Part shown: positions 1 through 64,000 of the stretch, piece after piece
Layout of the letters: each line of letters starts with the position of its first letter
How positions within the stretch are numbered: position 1 is the stretch's first letter
Origin: Dehalococcoidia bacterium
GTDB taxonomy: Bacteria > Chloroflexota > Dehalococcoidia > Lucifugimonadales > SHYT01
NCBI GenBank assembly: GCA_009693045.1
Contig: SHXZ01000005.1
Coordinates: 62,001-126,000, forward strand
Direction of reading: 5' to 3'
Length of the DNA: 64,000 bases
Made by a program: the position numbers and the translations under genes
The notes under the pieces: model-generated
The model's input: only the letters and a program-made list of their open reading frames with translations
The model's database searches: none
What the model was told of the DNA's origin: nothing

Positions 1-1210
1 TTTCTATACTGGCGGAGCGATGATAGTGGACGCCGGCCTCATCGAGGGCGGCCTTGATCGCGGTCTCGGTGAACTGAGGTCCGAGATACACGTCCTTCAT
101 GAGGAGGCCGCTCACGTCGCCGGTCAGCTCGTGGTGGAGGGCGGCAGCTGCGCCGAGGGTGCAGCCGCCGTCGTCACCTGCGGCGGGCTGAATAAAGATG
201 TCGTCTATGTCCAGCTCCTCAAACATGCGACCGTTCATCTTGCAGTTGAGGGCGACGCCGCCCGCCAGGCACAGCTTGCGGGCACCCGTCTCCCGGAGTG
301 CCAGTTTCGCGAGCTCCAGGCCGACGCGCTCCAGTTGCTCTTGGGCGGCGAATGCGACGTCCTTGAGCTGCTCGGAGATCTCGCCGCCGCGAAGCCGCGG
401 CGGGCCGAAAGCCTCCACGAACTTATCGGTGAACCGGTCGCTGATGGTGCGCTTGCCGTAGAAGACCCACGTGGGATCCAGGCTGTAGCCGTCGGGGCGG
501 ACGCGCAGGACCTGGTCCAAGAGTGCCTGGTACTTGGGGTTACGCTTGCCGTATGGCGCGAGGCCCATGTACTGGCCCTCGCCGTCGTAGGCCTGAAAGC
601 CGCCGTGGACGGTGAACGCGGCGTAAAACCAGCCAAGAGAGTTAGGGATATTGTACTCTTTGATCTTGCGGAGCGTGCCGCCCTTGCCCTCCCAGATGGC
701 CGTGCAATTCTCCTCGCCCGAGCCGTCCAGGGTGATGACCGCCGCATGGTCAAAGCCCGAGCAGAAGTAGGCGGTAGCGGCATGGGCATAGTGATGTGGA
801 ATGAACCTGATAGGGGGTATGTCCTCGCGTTTGAAGCCCGCCTCTATGAGCTTGTTGAGGATATGGGCGGTGTATACATCCGGGTCCCATTTGTGGAGCT
901 GATTGATCTCCCACTCCAGAGTCTTCTCGTCCTTGGTGTCCCGGTATGTGTGCCAGCCGCGCAGGAAGAACTCGGCCATTTTGGTGGGGTATTTATTGAC
1001 ATCCCAGCCGATGGCGATGTAGCTGACCTCACGCATGGCAATGCCTCCCTCGCGGAGGCAATACCGAATTGCGTTGGCCGGGAAGTACCCTGGGGCGTGC
1101 TTCACTCGGACAAACCGCTCTTCCTCGGCAGCGGCCACCAGCCGGCCGTCCTGCAGAAGGCACGCGGCGTTGTCTTGCGAGATATCGATGAGTCCTAGAA
1201 TGTTTAGCAC
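1..1210 (-). CDS. Carbamoyltransferase (NodU/CmcH family), 3' end cut by window edge
   Basis: This is the N-terminal 403 residues of a carbamoyltransferase; the gene runs off base 1, and family members are usually about 550-600 residues. The family transfers a carbamoyl group from carbamoyl phosphate to a hydroxyl of a sugar or antibiotic scaffold through a carbamoyl-adenylate. The reverse strand starts at GTG 1210 and reads ILGLIDISQDNAACLL, the usual N-terminal nucleotide-binding-fold start. Further on are the His motif HHYAHAATAYF and CLAGGVALNCKMNGR, both typical of the family. There is no strong Shine-Dalgarno before the GTG; the start was chosen from the conserved N-terminus. The methyltransferase 186 bp upstream runs in the same direction, so the two may act together in glycan or natural-product tailoring. 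The substrate cannot be told. Confidence 0.85.
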   Translation of the reverse strand, partial: MLNILGLIDISQDNAACLLQDGRLVAAAEEERFVRVKHAPGYFPANAIRYCLREGGIAMREVSYIAIGWDVNKYPTKMAEFFLRGWHTYRDTKDEKTLEWEINQLHKWDPDVYTAHILNKLIEAGFKREDIPPIRFIPHHYAHAATAYFCSGFDHAAVITLDGSGEENCTAIWEGKGGTLRKIKEYNIPNSLGWFYAAFTVHGGFQAYDGEGQYMGLAPYGKRNPKYQALLDQVLRVRPDGYSLDPTWVFYGKRTISDRFTDKFVEAFGPPRLRGGEISEQLKDVAFAAQEQLERVGLELAKLALRETGARKLCLAGGVALNCKMNGRMFEELDIDDIFIQPAAGDDGGCTLGAAAALHHELTGDVSGLLMKDVYLGPQFTETAIKAALDEAGVHYHRSASIE

Positions 1211-1396
1211 AACTTGCTCGCTTCGTGGTCACACAACCAGAAAGTTTTCTCTCACACTACCTCAGCAAGAAGGTGGCGGTTACGGTGTGTCATTCCGAAG
1301 AGCCGCGACCGCAGTGAGGGCGACCCTTCGTTTCCCTTTTGCGGAGCCGATGTGGAAGAAGCCGCCACCTAAGGATGCCGCCGATTCCCGTAGCCG

Positions 1397-2527
1397 TCAA
1401 GCCTCACGCGCCTTGGCGAGCACGCTGATGCCGTTGGGGCTACGCCGGTGGACGGTGATGCTTTGAAGGCCAGCTTCCTCAAACCACTCGACGACCTCAT
1501 CTTCCGTGTGCTTGTGGGCATACGTCGGGTGGTAGTGGTCGAAGACCCCGAAGTTGTTCTCTTCAAAGGTAAAGATGTCGTTCCAAAAACACTTGAGCAC
1601 CTGGTAGTAGATGAACCGTTGGAGGTCGTACTGGCCCGCCTTGATGTCCAGATAGGGGATGTCCTGGGGCACGGCGATGTCAACGCGGAGGTCCGTGAGC
1701 GCCTTGCCGAGCGCGGTGATGGGTTTGCATGCCTCCCACGCCTCCTCCGGAGGGAGGGCGCTGATGCGCTCGCGGAGGAAATCGTCTGCCCACTCTCTGA
1801 GTGGGGGCATCTTCTTATACACGTGGATGAGGATGGCGCCGCCGGGCGCCAGCAGCGGGACGATGCTCAGGAACGCCCTACGCGTGTCCGGCGTGTGGTG
1901 GAGCACGCCATCGGCTATCACAAAGTCAAACTGGCCGGGCCGGAACGGCGGGCGAAACAGGTCTGATTGGGCTACGCTGACATTGTCTATCCCCCTTGTG
2001 TTTCTGTAGGCATGGAGAGCCGCGGAGCTGAGGTCAAAGCCGAACACCCGCCCCGGCGAATGTCTTGCTATCATGCGCAGTTTCTGGCCCACGCCGCAGC
2101 CCACGTCCAGGATGAGGCGCTTGTCCCGGAAGTAGGCGTGAAGTTCTTCCTGCGTGTCCAGGCCGAGTTTCGAAGCAGTCCACAGGTCGTAAAACTTCTC
2201 GTGGTCGGCATTGCCTACAGCGTAGGCGGGAAAGCGGTCCCACTTGTGGCTGAAGCTGGCGCGGGTCCTGGCAACGCCCTCGGCGGCGGCGGGTTGCGGC
2301 GTCGCCTCGCTGCTCTGATGGCGCTCCTTGGATGGTCTGAGGGATCCGGTCTGCGCCTCGCTTGCAAGCAGGATAGGCACGCCATCTTGGATAGGATATG
2401 CCTGCGTACAGCTGACGCAGTTTAATTGACCTCGCTCTACCTGGCCGCCCTCCTCTTGAGCGAGGGAAAGTGCTAATGAATGACCACACGCTGGGCAGGC
2501 AAACCAGCCCGCGCTCTCCGGCCGCAT
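1397..2527 (-). CDS. Class I SAM-dependent methyltransferase with N-terminal Trm112-like zinc ribbon
   Basis: A 376-residue protein. Residues 8-50 form a Trm112p-like zinc ribbon with Cys pairs at 11/14 (CPACG) and 37/40 (CVSC). A Rossmann methyltransferase domain follows, with the SAM-binding motif LDVGCGVG at about 140-147 and ADGVLHHTPD as the post-motif region. The domain order matches the UbiE/MenG-like Methyltransf_11 group. An ATG at 2551 is also in frame, but GGAGGAAA lies 7 nt before the ATG at 2527, so 2527 is preferred. A 22-bp-arm palindrome lies just upstream, between this gene and the divergent esterase. It is co-directional with the carbamoyltransferase downstream. The methyl acceptor is unknown. 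Confidence 0.8.
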   Translation of the reverse strand: MRPESAGWFACPACGHSLALSLAQEEGGQVERGQLNCVSCTQAYPIQDGVPILLASEAQTGSLRPSKERHQSSEATPQPAAAEGVARTRASFSHKWDRFPAYAVGNADHEKFYDLWTASKLGLDTQEELHAYFRDKRLILDVGCGVGQKLRMIARHSPGRVFGFDLSSAALHAYRNTRGIDNVSVAQSDLFRPPFRPGQFDFVIADGVLHHTPDTRRAFLSIVPLLAPGGAILIHVYKKMPPLREWADDFLRERISALPPEEAWEACKPITALGKALTDLRVDIAVPQDIPYLDIKAGQYDLQRFIYYQVLKCFWNDIFTFEENNFGVFDHYHPTYAHKHTEDEVVEWFEEAGLQSITVHRRSPNGISVLAKAREA

Positions 2528-2558
2528 AAGCGTTTCCTCCGTACCGTCCATCCAATGG

Positions 2559-2603
2559 GGGCTTGTATACTTGAGGCAGTCACTGCCTCAAGTATACAAG
2601 CCC
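2559..2603. repeat. Perfect 22-bp inverted repeat between divergent genes (candidate operator)
   Basis: Left arm 2559-2580 begins GGGCTTGTATACTTGAGG. Right arm 2582-2603 is its exact reverse complement, with one base between them. It sits 32 bp upstream of the methyltransferase start (2527) and 135 bp upstream of the esterase start (2738). There is no T-run on either side, so it does not look like a classical terminator. It is AT-richer than its surroundings. A shared operator for the divergent pair is an inference. Confidence 0.6.
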
Positions 2604-2737
2604 TTGCGCACGTTGATACTTCGCCGGAGATGCGTGGGTCCGTTGCGAGACGTTTCTCGTTTGTCGGCCCTAGGTGCCAATCCACACAGGCACCGCTATT
2701 CTCTTGGCGAGGCGAGAACCCGAGAGGAGGAGTCGTA

Positions 2738-3652
2738 ATGCCATTAGACCCACAGGTCAAGAAGATCATGGACCAGAGGGCGGCCAATGGCGGAAGGCCG
2801 GCGCCGATGACGGCGCCTGGCCCAGCGGTGTACCGGGCTGAGGATCGGATTATCGCGGGACAGGGGGCAGGCATCCCCATCCGCGTCTACACTCCGCTGG
2901 GCGACGGGCCGTTCCCCGCGCTGGTGTGGTTCCACGGTGGCGGATGGGTTGGCGGAAGCGTGGACATGGTTGACAGCCAGGCGCGGCACCTGTGCAAGGG
3001 TGCGGAGTGCGTGGTGGTTTCGGTGGACTATCGGCTGGCGCCGCAGCACAAGTTCCCAGCGCCCGTGGAGGACTGCTACGACGCGACGGCCTGGACGGCG
3101 CGCAACGCGGCGCTCTTTAACGTTGACCCGAGCCGCATCGCCATTGGCGGCACGAGCGCGGGCAGCAACCTGGCCGCCGGCGTGGCGCTTATGGCACGCG
3201 ATCGGAAAGAACCCAAGCTGGTGTTGCAGGTGCTGGTGTACCCGGTGACGGACCGCAACTTCACGACCAAGTCGTACCACGAGAACGGCGGCGGCGAGTA
3301 CGGACTGAGCAAGCAGAGCATGACGGAGATGTGGGACAAGTACCTGGCGAAGCCCGAGGACGCCAAGAACCCGTACGCGGCGCCGCTGCAGGCTAAGAGC
3401 CTGGCCGGTCTGCCGCCCGCGTTGGTGCAGACGGCTGAGTACGACCCGCTCCGCGACGAGGGCGAGGCCTACGCCGAGGCCCTGAGGAAGGCGGGCGTGG
3501 CGACGACCTGCACGCGGTATCCCGGCCTGACCCACGGGTTCTACGGCCAGTGGAGCCAGGTGGACAGGGCCATGTCGGCCATCAACGAGGCCGTCGGCGC
3601 GCTGAAGGCCGCCTACTCGGCCAGGACGCCGCAGCCCGCCGGGAGGCGGTAA
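2738..3652 (+). CDS. Alpha/beta hydrolase, hormone-sensitive-lipase (family IV) type esterase
   Basis: A 304-residue soluble esterase/lipase candidate. The oxyanion-hole motif HGGGW is at residues 66-70 and the nucleophile elbow GTSAG at 138-142, giving Ser140 as nucleophile. The other triad members are probably the Asp in EYDPLRDEG and the His in LTHGFYG near the C-terminus. These are the defining motifs of the HSL/family IV group; length is normal. The reading frame is open further upstream, but GAGAGGAGG sits 7 nt before the ATG at 2738, which also removes a palindrome-derived N-terminus. The natural ester substrate is unknown. It is transcribed toward the convergent crotonase gene, with two palindromic repeats between them. 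Confidence 0.88.
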   Translation: MPLDPQVKKIMDQRAANGGRPAPMTAPGPAVYRAEDRIIAGQGAGIPIRVYTPLGDGPFPALVWFHGGGWVGGSVDMVDSQARHLCKGAECVVVSVDYRLAPQHKFPAPVEDCYDATAWTARNAALFNVDPSRIAIGGTSAGSNLAAGVALMARDRKEPKLVLQVLVYPVTDRNFTTKSYHENGGGEYGLSKQSMTEMWDKYLAKPEDAKNPYAAPLQAKSLAGLPPALVQTAEYDPLRDEGEAYAEALRKAGVATTCTRYPGLTHGFYGQWSQVDRAMSAINEAVGALKAAYSARTPQPAGRR

Positions 3653-3669
3653 AAGCCACATCAGGCGAC

Positions 3670-3698
3670 GTAGGGGCGACCCGGCGGGTCGCCCCTAC
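3670..3698. repeat. GTAGGGGC-type palindrome, core ACCCGGCGGGT
   Basis: The outer arms are GTAGGGGCG and CGCCCCTAC and the centre is itself palindromic. It lies between the convergent esterase and crotonase genes. It belongs to a family of at least eight copies in this window. Confidence 0.8.
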
Positions 3699-3736
3699 GG
3701 ATTTCGCGGACGGCCTCGCGGAGTGGCGGACGAATG

Positions 3737-3764
3737 GTAGGGGCGCAGCATGCTGCGCCCCTAC
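3737..3764. repeat. GTAGGGGC-type palindrome, core CAGCATGCTG
   Basis: A perfect 28-bp palindrome with the same outer arms as the copy 39 bp to the left but a different self-complementary core. It is just 3' of the crotonase gene. Confidence 0.8.
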
Positions 3765-3793
3765 CGTGTTCTCCAGCAGGCGTGTGAACACGG

Positions 3794-4570
3794 TCACCGA
3801 CCTGGCTGTCCATTGCCCTTCTCCGCCAGGAAGGAATGGAATGCCTCCCGGACGGGCGGCGGCCTGAGTTTGCCACGCTGGGCGTTCTGCTCGTTTTGGT
3901 ACCGCTGCTGCCACGGCTCGCCGACGTAGCCGATGAGGAGCCCCTTGACTCCCTGGACCATGACGGAGTCGTTGGCGGCGATCTGCTCGGCGATGGCCAT
4001 GGCCTTGGGCATGACCTGGTCGGGCGCGACGAGGTGGTTGAGGAGGCCGATGCGGAGGGCCTCGTCAGGCTCAACGACGCGTCCGGTGAAGAGCAGCTCC
4101 TTGGCGATGGGCCAGCCGACCTGCATGGAGAGGCTCCACGTGGAGTTGACGCGGCCTGCGGTGACGCCGAGGAAGCGGAGCCGGCTGCGGCTGCTGCCCA
4201 CGCGGATGTCCAGGCACGAGGCGAGGAGCGCGCCGCCGCCGTAGGCGAGGCCGTTGAGCGCGCCGATGGTGGGCTTGGCGCAGAAGGCGACGGTGTGGGT
4301 GAAGGGGGGGCGGCCCAGGTCGCCGATCTGGGGCTCCGGCCCGTCGGTGCCGCGGGCCATCTCCTTAATGTCGGCGCCGGCGGAGAAGGCACGTTCGCCC
4401 GCGCCGGTGAGGACGAGGACGCGCACGGCGTCGTCGGACTCAAACGCCTTGATGGCGTCCACGAGCTCGGTGAGGAGCTGGCTGTTCATGGCGTTGAGCA
4501 CCTCCGGCCGGTTCAGGGTGATGACGCCGACGGCGTCCTTCTTTTCGGCGAGGATGGCCTGGTAGGTCAT
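3794..4570 (-). CDS. Enoyl-CoA hydratase/isomerase (crotonase) family protein lacking both canonical catalytic Glu
   Basis: A 258-residue crotonase-fold protein, normal length. The N-terminus VGVITLNRPEVLNAMN and the oxyanion-hole region SAGADIKEM (about 63-71) place it firmly in the superfamily. In true enoyl-CoA hydratases two Glu residues act on the substrate. At the first position (GGGxE) this protein has GGGALL, with Leu115. The second (QPE) region reads FLGVTAGR, with no Glu. Hydratase chemistry is therefore doubtful; an isomerase, hydrolase or other crotonase reaction is possible. The start is supported by ACGGAGG 6 nt before ATG 4570. No other fatty-acid oxidation gene is adjacent. 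Confidence 0.82.
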   Translation of the reverse strand: MTYQAILAEKKDAVGVITLNRPEVLNAMNSQLLTELVDAIKAFESDDAVRVLVLTGAGERAFSAGADIKEMARGTDGPEPQIGDLGRPPFTHTVAFCAKPTIGALNGLAYGGGALLASCLDIRVGSSRSRLRFLGVTAGRVNSTWSLSMQVGWPIAKELLFTGRVVEPDEALRIGLLNHLVAPDQVMPKAMAIAEQIAANDSVMVQGVKGLLIGYVGEPWQQRYQNEQNAQRGKLRPPPVREAFHSFLAEKGNGQPGR

Positions 4571-5207
4571 TGTGGCCTCCGTTTAGGGTCTCTATTCTCT
4601 TCTCTGGTTGGCTTTTCATTGGGTGCGATTGTTTTTGCATTTGCTGTCAGCTTGTCGGAATTGTTCTGATTTGTTGTCGCCGAGGTTTCGCACGATGCGT
4701 TTCTGTGTTGACGATGCGGTGGAAGGCTTCATAAAGTCCTGCGCGGAAGGGAAAACTTTTTTGTGCTGAGTGGGGACGCAGCGGCTCAGGGCAGCGCGGG
4801 TCAAGTACAGCACTATAGGGAAACGCAAGGGTTGGCGAAGAGGAAGTGTGATCATGGGATCAGAGTAGGGCACAGGGGAGTGAGCGGGCAAGGGGAGGAT
4901 GGCAGTGGGGGGGTCGTGGTTGTGGGTTGCAATTGGGGTTCAGGTCGGGATGAGGCCCTTCGACAAACCCATTCGCTCCGCTCAGGGCGCTTCGCGGCTC
5001 AGGGCGAATGGATTCGGCAGCTTGCGACGGGGAGGTGGTTGAGTCGCGCTAAGGCAGGCGGTGACAGCGGGAGCGGGAGAGATTCCTGGGTCGTCGCTGC
5101 GCTTCTTCCTCAGAATGGCGGGTGGGAGGTGGTTGAGTCGCGCGGAGGGGTGTGGAGAGGGCGGAAGCAGGAGAGATTCCTCGGCCGTCGCTGTGCTCCT
5201 CCTGCCG
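4571..5207. other. Gene-poor region with degenerate direct repeat
   Basis: No convincing coding sequence is seen. It contains a PFDKL/FAQG-type repeat (about 4957-5015). It also holds an imperfect tandem duplication of roughly 85-90 bp (about 5031-5115 and 5120-5205). Both copies start GAGGTGGTTGAGTCGCGC and end in a GAGAGATTCCT-CGTCGCTG-type repeat. The second copy abuts the cupredoxin fragment. Confidence 0.5.
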
Positions 5208-5336
5208 GACCTGAACTCACTGGACATCGGGCAGGGGAAGAGCTACAGCTACACATTTGGGCGCGCGGGCGAGTGGGCGTACCACTGCAGCGCGCACTAT
5301 CCACAGGGGATGGTGGGGAGCGTGCTGGTGCGGTAG
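5208..5336 (+). pseudogene. C-terminal fragment of a cupredoxin (type 1 copper protein)
   Basis: About 42 in-frame codons encode DLNSLDIGQGKSYSYTF and then a segment ending YHCSAHYPQGMVGSVLV before TAG. The C-x2-H-x4-M arrangement is the C-terminal copper-ligand loop of plastocyanin-like cupredoxins. The N-terminal half, which should carry the first His ligand, is absent. The sequence upstream is repeat DNA instead. The fragment therefore looks like the 3' remnant of a small secreted electron carrier, cut by a repeat. No start codon or signal peptide can be assigned. Confidence 0.55.
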
Positions 5337-5354
5337 CCGTGACGGCAAGCATCG

Positions 5355-5384
5355 TTGACACGTGCCAAGGGAGGCCCGTAGAAT
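5355..5384 (+). promoter_or_regulatory. Sigma-70-type promoter for the zinc-ribbon protein
   Basis: TTGACA (5355-5360), an 18-nt spacer and TAGAAT (5379-5384) lie 28 nt before the GTG start at 5413. Confidence 0.65.
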
Positions 5385-5412
5385 CGGCCATCCTTGGTAA
5401 CTGGGAGGCCAC

Positions 5413-6114
5413 GTGGCCCCTGCGAAGCAACTCTACGAACTCCAACAGCTTGAGCTTGAGGCGCAGCAGCGCGTACAGGCGCTGAAGACCGTCCAGGTCC
5501 GCTTGCAGGACACGGGCGCGCGGGACCGCGCTCAGGGGCAAGCCGCCGGCGCAAAGAAGCGCGCCGACGGGCTGCGAGCCGAGCTCCGCGACGCGGAACT
5601 GGCGGTGCAGAGCCTGGTGAGCCGTGTTCAGGAGACCGAGCAGCGTTTGTATGGCGGTCGTACGACCAACTCCAAGGAGCTGGTGAGCCTGCAGGACGAC
5701 CTGAAGATGCTGACCCGTTTGCGCCAGGAGGGTGAGGTGAAGGTGCTGACGTTCATGGGGCAGGCGGAGTCGGCGGAGGCGGGCGCGGCGTCGACGCAGC
5801 TGGAGGCGGTCGCCGCGTTGAAGGCGTGGGAGGAGCTACAGGGCCAGCTTCGCCAGGACGAGGCGGGGTTGATCGTCGAGATCACGGAGTACGAGGGGCA
5901 GGTCGGGTCCGCGGCAGCCGCATTGAGTGGGCGCGAGACGGCGCTGTACGCGGCGCTCAAGAAGGCGCGCGGCGGCGTGGCGGTGGGGCGGGTGGAGCGG
6001 GGGTTATGCCGGGGCTGCGGAGTGGCGCTGCCATCGGGCGACGTGCAGCGGGCGAGGGCGGCGCAGGAGCTGGTGCGGTGCAACAGCTGTGGGCGGGTTT
6101 TGTACGTGGCGTAG
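5413..6114 (+). CDS. Coiled-coil protein with C4-type zinc ribbon (CdsZ/DUF164 family)
   Basis: A 233-residue cytoplasmic protein. Residues 1 to about 190 are a long Ala/Glu/Gln/Arg-rich coiled coil (ELQQLELEAQQRVQAL and similar heptads). The C-terminus is a four-Cys zinc ribbon, CRGCG then CNSCGRVLY. The GGRTTNSKEL segment between helices is a family signature. Family members bind nucleic acids and are implicated in RNA and replication-associated roles, but the exact job here is unknown. The start is GTG with GGGAGG just upstream; a good promoter precedes it. It appears to be monocistronic. Confidence 0.85.
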   Translation: MAPAKQLYELQQLELEAQQRVQALKTVQVRLQDTGARDRAQGQAAGAKKRADGLRAELRDAELAVQSLVSRVQETEQRLYGGRTTNSKELVSLQDDLKMLTRLRQEGEVKVLTFMGQAESAEAGAASTQLEAVAALKAWEELQGQLRQDEAGLIVEITEYEGQVGSAAAALSGRETALYAALKKARGGVAVGRVERGLCRGCGVALPSGDVQRARAAQELVRCNSCGRVLYVA

Positions 6115-6376
6115 GCTCAGATGGGCTTCCTGCCGGCTGACCTGACTTCCTAACTGTCTTTCAGCTTCGCTCAGGACAGGCTCTAACCTCCCCTTACGTC
6201 GCACTACCACGATGGAAGAACGGTTGCAAATGTCGGTGCCATGAGTCAGGCCATAGACCATCACCTCCTCTTGGTCCGCCCGCAGAACGCCTAACGTTTC
6301 GCTTCAGCCGCACCGGCTCGCGGGCGTCGGCTGCAAGCGATTACTAGGCGAACTTCTGCGGAACCCGCCTTCGCTA

Positions 6377-7099
6377 TCATATTAGGCCTGAGACGTTCCT
6401 TGCCTCATCAACAGAAAGCCACCGCTTCTTCACCGTAATGGCTCGATGCAGTAAGCGATGGCAGTTAGCGCAGAGAAGCACCACATCTCCCAGCTTCGTA
6501 ATGCGTGCGCCTGAACGCGATAAAGGAACAAGGTGGTGTGCTTCAAACATTGCATCCTCGAGGAGGCCATTCTTTGAATTAGGATTGGTCGAGCACATGT
6601 CACAGGAGAGGGGGCCATTGCGACGTCGTGCCGCTAGTAATCGCTGCCGTATCCTTGGGTCACGTTCCCGGCGATTGTGAAGCTCTGTGACCAGGCGCCC
6701 CTCGGGAAACTCAGGCTCTGATTCAAAGCTTTCGGGCAAGGACTCTGCTGCGCTTATGCCGACTTTGGTGAGGTTTGACAGTTGTTTGGTACGCATAGGA
6801 TCGCCGCCCAGTTCCTCCCACACCAGACGATCCATTTCAGATACGTTGTCCAAACCTTTTCCGGTCGCAACCTGGCGAATGTTTTGCAGTTTGAACGCCA
6901 CGCCGGCTGGGTTGCGGAAGGACTCCTTCCTGGACGCGAGGGCGTGATGCGGAAAGCGGCGAAGTAGACCAGACAGCTCCTGAACGCGTTTGTCACCTTC
7001 AGACGGAATGTGCGGCGTTAGATCAAAGTAAAGATCAAGAGCGAGCACTGTCTCATCCCGCGTCCATTTCGGATTGCCGTGTCCGTGTGTACGCGCCAT
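6377..7099 (-). CDS. HNH endonuclease (McrA-like)
   Basis: A 240-residue protein. The N-terminal part has the WTRDETVLALDLYFDL and NPAGVAFKLQNIRQ motifs that accompany many McrA-type HNH nucleases. The C-terminal part is a ββα-metal HNH domain: CDMC, then FEAHHLVPLS, then CANCHRLLH, with the two CxxC pairs as the structural zinc site and the HH and final His as the catalytic metal site. Members of this group cleave DNA, sometimes modified DNA, as stand-alone restriction functions. Neighbouring gene fragments (integrase, repeats) suggest a mobile or defence context. No methyltransferase or specificity partner is adjacent. Target specificity is unknown. Confidence 0.8.
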   Translation of the reverse strand: MARTHGHGNPKWTRDETVLALDLYFDLTPHIPSEGDKRVQELSGLLRRFPHHALASRKESFRNPAGVAFKLQNIRQVATGKGLDNVSEMDRLVWEELGGDPMRTKQLSNLTKVGISAAESLPESFESEPEFPEGRLVTELHNRRERDPRIRQRLLAARRRNGPLSCDMCSTNPNSKNGLLEDAMFEAHHLVPLSRSGARITKLGDVVLLCANCHRLLHRAITVKKRWLSVDEARNVSGLI

Positions 7100-7182
7100 T
7101 GCGATGTCTCCTAACCATTGATTGACTCGCCATGTTGCCCTGATAACGCGCTATTGGACAGGTTTTCAGGCAGTTTTGCCCG

Positions 7183-7395
7183 ATGCCTGTTATCAGCGCT
7201 CCCAAACCACCACGCAGGTATTCTATGCCTGCCTCGACGAGGTCTCAACAGCCCAAACCCCTCGATGAAGTGCGACAGGTGCTCCGTCTGCACCACTACT
7301 CTATTCACACCGAGCGGTCCTATGTGAAGTGGAGCGCACGATTCGTCCGTTTCCACGACATGGGCTCCCGCGAAGACCTCTACCTCATCCTTCGG
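7183..7395 (+). pseudogene. Tyrosine recombinase/integron-integrase-like N-terminal fragment
   Basis: About 65 codons read KPLDEVRQVLRLHHYSIHTE, RSYVKWSARFVRFH and DMGSREDLY. This is the SAM-like core-binding domain at the N-terminus of XerC/integron-type tyrosine recombinases. After about base 7392 the frame runs into a CTTCGGCTTCCCGTTCGCTTC repeat and ends without any catalytic R-H-R-Y region. The full family length is about 300 residues, so this is a truncated remnant, cut at the point where the repeat begins. Confidence 0.7.
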
Positions 7396-7399
7396 CTTC

Positions 7400-7498
7400 C
7401 CGTTCGCTTCGCTCAGGCCCTTCGCCTTCGGCTCGAGGGCAGGCTTTCGGCTCACTCAGGACAGGCTCTAACCTCCCCTTACCAAGGGGCGGAATCTT
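7400..7498. repeat. Composite intergenic repeat (TTCGCTTCGCTCAGG / GGACAGGCTCTAACC family)
   Basis: Two consecutive versions of the repeat are present. The stretch ends in a CCTCCCCTTACCAAGGGGCGG hairpin-like part. It truncates the integrase fragment. Similar units are near 6163, 8181, 9740, 10659 and 13924. Confidence 0.6.
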
Positions 7499-7572
7499 GT
7501 GTCTCCCTATGCTACTGCTACTATGCTTGAGGGTGAGGCCCGCCCAGGTTGGCACGCTTGGAGGCATGAGAG

Positions 7573-8082
7573 ATGGAGCGACCACGCACGCGGCCCGAGG
7601 TGACGGTTCCGAAGAACGACGACGGGTACTTTGAGGAGATGACGCGGGCGGTCTTCCAGGCTGGGATTGACTGGGGCGTGATCCGGAAACGGTGGCCCGC
7701 GTTCCGCAAAGCGTTTAAGAGGTTCTCGGCGAAGAAGGTGGCGCTGTTCAGTCCGGACGACGTGGACTACCTGCTGAGCGCGGAGTCGGGCGTTGTGCGG
7801 AACTTCAAGAAGGTCTCGGCGACGCTGCACAACGCCGCGAAGGTGGTGGAGGTGCGCGAGGAGTTCGGCTCGTTCCGCGCGTATCTGCGGAGCATGGACG
7901 AGATGCCGTACGCGGCGAGGGTGAAGGACTTGAAGCGCCGGTTCAAGCACGTTGGGGACACGGGAGCGTTTGTGTTTCTGTACTCGGTTGGAGAGGACGT
8001 GCCGTCGTGGCACGACCGGAAGGTGAGTGGGAAGGGGAGGGCGACACCGGTGCAGAGGCGCGGGACGGGGAGAGGGGAGTAG
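7573..8082 (+). CDS. DNA-3-methyladenine glycosylase I-like (Tag family), divergent
   Basis: A 169-residue protein. The segment YFEEMTRAVFQAGIDWGVI, followed by KRWPAFRKAFKRF and ESGVVRNFKKV, matches the helical core of the Tag family, which removes 3-methyladenine from alkylated DNA. The usual Cys/His zinc-snap residues at both ends of E. coli Tag are not present. The C-terminus is a short basic tail instead of the canonical end, so activity may differ. The start ATG 7573 gives an N-terminus with normal spacing to the first helix; no strong ribosome binding site is seen. It stands alone between repeat-rich spacers. Confidence 0.65.
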   Translation: MERPRTRPEVTVPKNDDGYFEEMTRAVFQAGIDWGVIRKRWPAFRKAFKRFSAKKVALFSPDDVDYLLSAESGVVRNFKKVSATLHNAAKVVEVREEFGSFRAYLRSMDEMPYAARVKDLKRRFKHVGDTGAFVFLYSVGEDVPSWHDRKVSGKGRATPVQRRGTGRGE

Positions 8083-8161
8083 GCTGCCTGTGAAGAACGG
8101 TGGTCTTGCACGTCGTTATAGGATAGTGTTTCTCATACTTCGTTACGTTGGATCAGGTGCT

Positions 8162-8240
8162 ACGTTTCACCCCCACCCCCATTCGCTTCGCTCAGTGCAG
8201 GCTCTTAATCTTCCCCCTCAACGGGGGAGGAGATTGCTCT
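8162..8240. repeat. CCCCCACCCCCATTCGCTTCGCTCAG-type composite repeat
   Basis: It combines a TTCGCTTCGCTCAGTGCAGG unit with TTCCCCCTCAACGGGGGAGG, both seen repeatedly in intergenic DNA of this window. Confidence 0.55.
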
Positions 8241-8283
8241 CGAGCGCCACTTCCAAAACTAACGGAATGTCAGAGGCACTACA

Positions 8284-8595
8284 CTAGGCAGACGACGGCA
8301 CGAGTGCGGGGCGCAGCCACTCGGCGGGCGGTGTGCCGCCCGGACGGCCGCTGACCCAGTACACGCGGCAGCCCAGGCCGTAGGGGCCGTCGGGGAGGTT
8401 GGGTTCAACGTCGCGGCTGTTGACGAGCACTGTTGGCGAACCGACGAAGCGCAGGCCCGCAGCGTCTTCGGGCGTGGTCACTTGCAGCAGTTCGACTGCG
8501 TCTGGCAGGCCGGCTTCGCGGAGGGTTGCACGCAGGTCGGCGAGGGTTTGCCGCCAGTTGGGGCACCCTTCAAAGTAGAGGAACTGCACCCGCAT
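8284..8595 (-). CDS. Small thioredoxin-fold protein
   Basis: A 103-residue protein that starts MRVQFLYFEGCPNWRQTL, a β-strand followed by a helix, with a single Cys where thioredoxins carry CxxC. FVGSPTVLVNSRDVEP matches the cis-Pro strand. This pattern is seen in small thioredoxin-like proteins often found next to metal-resistance genes. An upstream ATG is in frame at 8688, but GGAGGTGG lies just before ATG 8595, so the short form is preferred. With a single N-terminal Cys it may not be a dithiol oxidoreductase. Its specific role is unknown. Confidence 0.7.
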   Translation of the reverse strand: MRVQFLYFEGCPNWRQTLADLRATLREAGLPDAVELLQVTTPEDAAGLRFVGSPTVLVNSRDVEPNLPDGPYGLGCRVYWVSGRPGGTPPAEWLRPALVPSSA

Positions 8596-8683
8596 TCTGC
8601 CACCTCCATCGTCCGATGTCTCGCCACCTGTTGGATGCGGCGCGACGGGCGGCGGATACCATGCTACGGCGGCGAGGACAGGG

Positions 8684-8689
8684 TACAAT
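8684..8689 (+). promoter_or_regulatory. -10 element of the RNase P RNA promoter
   Basis: TACAAT ends 7 nt before the predicted RNA 5' end at 8696. No good -35 match was found. Confidence 0.45.
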
Positions 8690-8695
8690 ACTCAT

Positions 8696-9072
8696 GAGGC
8701 CGGTGGGCCGGGTGGCCGCTCCTCGTTCGCGTCAAGCGGGCGGGGAGAGGAAAGTCCGAACTCCTTCAGGCAGGGTGCTGGGTAACGCCCAGGCGGGGTA
8801 ACCCGACGGAAAGTGGCACAGAGACGAAACCGTCCTTCCCGCGAGGGAGGGACAAGGGTGAAAACGGGAGGTAAGAGCTCCCGGCTCCTGGCGGTGACGC
8901 CGGGGGCGGCTAAACCCCACCCGGAGCAAGGCCAAATAGGGGGACGCAAGGCGCCTGAACTGTCCCCGGGTTGGCCGCACGATCCCGATGGCAACATCGG
9001 GACAAGATGGATGGCCACCGTCCTTCCCGCGAGGGAGGGACACAGAATTCGGCTTACAGGCCCACCGGCTTC
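8696..9072 (+). ncRNA. rnpB: RNase P RNA, bacterial type A
   Basis: This is the catalytic RNA that matures tRNA 5' ends. It has the conserved CR-I sequence GAGGAAAGTCCGAACTCC near the 5' end, the GCAAGGCCAAATAGGGG core, AGATGGATGGCC, and the 3' signature ACAGAATTCGGCTTACAGG. The P1 helix pairs GAGGCCGGTGGG at 8696-8707 with CCCACCGGCTTC at 9061-9072, which fixes the ends. An identical 25-nt hairpin sequence (core CCGTCCTTCCCGCGAGGGAG) occurs twice, at 8830-8854 (P12 position) and 9018-9042 (P19-like position). Open frames across this region are spurious. Confidence 0.95.
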
Positions 9073-9194
9073 ATTTCCTCTCGTCTCTCTTGCACGAGTT
9101 ATTCTGGCCACCACCACCGGCTTGCTAGGCGGGCGCCAGTGCTGGCGCCGCTCTTTGTGGGCACAATCCGTGGAACGAGTGCGCAGAGCGCCTC

Positions 9195-9223
9195 TTGAAT
9201 CGTCGCCGTTCTCGGACTATACT
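9195..9223 (+). promoter_or_regulatory. Sigma-70-type promoter
   Basis: TTGAAT (9195-9200), a 17-nt spacer and TATACT (9218-9223) lie 54 nt upstream of the small membrane protein gene. Confidence 0.7.
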
Positions 9224-9276
9224 ATGAGATAAGTTTGCGCCTCGGCTCGACCGAGGCCCGTTAGGAGGATGGAGCC

Positions 9277-9621
9277 ATGTCTGTTCCGTCCAGTTATCAG
9301 GTTGCCAGGCCGCTGGGCGCGCTGCTACCGACCGTCTCATTGCTTCTGCGATTCCTCGTGACGATACTTCAGACCTTCTTGCTCGCCCTCAGCCTCTTTT
9401 TCAGCTTGCTTGCCGTGCCGCTCGTCGTCCCGGAGCTGTTGCAGCGCCTTCTCCGCCTCGGATCGAGCGCCATGAGCTCGGTTGCGGACGGTCTGGCGCG
9501 GCCCAGACGGGGAGTGAATGTCACCCACGTGGCGGTGCAGCAGCTCCCGGAGAAGAAGGACGAGGAGCAACCAGTCTGGAACGGGCGGCCCGGCGCGATG
9601 TTTCCCCGCAAGGCCGTTTGA
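9277..9621 (+). CDS. Small hydrophobic protein of unknown function
   Basis: A 114-residue protein, not recognised. Residues 15-55 are strongly hydrophobic (LLLRFLVTILQTFLLALSLF) and probably form one or two membrane helices. The C-terminal half is polar and basic. The start is well supported: AGGAGG lies 9 nt before ATG 9277, and a consensus promoter lies upstream. This makes it a likely real gene despite lack of homology that I can recall. It sits alone downstream of rnpB. Confidence 0.6.
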   Translation: MSVPSSYQVARPLGALLPTVSLLLRFLVTILQTFLLALSLFFSLLAVPLVVPELLQRLLRLGSSAMSSVADGLARPRRGVNVTHVAVQQLPEKKDEEQPVWNGRPGAMFPRKAV

Positions 9622-9904
9622 TCGGGCCAAGCCTGGCCGGGACTAGAACCCGTCCCCAAAAACGGTTGCCTACCCAAAGGGTTTTCGGCAAGGATGACCC
9701 GAAGTTGGCAGGCAGGCGTTTGACCCTCATCCCTTCGTCTCGGCTCAGGGCAGGCTTTAACCTTCTCTCATCAGTCAGTGGAGAAGGAATCGTGGGACTA
9801 CTTCTGGAACTGGCGAGGAATCCCGGCTTTCCATGCTCGGTGAGCCGGATGACCTAACGAGTTTGTGAGCGCCACTGTCGGGTGAGAGGAAGGAGCGTCA
9901 AGGC

Positions 9905-10153
9905 ATGGCTACGGAGCGACGGCGGGGTGAAGAGATGTGGCAGCAGGTGGCGCTCTGGAGGCGCGAAGGCCTGACGTACGCGCAGGTGACCAAGCGCCTT
10001 TCGGAGCCGGCGGCGATGCTGCGCTTCAACCTGCGCGACGTGCCGGGCGAGGGCACGATCCGGAAGGAGCTGCGCCGAGTCCTTGGGGTTGCTCAGGACG
10101 CGACGTCCGCGTCCGAGTCAGGCGCGGCCCCGCAGGCGTCTCCGATCGCGTAA
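9905..10153 (+). CDS. Small hypothetical protein with possible helix-turn-helix
   Basis: An 82-residue protein, not recognised. WQQVALWRREGLTYAQVTKRL resembles a short helix-turn-helix of the type found in resolvase or terminase small-subunit-like proteins; this is only a resemblance. GAGGAAGGAGCG upstream of ATG 9905 gives a plausible ribosome binding site. A hairpin at 10301-10330 lies downstream. Confidence 0.5.
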   Translation: MATERRRGEEMWQQVALWRREGLTYAQVTKRLSEPAAMLRFNLRDVPGEGTIRKELRRVLGVAQDATSASESGAAPQASPIA

Positions 10154-10300
10154 CAGACCAGGAGCGAGTTATGGGGCGTTGCCCTTCTTGACCACGAGGA
10201 CTGGGCGGGATGGCCTTGATGGCGTGGGCCTGCGCGGAGCGAACCGTGTGGGGGCGAACGAGACGGGTGTGAGGCTGGACGCGGCGGTGCTGATTTAGGC

Positions 10301-10330
10301 CGCGATGCCCCAGAGTAATGGGGCATCGCG
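10301..10330. terminator. Hairpin, terminator-like
   Basis: Arms CGCGATGCCCCA and TGGGGCATCGCG (12 bp, perfect) flank a 6-nt loop. No T-run follows, so factor-independent termination is uncertain. Confidence 0.4.
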
Positions 10331-10676
10331 TGCCGTGCGGGCGGGTGGGGGGCTTTCTACAGACACGTCCCCATACACTTCGCGGTTCTTGCGGTAGCAG
10401 GCGCTGTTCTGCTCAGTAACGATACCCGGCCGTGCAGCGATTGAAGCGGCTCCATTTTCAAGCGCCGCTCTATACGGCGCTCTTGCTCCGTCTACCATCG
10501 GGCCAGCCTTCCACGGCCTGCATTGCCCTCTATACTGCGAAGAAGGTTTCGCTATGCCTGTCGCATCTCATACCGATTCGCATTGACAACGCCATGAATT
10601 ATACCGGAGCATCACGTCATCTGGGTGTCAGGCCTTTCCGCCCCACCGACCCTTCGCTTCGCTCAAGGGCATGCTC

Positions 10677-10716
10677 TAACCCCTAACCCCTTCCCTAAAA
10701 GGAAGGGGGACATCCC
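10677..10716. repeat. CCCCTAACCCCTTCCC...GGAAGGGGG intergenic palindrome
   Basis: A copy of the second repeat family, adjoining a TTCGCTTCGCTCAAGGGCA unit. Confidence 0.6.
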
Positions 10717-10799
10717 TTCTTTGGGGTTTGTGGCTCCTTCACGGCGAATTGGTACAATCTTCGTGGAGTGCGTTAAGCGGCGAAGAGATTGGGGGTCCG

Positions 10800-11582
10800 T
10801 TGACCACGGAGCGGCTGGACGCGGAGCAGGTGCGGTTGAACCTCGGGACGCAGGCGATCGGGCAGCGGGTGGTGTGCCTGGACCGGGTGTCGTCCACGAT
10901 GGACGTGGCGCGCTCGGAGGCGGAGAAGGGCGCGCCGGACGGCATGGTTGTCGTCGCCGAGGAGCAGACGGCCGGGCGAGGGCGGTTCAAGCGGGAGTGG
11001 CTCTCGCCGAGGGGCGAGGACCTGCTGTTCTCGGTTGTGCTGCGGCCACGGCTTCACCAGATGCCTGGAGTGAACATGGCCGCCACGCTGGCTGTCCTGC
11101 ACACGGCGGAGAAGGTGGCGGGCCTTGCGCCAACACTGAAGTGGCCGAACGACGTGCGGGTGGACGGCAAAAAGTTGTGCGGGATTCTGGTGGAGGACGT
11201 GCTGGAGAAGGGTGAGGTCAGGTTCGCCATCGTGGGCGTAGGGCTGAACGTGAACATGGACGCGAGGCGGTACCCGGAAATCGCGGAGACGGCCACGAGC
11301 CTGGCGACGGCGGCGGGGCAGCGGTTTTCGCGGCTGCTGGTGCTGCGCACGCTGCTGCAGGAGATGGACCGGCTGTACGTGGCGATGAGGCGGGGCGAAT
11401 CGCCGTACGCGGACTGGCGCGCCAACCTGGAAACGCTGGGGAAGCGGGTGCAGGTGCGGTGGCAGGACACGGTGGACGAGGGCGTGGCGAGCGACGTGGA
11501 CACGCAGGGCAACCTGGTGCTGACGAAGGCGGACGGCACGATGGTGACGTTGGTGGCGGGGGAAGTGACGTTGCAGGTGTGA
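10800..11582 (+). CDS. birA: Biotin--[acetyl-CoA-carboxylase] ligase, without HTH domain
   Basis: About 260 residues. It activates biotin with ATP and attaches it to the carboxylase biotin carrier protein. Recognisable motifs are STMDVARSEA, the biotinyl-AMP binding loop AGRGRFKREW, LKWPNDVRVDGKKLCGILVE, and IVGVGLNVN. A C-terminal SH3-like domain follows. The N-terminal repressor HTH of E. coli BirA is missing, so this is a Group I, enzyme-only form. The frame is open back to ATG 10728, but that lies upstream of a TACAAT -10-like element. TTG 10800, preceded by a G-rich stretch, fits the family N-terminus better. The exact start is uncertain. Confidence 0.87.
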   Translation: MTTERLDAEQVRLNLGTQAIGQRVVCLDRVSSTMDVARSEAEKGAPDGMVVVAEEQTAGRGRFKREWLSPRGEDLLFSVVLRPRLHQMPGVNMAATLAVLHTAEKVAGLAPTLKWPNDVRVDGKKLCGILVEDVLEKGEVRFAIVGVGLNVNMDARRYPEIAETATSLATAAGQRFSRLLVLRTLLQEMDRLYVAMRRGESPYADWRANLETLGKRVQVRWQDTVDEGVASDVDTQGNLVLTKADGTMVTLVAGEVTLQV

Positions 11583-11583
11583 G

Positions 11584-11850
11584 CTAGCTACTGAGTGTGC
11601 TTATGCGAACGCTTGTGGGTTTTGCTTTGTACTTGGACAGGAGGGTCCGCACGCTGCGTTCAGACCGCAAGCCAGCTTCCACTTCCGATGTAAGCAGTTC
11701 AATTGCGCCAGCCAACCGAGAGGAGGGGCTGTCAGGGTCGATGATGTAGGTTGGGAGTCTAGCGTCCACCCATGCGACCAGACCGCTTAGATCAATCTCC
11801 TTCGCCAAGTATTGGTCCAGTTTGCTAAGGAGAGCACTATAAGCATCCAT
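11584..11850 (-). CDS. Hypothetical protein (88 aa)
   Basis: Not recognised. Starting at ATG 11850 it reads MDAYSALLSKLDQYLAKEID, and later LAGAIELLTSEVEAG and SERSVRTLLSKY, an all-helical, Leu-rich pattern. Composition is closer to AT than the neighbouring core genes. It converges on birA with almost no gap. It is divergent from the small gene at 11915. The ribosome binding site is weak, so the start could lie further upstream. Confidence 0.5.
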   Translation of the reverse strand: MDAYSALLSKLDQYLAKEIDLSGLVAWVDARLPTYIIDPDSPSSRLAGAIELLTSEVEAGLRSERSVRTLLSKYKAKPTSVRISTLSS

Positions 11851-11914
11851 GACAACACGACCACCAAGCGACGAACCTACTGTAGAGTAGGTCACGGAAG
11901 CTGAACTGCGAGCA

Positions 11915-12217
11915 ATGTTTAACCAGCAGCGGCTTCCAGATCGGGTGAGCACTGGTGAACTGGTCCGGCGGACACTCCACTACGATACCCATCTCACGCG
12001 GAATCAGCGGGAGCGGCTCAACAGGGCCGTAACCGATGACTCAAGGTGTCTCCCCGAGTGCTCGCGAAGCCAAATGGCGCTCTACACCACGAGGGTTGGT
12101 GAACCTATGGCGCTTGTGCATCAATACCGGCGGCCGGATGGTACGCTTGGGGCAAGTGGGAGACCAGATTCCAAGGTGGTGTTCTCTGGAGGGAAGGTTA
12201 TCAAGGCTCGCAAGTGA
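11915..12217 (+). CDS. Small conserved-looking hypothetical protein (about 100 aa)
   Basis: Not assigned to a named family. The C-terminal half, MALVHQYRRPDGTLGASGRP followed by a Lys-rich end, resembles short uncharacterised proteins whose shared core is HQYxxPDGTxGxSGxPDPK. The 5' part is AT-richer than the surroundings. No Shine-Dalgarno is visible at ATG 11915, so the true start may be a few codons downstream. It is divergent from the 88-residue gene and upstream of the SDR cluster. Confidence 0.5.
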   Translation: MFNQQRLPDRVSTGELVRRTLHYDTHLTRNQRERLNRAVTDDSRCLPECSRSQMALYTTRVGEPMALVHQYRRPDGTLGASGRPDSKVVFSGGKVIKARK

Positions 12218-12283
12218 CGCCGCCGAGGCTGGTTGGCAGATTGCGACGGCCCATCTGCGGGGTCTGATGAACAGGAGGTCTGC

Positions 12284-13084
12284 GTGCTTGAGAAGCTGAA
12301 CCTGGACGGCAAGGTGGTGGTGATCACGGGCGGGGGCACGGGCCTGGGGCGGGAGATGGTGCGGCACATGGCGCGCGCGGGGGCGGATATTGTGATTGCG
12401 GCGCGGCGTCTGGGCCCGATTGAGGAGGCCGCCGAGGAGGTGCGCTCGATGGGCCGGCGGTCGTTGGCCTTGCCCACGGACGCGACGGACACGAAGCAGA
12501 TAGCCGCGCTGTTTGAGCAGACGATCAGGGAGTTTGGCAAGGTGGACGTGCTGATCAACAACGCGGGCATCGTCCGGGGGCAGCGGCGCAAGCAGCTGTG
12601 GGAGATCACGGACGAGGAGTGGCGCGTGGGCATAGACGTGAACATGAGCAGCGCGTTCTACTGCTCGCGGGCCATCATCAAGCACATGGTGGACCGGGGG
12701 AAGGGGCGCATCGTCAACGTGTCGTCGGGGTTTGGGCTGCGGGCCGGGCGGGACAACTACATGTACGGCTGCGGCAAGGCGGCGGTCGTACAACTCACGC
12801 GCATTCTGGCGTTCAGCTACGGGGCGGCGGGCGTGACGAGCACGTGCATTGTGCCGGGGGTCATTCCCACGGAGTCCTCCACGCAGACGGGGTTTGGCGC
12901 GCGCAACGAGTTCATTCCGCTCGGGCGGGCGGGCATTCCGAACGAGATCGGCCCGCTGGCGGTGTTTCTGGCCTCGGACGCTTGCGAGTACATGAACGGC
13001 GAGATCTTCGCCATTGACGGGGGGGCGCTGGCGGCGGGGGCGTCGCCGACGGGCTATGCGCCGGTGATTCCGCTGAAGGAGTGA
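12284..13084 (+). CDS. Short-chain dehydrogenase/reductase (classical SDR)
   Basis: A 266-residue NAD(P)-dependent oxidoreductase. It has the cofactor motif TGGGTGLG near residue 17 and NNAG at about 90. The catalytic Tyr/Lys are in YGCGK, with Ser in VNVSSG. The C-terminal DACEYMNGEIFAIDGG is the family end motif. Arg-rich AARRLG after β2 suggests NADP(H), but this is an inference. The GTG start at 12284 is preceded by AGGAGG. It is the first of three co-oriented SDRs (also 13148 and 14963), and the only one with an intact active site. Substrate unknown. Confidence 0.87.
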   Translation: MLEKLNLDGKVVVITGGGTGLGREMVRHMARAGADIVIAARRLGPIEEAAEEVRSMGRRSLALPTDATDTKQIAALFEQTIREFGKVDVLINNAGIVRGQRRKQLWEITDEEWRVGIDVNMSSAFYCSRAIIKHMVDRGKGRIVNVSSGFGLRAGRDNYMYGCGKAAVVQLTRILAFSYGAAGVTSTCIVPGVIPTESSTQTGFGARNEFIPLGRAGIPNEIGPLAVFLASDACEYMNGEIFAIDGGALAAGASPTGYAPVIPLKE

Positions 13085-13094
13085 GGGGAAAACA

Positions 13095-13130
13095 CCCCCA
13101 TCCTAACCTTCCCCCTCAAAGGGGGAAGGG
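13095..13130. repeat. CCCCCATCCTAACCTTCCCCC...GGGGGAAGGG repeat
   Basis: A copy of the second repeat family, in the 63-bp gap between two SDR genes. Confidence 0.65.
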
Positions 13131-13147
13131 ATATTGAGGAGAGACAT

Positions 13148-13909
13148 ATGCCCATTCCAGCAGAGTGGGACCTGACCGGCAAGGTGGTGGTGCTCGCTAC
13201 GGGGAACCGCGGGTGGGGGCCGACGCTGGCCTCGGGGCTTGCCGAGGCGGGCGCAGATGTGGCGATCATCGGGCACGACGAGAAGGAGCTGGCGGCCTCG
13301 GCGGAGGCGGCGGAGAAGTACGAGCACCGCGTGGTGACGTACGCGGCCGACCTGACGCGTCAGGTGTCAGTGCGGGGGGCGTTCCGCCGGGTGCTGCGCG
13401 CGCTGGGGCGTGTGGACGCCCTGGTCAACAACGCGCAGGTGGAGTTCGCGAAGCCGATCATGGAGGTGACGCCCGCCGAATACGACCGGGTGATGGACCG
13501 GAACGTGAAGGCGGCCTTGCTGTGCTGCCAGGAGGCGGCGCGGTTCATGATTGAGCAGAAGAAGGGGCGCATTGTGAACATCGCCTCGGCGCTGGCGCAG
13601 CGGGGGCAGTGGAACGAGACGGTGTACTGCGCGAGCATGGGCGCGCTGGCGCAGCTGACGATGGCGCTGTCGCTGGAGCTGGCGCGGAGTGGCATCAACG
13701 TGAGTGGCATCGGGCCGGGGTGGTTCACGACGGAGGACATTCCGCTGGAGAAGCAGCGGGAGCAGAACCTGGTGCGGTTCCTGCCGTCGCGGCGGCTGGG
13801 TCACCCTCGGGACATCGTGCCGCTGATGGTGTACCTGTGCGCGGACGCGTCCTCTTACATGAGCGGGCAGGTGATCTACGTGGATGGGGGTGCGCTGTCG
13901 CACGCATAG
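13148..13909 (+). CDS. Short-chain dehydrogenase-like protein with catalytic Lys replaced by Met
   Basis: A 253-residue SDR-fold protein. The cofactor loop is TGNRGWG, the NNAG motif reads NNAQ, and the Ser region is VNIASA. The active-site YxxxK reads YCASM, so Tyr is kept but Lys is Met. In SDRs that Lys lowers the Tyr pKa and binds the nicotinamide ribose, so dehydrogenase activity is questionable. The C-terminus SYMSGQVIYVDGG is normal. GAGGAGAG lies before ATG 13148. It may be a non-catalytic partner of a neighbouring SDR or a divergent enzyme. Confidence 0.8.
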   Translation: MPIPAEWDLTGKVVVLATGNRGWGPTLASGLAEAGADVAIIGHDEKELAASAEAAEKYEHRVVTYAADLTRQVSVRGAFRRVLRALGRVDALVNNAQVEFAKPIMEVTPAEYDRVMDRNVKAALLCCQEAARFMIEQKKGRIVNIASALAQRGQWNETVYCASMGALAQLTMALSLELARSGINVSGIGPGWFTTEDIPLEKQREQNLVRFLPSRRLGHPRDIVPLMVYLCADASSYMSGQVIYVDGGALSHA

Positions 13910-13923
13910 CAAGGGCAGTGCGC

Positions 13924-13952
13924 CGTTCGCTTCGCTCAGGGCAGGCTCTTGA
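13924..13952. repeat. TTCGCTTCGCTCAGGGCAGGCTC repeat
   Basis: A copy of the third repeat family, 3' of the second SDR. It is followed by a GGGCTTGCCCTGCACCCTTC unit also seen near 37327. Confidence 0.6.
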
Positions 13953-14013
13953 CCGAACAACCGCGGCAGGGCTTGCCCTGCACCCTTCACCGCGAAGGAT
14001 GTTGGTCATGATG

Positions 14014-14808
14014 AGCGAACTGGCTCGCGAGAGAGGTCTTAATTGCGGAGTTGCTCACGGTGGTGAGCTTACGAGGGATGTGGGCACGCGGATGAACCGT
14101 TTGGAGTACCAGAGTGATCCCACGGTGTGCGACTTCGTCATCTGGGTTACTCCATTCGTCACTGGCGATCAGGTCCTAAAGCATGGATGATATAGTCCCA
14201 AATGGGGGAGATGGTCCTGCAATTCCCTTTTCGACGCATACCTTCAGTTCGAATGGCGAGGGCAGTCATTCGACGATAACGTGGCTGTGCTGGACACTCT
14301 GAAGAGTTCGCTGCGAGACGCCGTCGCTACGCGGGACGCCGATAGATTTCTCAAAGCAGCTATTGATGTGGTGAAATGGGGAGGCGTCCGTCAGCGGAAA
14401 CTACGCAACTTAGGGAAGGATGCACTTCCCAAGATTGAGGCAGATGCAAGGTTGCTTGATCCAAGGTCTGCGGACACGAGGAAACTATCGGGAATCCAGT
14501 TCATGAATTTGGGTTTCAGTAAAATATACTCTCTCCTCGTTGACGGTCTCCCCATATATGACAGTCGCGTTGCATGTGGGCTAGGCTCGTTTGTCAGGAT
14601 GTATTGTCATGAGAGATGCTTGGAGACTGTGCCGGACCAACTTGCGTTTGGCGTTCTGCTCAATCAAGAGAAAACGGTCAGGAATCCCTCTTCGGGGACT
14701 CTTGAGTTTCATACTCTTGGGTCGGGACAGGTTAGGAAGTACGCGACTTCCAACCTGATGGTCGCCTGGTTGCTTGAACCGTTGGCGGAGCTAGGCCAGT
14801 TCGGGTAG
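14014..14808 (+). pseudogene. Unknown gene interrupted by an in-frame TGA
   Basis: One reading frame runs through 14014-14808 with a single TGA at 14188-14190. Before the stop it reads PTVCDFVIWVTPFVTGDQVL. After it, YSPKWGRW and SLFDAYLQFEWRGQSFDDN lead directly into the long open part that starts formally at GTG 14281 (175 residues, ending LEPLAELGQFG). The continuity of protein-like sequence across the stop suggests a nonsense mutation, possibly Trp TGG to TGA. I do not recognise the family. The region is AT-richer than neighbours. A functional shorter protein from 14281 remains possible. Confidence 0.5.
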
Positions 14809-14897
14809 TTGCTTGCTGGACGACGGCTTTTAGCGTTACAGTCTGCTCTTTTTATGATCGGCTACGCGCCGTTAGAGCAGGGGAGCCTCGCAGCCAA

Positions 14898-14925
14898 GTA
14901 GGGGCGAGGCGTGCCTCGCCCCTAC
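14898..14925. repeat. GTAGGGGC-type palindrome, core AGGCGTGCCT
   Basis: 28 bp with the standard outer arms, in the gap before the third SDR. Confidence 0.8.
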
Positions 14926-14962
14926 GGTTTTCAGGCAGATTGATTGCTTCGGAGGGTACGCA

Positions 14963-15763
14963 ATGGACCTGCAACTGGTTGGCAAGACCGCGATCGTCAC
15001 GGGGGGCAGCCGCGGGATCGGCAAGGCGGTGGCGCGGGAGCTGGCGATGGAGGGCGTGGACGTGGCCATCGCCGCGCGGGACAAGAGGCAGCTTGACGCG
15101 ACGGCGCAGGAGCTGGCCCGGGAGACGGGACGCCGCATCGTGCCGGTGCAGGCGGACACGGGTGACGACGAGTCGGTGCGGGCGATGGTGAAGGCGGTGG
15201 TGGACGCGTTCGGCAACGTGGACATCCTGGTGAACTGCGCGGCGCAGCCGGGAGGGCAGTCGGCGCCGCCGACGCTGGAGCAGATCACGAACGAGGACTT
15301 CTGGGCGGACATGAACGTGAAGGTGATGGGGTACCTTCGGTGCGCGCGCGAGGTTGCGCCGCTGATGAAGAAGCAGGGGTGGGGGCGCATCATCAACATC
15401 AGCGGGCTGGCGGCGCGGCAAAGCGGCTCGACGATTGGGAGCATGCGGAACGTGTCGGTGGCGGCGCTGACGAAGAACCTGGCCGACGAGCTGGGGCCGC
15501 ACGGCATCAACGCGACGGTGGTGCACCCCGGCGCCACGTGGACGGAGAAGACGCCGGGGGTGCTGGCGCGTCAGGCGGCCAGCCAGGGCATCGCGGTGGA
15601 AGAGGCGGAGCGTCGCATGGCGCAGAACAATAGCGTGCGGCGGGTGATTGACGCGAAGGACATTGCGGTGGTGGTGGCGTTCCTGGCGTCGCCGCTTTCG
15701 GTAGCGATCAACGGGGATGCGATCGCGGCGGGCGGGGGTGTGGGGCGGGGAATCTATTACTAA
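14963..15763 (+). CDS. Short-chain dehydrogenase-like protein lacking the catalytic Tyr and Lys
   Basis: A 266-residue SDR-fold protein. The N-terminus TAIVTGGSRGIGKAVA is a canonical cofactor site. NNAG is replaced by NCAA. Aligning back from AALTKNLADEL, the YxxxK position reads IGSMR, so both catalytic residues are lost (Tyr to Ile, Lys to Arg); the Ser region is NISGL. The C-terminus INGDAIAAGGG is shortened. The frame and length are intact, so this is not simple decay. Start ATG 14963 has GGAGGG 7 nt upstream. The function of such a protein is unknown; nucleotide binding without catalysis is possible. Confidence 0.78.
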   Translation: MDLQLVGKTAIVTGGSRGIGKAVARELAMEGVDVAIAARDKRQLDATAQELARETGRRIVPVQADTGDDESVRAMVKAVVDAFGNVDILVNCAAQPGGQSAPPTLEQITNEDFWADMNVKVMGYLRCAREVAPLMKKQGWGRIINISGLAARQSGSTIGSMRNVSVAALTKNLADELGPHGINATVVHPGATWTEKTPGVLARQAASQGIAVEEAERRMAQNNSVRRVIDAKDIAVVVAFLASPLSVAINGDAIAAGGGVGRGIYY

Positions 15764-15769
15764 TACCAT

Positions 15770-15910
15770 TCTACTTGAACGTGTCATAAATAGAATGGCG
15801 ACGGCCTTTCTTTGTCATTCCGAGCGCGGCGAGTAATGTCCGCAGCCATGTTGCCGTCAGCCGTCGCGGGGAGATTCCGAGGTCGCGCAGCGACCGAGGA
15901 ATGACAGTAA
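15770..15910. repeat. GTCATTCCGAGCG...GAGGAATGAC composite repeat
   Basis: Contains CATTCCGAGCGCGGCGAGTAATG and, inverted, GATTCCGAGGTCGCGCAGCGACCGAGGAATGAC. Relatives occur near 33070, 43905 and 54480. Confidence 0.55.
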
Positions 15911-15962
15911 AACGTGCACGACGCCTTCACGTACAGTTGGTATAACAGGTGAGAGGGCGGCG

Positions 15963-16534
15963 TTACGTTTCTTCCTCGCCGAGGATGTCGCCGACGCGCA
16001 AGGTCACGTCGGGGAAGGCGAGTGGAGAGATGGTGTCGCCGCGCACGGCATAGCGGATGGAGCGGTAGTCGTTCGGCGATGGGTCCCGGTGGACCTCCAC
16101 GCGCTGGGCCACCAGGTCCGCGAGCCAGACGTCGCGGATGCCTGGGCGGGCGTAGAGGGGGAGCTTGACGTCCTTGTCCACCTCAACGGTTGTATCTGAG
16201 ACTTCTATGAGGAAGAGGACATCGGCGGGTCCAGGATGTGAGCGACGGTACGAGTCGGAGCGAGGCAGGAGGACGGCGAGATCCGGCTGCGGTTCGGACC
16301 GTTCGCTCAGCCGGATGGGGTTTTGGACGGCGATGATGGCGCGCGGCCCCAATTGCACTGTCAACGCGTGGTTGAGGTCATTCACACAGCCCGCGTGCCG
16401 GCTACCGATGGCCGTATCTTGACAATCTCCCCTTCCAGCAGCTCAACGCGGTCGTCCTCGGTGAGGATGCCAGCACCGAGCATCGTGTAGTACTCGTCCA
16501 CGGTGAAGAGGCGCCGCTGGCGCTGGACAGCCAT
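15963..16534 (-). pseudogene. Uma2 family (DUF820) endonuclease-like gene with a frameshift
   Basis: The 5' part from ATG 16534 reads FTVDEYYTMLGAGILTEDDR, VELLEGEIVKI. The 3' part, in another frame, reads VNDLNHALTVQLGPRAII, QPDLAVLLPR, IEVSDTTVEVDKDVKLPLYA and VWLADL. Together they are a complete Uma2 protein of the restriction-endonuclease fold, including the D...E-V...K active-site pattern. The join is near 16410-16425, where GCCGATGGCC on the plus strand lacks one base relative to the expected frame. If the deletion is real, the gene is inactive. Uma2 proteins are numerous in genomes with multicellular or complex lifestyles; their function is poorly defined. Confidence 0.72.
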
Positions 16535-16715
16535 TGCCTTCGTCCTCATCAGGTGCTATCCGGGTGTGTCGTCCCTTCACCAGTGTAGCGCAACCTGCCG
16601 GAAAAGACCCACTCGCAAGCTCAGAGCATTAGCGCGGCACGGGCGTGCCGAATATCGTAGAATAGAGGGCAAGAAACGTAATCGGGCGTAAGCCCTATTG
16701 GTAAGTGAGCAACGC

Positions 16716-18554
16716 ATGCAGTCACCCGAACCTGAGAACATCCGCAACGTCGCCGTGGTGGCGCACGTGGATCACGGGAAGACCACGCTGGTGGACGCGC
16801 TTTTGAAGCAGAGCCACATCTTCCGGGAGAACCAGAAGGTGGGCGTGCTGATCATGGACAGCAACGAGCTGGAGCGGGAGCGCGGCATCACCATCTTGGC
16901 GAAGAACACAGCGATCGCGTACCGGGGCATCAAGATCAACGTGATTGACACGCCCGGCCACGCCGACTTCAGCGGCGAGGTGGAGCGGGTGATCAACATG
17001 GCGGACGGCGTGCTGCTGGTGGTGGACGCCGTGGACGGCCCGATGCCCCAGACGGAGTTCGTGCTGCGCCAGGCGTTGCTGCACCATCTTAAGCCCATTG
17101 TCGTTATCAACAAGATTGACCGGTCCGCCGCTCGCGTGGATGAGGTCGTGAACCTTGTGCAGGACCTGTTCCTGTCCATTGCGGTGGACGCGGACCAGCT
17201 TGACTTTCCCATCCTGTACGCGGCGGCCAAGGAGGGCTACGCGCTGGTCAAGATGGGCGATCCGGCCGTGAACATTGAGCCGCTGTTCGAGGCGATGGTG
17301 AGGAACATCCCCGCGCCAAAGGGCGACCCGGATGGGCCGTTCCAGTTCCAGGTTGCGGCGCTGGACTATGACCACCACCTGGGGCCGGTGGCGATTGGGC
17401 GCATCTTCAGAGGTAAAGTCTCGCCGGGCGACCAGGTGGCGCGCATCCAGCGGGACGGGAGCGTGTCGCGTTTCCAGGCGACGCGGGTGCTGCTGTTTGA
17501 GGGGCTGGAGCGGAAGCCGGCGGACGTGGCGTCGGCGGGCGACATCATCGCGATGACGGGCGCGTTGGACTTCGTCATCGGCGAGACGCTGGCAAGCCCG
17601 GACGCGCCGGAGGCGCTGCCGGACATCGCCATCCAGGAGCCAACGGTCAAGATGAGCTTCGGCGTGAACAGCAGCCCGTTTTCGGGTCGCGAGGGGAAGT
17701 TTTGCACGTCACGACAGCTCCGCGAGCGGTTGATGCGGGAGCTGCGCACGAACGTGAGCCTGCGCGTGCAGGAGACGGGCAGCGCCGACGAGTTCATGGT
17801 CTCGGGGCGGGGCGAGCTCCACCTGGCCATCGTGATTGAGACGATGCGGCGCGAGGGGTACGAGTTCCAGGTCTCCAAGCCGGAGGCCATCACCAAGCAG
17901 GTGAACGGCGTGCTGATGGAGCCGTACGAGCTTCTGCTGCTGGACACCAAGGAGGAGTACCGGGGCGCGATCTCGCGGGAACTGGCGCTGCGCCGCGCCC
18001 AGATGCTGGAAGTGAAAAACGACGGCGCGGGCAACATGCACATGGAGCTGAAGGTCCCGACGCGAGGGATCATCGGATTCAGGAGCCTGTTCCTGCGGGC
18101 GACGCGGGGCAACGGTGTGCTGAACACGAAGTTCATCGGCTACGAGCCAATGGGCGCGGAGATACGCTCCTCTAGGAGCGGCGTCTTCGTGGCGACCGAG
18201 CCGGGCGTGGTGGTTGCGTACGGCCTGAGCAACGCGCAGGAGCGCGGCATGACGATGGTGGAGCCCGGCACGCACGTGTACGAGGGGATGGTGGTCGGCT
18301 ACCACCAGCGGGACACCGACATTGCCGTCAACGTATGCAAAGAGAAGAAGATGACCAACATACGCTCCTCAACGTCGGACATCGCGGTGCGGCTCACGCC
18401 CGCGGTGAAGTACTCGCTGGAGGAGCACCTGGACTTCATCGTGGACGACGAGCTGCTTGAGGTGACACCGCAGAACCTGCGGGTCCGCAAGAAGGTGCTG
18501 GACAACGGCATGCGGCTCAAGCATGAGAAGTCGCTGGCTAAGGCGCAGGCTTAG
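16716..18554 (+). CDS. typA: Translational GTPase TypA/BipA
   Basis: A 612-residue ribosome-binding GTPase of the EF-G class, involved in ribosome biogenesis and stress adaptation. G1 AHVDHGKTT, switch I RGITILAKNT, G3 DTPGHADF and G4 NKID are all present. The family C-terminal part reads GIIGFRSLFLRATRGNG and later MTNIRSS. Length is normal. A TTG at 16698 is in frame, but ATG 16716 gives the usual short N-terminus before IRNVAVVAHVDHG. It is a single gene with a core-type GC-rich codon usage, unlike the broken genes on either side. Confidence 0.95.
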   Translation: MQSPEPENIRNVAVVAHVDHGKTTLVDALLKQSHIFRENQKVGVLIMDSNELERERGITILAKNTAIAYRGIKINVIDTPGHADFSGEVERVINMADGVLLVVDAVDGPMPQTEFVLRQALLHHLKPIVVINKIDRSAARVDEVVNLVQDLFLSIAVDADQLDFPILYAAAKEGYALVKMGDPAVNIEPLFEAMVRNIPAPKGDPDGPFQFQVAALDYDHHLGPVAIGRIFRGKVSPGDQVARIQRDGSVSRFQATRVLLFEGLERKPADVASAGDIIAMTGALDFVIGETLASPDAPEALPDIAIQEPTVKMSFGVNSSPFSGREGKFCTSRQLRERLMRELRTNVSLRVQETGSADEFMVSGRGELHLAIVIETMRREGYEFQVSKPEAITKQVNGVLMEPYELLLLDTKEEYRGAISRELALRRAQMLEVKNDGAGNMHMELKVPTRGIIGFRSLFLRATRGNGVLNTKFIGYEPMGAEIRSSRSGVFVATEPGVVVAYGLSNAQERGMTMVEPGTHVYEGMVVGYHQRDTDIAVNVCKEKKMTNIRSSTSDIAVRLTPAVKYSLEEHLDFIVDDELLEVTPQNLRVRKKVLDNGMRLKHEKSLAKAQA

Positions 18555-18575
18555 GAGAGGCGAACTGTATGGGTG

Positions 18576-18588
18576 CCCCCCCCCCCCC
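18576..18588. repeat. C13 homopolymer tract
   Basis: Thirteen consecutive C bases in the leader of the broken VOC gene, 49 bp before its ATG. Confidence 0.9.
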
Positions 18589-18637
18589 ACCGAGAGACGG
18601 AGCGGGTCATCAGCAACGCGAAAAGAGGGGGGGCTTC

Positions 18638-19032
18638 ATGGCTGAGGTCAAGTCGCACCCGCAAGGGATGCCTTCTTGGGTGGGGCTGTCCACGATGGAC
18701 GAGAAGGGCGCGGTGGCGTTCTACAGCGGGCTATTCGGGTGGAAGGACGACCCGCACCGATGGGGCCGGGGCAGTTCTACTACATGCAGCAGATCCGGGG
18801 GCTGGAGGTCTGCGCGATTGCCCAGCAGAGTCCTGAGGAGAAGGCGCAGCACGTGCCGACGCACTGGCGGATCTTCTTTGCCGTCAACAGCGTCGACGAG
18901 ACGGTCAAGAAGGTGGCACAGGCCGGCGGCAAGCTCAGGCTCCCTGCTATGGACGTACCGGGTGTTGGCCGGATCGCGGGGTTGCTGGACCCGCAGGGCG
19001 GGGCGTTCGCGGTGTTTAAGCCGGCGCAGTAA
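18638..19032 (+). pseudogene. VOC (glyoxalase/bleomycin resistance) family protein with a frameshift
   Basis: From ATG 18638 the frame reads MPSWVGLSTMDEKGAVAFYS, GLFGWKDDP, the first βαβββ start of a VOC protein. It then loses sense. The next frame continues APMGPGQFYYMQQIRGLEVC, AIAQQSPEE, WRIFFAVNSVDETV and VGRIAGLLDPQGGAFAVFKP to TAA at 19032. The shift maps near 18755, where GACCCGCACCG lacks one base compared with the expected DPAPMG. A G-rich ribosome binding site precedes the ATG. Whole, it would be about 131 residues, usual for a single VOC domain. Either a decayed gene or a sequence error. Confidence 0.72.
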
Positions 19033-19050
19033 GCGGGTTCGCGGGCGTTA

Positions 19051-19096
19051 GCAATGCGAGGAGGGGCGACCGATCGGTCGCCCCTCCTCGCATTGC
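19051..19096. repeat. 46-bp perfect palindrome, GGGGCG core ACCGATCGGT
   Basis: An extended member of the GTAGGGGC-like family (here GAGGGGCG) with 23-bp arms starting GCAATGCGAGGAGG. It lies between the convergent VOC and DUF2269 remnants. Confidence 0.8.
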
Positions 19097-19165
19097 CCTG
19101 AAGCGTCTGTGGAGAAACGACGCCCTGCTTCTCCGATTCAATTTGCCACAAGCGCCAGTTTTCCT

Positions 19166-19660
19166 CTACCAGATGCTGGGCCGCAGCACCATGAGCACGT
19201 AGGCGGTGAGGGGCAGGATGATGGCAATGCGTCCGAAGATGCCCCACCGTCTGAAAACACGCAGAAAGTGCTGGTCCGGCCCGCGCGGCGCCTCCACGGA
19301 GGCGGCCAGGCGGATGAGCCGCTCCTGGTCCGGCACGGTGAGGGTGACATAGACCACTCCTGAGGCGGAGAACAGTATGCCGCCAAGGACGATCCAGCTC
19401 TGTCCAAAGACGCCTCCCCAGCGGTCAACCATGGTGAGGCCGTTCCAGACGATGAGAATGATCCCCGGGACGGTGAAGCCCACGTCCATCCAGACTCCGG
19501 TGACGATGATGTTGCCGAGGAGCATGATGGCCCCAAAAATGTGGAGGAGCAGGTGTCAGCGGTAAGGCATGAGGAGCGGATAGCCAAGGGCGCCAAGGAC
19601 ACCCATCGCCAGGCCCATGACGGCAAGCTCGCCCAGAAGCCACTTGGTGCTCGTGTGCAC
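19166..19660 (-). pseudogene. DUF2269-like small membrane protein interrupted by in-frame TGA
   Basis: Reverse-strand frame from GTG 19660, preceded by AGGAGG. It encodes a TM helix (LAVMGLAMGVLGALGYPLLM), then TGA at 19558-19556. In the same frame, HLLLHIFGAIMLLGNIIVTG and three further hydrophobic segments follow, ending VLMVLRPSIW. The total of about 165 codons and four helices fits DUF2269 integral membrane proteins. The stop lies where Trp would suit (YR-W-HLL), so TGG to TGA is likely. A shorter protein could start at ATG 19525. Function of the family is unknown. Confidence 0.6.
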
Positions 19661-19693
19661 AGGTCCTCCTATGCTGACGCTCAGCGTGTTGCT

Positions 19694-20251
19694 CTATGAG
19701 TATCGGCGCTCCGCCCGCGCCTTCGCCTCCACCTGCCGGATGAAAGGCCCCTTGGCGTCGGTGTAGGTGTCGCGTTGGTCTCGGAACTTGTTCGCCAGTT
19801 CGCGCTTGAGCTGCGCGTATTCCTGGGCCACGTCCCGGTGAGCGCGAAGAAAGTCGCTGAAGAGCAGGTGGCGTTCCCAGAACTCGCTGGCCGTCTCCAC
19901 CATGTGCAGGTGCTCGGCGCGCACGCCTGCCAGGTCTCTGTCAAAGTAGCGGCGCTCCGGGAAGGACGCCTCGTTCTCGGGAGCGTAGCGCCAGCTCAGG
20001 GGCTGCAGCGCTGCGATGTACTGCGGAGCGTCTTCCAAGCGGCGCAGGCCGGCTATGATGTTCACGATGGGCTTGACGGCGAGGCCCGGCACGGCGGTGC
20101 TGCCGATGTGCTCCACGGCAACGATCCATGGTCCGATGGCGTGCAGGATTTCTCTTCGGGCCTGTTCAAAGAGCAAGGGCTAGCGCGGGTCGTAGTCCAC
20201 GATGATGACGGGGGTTTTGCCGGACGGGGTGGGGGGGGGCTGGGAGGTCAT
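19694..20251 (-). pseudogene. GrpB family protein interrupted by in-frame TAG
   Basis: The frame starts at ATG 20251 and reads VIIVDYDPR, then TAG at 20182-20180. It continues PLLFEQARREI, VEHIGSTAVPGLAVKPIVNI and YFDRDLAGVRAEHLHMVE. GrpB proteins (nucleotidyltransferase superfamily) normally have DYDPxWP at this place, so the TAG replaces a conserved Trp (TGG to TAG). The G9 run at 20231-20239 lies in the Pro-rich N-terminus and is in frame. If translation restarts at TTG 20176, a 160-residue product lacks only the first strand. The biochemical role of GrpB is not settled. Confidence 0.72.
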
Positions 20252-20392
20252 GGGCTATGCTTCCAGCTTGGTGGTCCTTCGACAAGCTCAGGACGAACGG
20301 GAGGGCACTCAGGACGAACGGGGGCAAAGGACCGGGCGGTGGTGGGAGTAATCACTGTGTCATCCTAGAAGCTCCGCGCTGTGCGTGAGCGA

Positions 20393-20437
20393 CCTCACCC
20401 CCGACCCCTCTCCAATGATTTGGAGAGGGGAGACGTT
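20393..20437. repeat. CCCCGACCCCTCTCC...GGAGAGGGG intergenic palindrome
   Basis: A CTCTCC-variant of the second repeat family, 3' of the PIG-L gene. Confidence 0.55.
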
Positions 20438-20491
20438 GGGCTCAGAGCAAGGTGATGATCGGTTGCGATGGCGGTATCAGTGTGGTCGTCT

Positions 20492-21364
20492 CTACGGCGC
20501 AGCCACGAGGTCTTGGATGCCGGCGAACAGGTCGGTCTCGCGCTCGCCGGGCTTGGGGTATGGGAAGACGCGCTGGAAGTGCTCAATGCCCTGGTACTGG
20601 GTGCGCAGGTTGCGCGGCAGGTTGGTGAAGGGGTTGGTGGGCTGGATCTGGGTGGCGTGGGCCAGGACGGCGCGCTGCTTGGTGTCGACGAACGCGGTGA
20701 CGTCCACGCGGGTGGTGACGTACTCGTCGGGCGTGCCGAGGAGGCCACGGCGGCGCATGAAGGGTGGCGGCTCAATGCCCGCGGCGACGGCGGCGTCGTA
20801 GAGGCCCTGCCAGAAGCTGCGCGGCGCGGCGGTGTAGTAAAGCTTCGGCGGCTGCCACGGCGCCAGACCCTGGGCGAAGTGCTCGGGGAAGCAGTCGCGG
20901 CGGCCCGCGGCCCAGTACGCTGCGGAGGTGTGGAAGTGGATGGCGATGTGGTCGGGGTGGCCGTAGCCACCGGTCTCGTCAAAGGTTACGACGACGCCGG
21001 GGCGGATTCGGCGAATGATGGCGACGAGCTGTTCGACGACCTTTGCCGAGGGCGCCAGGTGGAGCGAGCGTGGGTCGGCGTTCTCCGGCGTGCCGCGCAT
21101 GCCGGAGTCGCGGTAGTCGAGGAAGAACGGCTCCTGAGCGCCCAGGATGCTCGCGGCGTTGCGCAGTTCCTGCTCCCGCACCTGGCCGAGCGTCTCCGGC
21201 GTGGCGAGTTTGGGGTCGCTGATCTCGCCCACCTCGCCGCGCGTGGCGCAGACGATGCGCACGGGCACGCCCTGTGCGGCGTACATGGCCATGCCTCCGC
21301 CGCAGGTGAACGCCTCGTCATCGGGGTGGCCGAAGATGACCATGAGGGGGAGCTTGTGGTGCAT
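20492..21364 (-). CDS. PIG-L family deacetylase
   Basis: A 290-residue zinc-dependent N-acetylglucosamine deacetylase-type enzyme, related to MshB and Mca. Zinc ligands lie in the N-terminal HPDDEA motif and in GGYGHPDHIAIH, the classic PIG-L pattern. CATRGEVGEISD is the conserved loop after β2. Length matches MshB-like proteins. The substrate is not determined; mycothiol or bacillithiol-like conjugates and glycolipids are options, but no other thiol-biosynthesis gene is in the window. Start ATG 21364 follows directly after a palindromic repeat, and the ribosome binding site is weak. Confidence 0.88.
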   Translation of the reverse strand: MHHKLPLMVIFGHPDDEAFTCGGGMAMYAAQGVPVRIVCATRGEVGEISDPKLATPETLGQVREQELRNAASILGAQEPFFLDYRDSGMRGTPENADPRSLHLAPSAKVVEQLVAIIRRIRPGVVVTFDETGGYGHPDHIAIHFHTSAAYWAAGRRDCFPEHFAQGLAPWQPPKLYYTAAPRSFWQGLYDAAVAAGIEPPPFMRRRGLLGTPDEYVTTRVDVTAFVDTKQRAVLAHATQIQPTNPFTNLPRNLRTQYQGIEHFQRVFPYPKPGERETDLFAGIQDLVAAP

Positions 21365-21374
21365 GGGTCGTTTA

Positions 21375-21410
21375 CCCCTATCCCAACCTTCCCCCTACCA
21401 GGGGGAAGGA
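21375..21410. repeat. CCCCTATCCCAACCTTCCCCC...GGGGGAAGG repeat
   Basis: A copy of the second repeat family just upstream of the PIG-L gene. Confidence 0.65.
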
Positions 21411-21442
21411 GTTCCTACAGCCTTCCAAAGCGGGACGTGCCG

Positions 21443-21485
21443 CCTCCCTAGCCCCCTTCCCGCGTCGGGAAGGAGGCTAGGGAGG
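21443..21485. repeat. CCTCCCTAGCC...GGCTAGGGAGG palindrome
   Basis: A 43-bp nearly perfect palindrome, a further variant of the TTCCC...GGGAA family. It is followed by a CCTTCGACAAGCTCATTCGC repeat. Confidence 0.65.
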
Positions 21486-21551
21486 TCCCTTCGACAAGCT
21501 CATTCGCGACGCTCAGGGCGCTTCGCGGCTAAGGACGAGCGGCGTGGTTAG

Positions 21552-21962
21552 TTACAGGCCCGTGAGGCGGACGCGCTTGGGGTCCATGCGGATGACGATG
21601 CGGTTCTCTTTGAGCGCACGCTCGCGGGTGCGGCTGGCGGCTTCGGGGCCTGAATAGCGCTCGGCGAGGCGGACGACGAGGTCAACGGCGCCTTCTTCGG
21701 TGATGGTGGCGGTGCCTCGGGCGATGACGCCGCGCTGGAGGTTCTGCGGGTCGTCAATGGCCACGGCGATGCGCGGGTCGCGTGACAGGTTCTTGAACTT
21801 TAGCCGCTCCTTGGTGGTTGAGAACAAGAAGCAGCCGTCCCGCAGCTCGTGCCACATGAAGGTGATCTGCGGGCTGCCGTCACGGTTGAGCGTGACGAGT
21901 TTCGCGAGCAGCGGGCGCGCCAGGAAGGACCGGACGTTTTCTTTTTCAAGCTCCGCGATCAT
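21552..21962 (-). CDS. Pyridoxamine 5'-phosphate oxidase (PPOX)-class flavoprotein, F420/FMN-dependent type
   Basis: A 136-residue split-β-barrel flavin-binding protein. FLARPLLAKLVTLNRDGSPQ, FMWHELRDGCFLFSTT, ERLKFKNLSRDPRIAV and the C-terminal VIRMDPKRVRLTGL are typical of the PPOX class that uses FMN or F420 in redox reactions. Members act as quinone, biliverdin or nitro-reductases. The cofactor cannot be decided from sequence alone. The start is set at ATG 21962, with GGAG upstream. A TTG two codons earlier is also possible. It is upstream of, and co-directional with, the PIG-L gene. Confidence 0.82.
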   Translation of the reverse strand: MIAELEKENVRSFLARPLLAKLVTLNRDGSPQITFMWHELRDGCFLFSTTKERLKFKNLSRDPRIAVAIDDPQNLQRGVIARGTATITEEGAVDLVVRLAERYSGPEAASRTRERALKENRIVIRMDPKRVRLTGL

Positions 21963-22069
21963 TGTCAACTCCGTCTCTCAGGTGCGTTGATGCTGCGGTC
22001 TCGGCCTGGGAGGAATGTGCGTTGCAGGCCACCCGTAAGAGGTTAGCGTAGGAAGGCATGATACCATAA

Positions 22070-22110
22070 GGGGTGCGCCTGAGGGCTGTGCGACGCCTCG
22101 GGCGCACCCC
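22070..22110. terminator. GC-rich hairpin
   Basis: Arms GGGGTGCGCC-GAGG and CCTC-GGCGCACCCC pair with one bulge on each side. It sits in the gap between the divergent PPOX and lipoprotein genes, so it is more likely a leader or regulatory hairpin than a terminator. Confidence 0.35.
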
Positions 22111-22134
22111 GTTGTCGTCGTTGGAAGGTGCTTG

Positions 22135-23052
22135 GTGCGAATCAGGACGTTGACGTTCCTCATAGCCGCCATTGTGGCGCTCGCGGCGTGTTCGTCAGAC
22201 AGTCAGGGCGGAAGCAGCGCGCCACCCGCTTCCGGGGACGAGACCGTCGTCATCCCCGCGATGAGCGAGGTGACCGTCGGGACGCAGCGGTTCACGTTCG
22301 CGGCATTCACCAAGGATGGGGACCTCTTTGAAACGCCACAGGCGGCGGTGCAGTTCTATCTGCTCAAAGGCCAAGAGGACGTACGGAAGCGAAGCTATCA
22401 GGCGACGTTCTACCGGTTGGAGATTGAGGTGCCGCACCTCCACGAGGGGGGTGAGGTACACGGGCACCAGGACGTGAAGGGCTTTTATCTGGTGCCGCAA
22501 GCGGAGTTTGATTCGACGGGGGTCTGGAGGGCTGACGTTACGCTGGGTACGGGAGAGCGGAAGGGCAGCCTTGCGTTCCAGGTGGAGGCAGGGACCGAGA
22601 CGCCGGCCGTCGGCGCGCCCGCGCCTGCATCCAAGAACCTGGCGGCGAAGGACGTTCCAGACCTCACGCAGCTCACCACGCGGACGCCGCCGTATCCGCG
22701 TTTCCACCAGGTGTCCATCGCTGAGGCGATCCAGGAGCACAGGCCACTGGTCGTGGCGTTTTCCACCCCTGCTTTTTGTGTGAGCCGGATCTGCGGGCCA
22801 GTGCTGGAGATCGTGCGGTCTGTGGCCGACGGCGTCGGCGACGAGACGGCGTTCGTCCAGATTGAGCCGTACGACATCACGGAGGCGAGGACTCAGGGGA
22901 AACTGGAGCTGACGCCGGTGTCCAGGCAGTGGGCCTTGCAGAGCGAGCCGTGGGTGTTCGTGGTGGATAAACAGGGCAAGATTGCCGCGAAGTTTGAGGG
23001 GCTGCTGACGCGGCAGGAGCTGCTTGAAGCCATACGAAAGGTTGGAGGGTAG
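22135..23052 (+). CDS. Lipoprotein with thioredoxin-like domain
   Basis: A 305-residue exported lipoprotein. Residues 1-20 form a signal peptide ending in the lipobox LAAC, so Cys would be lipidated by Lgt. A β-rich domain (VPAMSEVTVGTQRFTFAAF and onward) with His-rich HLHEGGEVHGHQD follows; those His residues could bind metal. The C-terminal part, LVVAFSTPAFCVSRICGPV then WVFVVDKQGKIAAKFEG, is a thioredoxin fold with CxxxxC instead of CxxC. GTG 22135 is chosen because GAAGGTG precedes it. It is followed after 5 bp by a membrane protein gene, so the two probably form an operon, perhaps in extracytoplasmic redox or metal handling. Confidence 0.78.
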   Translation: MRIRTLTFLIAAIVALAACSSDSQGGSSAPPASGDETVVIPAMSEVTVGTQRFTFAAFTKDGDLFETPQAAVQFYLLKGQEDVRKRSYQATFYRLEIEVPHLHEGGEVHGHQDVKGFYLVPQAEFDSTGVWRADVTLGTGERKGSLAFQVEAGTETPAVGAPAPASKNLAAKDVPDLTQLTTRTPPYPRFHQVSIAEAIQEHRPLVVAFSTPAFCVSRICGPVLEIVRSVADGVGDETAFVQIEPYDITEARTQGKLELTPVSRQWALQSEPWVFVVDKQGKIAAKFEGLLTRQELLEAIRKVGG

Positions 23053-23057
23053 CAGGT

Positions 23058-23777
23058 ATGGGAGCTGTTGCGCCCATTGCCATCGCCGTTGGCGTCGTCA
23101 TAGCGCTGGTGGTTGGCATCAGCTACGTGGTCATGCGGTCGCGCAGCGGCGAGTCCCTCCAGGTTTCGCTCCGATTGCCGTTGCGCCTCTATCTTTTGGC
23201 TGGGGTCATTGCGGGCCTGGTGTTGCTGACTATAGGCGCGGCGGGGCTTGTCCGGGCGGGGCTAGGGTATGGCCTGGACAAGGAGTTCAGCTACTACCCG
23301 GTGTACTTTCCCTCAGCGCCTCTCCGCGTTCCGGAGCCTGTTGCGCCACCTCCGCAGAAGGAGATGCCCCTCGCCTCCCCTACGCTGGAGGAGGAGCGAG
23401 AGACGCGAGCCAAGGGCTTGGACCGCGCCGCCCAGGAGGGGCTGCTCAAGGGCATCAGCTACACCCTCGTGGGGGCGGTGATCTTGGGCGTCCACGTGCT
23501 GGCGCGTCGTCGCCTTGAGACGGCGGAAGAGCGGGAAGGCTCGCTAAGCCGGGGATACCTGGTGCTTGTGGCCGCCATCTTCTTCATCATCGTCCTGGTC
23601 AACCTGCCCCAGGCGATCTTCGGGCTGGTCAGGTTCTATGTGCTGGAGCCGCTCAGTGAGTTTGACGGCCGGCGGCCGCCGGGAGAGAACCTGGCGTTCG
23701 CCGTTGCGGCACTTCCGGCGTGGGTGACCTACTTGCTGGGCGCCGTTCGTGCAGTGAGGAAAGGTGGGGCTGGGTAG
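23058..23777 (+). CDS. Membrane protein with DUF5671-like architecture
   Basis: A 239-residue integral membrane protein. Predicted helices are near residues 3-26, 44-66, 130-148, 167-187 and 213-230. A Pro-rich extramembrane stretch (PEPVAPPPQKEMP) lies after helix 2. No catalytic motif is visible and I cannot assign a function. It starts 5 bp after the thioredoxin-like lipoprotein and is likely cotranscribed with it. Confidence 0.65.
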   Translation: MGAVAPIAIAVGVVIALVVGISYVVMRSRSGESLQVSLRLPLRLYLLAGVIAGLVLLTIGAAGLVRAGLGYGLDKEFSYYPVYFPSAPLRVPEPVAPPPQKEMPLASPTLEEERETRAKGLDRAAQEGLLKGISYTLVGAVILGVHVLARRRLETAEEREGSLSRGYLVLVAAIFFIIVLVNLPQAIFGLVRFYVLEPLSEFDGRRPPGENLAFAVAALPAWVTYLLGAVRAVRKGGAG

Positions 23778-23876
23778 GCGCGCTGGAGCGGCGCATCGTT
23801 CAGGTGGGGCCGTTACGAGTTGGGGGCTTGAGAGCGCCTAACAAGACTGAAATGTGGTTGCGGAAGACGCGTTTCA

Positions 23877-23913
23877 TCCCCATCTTAACCTTCCCCTTTC
23901 AAGGGGGAAGGGA
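23877..23913. repeat. CCCCATCTTAACCTTCCCC...GGGGGAAGGG repeat
   Basis: A copy of the second repeat family between the convergent membrane protein and RND genes. Confidence 0.65.
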
Positions 23914-23980
23914 CTTGTTTGCACGCTGATGAAAGTGCAGGTCAATGAACCGTGTAGTGTATCAAACACTTTGCGTTTTG

Positions 23981-26900
23981 TTACAGGTTCTTAGGGGGAG
24001 GCGCTGACGGGGCTTGCGGTGGGGCCGTTGGCGCTGCAGGAACGGGTCGCGATCTTGCTTGCGTGACGCCGTTGGCGATGGCATATGCCGCCGGCACGCA
24101 GGCCGCGCCGAGGAGCGATGCGCTGACGAGGCCACCGGCCAGAACTCCCGCAGTCTCGCTTCCTATGTACCCTGTGGCCAAGAAACCGACGGCCATAGGC
24201 AGGAGCGCGAAGACGGCGGGCCAGGTGGCGATGATGAGGGCGCCGGAAGCGTGGCGCGCGGCGTCCTGTAATGCCTGGTGCGCAGGAAGCCCACGGGAAC
24301 GCAGCCGTTTGACGGCGCCGGAGAGGACGATTGCCCTTCCTGCGGCGAGGCCAGGCAGGAGGACCAGCCCCGCGAAGGCGGGGAGGTCAAGCGGCCTGCC
24401 GAACGCCACGAGGGCGGCCAGCGCGCCGAGGGATGCAAGCAGCGCTCCGACGACTGCGGGCAGCGCGGCGCGGAGCGAGCCGAGGAAAACCGCGGCCCCC
24501 GCGAGGACGAGCACCGCGGCGATGGCGGGGCCGGGATAGAGCCAGCGGAACGCATCGCGCTGGGCCTGCGGCAGCCCGGTCAGGCGCACCTGAGTGCTGG
24601 ACGTTGCCTGGAAGTCGCTGACGACTTGGACCACGGATTCCGTGAGCCTCGCCTGAGGCCTGGCGAGGAGGGGCCCGGTGACGACGGCGGCGTACCGTCC
24701 GTCCTCACGGAGCGTCTCGGCGGGCGCGTTGGTCCGCTCCACGGCGGCGACGCCCGTCAACGGTATGGGCTGGGTGACTCCCACCGGCAGGCCGCGCAGC
24801 TTTTCCAGGTTGTCCACAAACGCGGGATCCATCTTGAGCAGGACGTCCGCAGGCTCCCCGCCGTTGAGGCGCACCTGGGTGATCCGCTGGCCGCCCAGCA
24901 TTTGGGTCACCTGCTGGGAGACCTGGAGGGCGCCCATTCTGGCCTCCATGGCGAGCGCCGGGTCAACTTCAACGGTGATCATGGTCTGCTCCGCGCCGGG
25001 GGAGACGACGAGGTCTTCCACGCCCGCGGTCTCGGCGAGCTCCTTGGAGAGCGCGAGCGCAGCCTCCCGCGCGGCGCGTGGCGAGTCGGCCAAGACGGTC
25101 GCTTGAAAACTGGTGGCGTCCGGCGCAATGCCTATCGGCGCGATGGCGTAGGAGATGCCGGCAATCGCGGCCAGGGGTTCGCCAAGTTCGTTGGCCAGCG
25201 CGCGCGGCGACGAATGGCCTGCGAAGGTCACGACGAGGGTTGCTTCGGGCGTTTGGCGCAGCGGGTCGCGGTTGAACGAAGCGCCGAGGCTGCGTTGCGC
25301 GTGCCCGGTGATGGTGGCGACGGAGGCAACGCTGTCTACGCCGTAGACGGCGCGCTCCGCGGCCTGGACCGCTCTCGACTTTTGCGGTTGGGTGGCGCCA
25401 GGACTGGCGAATAGCTCAACGGCGGCCTGGTCCTGTGTTCCCTGCGGCAACCAGGCTCGAGCGAGGGGCGGCAGGAGGGCGAAGCTCGCCCCGAAGGCCG
25501 CGACGCCGACGATGAGCGCGGCGACGGGGTGCGCGGTCCCCAGCCGGAAGAGACCGACGCTTACGCTCGCGAGCCAAAGCCCAGGGCCGTGGGGCTTTCC
25601 CGGGCGCGCCCAGGAGAGCATCAGCTGCGCTAAGGCGGGGGCCAGGAATAGCGCGACGAGGATGGCCGCGAGGGCCGTGGCGGCTATCGGGAGCAGCAAC
25701 GGCCTGACGATGGGGCCGCTGCCGCCGCTCAGGAACGCGAGGGGGAGCAGGCCGAGGAGCGCAAGGATGCCGACGGCTGGGATGACCAGCGCCATGTCGC
25801 GCGCGGCAGTCCACGGGGCGCCGTGGGGCGGTTCGCCATCGCGGGCGTGGCGCCAGGCGGCTTCCACGCTGAGCGCGATGGGGGGCAGTGCGAAGACGAT
25901 AGCGAGGGCGAAGCCGGCGCCGGAAAGCGGGGTGAGCGGCAGCCGGGCCAGATACGCGAGCACGATGCCGATGGACACGGCGGCGGCGAGCGAAATAGCG
26001 GCCACCAGCGTGGCCCGGAGGCTGAAGAGCAGCAGGCCCACGAGCCCCAGCGCGGCCAGCGATCCGATGAGCATGAGCCATTCCAGCCCGGCGATGGCCC
26101 GTGAGGTGGCCTGTGCGCCGTCGTGAATGGTCACGAGCGCGATCCCTGGGTCCAGCGCGGCGCTGACCTCGTCGGCGAGACTGGAGACTGCTTTGGCCGC
26201 CTGAATGGGGTCTTTGCCGGCGTGGCCGAAGACCTGGACCGCGACGGCGGGATGCCCGTCAACGCGGAAGAGGCCTGCCGCGTCGTTCGAGGAGACGCTG
26301 ACCTTAGCCACATCTTTCAGGCGGACCGGCACGGGTTGTGCGAACGGGTTCGGCTGGGCGAGGCCGACGACGAGGTTTTCAAGCGCCTGAACGGTTGCCG
26401 GCTCGTTGAAGGTGACCACGGGGAGGTCCTGGTCGTGCGCGCGAAGCCGGCCCGTGGCGACGGCGACGTTGTTGAAGCGGATGAGCGCCGAAACCTGGTC
26501 GTAGCTGATGTTGGCGGCTCGCAGTTGTTCAGGGTTCAGCTCCACGATCACCTGGGGGTGGTCTTCGCCGAGGATGCGGACCAGGCGCACGTCCGCGCTG
26601 GACTGGAGGGTGGGCAGCAGGGCTTTGCGCGCGGCGCCGGCGAGGTCTTCCAGGTCCTTTCCGCCGTCGGGGCTGGTGAGGGCCAGAAGGACGAGGGGCT
26701 GTTGCGAGAGGGAGCTCGGTTCGGCGGAAACCTCAAGTGAGGCGGCGTCGGCGGGAAGGGGAACGCGCGAGACGCGGGCGCTGACTTCGATGCGGAGGCG
26801 CTCAAGATCGGCGCCGGTGGCGAACTCGGCGACCAGGATGCTCTCTCCTGTGCGGGTGGCGGAGCGCAGGCGGGCCAGGCCGTTCAGGTCGGCCAGCGTC

Positions 26901-27106
26901 CGTTCCTGGGGGAGTGTGACGTGGTCGCGCATGTCCTCCAGGGTGGTCTGCGGCGAGAGGGTGGTGATGACGACGCGTGGCGCGGCGACGCTCGGCGCGT
27001 CGTGGCGGGGGATGCGGAAGGCGAGGTAGGCCCCGAGGGCGATGAGGAGCGCAGCGACAAGGAGGATTGCGGTCGGGCGGCGGGAGGCCCATGCGAACGG
27101 GTTCAC
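23981..27106 (-). CDS. RND superfamily permease with TM4 Asp-Asp replaced by Pro-Pro
   Basis: A 1041-residue protein with the 12-helix, two-porter-domain layout of AcrB/HAE1 transporters: TM1 at 12-30, a large external loop to about 340, TM2-6 at about 340-500, and the repeat in the second half. Porter-domain motifs such as VELNPEQLRAANISYDQVSA are clear. In TM4, LAIVFALPPIALSVEAAWRH aligns with LAIGLLVDDAIVVVENVER, putting Pro408-Pro409 where AcrB has Asp407-Asp408. In TM10, LAAGRAIV replaces SAKNAIL, so Lys940 is lost too. Proton-driven transport by the known mechanism therefore seems unlikely. No membrane-fusion protein or TolC gene is adjacent. The C-terminal tail is Pro/Ala-rich. Confidence 0.85.
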   Translation of the reverse strand: MNPFAWASRRPTAILLVAALLIALGAYLAFRIPRHDAPSVAAPRVVITTLSPQTTLEDMRDHVTLPQERTLADLNGLARLRSATRTGESILVAEFATGADLERLRIEVSARVSRVPLPADAASLEVSAEPSSLSQQPLVLLALTSPDGGKDLEDLAGAARKALLPTLQSSADVRLVRILGEDHPQVIVELNPEQLRAANISYDQVSALIRFNNVAVATGRLRAHDQDLPVVTFNEPATVQALENLVVGLAQPNPFAQPVPVRLKDVAKVSVSSNDAAGLFRVDGHPAVAVQVFGHAGKDPIQAAKAVSSLADEVSAALDPGIALVTIHDGAQATSRAIAGLEWLMLIGSLAALGLVGLLLFSLRATLVAAISLAAAVSIGIVLAYLARLPLTPLSGAGFALAIVFALPPIALSVEAAWRHARDGEPPHGAPWTAARDMALVIPAVGILALLGLLPLAFLSGGSGPIVRPLLLPIAATALAAILVALFLAPALAQLMLSWARPGKPHGPGLWLASVSVGLFRLGTAHPVAALIVGVAAFGASFALLPPLARAWLPQGTQDQAAVELFASPGATQPQKSRAVQAAERAVYGVDSVASVATITGHAQRSLGASFNRDPLRQTPEATLVVTFAGHSSPRALANELGEPLAAIAGISYAIAPIGIAPDATSFQATVLADSPRAAREAALALSKELAETAGVEDLVVSPGAEQTMITVEVDPALAMEARMGALQVSQQVTQMLGGQRITQVRLNGGEPADVLLKMDPAFVDNLEKLRGLPVGVTQPIPLTGVAAVERTNAPAETLREDGRYAAVVTGPLLARPQARLTESVVQVVSDFQATSSTQVRLTGLPQAQRDAFRWLYPGPAIAAVLVLAGAAVFLGSLRAALPAVVGALLASLGALAALVAFGRPLDLPAFAGLVLLPGLAAGRAIVLSGAVKRLRSRGLPAHQALQDAARHASGALIIATWPAVFALLPMAVGFLATGYIGSETAGVLAGGLVSASLLGAACVPAAYAIANGVTQARSRPVPAAPTAPPQAPSAPPPKNL

Positions 27107-27430
27107 GTCATTGCGCTCCGCTGCGCCTGGTCAGAGACTCAGGCCGAGCTGTGGTAGCTGTCGTACCGCGCCTCCGAACGCCGGAGCGAGGTCGTCGTTC
27201 GCTGCGGACGTTGTCGGGTATCGTAGCGTACCGCGAGGAGGGGCGCAACCGGATAGTGCTTTACCGCAGGGTCTTTTCATGGTCATTCCGGGCCCATTCG
27301 TTACCGCGCCCTCAGAAATGCCCGTATCAACAGTAACTTCGGCCAAGAGTTTTCCATCACCCTGCTAGTCACGGATTGTCTTGGGATATACTGCTAGAAA
27401 CACCAGCGACAAGCGGGAGGAGAACAGAAC
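27107..27430. other. 324-bp intergenic region between divergent genes
   Basis: No gene seen. Near the right end, TCTTGGGATATACTGCTAG (about 27379-27397) contains a TATACT -10-like element for the stress-protein gene. A similar sequence lies upstream of the metallopeptidase gene at about 33147-33167. Confidence 0.45.
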
Positions 27431-28327
27431 ATGTACAAGCGGATTCTGGTGCCTCTTGACGGGTCCAAACTGGCTGAGGGCATTCTGCCGACCGTGGCGC
27501 GGTTCGCCAGCGGTCTTAAGGCGCGGGTGGAACTCTTGAGCGTGGTGGAAGAGGATGTCGTGGCGGCCATTGCCAGCCCGATGAAGGGGAGATACCAGGA
27601 CCAAGTCGGGACCAGCGCTCAGACTGTGGCACGTGACTATCTGACGAACGTTGCCGGGCAGATCAAGCTACCGAATGAGCAGGTGAAGTGCACGGCCAAA
27701 GTTGCCATCGTGCCCGAGGCAATCGTGGCAGAAGCCGCGAAGGAGCCGGACACCCTCATTGCCATGTCTACGCACGGGCGCTCTGGCATTGGCCGTTGGG
27801 TCCTTGGGAGCGTGGCCGACAAGGTTCTCCACGGGACGTTATCCCCGCTGCTGCTGTACCGGGCCCGGCAGGACGGCGGCGAGCGGGGTGAACTCACGAC
27901 GGTGGTCGTGCCACTGGACGGGTCAGACATGGCCGAGAGCATTCTCCCTCACGTGGAGGAGCTGGCGAAGGCGTTGGAACTCAGGGTGCACCTGGTCCGC
28001 GTAACTTCAACGATGACCGAGTACTACGCCGGAGAGGGGTTCTACACGTATCCCGTGGACCTCGTCACCGAGCTGGAGAACGACGCCAAGGCATACCTTG
28101 AGAAGAAGGCGCAGGAGCTCAAGTCCCGCGGCGTTCGGAACGTGACTGTGCAGCACCTGCGTGGCGCTCCGGCCATCCAGATCGTGGACCTGGTGAAGGA
28201 GATGCGGGGGAGCTTCGTGGCGATCTGTTCGCATGGGCGCTCCGGCGTGGGGCGCTGGGTGCTCGGCAGCGTGGCGGACCGGGTTGTGACGAACGCGGGC
28301 GCTCCCGCGCTCATTGTCCGGGGGTAG
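27431..28327 (+). CDS. Tandem universal stress protein (two UspA domains)
   Basis: A 298-residue cytoplasmic protein made of two UspA domains, at about 1-145 and 157-298. Each starts with VPLDGS and ends with the ATP-binding signature GRSGxGRWVLGSVADxV, so both halves keep the G-2x-G-9x-G(S) nucleotide site. The near-identity of that signature in both halves points to internal duplication. Such proteins bind ATP and aid survival under stress or starvation. GGGAGGAG precedes ATG 27431. A strong terminator hairpin follows, so it is a single-gene unit. Confidence 0.92.
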   Translation: MYKRILVPLDGSKLAEGILPTVARFASGLKARVELLSVVEEDVVAAIASPMKGRYQDQVGTSAQTVARDYLTNVAGQIKLPNEQVKCTAKVAIVPEAIVAEAAKEPDTLIAMSTHGRSGIGRWVLGSVADKVLHGTLSPLLLYRARQDGGERGELTTVVVPLDGSDMAESILPHVEELAKALELRVHLVRVTSTMTEYYAGEGFYTYPVDLVTELENDAKAYLEKKAQELKSRGVRNVTVQHLRGAPAIQIVDLVKEMRGSFVAICSHGRSGVGRWVLGSVADRVVTNAGAPALIVRG

Positions 28328-28365
28328 GCAAGTGGTCCCGGCCGTAACCGCTGCGCCATCAGCTT

Positions 28366-28406
28366 GAAGGAGCCCGCCCTGATAAAGGGCGGGCTCCTTC
28401 TTCTCT
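28366..28406 (+). terminator. Rho-independent terminator of the universal stress gene
   Basis: 15-bp perfect stem GAAGGAGCCCGCCCT / AGGGCGGGCTCCTTC with a GATAA loop, followed by TTCTCT; 38 bp after the stop codon. Confidence 0.85.
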
Positions 28407-28894
28407 CGCGGGTCTTTTGGGGGGAAGCGACGAACGGCGCCCGACGAGGAAGAATCCAGGCATGCGCTAAGGGTTCTCTTGCGTTCGTGTTGATGAGGAA
28501 GGAAGGTGGCCTCACCCAACCGCCCCAACCTCACCCCCCTCGGCTACGCTCGGGCAGGCTCTAGCCCATCTCCATGTGGTGGAGAGGGGGAATCTCGTGC
28601 ACGACTAGAGCGCCAGGAAGGCATATCCACATCAACGCAAGAGAACCTCGCTACGAGTTTCGTTGACCCAATCGTGTGCCCGTGGTAGAGTGCTGCGCGG
28701 GGCATGGGTCGCACCAAGTTCGTTGCGGCCATGTCTCCAAACCCTGCGGCGGCGATCACCATGCTCTGCCGTTAATATGCTCCGGCGGGCTCGGGCTCCA
28801 GGGTGATGCCGGCCCAGTTGGACTCCTCTGGCCTAACATCGCTCTCAAAGATGAGGACTCCGCTTGTGAGCGTGCCACACCGTTTGAAGCCGTA
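28407..28894. other. Repeat-bearing intergenic region
   Basis: Contains a CACCCCC...CGGCTACGCTCGGGCAGGCTCTAGCCC / TCTCCATGTGGTGGAGAGG composite repeat (about 28527-28600). The stretch 28690-28894 has protein-like codons on the minus strand (GFKRCGTLTSGVLIFESD) but with a stop inside. It could be a decayed gene; I cannot identify it. Confidence 0.4.
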
Positions 28895-30394
28895 ATGTGC
28901 GATGGAGGCGCTCACCAGTTGTTTCCGCCGCCCGGCGCAATCCTCCAGCAGCACTACCAGGCCCTTGAGGGAATCAAAGGCTATTTTGACGGACTCGGCC
29001 CGGGTGGCATTGTGCTGCTCTCGGCGCCCTTCGTCTTATTGCTCCTCAGTCTGGCGACGTTGCCCCTGGTTGCCCCGCACTTTTGGGGAAAGAACAGGAA
29101 CAAGGCGCTCGTCGCGGTAGGGTTCGGCGCGCCGGTGGCGGCGTTTTTCCTGTACAAGGACCTGGAGACGCTGGCCAACACGGCGCTGGACTACGGCGCG
29201 TTCATTGCGCTGCTGGGGGCGCTGTTCATCATAGCCGGCGGGATCTACGTCCGCGGCTCCTTCACGGGCCGCCCCAGGGTGAACACGCTGTTCTTGCTGG
29301 CCGGCGCGCTGCTCGCCAACGTCATCGGCACCACCGGCGCGAGCGTGCTGCTGGTCCGCCCGCTGATACGCGCCAACCGGTCCCGCCGCAATAAAGTGCA
29401 CGTTTTCATTTTCTTCATCTTCATCGTCTCCAACTGCGCGGGGCTGCTGACTCCGCTGGGCGATCCGCCGCTGTTCCTCGGCTTCCTCAGGGGCGTCAGC
29501 TTCGGCTGGACGCTGCGGCTTTGGCCCCAGTGGCTGGTTGTTGTGGGCGCGCTGCTGTTGCTGTTTTACCTGGTGGACCGGCGCCAGTCCAGAAAGGAGG
29601 CGCGTGCGCACGGGGGCGCAGGCGCAGCGGTTGTCGCGGGGCCGGAGGAACGCGCTATCCAGCGGGAGGGGGCGGAGCGGGGGGCGTTTGAAGAGACCTC
29701 GCCGGAACGGCTGGGATTGCAGGGCGCGCACAACCTCATCTTCCTGGCGCTGGTGGTGGGGCTCATCATCTTCAGCGGCTACGTGCTCTACCCCCTTGAC
29801 GGGCCGGAGCTTCTTGGCGAGCCATTTGGCGGGGTGGTCTCCAAGGTGGTCCAGATACTGGGCATGGGCTTAATCGCGCTTGTGTCCTACCGACTCACGC
29901 AGCACGGGGTCCGGCTCCGCAACACGTTCACCTTTGCCCCCATCGTTGAGGTGGCGACGTTGTTCGCAGGCATCTTCGCAGCGATGATGCCGGTTCTGCT
30001 GATCCTGGAGACTCAGGGCGGGAAGCTCGGCGTGGGCAGGGCGTGGCACTTCTTCTGGATGTCCGGCGCGTTGTCAAGCTTCCTGGATAACGCGCCTACT
30101 TATCTGACGTTCACGAGCCTGGCGAAGGGGGTCCTTGCCTTGCCGGCCGATGGCGGGCTTGCCGCACTGGCGCAAAGCGCCACCGGCGCGCTCTACCTTG
30201 CCGCAGTGTCCACCGGGGCGGTCTTCATGGGGGCCAACACGTACATTGGCAATGGGCCGAATTTCATGGTGAAGGCGATTGTTGAAGAGGCTGGGATCAA
30301 GATGCCCAGTTTCTTTGGGTACATGGCCTGGTCCGGCGCTATTCTCCTCCCGTTATTCCTGCTGGTGACGGTGCTGTTCTTCAGGAGTTCATGA
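28895..30394 (+). CDS. Na+/H+ antiporter-like protein (citrate-transporter/NhaD-type superfamily)
   Basis: About 499 residues with 11-12 hydrophobic helices. Key segments are LLAGALLANVIGTTGASVLL, VHVFIFFIFIVSNCAGLLTP, and LGDPPLFLGFLRGV, the ion-transporter motif of this family. Near the C-terminus, ALSSFLDNAPTYLTF is the second repeat's conserved loop. This family is annotated as sodium:proton antiporters and belongs to the IT superfamily. The frame is open upstream to 28676; ATG 28895 is the best in-frame start but lacks a clear Shine-Dalgarno. It precedes the H+-pyrophosphatase gene and may share a role in ion-gradient homeostasis. Confidence 0.8.
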   Translation: MCDGGAHQLFPPPGAILQQHYQALEGIKGYFDGLGPGGIVLLSAPFVLLLLSLATLPLVAPHFWGKNRNKALVAVGFGAPVAAFFLYKDLETLANTALDYGAFIALLGALFIIAGGIYVRGSFTGRPRVNTLFLLAGALLANVIGTTGASVLLVRPLIRANRSRRNKVHVFIFFIFIVSNCAGLLTPLGDPPLFLGFLRGVSFGWTLRLWPQWLVVVGALLLLFYLVDRRQSRKEARAHGGAGAAVVAGPEERAIQREGAERGAFEETSPERLGLQGAHNLIFLALVVGLIIFSGYVLYPLDGPELLGEPFGGVVSKVVQILGMGLIALVSYRLTQHGVRLRNTFTFAPIVEVATLFAGIFAAMMPVLLILETQGGKLGVGRAWHFFWMSGALSSFLDNAPTYLTFTSLAKGVLALPADGGLAALAQSATGALYLAAVSTGAVFMGANTYIGNGPNFMVKAIVEEAGIKMPSFFGYMAWSGAILLPLFLLVTVLFFRSS

Positions 30395-30533
30395 GCAGGC
30401 CGCTGGAGAACGAGGGGGGCGAGATGCCGGCGTGGCCGTCCATGAAGACCTTGCTGAAGTGCCCGGGGATGGTCTCGGCGGTGTTTGGGCAGCTGTTTGT
30501 GGGGTGGCGCACCAGGTTTATTGGCCCAGCATG

Positions 30534-30562
30534 TTGACTAGGGCGACGGTTTCTGTTACATT
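30534..30562 (+). promoter_or_regulatory. Sigma-70-type promoter for hppA
   Basis: TTGACT (30534-30539), a 17-nt spacer and TACATT (30557-30562) give a leader of about 75 nt before ATG 30644. Confidence 0.7.
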
Positions 30563-30643
30563 TCCAACCTTGCGGCGTGTTCTCAGGCCTGCCGGCTTGT
30601 GTAAGCCTGGGGCACGACCCACCTAAGAGAGGCGAGGTGCTGT

Positions 30644-32836
30644 ATGGGCTTGGTCTGGCTGGTCCCGGCGGGTGGGATAGCGGCCATCCTGTTTGCGTTC
30701 TACCTGGTCCGAGACGTGCTCGGCCGCGACAAGGGCACACCCGCGATGCAGGACATTTCGGACCGCATCGTGGAGGGCGCCAACGCGTTCTTGAAGCGCC
30801 AGTACATAACGATTGCCGGGTTGGCGATTGTTGCCGCAATCGGCCTCGGGGTGCTGCTGGCGTTCCTTTCTGACCCGGAGTCTACCGGCGTTACTCAGAT
30901 AGGGATGGGTTGGCGAACGGCGGTGGCCTTCCTAGTCGGCGCGTTCTGCTCCGGCTTGGCGGGATACATTGGGATGTACGTGGCTGTGCGCGCCAACCTG
31001 CGGACGGCGGCGGCGGCGGCGCGCGGCGGAGTGCGCGAGGCAGTGGCGGTGGCGCTGCGCGGGGGGGCCGTCTCCGGGTTCCTCATCGTGGCGCTGAGCC
31101 TCTTGGGTGTGGCCGCCATCTTCTACGCGTACGGCGGGGCATCCAAGACCGACGCGGTGCCCTTCCTGATCGTGGGATTCGGTTTTGGCGCTAGCTTTGT
31201 GGCTCTCTTCGCCCAGCTTGGCGGCGGCATTTATACCAAGGCCGCCGACATGGGTGCGGACTTGGTGGGCAAGGTGGAGGCTGGCATTCCAGAGGACGAT
31301 GCGCGGAACGCCGCGGTCATCGCGGATCTGGTGGGCGACAACGTGGGCGACTGCGCAGGCCGTGGCGCGGACCTGTTTGAGTCCACCGCGGCGGAGAACA
31401 TCGGCGCCATGATCCTGGGTGTCGCCGCGTTTGTGGCCGCCAAGAAGGCTGGCCTTCCTCACCCTGAGGTGTGGGTGCTGTTCCCGCTGGTGATCCGTTC
31501 CTTCGGCATTTTCGCGACCATGGCCGGGATCATGTCCGTCCGCGCCAAAGAGGATGAGAACCCCATGAACGCGCTGAACCGGGGATACTTCCTCTCGGTC
31601 TTGCTCTCAGTGGGCGGGCTGGCGATTGCATCGTGGGTCATGCTCGGCGACGTTGTGAGTCAACCGGTCTGGCTGTTCCTGGCGGGCCTCGTGGGCATCG
31701 GCACGAGCATCGCCTTCGTGTTCATAACGCAGTATTACACCGAGGTGAGGTACGGCCCAGTCAGGGACATTGTTAAAGCTTCCCGGACCGGGCCGGCCAC
31801 CAACATTGTGGCGGGCACCGCGGTGGGGTTTGAGACCACGTTCGCCAGCGCCGTGGCAATTGGCGTCGCAATCTGGGCGTCGTACACGCTTGGGAACCAG
31901 ATTACCTTCCCCAATGGGGATGCTGTCCCCAACGGTGGTTTGTTCGGCACGGCTGTTGCGACGATGGGGATGCTCATGACCGCTGCGTACATCCTAGCGA
32001 TGGACACGTTTGGCCCGATTACGGACAACGCGAACGGCATCGTGGAGATGTCCGGCGCGGGGCCGCAGGTGCGGCACGTCACCGACCGGCTGGACGCGGT
32101 GGGTAACACGACCAAGGCGCTGACGAAGGGGTACGCCATCGGCTCCGCGGGCCTTGCCGCGTTCCTGCTGTTCAACGCGTATCTGGAGGAGGTGGAGAAG
32201 CTGTCTGCGGGGACGCTCGAGTCTGTAGGGACGCTCGGGGAGGTAGGCTACTTCCTGGTGGTCAACCTCGCCAAGCCGGAGGTGTTCATCGGCGCGCTCC
32301 TGGGCGGGATGCTGGTGTACCTGTTCAGCGCGATGACGATGCGGGCGGTTGGCCGCACGGCCGGCGCTGTCATTGATGAGGTGCGGCGCCAGTTCCGGGA
32401 GATGCCTGGCATCATGCTTGGCACGCAGCGCCCGGATTACGCCCGCTGCGTGGACATTACGGCGCGGGCTGGCCTGCGGGAGATGATTCTTCCTGGGCTC
32501 CTCGCCGTTAGCGTGCCCATCATTGTGGGTGTGGTCCTGAGGGCGGAAGCGATGGCCAGCTTCCTGATGGTGGGGACCATCGGCGGCATTCTGCTGGCAA
32601 CGTACATGAACAACGCCGGCGGAGCCTGGGACAACGCCAAGAAGCTGGTTGAGACGGGTGAATACACCGTGCCGGGGACAACAGAGGTGCTCAAGAAGGG
32701 GTCGGCGACCCACGCCGCGGCGGTGGTCGGCGACACGGTGGGAGACCCGTTCAAGGATACGGCTGGGCCGTCTCTGCACGTGCTGATCAAGCTGCTGAGC
32801 ACGATCACGCTGGTGATGGCGCCGTTGTTCCTGTAG
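30644..32836 (+). CDS. hppA: Membrane-bound proton-pumping pyrophosphatase (K+-independent type)
   Basis: A 730-residue, about 16-helix enzyme that hydrolyses PPi and pumps H+ across the membrane. The substrate-binding signatures are present: DMGADLVGKVEAGIPEDDAR, DNVGDCAGRGADLFEST and, at the C-terminus, DTVGDPFKDTAGPS. The position that separates K+-dependent (Ala) from K+-independent (Lys) enzymes reads GNTTKALTKGYAIG, so K+-independent, which is normally H+-pumping. Start ATG 30644 has AGAGGCGAGG upstream and a good promoter. A GTAGGGGC palindrome and a hairpin follow the gene. Such pumps conserve energy from biosynthetic PPi under energy limitation. Confidence 0.95.
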   Translation: MGLVWLVPAGGIAAILFAFYLVRDVLGRDKGTPAMQDISDRIVEGANAFLKRQYITIAGLAIVAAIGLGVLLAFLSDPESTGVTQIGMGWRTAVAFLVGAFCSGLAGYIGMYVAVRANLRTAAAAARGGVREAVAVALRGGAVSGFLIVALSLLGVAAIFYAYGGASKTDAVPFLIVGFGFGASFVALFAQLGGGIYTKAADMGADLVGKVEAGIPEDDARNAAVIADLVGDNVGDCAGRGADLFESTAAENIGAMILGVAAFVAAKKAGLPHPEVWVLFPLVIRSFGIFATMAGIMSVRAKEDENPMNALNRGYFLSVLLSVGGLAIASWVMLGDVVSQPVWLFLAGLVGIGTSIAFVFITQYYTEVRYGPVRDIVKASRTGPATNIVAGTAVGFETTFASAVAIGVAIWASYTLGNQITFPNGDAVPNGGLFGTAVATMGMLMTAAYILAMDTFGPITDNANGIVEMSGAGPQVRHVTDRLDAVGNTTKALTKGYAIGSAGLAAFLLFNAYLEEVEKLSAGTLESVGTLGEVGYFLVVNLAKPEVFIGALLGGMLVYLFSAMTMRAVGRTAGAVIDEVRRQFREMPGIMLGTQRPDYARCVDITARAGLREMILPGLLAVSVPIIVGVVLRAEAMASFLMVGTIGGILLATYMNNAGGAWDNAKKLVETGEYTVPGTTEVLKKGSATHAAAVVGDTVGDPFKDTAGPSLHVLIKLLSTITLVMAPLFL

Positions 32837-32882
32837 AACCTGACTCATCATCTCGGTCAAAGTGCCGAGTCTCTGGAGAGTT

Positions 32883-32910
32883 GTAGGGGCAATTCATGAA
32901 TTGCCCCTAC
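32883..32910. repeat. GTAGGGGC-type palindrome, core ATTCATGAAT
   Basis: 28-bp perfect palindrome 47 bp after hppA. The inner flank is A/T (GGGGCA...TGCCCC) where other copies have G/C, and it is still base-paired. Confidence 0.8.
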
Positions 32911-32932
32911 ATTCCTTTGTGGCAAGAAATCA

Positions 32933-32977
32933 GAGAACGAAAAGGCCCTGTGGGTAGCGCAGAGCCTTTTCGTTCTC
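32933..32977 (+). terminator. Hairpin downstream of hppA
   Basis: Perfect 14-bp arms GAGAACGAAAAGGC and GCCTTTTCGTTCTC flank a 17-nt loop. No strong T-run follows. Confidence 0.5.
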
Positions 32978-33132
32978 GCAGGCTTGTTGCCAGACGCAAC
33001 TGTTGTTATTCTGAGGCACCGGGAGAAACTGAAGAACCTCCGCTTCTTAGGTTGCCGCCCAACGTAGCTTCGGCGATTCCGAGCGCAGCGAGGAATGACA
33101 ATGAAACGACCCTGCGCTACCCTTTCGCCCCG

Positions 33133-33162
33133 TTGTTGCGATTCTCTCTTGGGTGATACACT
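33133..33162 (+). promoter_or_regulatory. Promoter of the metallopeptidase gene
   Basis: TTGTTG, an 18-nt spacer and TACACT with an extended-10 TG two bases upstream, about 40 nt before the GTG at 33204. Confidence 0.5.
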
Positions 33163-33203
33163 GCTAGCAGTGGCGCAGTGGCGGGCCTGCTAAGTGAGGT
33201 GAC

Positions 33204-34889
33204 GTGGCGGCGCCTAGCTTGTTCAAGAGCCGGAACATTCTCCTGGGTGCCGCGCTTATCGTCGCGGTCACCCCTCTTGCTGTTTTGCTGCTGATGCGGC
33301 ACTCAAGCGCGCCGGTCTTGACCACCCTCGCTCGTGGGAGTGCTGGGACGGCAGCGGTCGCGTCGCCACCTGCGCTATCCGCTGCTTCTCCGAGCGGCTG
33401 GCCGTCTGAAACGGCGCGTTCAGCAACTCCCCAAGACCTCCCGGCGCTCCAGCCCGCTAGCCTGAGAGAGGTTGGCGCGGCAGTAGGAGGGCCCCCCTCG
33501 GAAGCGGAACGGTCGCTGTCTGCCCCGTCGCCTGTTGCGCAAGTGCTGCCCTTCGTTCCACCGCTGTGGGATGGGCCGATCGTCGCTACCCAACGATTGG
33601 GAACGTTCTCATCGCCAGAGGTGTTGGACCGCGGACAGCAGACGTGGATCAAGTGGGCTGTGCGCAACGCAAGCACCGAGAAGGCGAGCGGTCCGTACAA
33701 CGTATCGCTGCGGTTGGACGGCGAGCCTTTAGCCAACTGGGAGCGTCCCGGCCTGAACGCGGGCGGCGTTGACGTGGTGCTGGACTGGGCACTGGTGTGG
33801 AGAGATTCGCACCAGTTCACGGGGGCGCACCGTCTTACTCTGGAGGTGCGGGGCACGGGAGCCGCAGCGAGTACGTTGGCGCCGCAGACGGTCTATCGGG
33901 AGTTTGTGTGGGGCCAGACGGCGCCGCAGTCTGCCCCCACGCCACGTTTTTATGCCGCCGCGCAGATCCGGCAGCAGATTGGGGGCGTTGACGAGCTTTC
34001 GGCATCCGGCGAGATGGTATCCGCGTCGCCGCAGAGGGCGCAGGACGTGCTGGACATCGCGGACGCGGTGTACTACGCGCTGTACTCCAGAAGCCTCTAT
34101 GACGAGCCGCTGGTGGTGCACTTGCTGAACGACGCGGACTACTCAATGTGGGTCAAAGTGGAGTGCACGGATCGCGCCGAGAGGCTAGGTGGAGGGATGG
34201 GGAAGGTCTACGGTGAGAGGTGCGGGCAAATTGCCGGGGTTACGGCCACTGGTGAGGCTGTGGTTGCTGGTTACGCAAGCAATTGGCAGTACCAGAACCG
34301 CATCGTGCTGCGAAGCGAGAGAACGCAGGCAGAGGTGCTGCTGAACCTTGCACATGAGCTTGGCCATTTCCGCCAGAGCGTCCAGCGGCCTGACCTGGAT
34401 GTGAGGAACGCATCACTGAACCTGTACGCATTGCGAGAGGCGCAGGCCTACGCCCACGAGGTGGAGTTCCTGCGCGCTATAGAGTCGGTCCTGGGACGCC
34501 CGTTGCTGCTGTACCCGCGACGAGAAGATTTCGCCGAGGGCGTGGAGCAGAGTCTGGCCAGCTACGTGGCCGAGATGGACACGGAGGAGCACGCCCGCGG
34601 ACGGCTGCTGCTGTGGATGGCGGTGCTTGATGACCCGCACCTCGCGACGCAGGGGGCGGAGCTTCGCCGGAACGGCTCTCTGACCTGGCAGAGTGCGCGG
34701 ACGGTGTATGAGTACCTGATGGCGATTGCTGCCAAGGACGTGGACGCCTACGTGAACGGGAAGATTGACAAGGTGGACACCTTCCTGCCGACCATCCGCT
34801 CGATGAGCAAGAGGCGGCTGGTGAATGGCCTGACGGACGGGCAGGTTGGGGCTCTGGAGTTCCAGGAGGTCGGGTTGCTGTCGCCGTGA
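33204..34889 (+). CDS. Membrane-anchored HExxH zinc metallopeptidase with CARDB/Ig-like domain
   Basis: A 561-residue protein not assigned to a named peptidase family. Residues 10-31 form a signal anchor. About 32-120 is a low-complexity Ala/Ser/Pro linker. About 123-218 looks like a CARDB or Ig-like β-sandwich (LDRGQQTWIKWAVRNASTEK). From about 245 to the end is a mostly helical catalytic domain with HELGH at 384-388 (two zinc His ligands plus the catalytic Glu). A Glu-rich REAQAYAHEVEF about 25-30 residues later could supply the third, gluzincin-type ligand. It would act outside the membrane. GTG 33204 is used, with GTGAGGTGA upstream. The gene stands alone behind its own promoter. Substrate unknown. 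Confidence 0.7.
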   Translation: MAAPSLFKSRNILLGAALIVAVTPLAVLLLMRHSSAPVLTTLARGSAGTAAVASPPALSAASPSGWPSETARSATPQDLPALQPASLREVGAAVGGPPSEAERSLSAPSPVAQVLPFVPPLWDGPIVATQRLGTFSSPEVLDRGQQTWIKWAVRNASTEKASGPYNVSLRLDGEPLANWERPGLNAGGVDVVLDWALVWRDSHQFTGAHRLTLEVRGTGAAASTLAPQTVYREFVWGQTAPQSAPTPRFYAAAQIRQQIGGVDELSASGEMVSASPQRAQDVLDIADAVYYALYSRSLYDEPLVVHLLNDADYSMWVKVECTDRAERLGGGMGKVYGERCGQIAGVTATGEAVVAGYASNWQYQNRIVLRSERTQAEVLLNLAHELGHFRQSVQRPDLDVRNASLNLYALREAQAYAHEVEFLRAIESVLGRPLLLYPRREDFAEGVEQSLASYVAEMDTEEHARGRLLLWMAVLDDPHLATQGAELRRNGSLTWQSARTVYEYLMAIAAKDVDAYVNGKIDKVDTFLPTIRSMSKRRLVNGLTDGQVGALEFQEVGLLSP

Positions 34890-35245
34890 GGTGGCGGGCC
34901 TCCAGGCCAGCTGCGGTGGGACGCGCTTAGCGGGGGCGCTGAGACGCATCGGCGTGAGTCCGTCAGACAAATCGCTTGTTGAGCGTGACTCCAGTGGTGC
35001 CCAGGCGCTGACGACGGTCGCGTCCTTGGGGTCACTCGTCCTTCGCCGGAAACCGCAACGCGGGGTTCTCCAGCGTTCGTGTTGATGGGGAAGGAAGGCG
35101 GGCCTACTCAACCGCCCCAACCTCACCCCTAACCCCTCTCCATCGCATGAAGATGGGGAATGTAGTGGACAACTACAGCACCAGGAATGCACATCCATAG
35201 CAACCCAAGAGCATCCCACGCAAGCCACGCGTGATCATCTGTGCT
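34890..35245. other. 356-bp intergenic region with repeats
   Basis: No gene seen. About 35095-35165 is a CTCACCCCTAACCCCTCTCC...GATGGGGA repeat, similar in its flanks (GTTGATGGGGAAGGAAGGC) to the one at about 28487-28600. These two spacers appear to carry diverged copies of a longer unit. Confidence 0.5.
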
Positions 35246-35455
35246 TCAGGCGTCCCAGGGGCGGTGGCATTCGGGGCAGGCGGGGACTTCGCGCTGGCGA
35301 CGGCGCATCCAGTACTCAAGCACGCCGCCGACGATCATGAGGATGACGCCGTATACGAGGTAAGGGGTAGTAATCCAGGCCAGCCCGATGCCGACGACGA
35401 GTCCATTCCAAAGGGCCGACCAGCGTTGCCCTGCGAGCGTGGTTCTGCGAAACAT
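35246..35455 (-). CDS. Small membrane protein with C-terminal CxxC
   Basis: A 69-residue protein. It has two hydrophobic segments (about 13-28 and 31-48) and a C-terminal CPECHRP. AGGGGGATC lies before ATG 35455. I do not recognise a family; such small CxxC membrane proteins could bind zinc or iron. It is divergent from the nuo operon. Confidence 0.5.
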   Translation of the reverse strand: MFRRTTLAGQRWSALWNGLVVGIGLAWITTPYLVYGVILMIVGGVLEYWMRRRQREVPACPECHRPWDA

Positions 35456-35826
35456 GCGATCCCCCTGAGTAGAGTGTGCTTTACCTTACCGAATTGTTTC
35501 GTCTGTGTCTATGCTAGACGTGGGCAATAACAGCAATCCATGTACGTCGTGGTTTTTTGCGGCAGGTCGTCCTGTTTTTGCGCTTGTGCAGAGGCGGAGA
35601 AGTGGGCCTGCGCGAAGAGTGCCCCGCAAGCCTGGGCGTCGGCTCCTCTCAGCCCTGATTGTGAGGCAGGATTTTTCAGTGCTCAGCAAGTAAGGCATCT
35701 TAGGGCCGACGAAACAACAGAGATCTGGATTCATCGCGCGTCACGTAGCAGCTTTGGAGCTAGGAGAGATGCTTCGCTCCGTTCAGCATGGCAGAATTGA
35801 AAGACCCTGATTGTGCGGATTTTCAC
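35456..35826. other. Leader region upstream of nuo with repeats
   Basis: No gene seen. It ends in a GATGCTTCGCTCCGTTCAGCATGGC repeat; a close relative lies at 41736-41763 before nuoL. Confidence 0.45.
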
Positions 35827-35855
35827 TTGAATGGCCTTCGGGCCTGTGCTATAGT
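35827..35855 (+). promoter_or_regulatory. Promoter of the nuo operon
   Basis: TTGAAT (35827-35832), a 17-nt spacer containing the small hairpin GGCCTTCGGGCC, and TATAGT (35850-35855). The leader is only about 15 nt before nuoA. Confidence 0.75.
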
Positions 35856-35876
35856 CTCAGCCGGGAGTGGGGACTG

Positions 35877-36260
35877 ATGCTCGACGATTATTTCCGCCAG
35901 TACGCGCTGCTTCTCATCCTGCTGGGCGTTGCTACCGCGATGCCGATCGGGCTGTTGCTCGCTTCGCGTGTGGCGCAGACTTTTGGGCTGCGACCTTATC
36001 GTCCTTCGCCGGTGAAGCAGGAGACGTACGAGTGCGGGGTGGAGACGGTGGGGGGGCAGTGGCGGCACTTCAACTTCCGGTACTACCGCTACGCGCTGCT
36101 GTTCCTCGTCTTTGACGTTGAGACGGTGTTCATCTACCCTTGGGCCGTCCACTTCAAGCAGCTTGGCTTGTTCGCCCTGGTGGAGATGTTCGTCTTTCTC
36201 GGCATTCTCGCGCTTGGTTGGGCGTACGCGTGGCGCAAGCGCGCGCTGGAGTGGGGCTAG
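35877..36260 (+). CDS. nuoA: NADH-quinone oxidoreductase subunit A
   Basis: A 127-residue, three-helix membrane subunit of respiratory complex I. The conserved loop [13 protein letters not shown] between TM1 and TM2, which contacts the quinone channel, and [20 protein letters not shown] are present. ATG 35877 gives the family's usual length; the open frame upstream contains the promoter. It is the first gene of the nuo operon and is followed by nuoB after 2 bp. Confidence 0.95.
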
Positions 36261-36262
36261 CC

Positions 36263-36880
36263 ATGGCTCAACAAGAACGAGTGATTACCATCCCGCTCCG
36301 TCAGACCACCTGGGCGCAGGACGCCAGGGAGGGCGGAGCGGTCAACACCATGAAGGCGACGCACCAGGAGCAAGTGCCGGACCCGGTGCTCCAGGTGCCC
36401 GAGGGCTTGCCCAAGAACCTGGCGGTGACCAGCGTGGACGCGCTGATGAACTGGAGCCGCAAGTCGGCGGTGTGGCCGCTGAGCTTTGGGCTGGCGTGTT
36501 GCGCATTTGAGATGATGGCGAGCGCGATGTCGCGGTTTGACATCGCGCGGTTCGGCATGGAGGCGTTTCGCGCTTCGCCGAGGCAGGCCGACCTGATGAT
36601 CGTGGCCGGTACGGTGACGTGGAAGATGGCGCCGGCGATCCGGCGGCTCTGGGAGCAGATGGCCGAGCCACGGTGGGTGATCTCCATGGGCGCGTGCGCG
36701 ACGTGCGGCGGCCCGTACTACGAGTCGTACAGCGTGGTGCCGGGCGTCAACCGGATCATTCCCGTGGACGTGTACGTGCCGGGGTGCCCGCCGAGGCCGG
36801 ACGCGCTGCTCTACGGCATCATGCTGCTCCACGACAAGATCCGCCGCTACACGATTGCGCAGCGTTCGAGCGGCCCATGA
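36263..36880 (+). CDS. nuoB: NADH-quinone oxidoreductase subunit B
   Basis: A 205-residue peripheral subunit that carries the terminal 4Fe-4S cluster N2, which hands electrons to quinone. The four ligands are visible: the adjacent pair in [10 protein letters not shown], one in GACATCGG and one in [11 protein letters not shown]. An approximately 45-residue N-terminal extension precedes the core. Its stop overlaps the nuoC start (ATGA), so translation is coupled. Confidence 0.95.
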
Positions 36881-37323
36881 CGCGCCAGCTCGCCCCACAA
36901 GAGGTGGCGCGGTTTTTGAGCGGCGCGGCGCCCGGCTCAGTCGCGTCTTGGGGGTCGGCGGGCGTCGTCGTCCACCGTGAGAGCCTTCTTCCCGTGTGCA
37001 AGGCCCTTAAGGACTCGGCTGACTACGCCACGGACTTCCTGGTAGCGATTACCAGCGTGGACTACGTTGAGTACTTTGAGGTCGTGTATCACCTCCTGTC
37101 GCTCCGGCACAACCACGCTTTGGTGCTGAAGGTGCGCGCCAACGGCAGGGAGTCGCCGAGCGTGCCGTCCGTCACATCTCTGTGGCAGGGTGCGGACCTG
37201 CAGGAACGCGAGGTGTGGGACTTGATGGGCGTGGCCTTTGAGGGGCATCCGAACATGAAGCGGATCCTCACATGGGAGGGCTTTCCCGGCCACCCGCTGC
37301 GGAAAGACCACCTGGGAGGCTGA
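36877..37323 (+). CDS. nuoC: NADH-quinone oxidoreductase subunit C
   Basis: A 148-residue peripheral-arm subunit. [20 protein letters not shown] and the family signature [20 protein letters not shown] are present, with the C-terminal GHPLRKDH. NuoC and NuoD are separate genes here, not fused. The ATG overlaps the nuoB stop by 4 nt. The 114-bp gap to nuoD carries a GGGCAGGGCCAGCCCTGCA repeat. Confidence 0.94.
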
Positions 37324-37437
37324 GCAAGGGCAGGGCCAGCCCTGCACTCTTCACGCCGAAGTGACGTGGAAGTGGGAGAAGAATGTGGTTCGGCAGCGAG
37401 GACATAGAGTTCGCTAGTTTGCAAGCGAGAAGAGCGC

Positions 37438-38574
37438 GTGACGAATCTACAACAGCACCCTGAGCCGCCGGCGGAGCTGGAAGCCGAGCCGGTCGTGGTG
37501 AACCTGGGGCCGCAGCACCCGAGCACGCACGGGGTGTTCAGGCTCCGCGTCATCATGGACGGCGAGACGATACAGGACGTGGAGCCGATCTTCGGCTACC
37601 TGCATCGGGGCACGGAGAAGCTGGCCGAGGAGCGGAGCTACACGCAGGTGGTGACGCTCACCGATCGGCTGGACTACACGGCGGCGATGAGTAACAACCT
37701 CGCCTACGTGCTGGCGGTGGAGAAGCTGGCCGGGATTGAGGTGCCGGAGCGCGGGATGTATCTCCGCGTGATTGCGGCGGAGCTCCAGCGGATTGCGGCG
37801 CACCTGATCTTTGTGGGGTTCTCGCTTGACGAGCTCGGGGCGTTCCACACGCCGCTGTTGTACGGCTTCCGCGAGCGGGAGCGGATTCTGGACCTGTTTG
37901 AGATGCTGTGCGGCGCGCGCATCACGGTGAGCTACATGCGGCCGGGGGGTGTGCACCAGGACGCGCCCGTGGACTTTTGGCCCGCCCTGGACCGATTTTT
38001 GGCGGACATGCCGCACTACCTTGACGAGCTTCAGGGTCTGATCGCGGAGAACGAGATCGTGGTGGCGCGGACCAAGGGCCTTGCGGTGCTGCTTGCGGCT
38101 AAGGCCATCAACTGCTCCATGAGCGGGCCGGTGCTGCGGGCGAGCGGCGTTGCCTGGGACCTGCGCAAGCAGGACCCGTACGACGTGTACGGCCGGATGC
38201 AGTTTGACATTCCGGTGGGCGCCAACGGCGACACGTACGACCGGTTGCTGGTGCGGCTGTACGAGGCTCGGCAGAGCCTTCGGATTGTGGCGCAGGCCCG
38301 CAAGGAGATTCCCGGCGGCCCCGTGCGCACGCAGGCGCCGTTTTTCATCCGGCCGCCGGTGGGCGAGGCGTACGGGCACGTGGAGGCGCCGAAGGGGGAG
38401 TTGGGGTTCTACCTGGTGAGCCAGGGGGGCATCTCGCCGTACCGGTGCAAGATCCGTTCGCCGTCGTTCATCAACCTGACGGCGCTGAAAGAGATGCTGG
38501 TGGGCTACAAGGTGGCCGACCTGGTGGTGATCTTCGGCAGCATTGACGTGAACATGGGGGAAGTGGACCGGTAA
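37438..38574 (+). CDS. nuoD: NADH-quinone oxidoreductase subunit D
   Basis: A 378-residue subunit that forms the quinone-binding pocket together with NuoB. VVNLGPQHPSTHGVFRL with its conserved His, then GYLHRGTEKLAEE and the C-terminal FGSIDVNMGEVDR, are typical. It descends from the NiFe-hydrogenase large subunit but lacks the Ni ligands. The GTG start at 37438 follows GAGAAGAG. Confidence 0.95.
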   Translation: MTNLQQHPEPPAELEAEPVVVNLGPQHPSTHGVFRLRVIMDGETIQDVEPIFGYLHRGTEKLAEERSYTQVVTLTDRLDYTAAMSNNLAYVLAVEKLAGIEVPERGMYLRVIAAELQRIAAHLIFVGFSLDELGAFHTPLLYGFRERERILDLFEMLCGARITVSYMRPGGVHQDAPVDFWPALDRFLADMPHYLDELQGLIAENEIVVARTKGLAVLLAAKAINCSMSGPVLRASGVAWDLRKQDPYDVYGRMQFDIPVGANGDTYDRLLVRLYEARQSLRIVAQARKEIPGGPVRTQAPFFIRPPVGEAYGHVEAPKGELGFYLVSQGGISPYRCKIRSPSFINLTALKEMLVGYKVADLVVIFGSIDVNMGEVDR

Positions 38575-38678
38575 GAAGGGCGCGGCCCTTTACCCTTCAC
38601 GACGAAGTTATGGGGTTGATTGGCACGGACCAGTTCCGGCAGTAACGACGCCCAGAGAACCACTAACACAATCAAAAG

Positions 38679-39902
38679 ATGGGCAGGAACATGGGCGTGA
38701 TTCTGGCAGGCAACTCTCTCTACCGGAACATCTACGGCTTCTTCGTCGGACTGCTTCCGGACGGGCTGTCGTGGCTTGGGCTTGTCATAACGGGGTTGAT
38801 CCTGGCGTTTGTCTTCGTGAACGCGCTGATGATCTTTGTGGCGGGAGTCGTGTATCTGGAGCGGCGCGTGCTCGGACGGTTCCAGTCAAGGCTCGGCCCG
38901 AACCGCGTGGGCCCGTTCGGCGCGCTCCAGCCCATCGCCGATCTGCTGAAGATGGTGTTCAAAGAGGACGTGGTGCCGGCTGCAGCAGACAAGCTGGTGT
39001 TCGCGGCGGCGCCCATCGTGATGGTGGTGCCCGCGCTCGCGATGATGGCCGTTATACCCTACGGCAAGAACACGTTCGTGACAGACCTGAACGTGGGGAT
39101 TCTGTTCGCCATCGCCATCACGAGCGTCAGCTCGTTGGGGATCTTCATGGCCGGCTGGGGTTCGGCGAACCGGTTCGCGACGCTGGGGGCGATGCGCGGC
39201 GTGGCGATGCTGGTGAGCTACGAGGTCCCGATGCTCTTGTCCCTGGTAGGGGTGTTGCTGCTTGGAGGGACGCTCTCGCTGGTTGGCGTCGTTGACGCAC
39301 AGCGGATTCCGTTTATACTCTTGCAGCCGCTCGGCTTCCTGGTGTTCCTCATTGCCGCGACGGCGGAGATGAACCGCGCTCCGTTTGACATTGTTGAGGC
39401 CGACTCGGAGATCGTGGCGGGTTACCACACGGAGTATTCGGGGGTGAAGTGGGGGGTGTTCCAGCTCGCCGAGTACGGGGCTATGATCGTCTCCGCGGCG
39501 GTGTTGGTGACGGTATTCTTGAGCGGATGGCAGAATCCGTTCGTGCCCCAGGGGTGGCCGCAGGTGCTGCCGTCGCAGCTCTGGTTCCTGCTCAAGGTCG
39601 GCTTGGTGCTCTTCCTGTTGATTTGGGTCCGCGCGACGATCCCCCGGCTGAGGATTGACCAGATCATGGGGTTCGCGTGGAAGATACTGTTCCCCTTGGC
39701 GCTGCTGAACCTAGTCGTCACGGCGGTGGAGGTGCAGCTCGTTCCGAACCCCAACACGTGGCAGCTCTGGGTGCTGGTCGCCATCAATCTGGCGGTCGCG
39801 GTGGGTGCTGTGGTAGGATTTGGCGCAGCGTTCGGAAGACGCCGGACGAATCCTACGGCCTCGGTGACCCTGGTTTCGCTCCAGGCGGAGGTGGTCCGGT
39901 GA
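38679..39902 (+). CDS. nuoH: NADH-quinone oxidoreductase subunit H
   Basis: A 407-residue membrane subunit, about eight helices, at the junction between peripheral and membrane arms. ERRVLGRFQSRLGPNRVGP and the charged loop TAEMNRAPFDIVEADSEIVA are the defining motifs. ATG 38679 is chosen; another ATG lies four codons later. The 104-bp gap after nuoD includes a short repeat. Its end overlaps nuoI (GTGA). Confidence 0.95.
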   Translation: MGRNMGVILAGNSLYRNIYGFFVGLLPDGLSWLGLVITGLILAFVFVNALMIFVAGVVYLERRVLGRFQSRLGPNRVGPFGALQPIADLLKMVFKEDVVPAAADKLVFAAAPIVMVVPALAMMAVIPYGKNTFVTDLNVGILFAIAITSVSSLGIFMAGWGSANRFATLGAMRGVAMLVSYEVPMLLSLVGVLLLGGTLSLVGVVDAQRIPFILLQPLGFLVFLIAATAEMNRAPFDIVEADSEIVAGYHTEYSGVKWGVFQLAEYGAMIVSAAVLVTVFLSGWQNPFVPQGWPQVLPSQLWFLLKVGLVLFLLIWVRATIPRLRIDQIMGFAWKILFPLALLNLVVTAVEVQLVPNPNTWQLWVLVAINLAVAVGAVVGFGAAFGRRRTNPTASVTLVSLQAEVVR

Positions 39903-40459
39903 CCTACGGCGCTGGAATCGCCAAGGGCCTGATGGTGACGATGCGGAACCTGTTCCGCAAGCCGACCACCGTTCAGTATCCGGAGGAGCGGCTGCCGCAG
40001 CACCCGCGGTTCCGGGGCGAGGACTTCGTGTGGTACGAGGAGCGGTGCACCGGCTGCGCAAGCTGCGCAAAGTACTGCCCGCTCGGCATCATCAAAATCG
40101 TCACGTCGCCGAGCGGGACGCAGACCCAGGAGGGTGAGAAGTACCGCCTTGAGGTGTTTGACATTGACATCGCGCGCTGTATGTTCTGCGGGCTGTGCGT
40201 TGAGGCGTGCCCTTACGACGCGCTCCATATGGGGAGCGGCTTTGAGCGGGGCCGTTACGCGCGGAACGACCTCACCATCCACATTGACGAGCTGAAGAGC
40301 GCGCCGAAGAGGCCAAGCACCTGGTTCCGCCCGCAGTTGGAGGCGAAGGGGTACGACCCGTTCTCCGGCGAGACAGTGCCGTGGCAGGGCGTGAGCCGCG
40401 CCAGCAAAAACGATCCGACGAAGGAAGAGATGGACAGCAGGTGGGTTGAGCGGCAATGA
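39899..40459 (+). CDS. nuoI: NADH-quinone oxidoreductase subunit I
   Basis: A 186-residue ferredoxin-like subunit with two 4Fe-4S clusters (N6a, N6b): CTGCASCAKYCP and CMFCGLCVEACP. The GTG at 39899 overlaps the nuoH stop. In this operon, which lacks NuoE, F and G, NuoI is the probable entry point for electrons from a soluble donor such as ferredoxin (inference). It overlaps nuoJ by 4 nt. Confidence 0.95.
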   Translation: MTYGAGIAKGLMVTMRNLFRKPTTVQYPEERLPQHPRFRGEDFVWYEERCTGCASCAKYCPLGIIKIVTSPSGTQTQEGEKYRLEVFDIDIARCMFCGLCVEACPYDALHMGSGFERGRYARNDLTIHIDELKSAPKRPSTWFRPQLEAKGYDPFSGETVPWQGVSRASKNDPTKEEMDSRWVERQ

Positions 40460-41001
40460 CGCCGAGCGGTCTGGAGCAGTCCACGGCGTTCACGGTGATC
40501 TGGTGGGTGGTAGCGGCGATGAGTGTCATCGCCGCTACCCTTGTGGTGCGGCTGAAGGACGTGTTGAGGGCCGCGCTGGCGCTCGTCGGCGTATTCATCT
40601 CGGTCGTGTTCTTGTTTTTCATGCTCAACGCGGAGCTGCTGGCGGTGGCGCAGCTCCTCATCTACGGCGGCGCTATTTCCATCCTGATCATCTTTGCCGT
40701 GCTGCTGACGCGGGACGTGCACGAAGGGAGCCCGTCCAACGCATTGCAGGTTCCGGCGTTCTTGCTGAGCGCTGGGCTGCTTGCGGTGATGACCTTTGTG
40801 ATCAACAACACGGACTGGAAGCTCCTGAGCGCGGCGCGGCTCGCGCCTGCGGCGCAGGAGCGGGCTGCCGAGGTGTTCGCCAACAGCACGCCCTGGCTGG
40901 CGGGCCTGTTGATGCGCCAGTTTGTCTTGCCGTTTGAGGTCGCGTCGGTGCTGCTGCTTGCCGCGGTGATCGGGGCGCTGGCCCTGCTGAGGGAGGAGTA
41001 A
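40456..41001 (+). CDS. nuoJ: NADH-quinone oxidoreductase subunit J
   Basis: A 181-residue, five-helix membrane subunit. LAVAQLLIYGGAISILIIFA is the conserved TM3 segment, which contains the π-bulge. Its ATG overlaps the nuoI stop; nuoK starts one base after its own stop. Confidence 0.93.
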   Translation: MTPSGLEQSTAFTVIWWVVAAMSVIAATLVVRLKDVLRAALALVGVFISVVFLFFMLNAELLAVAQLLIYGGAISILIIFAVLLTRDVHEGSPSNALQVPAFLLSAGLLAVMTFVINNTDWKLLSAARLAPAAQERAAEVFANSTPWLAGLLMRQFVLPFEVASVLLLAAVIGALALLREE

Positions 41002-41002
41002 C

Positions 41003-41359
41003 GTGGTAGGGCTCCAGCACTTCTTGACCCTGGGCGCGGTGATCTTCGCCATCGGATTTTTCGGCGCGGTGACGAAGCGGAACCTCGTCGTCGTGCTTAT
41101 GTGCATTGAGCTGATGTTCAACGCGGTGAACATCGTGGTCGTGGCGATGTCCAGGTACCTTGTGCCGCTGGCGATGCAGAGGGCGCCGGATTCCACCGAC
41201 GCCGCGGTGGCGCAGACGTTGCTGACCGGGCAGGTCTTTGCGGTGTTCGTCATCACGGTCGCGGCGGCGGAGGTGGCGCTGGCGCTGGGCATCGTCATCG
41301 CCATTTACCGGACCCGGCGCACGGCAGATACGAACGAGCTGAAGCTGATGAGCAGGTGA
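41003..41359 (+). CDS. nuoK: NADH-quinone oxidoreductase subunit K
   Basis: A 118-residue, three-helix antiporter-like subunit related to MrpC. The two conserved proton-path Glu residues lie in LMCIELMFNAVNIV and VAAAEVALALGI. The GTG start is one base after nuoJ. A poly-C palindrome follows before the next gene. Confidence 0.94.
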   Translation: MVGLQHFLTLGAVIFAIGFFGAVTKRNLVVVLMCIELMFNAVNIVVVAMSRYLVPLAMQRAPDSTDAAVAQTLLTGQVFAVFVITVAAAEVALALGIVIAIYRTRRTADTNELKLMSR

Positions 41360-41366
41360 GGTTGAC

Positions 41367-41418
41367 CCCCATCCTACCCTTCCCCCCCCCCCCCCGTAGG
41401 GGGAAGGGTAGGATGGGG
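41367..41418. repeat. 19-bp-arm palindrome around a C14 tract
   Basis: Arms CCCCATCCTACCCTTCCCC and GGGGAAGGGTAGGATGGGG are perfect. The run of 14 C is at 41382-41395. It is inside the nuo operon, 3' of nuoK, and could cause polarity. Confidence 0.75.
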
Positions 41419-41456
41419 AGCTGCTCCCTGAATCATGGAAAGGGTTGGAACAGGCT

Positions 41457-41651
41457 ATGTGGGTGCCGTTCAAGAAAGTGGACAGCTTGATGCTGGCGGA
41501 GCTGTGGAAGGACACGCTGGAGGGCGACGGGCTGCCGTGCCGGATTTTGCCGGAAGGGGACATCTGCACGTGGAGCGAGCACGTGCCGTTCATTGTGTAC
41601 GTGCCGAAGGGACGCGAGCACGTGGCCGAGGAAATCCTGCGGAAACTGTGA
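41457..41651 (+). CDS. DUF2007-like small protein inside the nuo operon
   Basis: A 64-residue protein: MWVPFKKVDSLMLAELWKD, GDGLPCRIL and a C-terminal VYVPKGREHVAEEIL. The Leu-rich α-β pattern, with a protein-binding-like (PII/ACT-like) fold, resembles DUF2007 'putative signal transducing' proteins. It lies between nuoK and nuoL, so a link to complex I assembly or regulation is possible but not shown. TTG 41445 is an alternative start. Confidence 0.6.
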   Translation: MWVPFKKVDSLMLAELWKDTLEGDGLPCRILPEGDICTWSEHVPFIVYVPKGREHVAEEILRKL

Positions 41652-41778
41652 CTAAGGGGAACCTCGTCCTGGAAAGCGAACGAAGGGAACGGATGCCGAG
41701 CGAAGAGCGCGATGACAAGACAAGACGAGAGGGACGGATGCTTCGCTTCGTTCAGCATGACAACAGGATGTGACATTC

Positions 41779-43815
41779 ATGACTGAAGCCGCTGGATGGC
41801 TCATCATCGGCCTGCCGATGGCGTCGTTTGTGCTCATCGGGCTGGTGTTGCGCCCGTTCCTCAACCGCAAGAAGGAGCTGGCCGGGTACGTCACCATCGG
41901 CGCGATCGGCGGCTCGTTTGGGCTGTCCATTGCGGCGATGGGCGCGGCAATCAGCAGCCCGGGCATCGTGGGATGGGCGCCGCACGAGTGGCTGACCGTG
42001 GGCAACCTGTCCTTTAACGTCGGGTTGCACTTGGACCACCTGACGGCGATCATGCTGGTGGTGGTCACGAGTGTGAGCCTGCTGGTGCAGATCTATTCCC
42101 AGGGGTACATGAAGGGCGACCCCGGCTACGTCCGGTACTTCGCGCTCATGTCGCTGTTCACCGCGTCCATGCTGGGCCTGGTCATGTCGCGCAACATCGT
42201 CATGATGTACGCTTTCTGGGAGCTGGTAGGTGTCAGCTCGTACCTGCTCATCGGCTTCTGGCACCACCGGCCTTCGGCGTCGCGGGCGGCGGTCAAGGCG
42301 TTTCTGGTGACGCGGCTCGGCGACTTTGGGTTTCTCCTCGCGATTTTGTACCTGTTTTTCCATCAAAGTGCTTTCGCGGCGCAAGGCCTGAACCCGCTGG
42401 AGATACCGGACATCTACGAGGCGGTGCGGACGGGCGTGCTCGGCCAGACCGCCATCACGTGGATTGCCATCGGGCTGTTCGCGGGGGCTGCGGGCAAGTC
42501 GGCGCAGTTCCCGCTGCACACGTGGCTGCCCGACGCGATGGAAGGCCCGACGCCGGTCAGCGCCCTGATCCACGCCGCGACGATGGTGGCGGCGGGCGTG
42601 TTCTTGGTGGCGCGTTTCTTCCCGCTGTTTGAGGCGTCGCACACGGCGATGAACCTGGTCGCGGTCATCGGGGGCGTGACGGCGGTGTTCGCGGCCACGA
42701 TGGGCGTGGTGGCGAAGGACATCAAGCGAGTGGTGGCGTACTCAACCATCAGCCAGCTCGGGTACATGATGCTTGCGCTCGGAGTTGGGGCGTATTCGGC
42801 GGCGATCTTCCACCTGTTCAACCACGCCTTTTTCAAGGCACTGCTGTTTCTTGGGTCGGGCAGCGTGAACCACGCCACCGGCACGTTCAACATGGACTTC
42901 ATGGGAGGCATGGGCCGCCAACAGCGTTGGACGGCGGCGACGTTCGTGGTGGCGTCACTGAGCCTTGCGGGCATCTTCCCGCTGGCCGGGTTCTGGAGCA
43001 AGGACGAGATCCTGGCCGAGGCGCTGCACAACGGCGACGCGGTGGCGCTGCTGGTGTTCGCGCTGGGCGTCATCGGCGCGCTGATGACGGCGTTCTACAT
43101 CTTCCGCGCGTTCTATCTCACGTTCACGGGCAAGTACCGTGGTGGCGCGGAGGCGGAGGAGAAGGCGCATCCCGGCTCGCTGCCGGAGCCGGTCCCTGCT
43201 CCCGCCGGTCACGACGACCACGGCAGCCTTGTGCACGGGACATCGGCGGGCGCGCACGGCGGAAGCCACCTAGCAGAGTCCCCTTGGGTGATGGTCGGTC
43301 CGATGGTGGTGCTGGCGCTGCTTGCCGTGGGGACGGGCGCGCTGTTCAACTCGCCGGTTGCGTTGGGGCCTATCCCGTCGCACTGGTTCAGCCACTTTCT
43401 TGTGCCGCCGGGCGGCGAGTTTGAGGGGATGCCGTTCAACTTCGGCGTGGCGGTCACGTCGCTGCTGGTGGCTGCGGCTGGTATTCTGGGCGCATGGGCG
43501 TTGTACCGAAGGAAGGTCGTGGCGCCTGAGAGCCTGACCATCAAGCCGGTCTATCAGCTTATTGCGCGGCGGTATTACATGGACGACCTGTACGAGAAGG
43601 TCTTCACGGGCCGGGTGTTTTACGGCGCGGCGTGCGCGACCCTGGACTGGGTTGACCGGAACGTGGTGGACGGCCTTGCGGACACGGTCGGATGGTTTGG
43701 GCGTAACCTGGGACGCGCGGTCGCGCAGATCCAGACGGGGCAGCCTCAGACGTACGCGATGGTGTTTGGGATAGGCGTCGTGCTGACGGCGGTAGGGTAC
43801 ATCCTTTGGGGGTAA
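41779..43815 (+). CDS. nuoL: NADH-quinone oxidoreductase subunit L
   Basis: A 678-residue distal antiporter-like proton-pumping subunit. It has HTWLPDAMEGPTPVSAL with its helix-breaking Pro, the TM5-type YAFWELVGVSSYLLIGFW containing the conserved Glu, and the lateral amphipathic helix and last TM at the C-terminus. A His-rich loop (GHDDHGSLVHG) lies at about 475-485. ATG 41779 is preferred over GTG 41770. The 127 bp upstream hold a CAGCATGAC repeat, and the 159 bp before nuoM another. Confidence 0.94.
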   Translation: MTEAAGWLIIGLPMASFVLIGLVLRPFLNRKKELAGYVTIGAIGGSFGLSIAAMGAAISSPGIVGWAPHEWLTVGNLSFNVGLHLDHLTAIMLVVVTSVSLLVQIYSQGYMKGDPGYVRYFALMSLFTASMLGLVMSRNIVMMYAFWELVGVSSYLLIGFWHHRPSASRAAVKAFLVTRLGDFGFLLAILYLFFHQSAFAAQGLNPLEIPDIYEAVRTGVLGQTAITWIAIGLFAGAAGKSAQFPLHTWLPDAMEGPTPVSALIHAATMVAAGVFLVARFFPLFEASHTAMNLVAVIGGVTAVFAATMGVVAKDIKRVVAYSTISQLGYMMLALGVGAYSAAIFHLFNHAFFKALLFLGSGSVNHATGTFNMDFMGGMGRQQRWTAATFVVASLSLAGIFPLAGFWSKDEILAEALHNGDAVALLVFALGVIGALMTAFYIFRAFYLTFTGKYRGGAEAEEKAHPGSLPEPVPAPAGHDDHGSLVHGTSAGAHGGSHLAESPWVMVGPMVVLALLAVGTGALFNSPVALGPIPSHWFSHFLVPPGGEFEGMPFNFGVAVTSLLVAAAGILGAWALYRRKVVAPESLTIKPVYQLIARRYYMDDLYEKVFTGRVFYGAACATLDWVDRNVVDGLADTVGWFGRNLGRAVAQIQTGQPQTYAMVFGIGVVLTAVGYILWG

Positions 43816-43974
43816 CGTAGCGTGCTGATTTCACGGTTTTTCTGGGGACAAGACCAGCGAGGGAGAGGAACCCCCTCTGGTGGCCATGAGATGCCAGCGC
43901 GCCGTGCTGGAGATTCCTCGGTCGTCCCGATTGCGTCGGGACTCCCTCAGAATGGTGCGACGGAGTAGTGTAGC

Positions 43975-45471
43975 GTGCTGACCGCGGTTGTTTTTCTTCC
44001 CGTTGCGGCGGCGATCATTATCGCGCTGGCGGCGCGCAGTCCGCGAGCCGTAAAGGGCGTGGCCCTGACGGCCTTCGTCGCGGACTTTGCGCTCGCCATC
44101 GCCGTGTTTGCGCGTTACAACACCGGCGACGGCGGCTTCCAGCAGGTGGAGCAGTACGACTGGCTCCCCGGCGAGTCGGTGGTGTTTCAGTACCTGCTGG
44201 GCGTGGACGGCCTTTCCGCGACGATGGTGCTACTGACGGGCCTGCTCGGGCTGGCGGCGATGCTGGTGTCCATGAACATTCAGCACCGCGTCCGCGAGTA
44301 TTTTGTGTTTCTCCTTCTCTTGCAGACCGCAGTCATGGGGGTGTTCGCGTCGCTGGACTTCATCCTCTTCTTCATCATGTGGGAGCTTGAGCTGGTCCCG
44401 ATGTTCTTCCTGATCTCCATTTGGGGGACGGGACGCAAAGAGTACTCGGCGATGAAGTTCCTGGTGTTCACCTTTGTCGGAAGCGCGTTCATGCTCGTGT
44501 CTATTCTGGTGCTGTACTTCTCGGTGGGCACCTTTGACATGCGCGTGCTGCTGGAAAGCGACCTGCGCAACCTGGTGGCGCCCGTGACGGTGGTCTTCGG
44601 GCTCTTCTTCGCGGCGTTCGCCATCAAGCTGCCGGTGTGGCCGGTGCACACGTGGCTTCCGGACGCCCATACCGACGCGCCGACGGCGGTGAGCGTGATG
44701 CTGGCGGGCGTGCTGCTGAAGATGGGCGGCTACGGGCTGATCCGCGTGAACGTGGCGATGTTCCCGGAGGTGACGCAGCAGGCCGCGCTTCCCTTCGCGA
44801 TCCTGGCGGTCATCAGCATCCTCTTTGGCGCGATGGTGACGCTGCGGCAGACGGACCTGAAGCGGCTCATCGCGTACAGCAGCGTGAGCCACATGGGGTA
44901 CGTCCTGCTGGGCGTGGCGTCGGTGGGCGCCACGGGGGGCGCGCTGTCGTCGGTTGGTTTGACGGGGGCGGCGTTGCAGATGTTCACGCACGGCACCATC
45001 ACCGGCCTGCTCTTCGTGATGGTCGGCGTGGTGTACGACAAGGCGCACACCCGGCACATCCCCGACCTGGGCGGCCTTGCGGCGCGGATGCCCTACGCGG
45101 CGGTGGCGCTCATGGTTGCGGGTCTGGCGTCGCTGGGCCTGCCGGGGCTGAGCGGATTCGTGGCCGAGATCATGGTGTTTCTTGGCACGTTCCCGGTCTA
45201 CGGTGTGCTGACGGCGCTGGCCGCGCTTGGCGTCGTCGTCTCGGCAGGATACATTCTGTGGACGCTGCGCGGTGTGATGTTCGGGCCAGCCAAGGAGCGC
45301 TGGGCGCACATCGGCGACGCGACGCTCGTGGAGAAGGTGGCGCCTGCCCTGCTCATTATTGCCGTCGTTGCCGTCGGAGTGTATCCCGCGTTGATCACGG
45401 ATGCTCTGAGCTCCGGCGTGGGAGAGGCGCTGGCGGACCGCATAACGACGGTGGTGGGTGGACTGCGATGA
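43975..45471 (+). CDS. nuoM: NADH-quinone oxidoreductase subunit M
   Basis: A 498-residue, 14-helix antiporter-like subunit. IMWELELVPMFFLI carries the essential TM5 Glu and HTWLPDAHTDAPTAVSV is the TM7-8 signature. Lys in LKRLIAYSSVSHMGYVLLG is also conserved. The GTG start at 43975 has a weak ribosome binding site. A GATTCCTCGGTCGTCCC repeat occupies the gap from nuoL. Confidence 0.94.
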   Translation: MLTAVVFLPVAAAIIIALAARSPRAVKGVALTAFVADFALAIAVFARYNTGDGGFQQVEQYDWLPGESVVFQYLLGVDGLSATMVLLTGLLGLAAMLVSMNIQHRVREYFVFLLLLQTAVMGVFASLDFILFFIMWELELVPMFFLISIWGTGRKEYSAMKFLVFTFVGSAFMLVSILVLYFSVGTFDMRVLLESDLRNLVAPVTVVFGLFFAAFAIKLPVWPVHTWLPDAHTDAPTAVSVMLAGVLLKMGGYGLIRVNVAMFPEVTQQAALPFAILAVISILFGAMVTLRQTDLKRLIAYSSVSHMGYVLLGVASVGATGGALSSVGLTGAALQMFTHGTITGLLFVMVGVVYDKAHTRHIPDLGGLAARMPYAAVALMVAGLASLGLPGLSGFVAEIMVFLGTFPVYGVLTALAALGVVVSAGYILWTLRGVMFGPAKERWAHIGDATLVEKVAPALLIIAVVAVGVYPALITDALSSGVGEALADRITTVVGGLR

Positions 45472-45511
45472 CAGCGCGGATGATGGTCGCGGCGGGCGCG
45501 GTGAAGCAGCC

Positions 45512-47032
45512 ATGAACAGTTCTGCGCTGTGGTTGCTCTCGCCGGAGATCAGCCTGGCATTCGTCGCCATGCTGGCGTTCCTGGTTGACCTCGTCACGAG
45601 GCGCAAGGGGTACGTGGCGGCGGTGTCGCTGGTTGGACTCGTCCTGCCTCTCCTGTTCACCACACTGCTGTGGGGCGAGCTGTCCGGCTGGGTGAACGCC
45701 ATCGGCCCGCAGCCCGGCGAGGTGGCCGGAGTGTCGATCCCAGGCATCTTCGGCACGCTGGTAGTAGACCGATACGCGCTGTTCTTCAAGTACCTGGTCT
45801 TTGGCGCGCTGGGCCTAGTGCTCCTGGCGTCGCTGGACTACCGGAGCCGCCTGGGCAGGCTTGAGGGCGAGTATTACGGCCTCATCCTGCTCTCAGCGGG
45901 CGGCATGACGCTGCTGGCGGCTACGGTGGAGCTCCTCTCGCTGTACATTGCTCTGGAGCTGGCGACGCTCCCGCTCGTGGCGCTCGCGGCGTTTTTGCGA
46001 GACGGCCGCTCCACGGAGGCTGGGATCAAGTTTCTGCTGCTGGGCGCAATAAGCTCGGCGGTGCTGCTGTTCGGCATGGCGCTGGTGTTCGGCGTGACGG
46101 GGAGCACGTACTTGAGCGACATCGCGGGCGCGGTCGCCACGGCGACGCCGGGCGACGTGCCGTTCGGCTCGTACGCGATGCTCGCGGGCGCGGTGATGAT
46201 GGCCGCGGGGTTCGGCTTCAAGATCGCCGCGGTGCCGTTCCAGATGTGGGTGCCGGACGTGTATGAAGGCTCGCCGACGCCCATCACCGCGTACCTCTCC
46301 GTGGCGAGCAAAGCGGCGGGATTTGCCGCGCTGCTGAGGGTGTTCACCACGGCGTTCGGGCCCGCAGACCTGCACTGGAGCGTGCTCTTCGCGGCGCTGG
46401 CGGTCGCGTCCATGACGGTGGGGAACCTGGTGGCGGTGGCGCAGAGCAACATCAAGCGCATGCTGGGGTATAGCACCATCGCCCACGCGGGCTACATGCT
46501 GATCGGCGTGGCCGCCGTGGCGGGGAGGACGGGGGACGGCTCTTTGCAAGGCCCGCAGGGGTTGTTGTTCTACCTGGGGGGCTACGCGGTGACGAACCTG
46601 GCGGCGTTCTTCGCTGTCATCGCCATCGCCAACCGCACGGGCAGCGACCAGATCAGCGACTTCGCCGGCATGGGGCGGCGGGCGCCGTGGCTGGCGTTCT
46701 TGCTCACGGTGAGCCTGCTCTCGCTGATCGGCATTCCGCCGACGGCGGGGTTCATGGGGAAGCTGTTCCTGTTCGGCGCTGCCGTGAACGCCGACCTGGC
46801 GTGGCTCGCGCTCGTCGGGGTCATCAACAGCGTGCTCTCTGCGTATTACTACCTCCGAATAGTCAAGGTCATGTACTTCCAGGAGCCGGCGTCGCAGGAA
46901 CGGGTGACGTGTTCACCGGCGCTGTGGGCTGCGCTGGGCAGCGCGTCGCTGGGCGTGGCGTTCGTGGGGATGGCGCCGTGGCCGCTCTTCGCGTTCGCGG
47001 CGCAGGCGTTGCTCGGCTTTGCCGGTAGGTGA
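45512..47032 (+). CDS. nuoN: NADH-quinone oxidoreductase subunit N
   Basis: A 506-residue, 14-helix antiporter-like subunit. MWVPDVYEGSPTPITAYLS and IKRMLGYSTIAHAGYMLIG are the family signatures. The TM5 Glu is in LYIALELATLPLVAL. ATG 45512 is 40 bp after nuoM. It is the last nuo gene; no nuoE, nuoF or nuoG is present in the window. Confidence 0.94.
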   Translation: MNSSALWLLSPEISLAFVAMLAFLVDLVTRRKGYVAAVSLVGLVLPLLFTTLLWGELSGWVNAIGPQPGEVAGVSIPGIFGTLVVDRYALFFKYLVFGALGLVLLASLDYRSRLGRLEGEYYGLILLSAGGMTLLAATVELLSLYIALELATLPLVALAAFLRDGRSTEAGIKFLLLGAISSAVLLFGMALVFGVTGSTYLSDIAGAVATATPGDVPFGSYAMLAGAVMMAAGFGFKIAAVPFQMWVPDVYEGSPTPITAYLSVASKAAGFAALLRVFTTAFGPADLHWSVLFAALAVASMTVGNLVAVAQSNIKRMLGYSTIAHAGYMLIGVAAVAGRTGDGSLQGPQGLLFYLGGYAVTNLAAFFAVIAIANRTGSDQISDFAGMGRRAPWLAFLLTVSLLSLIGIPPTAGFMGKLFLFGAAVNADLAWLALVGVINSVLSAYYYLRIVKVMYFQEPASQERVTCSPALWAALGSASLGVAFVGMAPWPLFAFAAQALLGFAGR

Positions 47033-47119
47033 GCCCGCGGCCCTGCGTTGCGGGCGGTCGTCTTTCATCAGGGCCGGAGTCTAGCACGCGCGGGTGTGAC
47101 GAAAAGCCAGGGGAACGGT

Positions 47120-48007
47120 GTGAGCGACAAGGACCAGGTTGGCATTGTCTTCAACGAGCGCGCCCCGGAGGCGGTGGTCCTGAGCAAGCGCCTCGCGCGG
47201 CGGCTCAGGGGCGAGCACGAGGTGTGGCTGTGCTCCGCCGCCGAGGTGGTGGGCGCGAAGGTCCCCATGGACAAGACTCGTCTGGTTGTTACGCTCGGCG
47301 GGGACGGCACCATCCTGCGGGCGACCCACGTCGCGGCGCCGAACGGGGTCCCGCTGGTCGGGGTGAACTTGGGGCGAGTGGGCTTCATGACCGAGCTGGA
47401 ACCAGCGGACGCCTTGGCTAAAGTACCGCTGTACCTGGACGGCCAGGCCTGGGTGGAGGAGCGGATGATGGTGCAGGCGGCGGTGTTGCCGCGCACGGCC
47501 GTGAGGCGGCGAAGCGGCCTCTCGGTGTATTTTGGGCTCAACGACGCCGCGCTGGGCCGGACGGGCGTCTCGCGGCTGGTGTTCGTTGCCGTATCGGTGG
47601 ACGGCACGCCGATGGCTACCTATGCGGCGGACGCGGTCATCGTCGCCACGCCGACGGGGAGCACGGGCTATGCGCTCTCCGCGGGCGGCCCGATCCTCCA
47701 CCCGCTGGCGAAGACGTTCCTCATGAAGCCCGTCGCGCCGCAGATAGCGCTGAACAGCGCGGTGGTGCTGCACGAGGGCGCGGTGGTGACCCTTTCGCTG
47801 GGGCGTGATGACCAGGCGAACCTGAGCGTGGACGGGCTGATGAACGTTCCGCTGGCGGAAGGGGACACGCTGGAGATCAAGGCAAGCCCCCACGTGGCGC
47901 GGTTTCTGCGCATGGGGCCCCGCGCGTACTTCTACGATACGCTGTTCAAACGGCTTGGCTACGGCAAAAGCGTCCCGCAACAAGACCGGCTGGGGCTCGG
48001 CTCGTGA
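47120..48007 (+). CDS. nadK: NAD(+) kinase
   Basis: A 295-residue enzyme that phosphorylates NAD to NADP. The GGDGTIL motif with its catalytic Asp, NDAALGR, and ATPTGSTGYALSAGGPI are diagnostic. The C-terminal FLRMGPRAYFYDTL is usual for bacterial NadK. GTG 47120, with GGGGAAC upstream, is preferred over ATG 47048. It follows the nuo operon in the same direction and may be read through from it. Confidence 0.93.
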   Translation: MSDKDQVGIVFNERAPEAVVLSKRLARRLRGEHEVWLCSAAEVVGAKVPMDKTRLVVTLGGDGTILRATHVAAPNGVPLVGVNLGRVGFMTELEPADALAKVPLYLDGQAWVEERMMVQAAVLPRTAVRRRSGLSVYFGLNDAALGRTGVSRLVFVAVSVDGTPMATYAADAVIVATPTGSTGYALSAGGPILHPLAKTFLMKPVAPQIALNSAVVLHEGAVVTLSLGRDDQANLSVDGLMNVPLAEGDTLEIKASPHVARFLRMGPRAYFYDTLFKRLGYGKSVPQQDRLGLGS

Positions 48008-48200
48008 TCCGTCTCGAGGACGTGGCCCTCGACTCCTTCGGCTTCGCCGGGGCAGACCCTTCACTGCGAAGGGATGAGGTGAGCCCACGCAAGGACGACG
48101 CGCGTGGGAATGACGGGCGAAAAGTGACCAGAACATTCGCGGAAAAAGGACTGATGCGCCAACACAGGAGCCTGCCGTCAGGGATGGTGTGGGCCAGGTG

Positions 48201-48746
48201 ATGGCGAAGGAAACGGTGTTGCGGAGCAGTCGTGTGTACGCGGGGAAGATCATCAACGTCCGCGTAGACACCGTGCGGTTGGAGAAGGCCGGGAAGCCCG
48301 TTGAGGCGACGCGCGAGGTCGTTGAGCACGCGCAGGTGGTGGTGATGGCGCCGGTTGACTCGCAGGGCCGCGTGCTGCTGGTCAGGCAGTACCGCCACGC
48401 GGTCGGCGAGGAGCTACTGGAGCTGCCCGCGGGCGGGATTGAGCCCGGCGAGTCGCCGGCGGCGGCGGCGCGGCGCGAGCTCCAGGAGGAGACGGGCTTT
48501 ACGGCGGATGACTTGACGCCGATGGGGCGGTTCTGGATGTCGCCCGGGTTCCTGCGGGAGGAGATGCATGCGTTCCTGGCGCGAGGGCTCCGGCCCAGCA
48601 GGCGCGCCGCCGACGAGGACGAGGTCATTGAGCTTGTCCCCGTTCCGCTGACTGAGCTGCCGAGCATGATTAAGCGGGGCGAAATTAGAGACGCAAAGAC
48701 GATTGCGGCGCTGCTCATGGCATTGCATCTGTATGAGCTGAAATAG
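48201..48746 (+). CDS. nudF: Nudix hydrolase, ADP-ribose pyrophosphatase type
   Basis: A 181-residue protein that likely hydrolyses ADP-ribose to AMP and ribose 5-phosphate. The Nudix box reads GGIEPGESPAAAARRELQEE followed by TGF, complete with the metal-binding REXXEE. VLLVRQYRHAVGEELLELPA just before the box and the Pro about 15-17 residues after it mark the ADP-ribose subgroup. ATG 48201 follows CCAGGTG. The gene symbol is by analogy and the substrate is not proven. Confidence 0.85.
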   Translation: MAKETVLRSSRVYAGKIINVRVDTVRLEKAGKPVEATREVVEHAQVVVMAPVDSQGRVLLVRQYRHAVGEELLELPAGGIEPGESPAAAARRELQEETGFTADDLTPMGRFWMSPGFLREEMHAFLARGLRPSRRAADEDEVIELVPVPLTELPSMIKRGEIRDAKTIAALLMALHLYELK

Positions 48747-48829
48747 CGCGCACTGGTCGCATTTCGCTGCTCCAAAGCGCAGCCGTAAGGCGGTGCGTTG
48801 GGGGATAGAGGGCCAAGTGCAAGGCGGCG

Positions 48830-48858
48830 TTGTGGCGGAAACCGCCGCGTGGTAGAGT
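48830..48858 (+). promoter_or_regulatory. Promoter of the sdh operon
   Basis: TTGTGG, a 17-nt spacer and TAGAGT end 27 nt before sdhA. Confidence 0.55.
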
Positions 48859-48885
48859 TGATGGCAGTCCATCGGGGGTAAGGTC

Positions 48886-50562
48886 ATGCTGCAACACGAT
48901 GTGCTTGTGGTGGGCGCGGGGCTGGCTGGGATGCGCGCCGCGCTGGCGGCGAAGCAGGCTGGCGCGAACGTCGCCATCATCAGCAAGGTCACGCCCGTGC
49001 GCAGCCACTCCAACGCAGCGCAGGGCGGCATCAACGCCGCGCTCACGGACCGCGGCGACGACTGGAAAGAGCACGCGTACGAGACCGTGAAGGGCAGCGA
49101 CTATCTGGGCGACCAGGACGCCATCGAAATCCTGTCCCAGGACGCCGGCCGCGCCGTCATTGAGCTGGAGCACATGGGCGTCGTCTTCAGTCGCGGGCCG
49201 GACGGGCTCCTGGGCACGAGGCGCTTCGGCGGGCAGCAGCGGGCGCGCACGTTCTTCGTGGCGGACATCACCGGCCAGGCGATGTTGCACGTGCTATTTG
49301 AGCAGCTCCTAAAGTCCGGCATCACGCTATACGAGGAATGGTTCGTCACGTCGCTGGTCATGGAAGACGGCCAGTGCCGCGGCGTTGTGGCGCTGGAGAT
49401 CAAGAGCGGCAAGCTGGAGCTGATCACGTCCCCGGCGGTGGTGCTCGCCACCGGCGGCTGCGGACGCATCTACGAGCCGAGCACCAACGGCCTCATCGTT
49501 ACCGGCGATGGCATGGCGCTGGCGTACAAGGCGGGCGCGCCGCTCATGGACATGGAGATGGTCCAGTACCATCCCACCACCCTCAAGCAGAACGGCATTC
49601 TCATTACCGAGGCGGCGCGCGGCGAGGGTGGCTACCTGCTGAACGGCAAGGGCGAGCGATTCATGGACAAGTACGCGCCGTCGATGAAGGAACTGGCGTC
49701 GCGAGACGTCGTCTCACGTTCCGAGCAGACGGAGATCAACGAAGGGCGCGGCGTCAACGGGTGCGTGCTACTGGACCTGCGTCACCTTGGACGGCAGGTT
49801 ATCGAGACCAAGCTGGCGTACATCAACGAGGTGGCGCTGGACTACCTGGGGATCAGCCTTGCCGAAGCGCCGATCCCGATCCGACCCGGGATGCACTACA
49901 TGATGGGCGGCATCAAGACGGACGTGCACGGAGCGACGCGCGTGCCAGGGCTCTACGCGGCGGGCGAGACGGCCTGCGTGAGCGTCCACGGCGCGAACCG
50001 CCTGGGCGCGAACTCGTTGCTGGACACGGTGGTGTTCGGGCGGCGGGCTGGCGATGCTAGCGCGGCGTACGCGAAGGAGCGCGGCCACAAGAACGTCTCC
50101 GAGGCGTTCGTCGCTGATGAGGAAGCGCGCATTAAGGGGATTCTGGCCCGGTCCACGGACGGGGACAGCGTGGCCAAGATTCGCCTGGAGATGGGCCAGG
50201 TCATGAACGACAACATCTCCGTCTTCCGGCACGAAGAAGGGATGAAGAAGGCGCAGACCACGATCCGCAGGCTCAAGGAGCGGTACGCCAGGGTGGGCGT
50301 CCAGAACAAGGGGAAGGTGTTCAACACGGGCCTCATCTTCTCGCTGGAGCTCGGCTACATGCTGGACGTGGCGGAGACGATTGCGGCGGGAGCTCTGGCT
50401 CGCAAGGAGAGCAGGGGCGCCCACGCCCGCGTGGACATGCCCGACCGCGACGACGCGAACTTCCTGAAGCACGCGCTGGTGTTCAGGACGGAGAGCGGGC
50501 CTCGGATTGACTGGCTGCCCGTGACCATGACGCAGTGGCAGCCGCAGAAGCGGGTGTACTAG
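48886..50562 (+). CDS. sdhA: Succinate dehydrogenase/fumarate reductase flavoprotein subunit
   Basis: A 558-residue FAD subunit. VLVVGAGLAGMRAALAAKQA is the dinucleotide-binding site and SHSNAAQGGINAAL carries the His that covalently binds FAD in this family. MVQYHPTTL, TEAARGEGGYLLN and SVHGANRLGANSLLD are catalytic and FAD-site motifs. It is followed by sdhB and a CCG-domain subunit, so this is the catalytic part of a complex II variant that oxidises succinate (or reduces fumarate) with quinone. GGGGGTAAGG precedes ATG 48886. Confidence 0.94.
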   Translation: MLQHDVLVVGAGLAGMRAALAAKQAGANVAIISKVTPVRSHSNAAQGGINAALTDRGDDWKEHAYETVKGSDYLGDQDAIEILSQDAGRAVIELEHMGVVFSRGPDGLLGTRRFGGQQRARTFFVADITGQAMLHVLFEQLLKSGITLYEEWFVTSLVMEDGQCRGVVALEIKSGKLELITSPAVVLATGGCGRIYEPSTNGLIVTGDGMALAYKAGAPLMDMEMVQYHPTTLKQNGILITEAARGEGGYLLNGKGERFMDKYAPSMKELASRDVVSRSEQTEINEGRGVNGCVLLDLRHLGRQVIETKLAYINEVALDYLGISLAEAPIPIRPGMHYMMGGIKTDVHGATRVPGLYAAGETACVSVHGANRLGANSLLDTVVFGRRAGDASAAYAKERGHKNVSEAFVADEEARIKGILARSTDGDSVAKIRLEMGQVMNDNISVFRHEEGMKKAQTTIRRLKERYARVGVQNKGKVFNTGLIFSLELGYMLDVAETIAAGALARKESRGAHARVDMPDRDDANFLKHALVFRTESGPRIDWLPVTMTQWQPQKRVY

Positions 50563-50570
50563 TTGACGCA

Positions 50571-50610
50571 CTCACTCCGACCCTCCCTCCCCGGGGAGGG
50601 AGCAGGTGAG
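50571..50610. repeat. CTCAC...CCTCCCTCCCC/GGGGAGGGAG...GTGAG palindrome
   Basis: A variant of the second repeat family between sdhA and sdhB. Confidence 0.55.
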
Positions 50611-50630
50611 GGAACCAAGGAGGCACTAGC

Positions 50631-51602
50631 TTGCAAATCACGCTCCGCGTTAAGCGCTACAACCCGGAGGCGCCGGAAGAGCGCCGCTCTTGGACTCAGG
50701 ACTACAAGGTTGACGTCCCGGAGGACTCCACGGTGCTGGACAGCCTCATCCAGGTGCGGGAGTACGTGGATGACAGCCTGAGCCTGCGCTGCTCGTGCCG
50801 GGGCGCTATCTGCGGCTCGTGCGCGATGCGGGTCAACGGCCACGCGGCCCTGGGGTGCAAGTCCAAAGTCCAGAAGCTGTTGGGCAAGGACAACGTCATC
50901 GCCGTGGAGCCGATGGGCAACCAGCCGGTCATCAAGGACCTGGTGGTTGACATGACGGTCTTCTGGGACAAGATTCGGCAAGTGCAGCCGTGGCTCCAGC
51001 CGCAGGGTCCGGAGCCGGAGGCGGAGTACGTCGCGCCAAACGAGGCTATGCAGCACCTGGTCGGTGTGATGGGCTGCATCATGTGTGGCGCGTGCGTCTC
51101 CGATTGCACGGTGCTAGAAGTGGATAAGAACTTCATCGGGCCGGCGGCGCTGGCTAAGGCCTACCGGTTCGTGGCCGACCCGCGCGACGGGCACGCGAAG
51201 GACCGTCTCGGGTTGTATAACAAGGCGGGAGGCATTTGGGACTGCACGAGGTGCTTTGAGTGCGTGCAAGTGTGCCCGAAGGGCGTGGCGCCGATGGACC
51301 GCATCATGGCGCTGCGGGATCAGGCCATTGACGCGGGGTTCATCGGCAGCTACGGGGCGCGCCACGCGGAAGCCTTCGCGAGTAGCGTGGAGCACAGCGG
51401 GACGGTGAACGAGATGTCGCTGGTGGTCAACACGTTCGGCATGTTCAACCTTCCCAAGCTGCTGGGCCTGCTGCCGCTGGCAATCCGGGCGGGCTACAAG
51501 CGCAAGATGCCGCCGCTGTTCCACAAGCCCGTCGAGGGCATAGCCGGTGTCCGGCGGATCTTCCACAAGGCCGAGGAGCAGCAAAAGGCGGCGCGCGGCT
51601 AG
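50631..51602 (+). CDS. sdhB: Succinate dehydrogenase iron-sulfur subunit
   Basis: A 323-residue subunit with three Fe-S clusters. The N-terminal plant-type 2Fe-2S motif reads RCSCRGAICGSCAMRVNG. CIMCGACVSDC and CTRCFECVQVCP provide the remaining clusters. The C-terminal extension of about 90 residues after the last motif is longer than in E. coli SdhB. The start is TTG 50631, well supported by AAGGAGG 8 nt upstream. No SdhC or SdhD hydrophobic anchors are encoded nearby. Confidence 0.93.
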   Translation: MQITLRVKRYNPEAPEERRSWTQDYKVDVPEDSTVLDSLIQVREYVDDSLSLRCSCRGAICGSCAMRVNGHAALGCKSKVQKLLGKDNVIAVEPMGNQPVIKDLVVDMTVFWDKIRQVQPWLQPQGPEPEAEYVAPNEAMQHLVGVMGCIMCGACVSDCTVLEVDKNFIGPAALAKAYRFVADPRDGHAKDRLGLYNKAGGIWDCTRCFECVQVCPKGVAPMDRIMALRDQAIDAGFIGSYGARHAEAFASSVEHSGTVNEMSLVVNTFGMFNLPKLLGLLPLAIRAGYKRKMPPLFHKPVEGIAGVRRIFHKAEEQQKAARG

Positions 51603-51684
51603 TGGGCGTGCTGCGTTCAACATCCGTACGCCCCCGCGATGGCATCCGCATAGGTGGCAAAACAAGGGCTTTGAGGAGAAAAAC

Positions 51685-52569
51685 GTGAAGTTTGCCTTTT
51701 ACCCCGGCTGCGTGTCCCGCGGCGGCTGCCCCGAGCTGTACCCGTCCGTGCTGGCCGTGGCGCACCGCTTTGGCATTGAACTGGACGAGATTGTGGGCGC
51801 CTCGTGCACGGGCGCGGGCGTGCTGCAGGAGAAGAACCGCTTTCTGGGCGACAGCCTGAACGCCAGGACGTTTGCGATGGCGGAGCGGATGGGCCTGCCC
51901 ATCATGACCATCTGCAGCACGTGCCAGGGCGTGATGGCGCAGGCTCACCAGCGCCTGCGCGACGAGGCCTACCGCGCTCAGGTCAACGAGGTGCTCAAGG
52001 AAGAGGGCCTGGAGTACAAGGGGACCGTTGAGGTCAAGCACATGCTCTGGGTGCTGGCCGAGGATATCGGCGTGGAAGAGGTGAGGAGAAAGGTTGTGCG
52101 GCCGCTCTCAGGGCTCCGCGTTGCGCCGTTCTACGGCTGCTACATCGTGCGGCCGAGCGGGCCGCTCGGCTACGACGAGCACCCGGAGCGCGCCGAGTCG
52201 CTGGAGCGGGTGATTGAAGCCGTTGGCGCCACCGTTGCTGACTTTCCGGGCAAGACGCGGTGCTGCGGGTTCCCCATTCTGACGATTAACGAGCCGGCGT
52301 CCATGCGCATGGTGGCGAAGCACACGCTGGAGGCCAAGGAGCACGGCGCGGACTGCATGGTGACGCCGTGCCCGCTGTGCCACCTGAACCTGGACGGCCA
52401 GCAGCCCAAGGCGGCGATGGCAGCGAGCCAGGATATTGACCTGCCCATTCTGCACCTGCCGCAGCTTGTGGGGCTGGCGCTGGGGCTTGACTCCAACGTT
52501 TTGGGACTTGGCCGGCACATTCAGACTACGTACAGCGTGCTTATGAAAGTGGGCGTGCAGGTCCACTAA
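51685..52569 (+). CDS. CCG-domain subunit of a non-classical (SdhE-type) succinate dehydrogenase
   Basis: A 294-residue protein related to HdrB and archaeal SdhE. Two cysteine-rich CCG modules are present. The first spans FYPGCVS, SCTGAG and CSTCQGV; the second spans FYGCYIV, RCCGFPI and CPLCHLN. These modules bind Fe-S centres and in type-E complex II may link SdhAB to the membrane in place of heme anchors. The GTG at 51685 follows GAGGAGAA. It is 82 bp after sdhB, in the same operon. SdhE here means the CCG subunit, not the E. coli FAD-assembly factor of the same name. Confidence 0.88.
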   Translation: MKFAFYPGCVSRGGCPELYPSVLAVAHRFGIELDEIVGASCTGAGVLQEKNRFLGDSLNARTFAMAERMGLPIMTICSTCQGVMAQAHQRLRDEAYRAQVNEVLKEEGLEYKGTVEVKHMLWVLAEDIGVEEVRRKVVRPLSGLRVAPFYGCYIVRPSGPLGYDEHPERAESLERVIEAVGATVADFPGKTRCCGFPILTINEPASMRMVAKHTLEAKEHGADCMVTPCPLCHLNLDGQQPKAAMAASQDIDLPILHLPQLVGLALGLDSNVLGLGRHIQTTYSVLMKVGVQVH

Positions 52570-52636
52570 AGGAAGCCAAGCCCGCGTTGTGCAGTAAGTC
52601 TGCCGGCGATGGTCGGGCCCATGAGAAATGGCGGTT

Positions 52637-52664
52637 GTAGGGGCGATTCATGAATCGCCCCTAC
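52637..52664. repeat. GTAGGGGC-type palindrome, core ATTCATGAAT
   Basis: 28-bp perfect palindrome 67 bp 3' of the CCG subunit gene. It has the same core as the copy at 32883 but G/C inner flanks. Confidence 0.8.
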
Positions 52665-52783
52665 AAAAAGCTGCGCCAAGGAATCATCCGACAGTGTGGT
52701 TCCTTTCGTTTACTTAGGCAGACAAGCGTTTATCCGAGTACTGCCTAGCGCTGAGCAAGCGTGGAAAGAAGGTAAAACAGTCC

Positions 52784-54223
52784 ATGATCCAGATAGGAAT
52801 GGGCGCAGACATCCTGCGGACAGCTTGGTTTGTCATAAGCTGGCACGGGTTCCTCAGCTTCGTTGGCACGCTGGTCGCGGTGCTTCTCGTGGTCCGGTGG
52901 GCAAGCCCGCAGGTGGCGAACCCCGCCAAGCCTAAGACGCTGCTAGGGCGGATCGGCAGGTCAGCGCGGGGTTTCCTTGGCATGGAAAGCGACCTGTTTC
53001 TTGGCAAGCTGGAGAAGGAGCTTGAGGGGGCCATCAAGCAGGTCCGGGACACGGCGTCGCAGTATTTCAAGGACATACGGCTGCGGGAAGTGGCGGAGAC
53101 GCCGCAGGGAATCGCGCTTGCCTCCGGCGAGCTGCCCGACATGATCAAGAAGCTGCCCCTACAGGAGAGGATGCGGGTCACGGTGGTGACGAGGGACGGC
53201 GGCGTGGTCGCGGACACCGCTGATGACCCCGGCGTGCGGGACATGCCCGCGGTGCTCCGAGACGCGCGATCGGTGCTCAACGGCTTTCCGGGCATGGCGG
53301 TCCGGACCGTCAATAGAGAGGAGCACGCGGTCTTCACGTATCCCGTGATTGTGGAGCGGCCCGTGGCGACGAAGGTGGAGGTTGGCGGCGGAACGGGCGA
53401 GGCGAGAGTCAACGTCCTGATGGAGCGCACCGAGCGGATTGTGGGTGGGGCGGTCCGGATCACGGTCCCGACCGGGGGCGCGACCGGAGTGCGAGCGAGG
53501 ACGGTGGAAGCCGTCTACAACGTTGCGATATGGGGCATCGTGGGCGGCATCATTGGCGCCAGGATTGTCCACGTCGTTGATGAGTGGCGGTTCTATGGGG
53601 CGAACCCCGGCCAGATCATCGCCATCTGGAACGGCGGCATTGGTTTGTGGGGCGCGTTGTTGGGCGGGTTCCTTGGCGGCTTGCTGGCGGCGAAGCTGTA
53701 CAAAGTGCCGGTCGGGAAGATGGCCGATCTTGCGGGACTGACCATGCTGCTCGCGCAGGCCATCGGGCGCGTTGGCGACATCATCAACGGCGAGCATATT
53801 AGCAAGGTCACGAACGCGCCGTGGGGATTCGTGTGGAGCAACCCGGAAAGCCCCACGTTCCGCTCGTACGGGCTGGCTGCCACCCACCCGGCGGTGGTGT
53901 ATGAGCTGATTTGGGACCTTCTTCTCTTCTTCTTCTTGTGGCGGTTCGTGCGAGGGCGGCTCAAGCCGGACGGCATGCTGTTCGTGGCGTACCTGGGGTT
54001 TTACTCGTTCGGGCGGTACTTTATCCAGTACTACCGCGTGGACCGCATCTGGTTTGCGGGGCTTCAAGAGGCGCAGCTCATCGCTCTGGCGGTGATGCTC
54101 GTCACGATACCCCTGCTGGCGTTCAAGGCACGTATCGTCCATCGTGATGCGGCAGAACCAGTACCGGAGCCGCCGCCATCGCCCCGGCGCAGGCCGGCGG
54201 CGGCGAGCAGAAGCGCCGGCTAG
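52784..54223 (+). CDS. lgt: Prolipoprotein diacylglyceryl transferase (Lgt) family protein with a ~200-residue sensor-like insertion
   Basis: A 479-residue protein; typical Lgt is about 260-300. TM1 is at about 14-39 with SWHGF at the catalytic-Tyr place (WYG in E. coli). Then about 200 residues (42-243) have no match to Lgt. The rest resumes the family pattern: GGIIGARIVHVVDEW, IWNGGIGLWGALLGG, AIGRVGDIINGE (328-337, with the essential Arg) and YSFGRYFIQYYRVD (407-420). The insert contains a long helix (69-100). It also contains RMRVTVVTRDGGVVADTADD (129-148) and HAVFTYPVIV, a pattern like PAS/CACHE-type sensors of histidine kinases. Lgt attaches diacylglycerol to lipoprotein Cys; this protein may sense something as well. 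No other lgt lies in the window. Confidence 0.8.
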   Translation: MIQIGMGADILRTAWFVISWHGFLSFVGTLVAVLLVVRWASPQVANPAKPKTLLGRIGRSARGFLGMESDLFLGKLEKELEGAIKQVRDTASQYFKDIRLREVAETPQGIALASGELPDMIKKLPLQERMRVTVVTRDGGVVADTADDPGVRDMPAVLRDARSVLNGFPGMAVRTVNREEHAVFTYPVIVERPVATKVEVGGGTGEARVNVLMERTERIVGGAVRITVPTGGATGVRARTVEAVYNVAIWGIVGGIIGARIVHVVDEWRFYGANPGQIIAIWNGGIGLWGALLGGFLGGLLAAKLYKVPVGKMADLAGLTMLLAQAIGRVGDIINGEHISKVTNAPWGFVWSNPESPTFRSYGLAATHPAVVYELIWDLLLFFFLWRFVRGRLKPDGMLFVAYLGFYSFGRYFIQYYRVDRIWFAGLQEAQLIALAVMLVTIPLLAFKARIVHRDAAEPVPEPPPSPRRRPAAASRSAG

Positions 54224-54376
54224 CTTCTGCGCTTGATGTGCAACGCGGCTGCGGAGCCAGGGAGCGACCCTGGCTCCGCAACTGTTGTGTGTTGCTGAGG
54301 CAGCACCTGTCGTCGTACGCGAAGGAGCGGGCGAAGGGGTGTAGGGGGGCGTGGGTTGGCGAAAGGGATGACCGAT

Positions 54377-54405
54377 GTAGGGGCGCACGGTTTGTGCGCC
54401 CCTAC
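54377..54405. repeat. GTAGGGGC-type palindrome, core CACGGTTTGTG
   Basis: 29 bp with standard arms GTAGGGGCG and CGCCCCTAC; the core is nearly self-complementary. Confidence 0.75.
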
Positions 54406-54543
54406 TCGTTTGGCAGGTGAAGGCGTGGGTCGGCTATGTGTATGAGTTGGCGACGTGTGGGAAATTCCTCGCTGCTCTCGGAATGACAGGGGGCGCGAGG
54501 AATGACAGAAAAGCGTGAGGGGCGAGAGACATCAGTGGGACAA

Positions 54544-54577
54544 CGAAGAGGGGCGGCCACGTGGCCGCCCCTCTTCG
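54544..54577. repeat. 34-bp perfect palindrome, GGGGCG core GCCACGTGGC
   Basis: Arms CGAAGAGGGGCGGCCAC and GTGGCCGCCCCTCTTCG, immediately 3' of korB. A GAGGGGCG variant like the copy at 19051. Confidence 0.78.
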
Positions 54578-54600
54578 TGTGTGGCCTTCGCGAGGTTGGG

Positions 54601-55467
54601 CTAGACGTTGAGGGCGTCCACCAACTGCTGGGTGGTCTGGAGGCGCGCCTTCTTCTTCATGGTCTCCATGCGGCGCTCCAATGGCTCGGAGGTGGGGTTC
54701 TGGTAGAGGATGCCGACGGGGACGCCCGGCGAGCGGGCGAGCTTGTAGGCGGCTTCCCAGTTGGCGGTGTCGTGGGTGGGGGGGACGTCGTACAGCAACG
54801 GGGCGATGCCCTTTTTTGGGTCGCCCTTGATGGCGTCGTAGGTGTCGTTGTACGTGGTGCAGGGGGACTGGACGTTGACGATGGAGAAGCCTGGGTGGTC
54901 CATGGCTTGGACGATGAGCTTGGCGAGCTCTCTGGGTTTGCCGGAGAAGCCGCCGGCGACGAAGCTTGCGCCGTGGCCGAGGAAGAGCTCCAGCGGGTTG
55001 ACCTTGCCTTCCACCTTGCCGAAGGGGGTGCTGGAGGTGACCGTACCGAATACGGTGGTGGGGGAGCTTTGGCCTTTGGTGAGGCCGTACACGCCGTTGT
55101 CCATGATGACGCAGGTGATGTTCAGGTTGCGCTGCGCCGCGGGGCCGATGTGCTCGGCGCCGATGCTGAGGAAGTCGCCGTCGCCGGCGACGACAATGAC
55201 GTTGAGCTCCGGACGGGCCATCTTGACGCCAAAGGCGATGGGCAGCGTCCGCCCGTGGATGCCGTGGATGCCGAAGGGCTGAGGCCCCTCCAGCAAGTGG
55301 ACGAGGTTGCCTGAGCAGCCGATGCCGGCGACCACGACGGTGTTCTCTATGGGAACGGACTTGGTGACGGACCACTCCTTGAGGGCGAACTCAATGGAGC
55401 GCCGGACTCCGAAGTCGCCGCAGCCGGGGCACCACTTGAAGTCGTATTCCGGGTTCTTGGCGCTCAT
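54601..55467 (-). CDS. korB: 2-oxoacid:ferredoxin oxidoreductase, beta subunit
   Basis: A 288-residue TPP-binding subunit. KWCPGCGDFGV and GIGCSGN supply Cys residues for an Fe-S cluster, and GDGDFLSIGAEH with DNGVYGLTKGQ is the TPP-Mg site. With the alpha/gamma subunit it oxidises a 2-oxoacid, most likely 2-oxoglutarate, to its CoA thioester and reduces ferredoxin. The ATG overlaps the stop of korA by 4 nt, so the pair is translationally coupled. Substrate choice is an inference from the KorAB-like arrangement. Confidence 0.93.
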   Translation of the reverse strand: MSAKNPEYDFKWCPGCGDFGVRRSIEFALKEWSVTKSVPIENTVVVAGIGCSGNLVHLLEGPQPFGIHGIHGRTLPIAFGVKMARPELNVIVVAGDGDFLSIGAEHIGPAAQRNLNITCVIMDNGVYGLTKGQSSPTTVFGTVTSSTPFGKVEGKVNPLELFLGHGASFVAGGFSGKPRELAKLIVQAMDHPGFSIVNVQSPCTTYNDTYDAIKGDPKKGIAPLLYDVPPTHDTANWEAAYKLARSPGVPVGILYQNPTSEPLERRMETMKKKARLQTTQQLVDALNV

Positions 55468-57179
55468 ACCTTCACCCTCCCTTTGTTACCAGCCTGGACG
55501 CGCTCGGTGACGCGGCGGACGAGGTCGCGGACCTTGAAGGGCAGACCAGTGTACTGGGTGATCGCCTCGGCGCGGACGCCGTGGGAGCGGAGCACGCTGG
55601 CGAACTGGCCCATGTAGTTGAGCTCAGGCACCAGGACGAGCTCCTTGGAGCGCAGCTCTTCCAGAAGCTTGGGCGGCAGCGGGTTGAGGAACATGGTGTA
55701 GTACCAGGCCACGGGGACGCCGGCCGCCTCAAGCTGGGCGTAGGCCTCCATGCCGGAGCCTTTCTCGCCGCCCCAGGGCATGACGGCGATGGAGTGCTGG
55801 GTGTTCTTGCTCTCCCAGGCGCCGTCCTCCAGGAGCTTGAGCTTGGCGAAGCGGCGCTCGGTCATGTGGATGTGGCGATCGGGGAGGTGGGTGGTGTCGC
55901 CGAAGGGGTCGTGCTCGCTGCCGTTGGCGATGTAGGAGCCTGGACCGCCTGGGAGCGGCATGGGGGAGACGCCGTGTTCCTCGTAGCGGCGGTAGCCGTT
56001 GTTGCCGGTGTAGACCTTGCGGTTCTCAACAAGGACCTTGCTCAGGTCGGGCTTCGGGATGTTCTCGGAGCGCTCGGAGAGCATCATTTCGCTGAGGATG
56101 ATGACGGGGCCTTGGTACCGCTCGGCCCAGTTTAACGCCTTGACGGCGGCGTAGAAGCACTCTTCCACGGTGCCAGGGGCGATGACGGGCATGCTGACGT
56201 CGCCGTGGGCGGGATTGAGGGCGGCAAGGAGGTCGGACTGCTCGGTCTTGGTGGGGAGGCCGGTGGCGGGGCCGCCTCGCTGGACGTCAACGACGACCAG
56301 GGGGATTTCCGACATCCAGGCGAGGCCGAGGCCTTCGCTCATGAGGGAGAAGCCGGGGCCGGCGGTGGCGGTCATGGCCTTCTTGCCGGTGAAGCCCGCG
56401 CCCAGGATGGTGTTGATGGATTCAATTTCGGAGCTGGCCTGGTACGCAAACTTGCCAGGTCCCATGAGGTTGCGTTCCATGAAGACGAGGATGGGTGTGG
56501 CCGGTGAGATGGGGTAGCCGACGTACACGTCAATGCCTGCGTGCATTGCGCCGAGGGCGATGGCGGTGTTGCCGTTAAGGAGGATCTGGGCGTAGCTGAC
56601 GGGCACTGGCGGGGGGAGCTGGCCGACCTGCATCTCGGCGCTGGCGGCGGCTTCACGGCCCAGACGGAGCGCCAGCTTGTTGCCGGCGACGATGGCTTCG
56701 TCGCCGGGGCGGCCTCGGCTGAAGCGCTTGGCGTTGAACTGCTCCAGGAAGTCCAGCTCCCAGTTGACGAGGCGCGTGAGGGCACCGAGGACGACCATGT
56801 TGCCGGCGCGGAGGTTGCCGGACTTTTTGGCGAGCTCGTCAAAGGGGAGGCCGATGGCCTGCTTGTCCTTGTCCGGAGTGAAGGAGGCGGAGTCGTAGAG
56901 GACGACGCCGCCGGGGCGAACCTCGGAGCGGTGCGTCTGGTAGGCCTCTTTGTTGAAGGCCACGAGGATGTCCACTTCGTCGCCGGAGCTGAGGACGCGG
57001 CTGGTGGAGACGCGGGCTTGTGTCCACGTTGGGCCGCCCAGGATCTGGGACGGGAACGTGGCGAAGGTTTGGACGTGGTAGCCGTATTGCGAGGCCGATT
57101 GGGCCAGGATTTCCGAGGCGCTTACGACGCCCGCGCCTCCTTCGGCGGCGAATCGGACAACGAAGTCCTGCTTTGGCAC
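55464..57179 (-). CDS. korA: 2-oxoacid:ferredoxin oxidoreductase, fused gamma-alpha subunit
   Basis: A 571-residue protein with an N-terminal gamma domain (about 1-185; VRFAAEGGAGVVSASEILAQ, VDILVAFNKEAY) fused to the alpha pyrimidine-binding domain (about 200-571; GNTAIALGAMHAGIDVYVGY, TATAGPGFSLMSEGLGLAWM). This fusion is usual in 2-oxoglutarate and related ferredoxin oxidoreductases. GGGAGGAC precedes ATG 57179. In this genome it may feed reduced ferredoxin to the nearby NuoEFG-less complex I; that is an inference. Confidence 0.93.
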   Translation of the reverse strand: MPKQDFVVRFAAEGGAGVVSASEILAQSASQYGYHVQTFATFPSQILGGPTWTQARVSTSRVLSSGDEVDILVAFNKEAYQTHRSEVRPGGVVLYDSASFTPDKDKQAIGLPFDELAKKSGNLRAGNMVVLGALTRLVNWELDFLEQFNAKRFSRGRPGDEAIVAGNKLALRLGREAAASAEMQVGQLPPPVPVSYAQILLNGNTAIALGAMHAGIDVYVGYPISPATPILVFMERNLMGPGKFAYQASSEIESINTILGAGFTGKKAMTATAGPGFSLMSEGLGLAWMSEIPLVVVDVQRGGPATGLPTKTEQSDLLAALNPAHGDVSMPVIAPGTVEECFYAAVKALNWAERYQGPVIILSEMMLSERSENIPKPDLSKVLVENRKVYTGNNGYRRYEEHGVSPMPLPGGPGSYIANGSEHDPFGDTTHLPDRHIHMTERRFAKLKLLEDGAWESKNTQHSIAVMPWGGEKGSGMEAYAQLEAAGVPVAWYYTMFLNPLPPKLLEELRSKELVLVPELNYMGQFASVLRSHGVRAEAITQYTGLPFKVRDLVRRVTERVQAGNKGRVKV

Positions 57180-57682
57180 TCTGTCCTCCCTCTCACAGCG
57201 CCGCGATGCGATTCGTGGCGTGGATATCCTGTGGGCGTTGCTTCACGTAGAAGGGTCGCGAGGGTTTACCAAAGGAAAGAGTTCTTGAGGAGAATGGAGA
57301 GAGTACGGAAGGTGTACTGGTGTCCGCCGCCCTTCCCCGTCGCGCCGCTGGCGCCAGCTTAGGTCCTGGCATACCCTCCGTATCCTGATCACCGTCTCGT
57401 ATCGCTAAGTGCGGAATTTCAGTGTAGCTAGTACGAGAGTCGTTGTCAACGCTGGCGGCCCGCGATTTTGAGGTGGGGAGCGCGTGGATGACGGCGCGAG
57501 ACGGCGGGCCGCCAGCGTTGACATTTGGCAAGGCCATTCTACACTGGGCTGGGACCAGGGTGTTCTTGCCCGAGCGCCAGGAAGGGCGCGGCCCCCTCGG
57601 GAAGCTCGGGGCAGGCTCTTCACCCTTCACGGCAAAGGAGGTTGGAGGTCGTTGCGGAGTTGGTCTTGCCAGGAGGTGTGTG
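57180..57682. other. 503-bp intergenic region between divergent genes
   Basis: No gene supported. It holds a 19-bp inverted repeat at 57445-57522 and a composite repeat with GGGAAGCTCGGGGCAGGCTC / TTCACCCTTCACGGCAAAGG (about 57585-57640). Confidence 0.5.
57445..57522. repeat. 19-bp perfect inverted repeat with 40-bp spacer
   Basis: GTCAACGCTGGCGGCCCGC at 57445-57463 and its exact complement at 57504-57522. It could be ends of a short mobile unit or a regulatory stem. Confidence 0.65.
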
Positions 57683-58585
57683 TTGCGCATCGTTTCGTTG
57701 CTGCCCAGCGCCACGGAGATCGTGTTTGCGCTGGGGCTGGGCGAGCAGCTCGTTGGGGTGTCGCATACGTGCGATTTCCCGGAGGAGGCGAGGCGGTTGC
57801 CGGTGCTGACCCGGAGCTTGCGCGAGGAGGCGCGTCGCCAGGGGCGTTCGGTGGCGGAGGCGCAGGCGAAGGGCGGGCCGATGTACCTCATAGATGGGGA
57901 CTTGCTGCGGTCCCTCCATCCTGATCTGATCCTGACGCAGGAGATCTGCGATGTGTGCGCGGCGGACGGTGGGTCGGTGTTTGAGGCGGCTGGGAAGGCG
58001 CTGGACTACTCGCCGGCGGTCCTGTCGCTGAACGCGGCGACGGTGGAGGACGTGCTGGGGAACGTGGTGGAGATAGGCCGCGCGGCGGGCGCGGAGTTGC
58101 GCGCCGAGGGGCTGGTTGGGGCGATGCGGGAGCGGCTGGGACGGGTGGCGCAGGCGGTGGCGCGCACTCAAGCCCGCCCGGGGGTGGCGGCGGTGGAGTG
58201 GGCGCGGCCTCTACGGAACGCGGGCCTGTGGGTGCCGGAGCTGATTGCGACGGCGGGCGGCAAGGACGGCCTGGGGACGCCGGGCGAACGGTCTCGAGTG
58301 CTTTCCTGGAGCGAGATGGTCGGCTCCGAGCCGGACGTGGTGCTGATGATGCCGTGCGGGATGGACCTGAACGCCTCGGCGGCTGAGGCGTTCCAGCTTC
58401 AGCGGTTCTCGCAGTGGTGGTCCATGCCCGCGGCGAGCCACGGCCAGGTGTTCGCGCTGGACGGACGGGTGCCGAGCCGACACGGGCCGCGGTTGGTGGA
58501 CGTGGCGGAGACCATGGCGGCGCTGCTGCACCCGCAGCTGGGGCTGGCGCCAAGCCCTCGCGCGGCGTGGCGGAAGGTGGGGTGA
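57683..58585 (+). CDS. Cobalamin/metal-binding periplasmic-binding-like protein (BtuF family)
   Basis: About 300 residues with the helical-backbone metal-receptor fold. RIVSLLPSATEIVFALGLGE, LVGVSHTCDFPEEARRLPVL and HPDLILTQEICDVCA are characteristic of the BtuF/cobalamin-binding group. There is no signal peptide: the protein begins almost at the first β-strand, so it may be cytoplasmic or the start is mis-set. TTG 57683 is 6 nt after AGGAGG; GTG 57680 is the alternative. No ABC permease or ATPase gene is adjacent, so transport cannot be assumed. Confidence 0.8.
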   Translation: MRIVSLLPSATEIVFALGLGEQLVGVSHTCDFPEEARRLPVLTRSLREEARRQGRSVAEAQAKGGPMYLIDGDLLRSLHPDLILTQEICDVCAADGGSVFEAAGKALDYSPAVLSLNAATVEDVLGNVVEIGRAAGAELRAEGLVGAMRERLGRVAQAVARTQARPGVAAVEWARPLRNAGLWVPELIATAGGKDGLGTPGERSRVLSWSEMVGSEPDVVLMMPCGMDLNASAAEAFQLQRFSQWWSMPAASHGQVFALDGRVPSRHGPRLVDVAETMAALLHPQLGLAPSPRAAWRKVG

Positions 58586-58792
58586 GCGGTTAGCGCGTGT
58601 GGGTTCGCCGAACGAAGGGGGGCGGCCACACGGGGCCGCTCCTAGGCTGCGATTGGAACCGATATCGGGCAATTCTTGCGAGCTAACTGCAACGTGTAGG
58701 GCTGGGTTTGAAACCATCGGTCCCAACCAACTCCGATTTCATTCATAATTCGCTGTACTGGCACTCTAAACCGCTTATCGGCGCTTTGCGAA

Positions 58793-58876
58793 CCTAACCC
58801 CCTGCCCCCTTCCCTGTAGGGAAGGGGGACAACATGCTCCCCTCCCCTTGAGGGGCTGGGCAGGGGAGAGGTCACA
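58793..58876. repeat. Two adjacent CCCTTCCC...GGGAAGGG / CCCCTCCCC...GGGG repeats
   Basis: Two neighbouring palindromic units of the second family. Confidence 0.6.
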
Positions 58877-58988
58877 CGCAGCCGGGAAGCCACAGCCTGT
58901 TCTTCCATCCCGCCCCACGATTGATGGGCTGCTTGGTCTTCTACTGCGATCCCTTCGTTTGGCGGTGTCCGGAGCAAGCTCTGTTTCC

Positions 58989-59017
58989 TTGAACGGGTAG
59001 AGCAGCGGGGCTATGAT
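58989..59017 (+). promoter_or_regulatory. Promoter of the TPP-enzyme gene
   Basis: TTGAAC, a 17-nt spacer and TATGAT end 29 nt before ATG 59047. Confidence 0.65.
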
Positions 59018-59046
59018 GCAGCCAGGCAGCGGAGCGAGGTGGAACG

Positions 59047-60684
59047 ATGACTCAAATGACCGGGGGACAGGCGATTGTTGAGTCGCTGATGGCCCAGGGC
59101 GTGGACACGGTTTTCGGACTCATTTCTATACACATGCTGGGCGTTTACGACGCGCTGTATGGCGCGCGAGACCGGGTCCGGTTCGTTGGCGGGCGGCACG
59201 AGCAGGCGGTGACGTTCATGGCGGATGGGTATGCCAGGGCGACGGGGAAACCGGGCGTGTGCTTCACATCAACCGGCCCCGGCGCGGCGAACACCCTGGG
59301 GGCGATGGGTGAGGCGTGGGCGGGGTCCATCCCGGTGCTCCAGGTGACGAGCAACGTGGACGCGGCGCTGATTGATGGCGGGCGAGGCGCTCTGCACGAG
59401 CCGTACCATCAGCGGGAGATGTTCGGTTCGGTGACTGACTGGACCGCGCTTTGCCGGACGGTGGAGGAGGCGCCCAGGGCCGTGTTTGAGGCGTTTGAGC
59501 GCTTCAAGACGAGGCGGCCGCGGCCCATAGCGATTGAGATGGCGACGGACGCCATCCACAAGACTGGCGAGGCGGAGATCTTGCCTGCCAGGGACTTTCC
59601 GCGTCAGGTGGGGGACCAGGCTCTGGTGGAGCGTGCGGCCCAGGCGCTCGCGGAGGCGCGGCGGCCGCTGCTGTGGGCCGGCGGCGGCGTGTTGACGGCG
59701 GGCGCGTGGGAGGAACTGCGACAGCTTGCGGAGCTGCTTGACGCTCCGGTGGTCACGACACAGGGAGGGAAGGGGGCCATTCCGAGCAGCCACGCCCTGG
59801 CGCTGGGATGCATCCGAGGGGGACGCGCGTACGGTGAGAACCCCCTGCACGAGTTTGTGGCGTCGTGCGACGTGGTTCTGGTCGTGGGGAGCCGGCTGGC
59901 GCACGGCCTGACGTCCGGTGTGGGCATGCGCCTTCCCGGAACGATCATTCACGTTGACCTGGCGGACGAGGTGTTCAATAAGAACTATCCCGCGTCCGTT
60001 GCAATCCAGGGGGACGTGAAGGTGGTGATGGGGCGGCTCGGCGCGATGCTCAAAGGCAAGGATCTTGCCAAGTCGGAGTCGTTCCGGCGGGAGATCGCCA
60101 AGGTCAAGGCGGGGGCCGCGCAGGCGCTCCACCGGGCGGGCCCGAACCAGCAGCGCACCATGGACGCCCTGCGCGAGGTGATACCGTCGGACGGGATTGT
60201 GGTGGCGGACGCGACGGTGCCGGCGTACTGGGCCGCGCAGGGGTGGGCGGTTGAGGCGCCACGGACGTACATCAGCCCCCACGGCTGGGCGGGCATTGGA
60301 TTCGGCTGACCCGCGTCGCTGGGCGCCAAGGTGGGGATGCCGCAGCGGAAAGTCGTCCTGATGAGCGGCGACGGCGGGTTTCAGCTCAACCTGCAGGAGA
60401 TGGCGACGGCGGTGCAGGAGCGCATCCCCGTGGTGGCGGTGATCTGGAACGACAACGCCTGGGGGGTGCTGAAGGGGATGCAGCGCGACCGGTATGAGCG
60501 GCGGTACTTCGGCACGGACCTGTGGAACCCGGACTTCGTGAAGCTGGCGCAGGTGTACGGCGTGGCGGCGTCGCGGGTGAACTCGCTGGTGGAGTTGACG
60601 AGGACGCTGGCGGGCGCGCTTGGGCGGGAGGAGTTCCACCTGATTGAGGTGGCCATGCCGGAGGGGTTTGCTAACTTTCGGTGA
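59047..60684 (+). pseudogene. Acetolactate synthase-like TPP enzyme interrupted by in-frame TGA
   Basis: One frame of 545 codons encodes a full TPP-dependent enzyme. The PYR domain has GGRHEQAVTFMADGYARATG with the catalytic Glu. A central domain follows, then the PP domain with MSGDGGFQLNLQEMATA and WNDNAWG. At 60307-60309 a TGA falls in HGWAGIGFG-stop-PASLGAKVG, a place where related enzymes have a small hydrophobic residue (GxGFGLPAALGAK). The stop removes the whole TPP-binding domain, so the gene is probably non-functional unless the base is an error. A good promoter and GAGGTGGA ribosome binding site remain. Exact substrate class (acetolactate, benzoylformate or oxalyl-CoA-type) is unclear. 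Confidence 0.75.
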
Positions 60685-60782
60685 AGGTGGTTGCCGGGTT
60701 GCAGCGTGCGAAGCGCTGAGCGGGAACGAATGGGCGTGACGCGGAAACTCCACCTAAGAAGCAACGCAAGGGGGTCTTGCTC

Positions 60783-61466
60783 ATGAAGGGCAGGAAGGTT
60801 GTCGTTACCGGCGGCAGCCGTGGCATCGGCTTGGAAGTCGCGCGGCTTCTGCTGGCTAACGGCGCGAACGTGCTCGCGGTCTCTCGAAGCAGCGCGCACT
60901 TGGACGGGGCCAGGCATACCTTGTCGTCGCTGGAGACCTTGCAGGCGGATGTCACGGTTCCCCAGGACGTTGAACGTCTTGCCCTCTGGGTGGAAACTCA
61001 CTGGGGACGCCTGGACGTCCTGGTGAACAACGCGGGTGTGTTCCTGGATGACGACACGGACCTGGTCGCGCAGCCGGACGAGGCTTTTGAGGAGACGATG
61101 CGGGTCAATCTCTTCGGGCCGTATCTGTGCACGAAACGCCTGGCGCCACACTTGCTGAAGTCGGACGATCCGCGCGTGGTCAACATCGGGTCATCAATGG
61201 GCGTGCTGTCACCGGGCCTGTCGGGAGCGTACAGCGTGTCCAAGGCGGGGCTCAATGCGCTTACCATTGCGTTTGCCAACGCGTTGCGCGGGCAGGTCGC
61301 TGTGAACTGCCTCTCGCCCGGCTGGGTCCGGACGGACATGGCGCCCAATGCCCCGGGGGACCCCAAACGGTCGGCGGAAGACCTGCTGTGGCTCCTCGGT
61401 CAGCCTCGCAGTGTGTCGGGCAGCTTCTTCGGCGACAGGAAGCAGATCCCCTGGGCGCAGCGGTGA
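60783..61466 (+). CDS. Short-chain dehydrogenase/reductase
   Basis: A 227-residue classical SDR with intact motifs: VTGGSRGIGLEVA, NNAGVF, Ser in NIGSS and YSVSK as the active site. ATG 60783 is used. The gene overlaps nothing and ends 24 bp before the convergent NIPSNAP gene. It is shorter at the C-terminus than usual (about 245-260), ending SVSGSFFGDRKQI, so the last strand differs. Substrate unknown. Confidence 0.85.
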   Translation: MKGRKVVVTGGSRGIGLEVARLLLANGANVLAVSRSSAHLDGARHTLSSLETLQADVTVPQDVERLALWVETHWGRLDVLVNNAGVFLDDDTDLVAQPDEAFEETMRVNLFGPYLCTKRLAPHLLKSDDPRVVNIGSSMGVLSPGLSGAYSVSKAGLNALTIAFANALRGQVAVNCLSPGWVRTDMAPNAPGDPKRSAEDLLWLLGQPRSVSGSFFGDRKQIPWAQR

Positions 61467-61490
61467 GCTGCCTCAACGGCGATGGTGCGG

Positions 61491-61802
61491 CTATCCCGTC
61501 CTTGCCGGCACCTGGGCGGAGCTCATGATCGTGACCTCGGCCTTGGCGATGAACGCGCCAGCCTCAGGGGCGATCGCCTTCCACCCGGCTGAGCTGTAGA
61601 AGCGCTCGTCTTTCGCCTTGGCGTCGTCGGCGCTATCGTAGGCGCGGATCCAGACGAACTCGGTCTTGGCTTCGTTGATCCACGGCCCCAAGATGGTGTG
61701 GCCGGCCTGCTTGGCGACGGGCGTGAGCTTGTCGTTGAACCATCGGACCCAGTCGTCCATCTTGCCGCGATTGACGGTGTACACCCTGAGCTGCGCGTAC
61801 AT
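61491..61802 (-). CDS. NIPSNAP family protein
   Basis: A 103-residue dimeric α+β-barrel protein. MYAQLRVYTVNRGKMDDWVR and FVWIRAYDSADDAKAKDERF are the family pattern. Bacterial NIPSNAP proteins have no agreed biochemical role; some are thought to bind or modify small molecules. GGGAGGGA is upstream of ATG 61802. It is co-directional with the GNAT gene 53 bp upstream and probably in one operon with it. Confidence 0.82.
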   Translation of the reverse strand: MYAQLRVYTVNRGKMDDWVRWFNDKLTPVAKQAGHTILGPWINEAKTEFVWIRAYDSADDAKAKDERFYSSAGWKAIAPEAGAFIAKAEVTIMSSAQVPARTG

Positions 61803-61855
61803 GTTCCCTCCCTTGTGTCGCTAGGGTTGCAGCCCTGATGGGGCCGCTCCACAGG

Positions 61856-62437
61856 CTACTTTGGCACGCGGCCGGATGCCTTGCGGCGAGTGTACTCCTC
61901 GGCGAGCATCCCCATGACCACCGAATCGTACCAGTGGCCGTCCTTGAAGCGGGTGCCTCGGAGCCTGCCTTCCAGCGCGAAGCCAAGCTGCTCGCACATG
62001 ATCAGCGCAGGCTTGTTGTACTCGGGCACGTCAGCCCAGGCGCGGTGCATATTAAGCTCGCCGAAGATGATGTCCAGCGCGTGGGCGAGCGCGGTGCCGC
62101 CGAAGCCGCGGTGCCACAGGTCCTTGCGCCCGATCAGGACGAACACCTGGGCGTTGCGGAGAGGCTCCTCAAGCTCAATCTGCACCTCGCCAACGTGGCC
62201 TTCATCGGAGGTGTAGACGGACAGCACGCGGCGATTGGGGGAGAGGAAGGCTTCGGCCCAGTCCTCCGGCGGAGCGTCCGCCATCTTGTGCGGCTGGTAG
62301 CCGATGTGGATGGGGGCGCCAGCCTCGTCGCGCCCGTACCAGGACGTGGCTACGTCGGGGTCGTCCAGCCACTGGGCGACGCGCTCCACGTCTTCGCGTG
62401 AGACCGGCTGCAATCGGACCTGTGTTCTGGTGGTCAT
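61856..62437 (-). CDS. GNAT family N-acetyltransferase (RimJ/RimL-like)
   Basis: A 193-residue acetyl-CoA-dependent acetyltransferase. VSREDVERVAQWLDDPDVA starts the domain. The acetyl-CoA loop reads IGRKDLWHRGFGGTALAHAL, and CEQLGFALEGRLRGTRFKDG near the C-terminus is the RimJ/RimL-type ending. ATG 62437, with GAGGCGGAC upstream, is preferred over the ATG at 62485. Acceptor unknown; homologues acetylate protein N-termini or antibiotics. Confidence 0.85.
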   Translation of the reverse strand: MTTRTQVRLQPVSREDVERVAQWLDDPDVATSWYGRDEAGAPIHIGYQPHKMADAPPEDWAEAFLSPNRRVLSVYTSDEGHVGEVQIELEEPLRNAQVFVLIGRKDLWHRGFGGTALAHALDIIFGELNMHRAWADVPEYNKPALIMCEQLGFALEGRLRGTRFKDGHWYDSVVMGMLAEEYTRRKASGRVPK

Positions 62438-62673
62438 GTCCGCCTCTTCTAACCTACGTGAAGCCTGCCGAGTGGAGTCCATCAAGGAGTCGCCGGTGGG
62501 GACGTCGCAAGCCTACGAGGTGAAGGCCAGGTTTCCCGAACAAAGACATGCTTGTGGAAGTGACGGCGCGCCGGCGCTGAGAGCCGCATGCCCAGCGACC
62601 TGAGCTGAGAAGGACACCTCTCTCCCCTGGGGGCGGCGCTTCAAGCAAGTCGGTGACGTGGGCCACAGTATCC

Positions 62674-62756
62674 TGCCGAGGGTGGGATTTGAACCCACAC
62701 GCCCTTGCGGGCTGAGGATTTTAAGTCCTCCGCGTCTGCCATTTCGCCACCCCGGC
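62674..62756 (-). tRNA. tRNA-Leu (anticodon TAA)
   Basis: 83-nt class II tRNA. Acceptor GCCGGGG pairs with CCTCGGC, with D-loop GCGAAATGGCAGACG, anticodon loop with TAA, a variable arm and GGGTTCAAATCCC as T arm. No CCA is encoded. Confidence 0.95.
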
Positions 62757-62829
62757 CAGCAGGCAAGGCCATTGTAGGCAGGGTGTGGAGGTGGAGGCAA
62801 GCCGGACATGGGGAAGGAACGGTGAGAAT

Positions 62830-62873
62830 TGGAGGCGACGGCCGGATTCGAACCGGCGATAGGGGTTTTGCAG
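62830..62873 (-). repeat. Duplicated 3' half of tRNA-Cys (attachment-site scar)
   Basis: 44 bp identical to 63269-63312, covering the tRNA-Cys 3' half from the anticodon loop to the encoded CCA. Duplication of a tRNA 3' end is the mark of integrase-mediated insertion. Confidence 0.75.
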
Positions 62874-63268
62874 TCCCTTCACGCCCGTGTTGACCCGTTC
62901 CAGGCTATAGCGTCCTGTGCCCCGCAGTCAGGTAACGAAGCCCTGGAGCATCATACCACGTGCTAGGGCGTCTTGGCTCGTACCAAGCAATCCGTGACCA
63001 TTCTGTGACCAAAGTATCGCTACGCCTATCAACGTGCGCTGCCCAAACCGTCCTCCGATTGGGCGAGCATCTCCACTTGGCCTATCCTTGTCATGTACGG
63101 TGCCTCTCCGGTGGCTTCGTAGCAAGCCCTGCGAGGCCCGCATGGAACAGGGGATACGCGGGCTGCTTCCGAGCGCCGCGTGACCATTCTGTGACCATTC
63201 AGCGAAACAACGGCCCTGGGCGGTATCAAACCCAGGGCCGTTGTTGTGGTATCGGTGCGGTAAAGAGA
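62874..63268. other. 395-bp segment between the two tRNA-Cys 3' copies
   Basis: No intact gene seen. It carries a 19-bp direct repeat CGTGACCATTCTGTGACCA at 62993-63011 and 63179-63197. A terminator hairpin is at 63206-63245. It may be the remnant of an excised or degraded integrated element. Confidence 0.5.
63206..63245 (-). terminator. Terminator of the tRNA array
   Basis: 15-bp perfect stem AACAACGGCCCTGGG / CCCAGGGCCGTTGTT with a 10-nt loop, 24 bp downstream of tRNA-Cys on the minus strand. The stem ends in TTGTTT on that strand. Confidence 0.7.
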
Positions 63269-63271
63269 TGG

Positions 63272-63344
63272 AGGCGACGGCCGGATTCGAACCGGCGATA
63301 GGGGTTTTGCAGACCCCCGCCTTAGACCACTTGGCTACGTCGCC
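63272..63344 (-). tRNA. tRNA-Cys (anticodon GCA)
   Basis: Acceptor GGCGACG/CGTCGCC, anticodon loop CTGCAAA, T arm CCGGTTCGAATCCGG. Discriminator T and CCA follow, encoded at 63269-63271. Confidence 0.95.
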
Positions 63345-63360
63345 TCGGCAACAGGTATGG

Positions 63361-63444
63361 TGCCCAGGGCGGGATTTGAACCCGCACAGGAGTTACCCCA
63401 CCACCCCCTCGAGATGGCGTGTCTACCAATTCCACCACCTGGGC
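63361..63444 (-). tRNA. tRNA-Leu (anticodon GAG)
   Basis: 84-nt class II tRNA. Acceptor GCCCAGG/CCTGGGC, Leu-type D arm GGTGGAATTGGTAGACACG, anticodon stem CCATC/GGTGG with loop TCGAGGG. Position 33 is C instead of the near-universal U. Confidence 0.88.
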
Positions 63445-63492
63445 GTCGGAGCGGGAGGCAAGCCCCGCAATAGTGCCGCCGAACGTCATTGG

Positions 63493-63566
63493 CAGGAGCG
63501 GAGGGACTTGAACCCCCGACTTCCGGTTTTGGAGACCGGCGCTCTTCCGTGCTGAGCTACGCTCCT
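63493..63566 (-). tRNA. tRNA-Trp (anticodon CCA)
   Basis: Acceptor AGGAGCG/CGCTCCT, anticodon loop CTCCAAA, T arm GGGGGTTCAAGTCCC; discriminator G. Confidence 0.95.
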
Positions 63567-63579
63567 GCGTTGTTGGCCG

Positions 63580-63652
63580 CGCCCCTGGAGGGAATCGAAC
63601 CCCCGACGCCTGCCTTAGGACGGCAGCGCTCTATCCTCTGAGCTACAGGGGC
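63580..63652 (-). tRNA. tRNA-Arg (anticodon CCT)
   Basis: Acceptor GCCCCTG/CAGGGGC, anticodon stem CTGCC/GGCAG with loop GTCCTAA, T arm GGGGGTTCGATTCCC; discriminator G. Confidence 0.93.
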
Positions 63653-63659
63653 AAAATGG

Positions 63660-63732
63660 TGGAGATGAGGGGATTCGAACCCCTGACCTCTGCGATGCGA
63701 ACGCAGCGCTCTACCAGCTGAGCTACATCCCC
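63660..63732 (-). tRNA. tRNA-Ala (anticodon CGC)
   Basis: Acceptor GGGGATG/CATCTCC, anticodon stem CTGCG/CGCAG with loop TTCGCAT, T arm AGGGGTTCGAATCCCC; discriminator A. Confidence 0.95.
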
Positions 63733-63742
63733 GCTAACGGCC

Positions 63743-63772
63743 ATTATGGCACGGGCGATTCTGGCGCGTCAA
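63743..63772 (-). promoter_or_regulatory. Promoter of the tRNA array
   Basis: On the minus strand TTGACG (63772-63767), an 18-nt spacer and CATAAT (63748-63743), 11 nt before tRNA-Ala. Confidence 0.65.
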
Positions 63773-63950
63773 CGCCAGTGAGGCCATTCAACCATGATGC
63801 AGAAGCAAGGTGATTGCCTTGGGTGAAAGGCGGCCCAGTAAGGAGGGTAAGGAAACGCGCTCAATATGCGGATGTAGTATGGTTGCCTGTGGGTGAAAAG
63901 CGGCTGTGCTGAGTAGTTCACACGCGGCAGCCAGACCGGCGGAGAAGCGG

Positions 63951-64000
63951 ATGGCGAGTGACAAGGCGTTGGTGAAGCGGTGCGCACGTGAGGCAGGGTT
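63951..64000 (+). CDS. Start of a gene cut by the window edge
   Basis: ATG 63951 is preceded by GGCGGAGAAG. The 16 visible codons begin MASDKALVKRCAREAG. The pattern loosely resembles the N-terminus of epoxyqueuosine reductase (QueG), but too little is visible for a call. Confidence 0.35.
   Translation, partial: MASDKALVKRCAREAG

Follow-up and report, generated by a model that had tools for sequence, protein, structure and literature searches.

An identical hairpin in helices P12 and P19 of a Dehalococcoidia RNase P RNA, and signs of hairpin copying between arms in related bacteria

RNase P RNA is an essential RNA enzyme. Its gene, rnpB, is the only non-tRNA Rfam match in the window, by which we mean the whole stretch of 64,000 nucleotides of DNA analysed here. 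The features of the locus are the following:

8700-9072, + strand: rnpB, bacterial class A RNase P RNA (Rfam RF00010, 290.6 bits, model positions 1-367 of 367)
8718-8748, + strand: region of helix P3, a third fast-evolving hairpin site (Rfam alignment and segmentation)
8829-8854, + strand: copy 1 of an exact 26-nt repeat, whose stem, 8832-8853, is helix P12 by the columns of the Rfam alignment
9017-9042, + strand: copy 2 of the same exact 26-nt repeat, whose stem, 9020-9041, stands at the P19 position

The cmscan match to RNaseP_bact_a is full-length, and its score, compared with a gathering score of 100, places the RNA in class A; a complete RNase P RNA of this class is therefore predicted at 8700-9072. 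Elsewhere in the window, a cluster of six tRNA genes, for Leu(taa), Cys, Leu(gag), Trp, Arg(cct) and Ala(cgc), lies on the minus strand at 62674-63732.

A search of positions 8600-9200 revealed a single family of direct repeats with two copies, ACCGTCCTTCCCGCGAGGGAGGGACA, 26 nt long, 100% identical and spaced by 188. An identical stretch of 25 nt had been described at 8830-8854 and 9018-9042 in an earlier note on this DNA; the coordinates were right, but one base short. Copy 1 is aligned to P12 by the Rfam model. Copy 2 follows the 3′ strand of P2 and precedes the conserved ACAGAA of the P4 3′ strand, in unpaired and insert columns, the model having no P19 pairs; by its position we take this helix to be P19, as in RNAs that have one. 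The name agrees with the available part of a published account (PMC12974513), and the placement of the copies at P12 and a P19-like site, proposed in the earlier note, holds. Each copy forms a stem of 9 bp, GTCCTTCCC/GGGAGGGAC, closed by a GCGA loop and containing one U.G wobble. Folded alone, the hairpin has an energy of -16.3 kcal/mol with the same stem for both copies, and both stems are present in the predicted minimum free energy fold of the whole RNA, so the claim that the copies share one small stem was correct. The identity of 26/26 takes in the loop and the wobble. Structural constraint is expected to account for part of it, namely the ACC at the start, the ACA at the end and the base of the stem. 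When the stem base is stripped, the inner 16 nt of the two hairpins are still identical. The P3 region of this genome, 8718-8748 by Rfam alignment and segmentation, has no copy of the 26-nt repeat.

Small hairpins found at several places of one genome are well known, among them REPINs and the Rickettsia palindromic elements, and the earlier note had suggested the insertion of such a mobile hairpin and called for a search for further copies. The genome searched is a metagenome-assembled genome of 1.85 Mb, 82.8% complete, from an uncultured member of the Dehalococcoidia (Chloroflexota). At up to 2 mismatches the 20-nt core of the repeat has two copies in it, both in rnpB, and no third copy of the hairpin was found within the same limit. 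The motif CTTCCCNNNNGGGAG has three matches in the genome, two of them in rnpB, compared with 2 and 1 for the controls. The many genome-wide copies of one hairpin that characterize dispersed palindromes of the REP, MITE or RPE type are thus not seen; unlike these, the present hairpin is confined to rnpB and lies within helix boundaries. Insertion of the exact hairpin as a mobile element is not supported, there being no copies outside rnpB at up to 2 mismatches. A looser form of the suggestion may survive, since stems of the type CTTCCC/GGGAAG rank with the most frequent palindromes of the 462.7 kb sampled from this genome. Our search found no literature on dispersed palindromes in the Dehalococcoidia.

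The identity of P12 and P19 is missing in both relatives from the same family. In the first (G001) P12 is GCCCCGAGTAATCGGGGT and P19 is GTCCCGACCGTGTCGGGAC; in the second (G002) they are GCCTCGAGCAGTCGGGGC and CTCCTGAGTAATCAGGAG. A scan of genome contigs for rnpB 3′ ends returned four records, two from family relatives and one each from Stahlbacteria and WOR-3; the family records, SHYA01000005.1 and SHYT01000005.1 (Baikal Dehalococcoidia), have the same P12 and P19 as G001 and G002. Neither relative has the P12 or the P19 stem of the present genome; both stems changed in between, and the identity therefore arose on the present lineage. The base of the present P12 stem, GTCC/GGAC, is the base of P19 in G001, while the P12 base is CGC in 125 and CGT in 16 of 158 Dehalococcoidia rnpB. 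The P19-like base found in P12 points to P19 as the donor, and copying was probably from P19 to P12, as judged from two relatives only. P12s of the CGTC type resemble their P19 more closely (median score 8.5 vs. 5.0, p 2e-4).

Similarity between the two helices was then measured across the class. The 100 class-level stretches were chosen among the best 150 or so matches, 330 of the 393 genomes having a match, and of 182 rnpB sequences 181 were aligned with MAFFT (L009 was lost). Helices P3, P12, P14, P16/17, P18 and P19 were cut from the alignment, and every P12 was scored against every P19. After removal of the two records from other phyla (Stahlbacteria, WOR-3) and of 21 sequences at 90% identity or more to one that was kept, 158 were used; drawn mainly from the best-scoring Rfam matches, they under-represent weak or divergent rnpB. 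These sequences share kinship, and the statistics that follow carry no correction for the tree.

The present genome is the only exact case of P12-P19 identity among the 158 non-redundant rnpB. Its score of 23.0 is the highest, followed by L059 (17.5), L067 (16.5), L120 (14.5) and L137 (13.0). Two of 158 within-genome pairs score at least 17.5, compared with none of 24,806 pairs made of a P12 and a P19 from different genomes, for which the maximum is 16.5, reached by two pairs. For the inner hairpin stripped of its base the present genome scores 16 and the between-genome maximum is 13. The identity exceeds chance: no between-genome pair of the 24,806 reaches 23.0. Over all 158 rnpB the within-genome mean is 5.80, compared with 4.92 ± 0.12 in a GC-matched permutation (z 7.7), and the excess of the inner hairpin persists when the present genome is excluded (z 5.3). 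Set against cross pairs with the nearest relative, a genome's own P12-P19 pair wins 87 times, loses 55 times and ties 16 times (n = 158; Wilcoxon p 2e-4). With composition and the nearest relative controlled for, though not the tree, likeness is thus greater inside a genome than across genomes, as copying between helices would have it. The earlier note had named independent conservation of the two hairpins in relatives as evidence against its view; instead both stems are replaced in the family, and independence of the two does not hold across the class. In the comparison of related rnpB that it proposed, the identity is absent from the two family relatives, and partial P12-P19 copies occur in several other Dehalococcoidia lineages. 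Taken together, these sequence comparisons give signs that the copying of hairpins from arm to arm recurs in related bacteria.

The excess is not general among the helices of the RNA. P12 and P19 show none when paired with P14 or P16/17 (z between -0.4 and 1.2). It is found in the P3 pairings, P3-P12 (z 3.9), P3-P19 (z 4.0) and P3-P18 (z 3.7), and at lower values for P18-P19 (z 2.5) and P12-P18 (z 2.3), which indicates that P3 and, weakly, P18 take part. Because pairs involving P3 and P18 are also in excess, a genome-wide preference for certain hairpins may account for some of the signal. In other classes of the Chloroflexota, a small sample of 38 rnpB of which 30 had both helices scored, there is no P12-P19 excess (z -0.43).

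In 168 pairs of rnpB with cores 90-94% identical, a helix was counted as changed when it fell below 0.6 in a lenient global alignment. The share of changed helices was 0.59 for P3, 0.60 for P12 and 0.55 for P19, compared with 0.03 for P14, 0.08 for P16/17 and 0.18 for P18. By this sequence measure whole hairpins are quickly replaced at P3, P12 and P19, and not at P14 and P16/17. The clearest second case is L067, in which P3, P12 and P19 are all CCTTC..CTGAAGG. Outside the P3, P12, P16/17 and P19 hairpins its core is 97% identical to that of L082 and 96% to that of L065; the P19 and P3 hairpins of these two sequences differ from those of L067, as does P12 in L082.

Some further arrangements of these arms may be recorded here. 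Between L116 and L184 the apical part of P12 is replaced by CCCCGATAGCATCGGGG, the flanking AGCGG and GGG being kept, and the same loop is also found in P19 of L031. Many Dehalococcoidia rnpB (L005, L021, L025, L029, L033, L035, L039, L041, L043, L048, L104, L107, L126 and others) have an extended P19 arm whose internal loop carries a conserved motif, approximately GGAGGAAGYCC ... GRYGTAAACC. In L050 the two-part motif of this arm (GTAAACC and GGGACGAAGGC) lies inside P12 instead, with its strands in the opposite order, as if a module had moved between helices.

Our best reading is that the present case is one extreme of a class-wide replacement of whole hairpins at P3, P12 and P19, which are more alike within than between genomes. 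With a probability of about 0.6, we propose that on the present lineage one peripheral hairpin was overwritten by a direct-orientation copy of another, P12 most likely having received the hairpin of P19. From the sequences we infer that such an event took place, which way it went and what part the flanks played in it. Among the origins suggested in the earlier note, duplication or gene conversion between helices is the best supported, by the absence of the identity in both family relatives and by a direct orientation that includes loop and wobble. P12 and P19 have in common a 5′ flank ACCG(C/T)C and a 3′ flank GG, and P3 shares CCGC. Copying would take place at the level of DNA, by short-tract gene conversion or by template switching in replication: a nascent strand or a recombination intermediate would anneal through the shared flanks at the wrong hairpin and then copy it. 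Because a whole hairpin moves, pairing would be kept and the RNA would tolerate the change. Palindromes dispersed in the genome may feed the same sites, and could have supplied the first hairpin. It is possible, and we put it forward tentatively, that in the Dehalococcoidia P3, P12 and P19 of this single-copy ribozyme evolve in concert, by a cassette replacement in which hairpins are exchanged between helices and are also taken from dispersed palindromes, rather than by compensation at one base pair after another. According to the available part of the same account, P19 is of variable length and stacks with both P2 and P3; nothing in that part suggests that function would require P12 and P19 to be equal (PMC12974513).

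One point against copying is that CTTCCC/GGGAAG palindromes are common in the present genome, so that two captures from this pool are conceivable. P3, P12 and P19 would then be overwritten by short palindromes abundant in the genome, the same type being captured twice, or once and then copied. CTTCCC is one of the top palindrome stems in the sampled part of the present genome, with 11 perfect hairpins in the 462.7 kb, and in the sampled G418 one of the top stems, TCCTTC, is used by its own P12 and P19. TCCCGA-N-TCGGGA greatly outnumbers its backward control in about a dozen of the 40 genomes counted, with values in relatives such as 182:0, 106:1, 98:0 and 85:0. For CCTTC-N-GAAGG, counted in ten genomes, the excess over control is clear in G418 (60:6), G338 (43:9) and G001 (50:15) and weaker in G352 (20:14) and G103 (32:19). 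Among the 34 of the 40 genomes with an aligned rnpB, the 11 with CCCGA/TCGGG stems in P3, P12 or P19 have more genomic TCCCGA palindromes than the other 23 (median 26 vs. 1, p 0.0016). This association is weaker, however, when only rnpB with a GC content of at least 0.60 (p 0.05, 23 genomes) or 0.63 (p 0.02, 22 genomes) are compared, which indicates that GC explains part of it. Three genomes with abundant TCCCGA palindromes, G014, G021 and G037, have none in rnpB, and the TCCCGA copies examined in G039 lie in longer dispersed repeats. These points weaken the case for TCCCGA palindromes as the sole source of rnpB hairpins.

For the present hairpin, the pool would have to account for a sequence with no third copy in the 82.8% complete genome, and most dispersed CTTCCC palindromes, many of which are within longer palindromic repeats, pair A-U where rnpB pairs U.G. 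Orientation bears on the same point. The present hairpins score 16 in direct orientation and 7 as reverse complements, and within genomes the direct-minus-reverse-complement similarity exceeds its permuted value by a modest margin (z 2.7). Two captures of one palindrome would show no preference for either orientation, so the direct excess argues against independent captures. One strong case, L027, is better matched in reverse complement and comes from a genome with 182 TCCCGA palindromes; it may be a true double capture. The pool offers no ready explanation for a pair of copies that agree in base, wobble and loop while a third is missing from the searched genome, and we regard capture from it as unlikely to be the origin of the present pair.

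Dispersed repeats of several kinds were noted along the way. Those of the window include TCCCGA...TCGGGA, CTTCCC...GGGAAG, GGGCGA...TCGCCC and CTCTCCA...TGGAGAG, some with long shared flanks; palindromic repeats stand at 43924; at 13108, 21388, 23890 and 58809; at 14902 and 52641; and at 20408. TCCCGA-N3-7-TCGGGA is at least 15 times as frequent as its backward control in G013, G014, G021, G025, G027, G030, G037 and G039, and most of the copies examined in G039 belong to longer repeats with the flanks GTGGTTCGGAAAT or GATTGCTTCGTCGTCC.

The two hairpins might also have become equal independently, if C-rich 5′ strands, a GTCC/GGAC or GCC/GGY base and a GNRA loop are favoured at both sites. Flanks and stem base are indeed alike at P12 and P19 across the class, and GNRA loops occur at P12 in relatives. 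Between-genome pairs under the same constraints nevertheless reach at most 16.5, compared with 23 here; the identity extends over the inner 16 nt, wobble included; and the 30 rnpB of other Chloroflexota classes are without the excess. We consider such convergence improbable. An assembly artefact, with one hairpin placed by the assembler at the other site, is very hard to credit even for a metagenome-assembled genome, in which short repeats can mislead assembly, given that both flanks are intact and all 367 model positions are matched, that partial copies occur in several independent assemblies, and that a misjoin at a 26-nt repeat should delete or duplicate 188 nt rather than substitute a hairpin.

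Copying between helices, the reading we prefer, has partial parallels. The STRR repeats within the RNase P RNA of heterocystous cyanobacteria are short units in tandem; they too are repeated sequences in an arm of this RNA, but the present RNA has one hairpin in duplicate, its copies spaced by 188 nt, and no tandem array. In intragenic gene conversion and concerted evolution, repeats become more alike within than between genomes, whereas here the units are a pair of non-adjacent helices in a single RNA, and beyond the hairpin they share almost no homology. Template-switch mutations in RNA genes are DNA copying events that change whole stems while keeping the pairing; those described in the available part of that study are copied as the reverse complement, and in the screen for compensatory changes no more than 8 bp separate source from target (Monttinen and Löytynoja, 2022, PMC8794818). 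The present change resembles them in altering a whole stem with pairing kept and differs in being a direct copy between two helices 188 nt apart, rather than the reverse complement of a nearby source left by a fold-back switch; as far as the model is set out in that part, it makes reverse-complement copies and so does not cover the direct P12-P19 copy (PMC8794818). No report of hairpin exchange between the helices of RNase P RNA was found among titles and the openings of abstracts, a scope outside which most subscription papers lie.

To our knowledge, covariation analysis and RNA phylogenies are built on a general assumption that each helix of an RNA evolves by itself, through substitutions in paired positions. 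Copying of hairpins from one helix to another would break that independence for the covariation counted in P3, P12 and P19. A single mutation could then alter many base pairs at once, which would offer a testable answer to the question of how stems change without a broken intermediate. The hairpin of a single genome is a small finding; the part worth following is the class-wide, non-independent turnover of P3, P12 and P19.

Follow-up and report, generated by a model that had tools for sequence, protein, structure and literature searches.

The gene examined here raises the question of why a protein with the hallmarks of prolipoprotein diacylglyceryl transferase (Lgt) has a further domain between its first two transmembrane helices (TM1 and TM2), and what that domain is, where it came from and which side of the membrane it faces. 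Lgt is generally regarded as a constitutive housekeeping enzyme that, to our knowledge, has no allosteric input. The preliminary description of the window, by which we mean the whole analysed stretch of 64,000 nucleotides, had proposed that an Lgt-family protein is split at this point by about 200 residues resembling by eye the CACHE/PhoR-type sensors of histidine kinases, a new arrangement possibly coupling lipoprotein maturation to an envelope signal.

The open reading frame starts with ATG, is uninterrupted and is intact in the window sequence. It matched the Pfam family LGT (PF01790) with E=1.4e-46 and 159.2 bits, the curated cut-off being 24.9, and the E. coli Lgt structure 5AZB was retrieved with the window protein by phmmer; the NCBIfam equivalog TIGR00544 gave 106.9 bits, under its cut-off of 118.9. 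Because TM1 ends at about residue 40 and the Pfam match, which is confined to profile positions 41–238, begins at residue 239, about 200 residues are extra. The spacing from the WHG motif of TM1 to the WxGG motif of arm-2 is accordingly 263 residues, versus 69 in most Lgt of the same order. The frame, the Pfam match and this spacing all bear out the proposed split by an insert, which covers residues ~41–240 with a Cache domain proper of ~170 residues (Table 1). Its GC3 is of coding type and about as high as that of the Lgt core, and its dN/dS is ~0.2 between the window and L076 copies, with dS near saturation, pointing to constraint weaker than in the core. Hydropathy and charge pattern agree with the seven-TM, N-out Lgt layout with a head domain between TM4 and TM5, but automatic prediction counted six TM segments in the window Lgt and seven in L076.

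Table 1. Features of the lgt-like locus, in window positions, with residue numbers of the encoded protein.
Feature	Position	Strand	Remark
sdhB-like gene	50631..51602	+	conserved neighbour
Heterodisulfide-reductase-B-like gene, upstream	51547..52569	+	conserved neighbour
lgt-like gene, Lgt with internal Cache domain, 479 aa	52784..54223	+	PF01790 match
TM1 with SWHGF, residues ~14–40	52823..52903	+	conserved order-wide
Basic linker, residues 41–65	52904..52978	+	window copy only
Cache domain, residues ~66–232	52979..53479	+	long N-terminal helix 66–103, then beta-beta-alpha-beta-beta-beta core
Extended beta-hairpin in Cache core, residues ~192–220	53357..53443	+	alignment and model
C-terminal Cache helix into TM2, residues ~233–265	53480..53578	+	model helix 233–263
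Lgt core TM2–TM7, residues 239–445	53498..54118	+	Pfam match
Arm-2/TM3 motif GIGLWGALL, residues 285–293	53636..53662	+	W289 at the place of E. coli H103
Lgt signature GRVGDIINGE, residues 328–337	53765..53794	+	R329 = E. coli R143; D332 at N146

The insert was found in three of 59 related genomes, all belonging to one small family of uncultured Chloroflexota and representing three genera: the window genome and the Lake Baikal MAGs Baikal-deep-G107 (G001; loci L004 and L077) and Baikal-deep-G126 (G002; loci L003 and L076). These three MAGs are all that are available for the family, so that within it every genome has the insert at a conserved open frame. The copies are in frame at the same place with 37–52% identity among them (52% for L076 and 38% for L077 against the window). 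Since two further family MAGs have the insert at the same place, chance or misassembly is excluded; an assembly chimera, an intein and a frameshift were likewise rejected, the reading frame running through the insert in all three MAGs, each from a different genus. L076 and L077 have no such linker as the window copy, their Cache helix almost abutting TM1, and the hairpin is common to the window and L076 and occurs neither in L077 nor in kinase sensors. A search for related loci with the window protein alone gave none, and the family alignment found the two Baikal MAGs. With a profile of the insert, no further insert-bearing Lgt was detected in overlapping sets of 250 order, 393 class and 400 phylum genomes. 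Outside the family, every convincing profile match that was read, these being the stronger ones, was a PhoR-type histidine kinase.

Lgt loop lengths were compared within the class. In the sister (L005) and the next relatives (L006 and L007), the hdrB-lgt locus is the same and its lgt codes for the ordinary short loop. In a tree of the Lgt core built without the insert columns, the three insert-bearing copies group together (100/98), and L005 is their sister (96/89). Because these cores form one clade, a single gain is the simplest reading, and judged from the sequences the Cache domain was most likely captured once, in the ancestor of the family. The gene order sdhA-sdhB-hdrB-like lies directly upstream of lgt at 48886–52569 (+) in the window and is kept in families f1, f20 and f21 of the order, for which sdhB and hdrB were tested. 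We considered the succinate dehydrogenase neighbour as a source of ligand and rejected it, as the same neighbours occur without the insert. In another family, locus L013 (G036) has a different insertion of ~26 residues (IHVRVPILTLGRPSQWKRVTVLRVTG) in the TM1–TM2 loop of Lgt.

Several lines of evidence bear on the nature of the insert. The L077 insert alone matched sCache_3_2 (PF17203) with 29.9 bits, above the curated cut-off of 28.4, and covered, at a lower score, the whole profile of Cache_WalK (PF23846) with E=0.0011. The window and L076 inserts alone fall under every Pfam Cache cut-off, with no match of the Pfam Cache models to the window insert alone, and are tied to L077 by alignment; the identification of the window copy therefore comes through the profile and the L077 copy. 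The three-sequence profile picks up PhoR-type histidine kinases in the order, class and phylum genomes, and the kinase segment that it matches is sCache_like (PF16736) according to Pfam. When this profile was aligned by hhalign with 18 PhoR-type kinase sensors, the probability was 98.5 (E=3e-15, 125 columns) and the alignment spanned both ends, the terminal GxxR...P strand included. The control against the cytoplasmic PAS domains of such kinases gave a probability of 0.4, and a cytoplasmic PAS domain was rejected on this ground. Conversely, a profile of the sensors only had a sole match per family genome, always the Lgt insert (E 2–3.5e-6), and no match in three insert-free genomes. Searching PDB sequences with the profile of the insert produced no significant match. 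Gly, Arg and Pro positions that are invariant or nearly invariant in the aligned set, e.g. R174, G222, R225 and P229, are kept in all three copies, while the MENH and Tyr positions of the kinases are not retained in the alignment of the Lgt inserts, and the kinase ligand may therefore no longer bind.

An AlphaFold2 model of the insert alone, made from the three sequences (pLDDT 73, pTM 0.69), has the order helix 2–38, helix, beta-beta-alpha-beta-beta-beta, helix. Among its best Foldseek matches are the extracellular domains of WalK (9A5D, 7DUD and 4YWZ; probability 0.99–1.00, TM by target 0.55–0.61 for 7DUD and 4YWZ), the E-values being modest (best 3.3e-3), and the other top matches are mostly extracytoplasmic sensors, CitA, DctB and LuxQ among them. 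In models and alignment alike, a helix leads out of TM1 into a PAS-like beta core from which another helix leads into TM2; the long helix noticed at the outset corresponds to the modelled N-terminal helix, a usual feature of Cache domains. A disordered linker is ruled out by pLDDT values of 70–90 across the domain core and by the conservation of this core. In a model of the full-length protein the insert has mostly pLDDT 70–88 and the membrane core is poor, for which reason this model is uninformative on how the insert docks. That the insert might instead be another profilin-like fold serving protein interaction, such as roadblock/LC7 or an MglB-like domain, is suggested by the presence of MglB among the weak Foldseek matches of the full-length model and by a comparison of the insert profile with Robl_LC7 (E=0.29); however, the best 50 matches of the insert-only model, with WalK, CitA, DctB and LuxQ on top, include no roadblock domain, and the sequence profiles align with Cache kinases across the full length, so that this reading is barely credible. 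The resemblance first seen by eye thus has the support of sCache_3_2 for L077, of hhalign, of the reciprocal search and of the WalK matches. Together with the kinases found by the insert profile these make five lines of evidence, which all agree, and with high confidence we take the insert to be a single Cache domain like those of PhoR/WalK-type kinase sensors.

In the structure of E. coli Lgt, the periplasmic side comprises the head domain as well as arm-1, which precedes TM1, and arm-2, which lies between TM2 and TM3 (PMC4728403). As these elements belong to the periplasmic side, the TM1–TM2 loop is expected to be cytoplasmic (PMC4728403), and the charge pattern of the window protein and its relatives fits this, their odd loops being basic. 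The insert thereby probably faces the cytoplasm, opposite to the Cache domain of the kinases, and on this topology we would rely with good confidence. Cache domains are mostly extracellular (PMC4822843); their usual, though not structurally defining, setting, outside the cell and attached to a signalling output domain, is absent here, the host being Lgt and the loop presumably cytoplasmic. If the topology of TM1 and TM2 had changed so that the insert were extracytoplasmic, the idea of an envelope sensor would be valid. The homologous kinase domains do sit outside the cytoplasm, and an isolated fold cannot tell the sides apart, but insert-free orthologues have the same conserved TM1, including the strand at its N-terminus and the SWHG motif, the odd loops remain basic, no convincing additional TM was found within the insert (a segment flagged in L077, 174–192, is the last Cache strand), and an inverted loop would place arm-2 on the wrong side. 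We therefore consider such a change very unlikely. Since the loop is cytoplasmic by these indications whereas the homologous kinase domain lies outside, the envelope signal put forward in the preliminary description is not upheld.

Whether the protein still works as an Lgt has to be asked because six residues are absolutely required in the E. coli enzyme, namely Y26, H103, R143, N146, G154 and R239 (PMC13251419), and four of these differ in the window protein: Y26H, H103W, N146D and G154S (H21, W289, D332 and S340). The equivalents of R143 and R239 (R329 and R411) are present with the GRxG signature, and in E. coli numbering G142, R143, G145, E151, Y235, R239 and R246 are kept. As the list of required residues is that of E. 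coli, the activity becomes less certain and membership of the family is unaffected. A membrane receptor derived from Lgt, or an enzyme with another substrate, could explain the retention of only R143 and R239 among the six, and low activity is presumed for a homologue from M. smegmatis that has Y26H and N146C (PMC13251419). Against this, Y26H, H103W and N146D occur order-wide, also in Lgt that have no insert, and so are not tied to it; W is normal at H103 in Actinobacteria, with H103 and N146 varying in other Lgt as well (PMC13251419); and the seven residues named above are retained. Moreover, the window genome, which is 83% complete, has this gene as its only PF01790 match, together with LspA and many lipobox proteins, including substrate-binding proteins with a lipobox-like Cys. 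The presence of LspA and lipobox proteins means that a functional Lgt is needed, for which this gene is the sole candidate found. Loss of the transferase function is thus quite unlikely, and the gene most likely encodes the working Lgt of the cell, with predicted diacylglyceryl transfer activity. Across the order, the prevailing Lgt type (loci L005–L031 and the window) has Y26H and N146D with H103 mostly W and in some cases Y, F or L, and several genomes of the order have a second type with GC..INGD (N146C, E151D; e.g., L098, L099, L100 and L102). Elsewhere in the window, 22132–23052 (+) is a lipoprotein-like ORF with the lipobox VALAAC, whose C-terminal part is thioredoxin-like by eye (CVSRICGPV).

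The gene coding for a PhoR-type kinase in G001 (L089:1009–2523, −) has lost an extracytoplasmic Cache sensor of ~150 residues and kept its HAMP, PAS and kinase domains, and the same genome has the Cache-bearing Lgt. This orthologue is 62% identical from HAMP to ATPase, and ~20 residues stand in place of the sensor. G000 and G002 have one HisKA match each, of other types, and the sensors-only profile detected no other domain of this kind in the three family genomes. As the G001 kinase is without exactly the sensor segment and the family genomes have no other such domain, it is tempting to suppose that a PhoR-type sensor moved into Lgt while the kinases of the family lost or lack theirs, making Lgt an allosterically gated receptor of a cytosolic metabolite. 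This supposition is weakened because G022, which has no Lgt insert, likewise has a sensor-less PhoR-like kinase, and because the tree of inserts and kinase sensors, in which the inserts sit by themselves on a long branch, singles out no donor kinase. We consider such a relocation improbable.

Our preferred reading, towards which we lean slightly, is a working Lgt with a once-captured Cache domain as a cytosolic regulatory module on TM1 and TM2. A single PhoR/WalK-type Cache would have been inserted into the cytoplasmic TM1–TM2 loop in the ancestor of the family, retaining its native mounting by a long helix from TM1 and a helix into TM2, with the membrane side inverted relative to the kinases. 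The front cleft of Lgt between TM1 and TM2 is the presumed entry of phosphatidylglycerol (PMC4728403). Because the Cache domain joins the very helices flanking this cleft, we propose that a small internal ligand, once bound, or else Cache–Cache dimerisation may shift TM1 and TM2 and that this shift may alter lipid access or turnover. Both ligand binding and gating are putative, and a regulatory role of the insert in general seems only a little more probable than its absence. Cache and PAS folds often dimerise, and the domain could be present solely for dimerisation, as a scaffold or for binding a partner protein, with no ligand sensing. Such a role would suit the good prediction of the long helix at the N-terminus, one of the best-predicted parts, the loss of MENH and Tyr at the positions typical of the kinases, and an evolution of the insert that is faster than that of the core; however, the preservation of the beta core together with the helix, and of positions such as R174, G222, R225 and P229 in every copy, speaks for more than a scaffold, and we hold this alternative to be possible, if rather doubtful.

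Under the regulatory reading, the retention of the Cache domain in three genera amounts to a natural experiment, suggesting that lipoprotein maturation is tunable at its first step and indicating TM1/TM2 as the place where tuning of Lgt could act. Lipoprotein modification may then answer to an internal signal, and a sensor domain of the kind that kinases have outside would be working on the inner side of the membrane.

As far as was searched, this is a new domain architecture from known parts with a narrow distribution. The proteins in which Cache domains have been described are ones with signalling outputs (PMC4822843), searches of the open full-text literature brought up no account of a sensor domain within Lgt, and a survey of the diversity of Lgt from 2026 names an extension at the C-terminus in M. 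tuberculosis without mention of any insertion (PMC13251419). The claim of novelty therefore stands within the genomes and open papers searched, separately from that of envelope coupling. Compared with Lgt (PF01790; E. coli 5AZB/5AZC), the window protein is alike in the TM1–TM7 core, in GRxG..INGE, in the equivalents of R143, Y235, R239 and R246 and in fold match; it differs at H103, Y26, N146 and G154 and adds a domain of ~170 residues and a linker in the TM1–TM2 loop. With the Cache sensors of PhoR and WalK (PF16736, PF17203 and PF23846; PDB 4YWZ, 7DUD and 5IS1) the insert shares the layout TM-helix-Cache-helix-TM and the predicted fold, and is alignable over its full length; in contrast to them it is predicted to be cytoplasmic, is without the MENH motif, has an extra hairpin in two of three copies and is followed by no HAMP, kinase or other signalling output, its host being an enzyme. 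YkuI_C and Diacid_rec are principally intracellular Cache families, YkuI_C occurring in an EAL-domain protein (PMC4822843), and so share the predicted side of the insert, but they belong to other families and are not loops of membrane enzymes.
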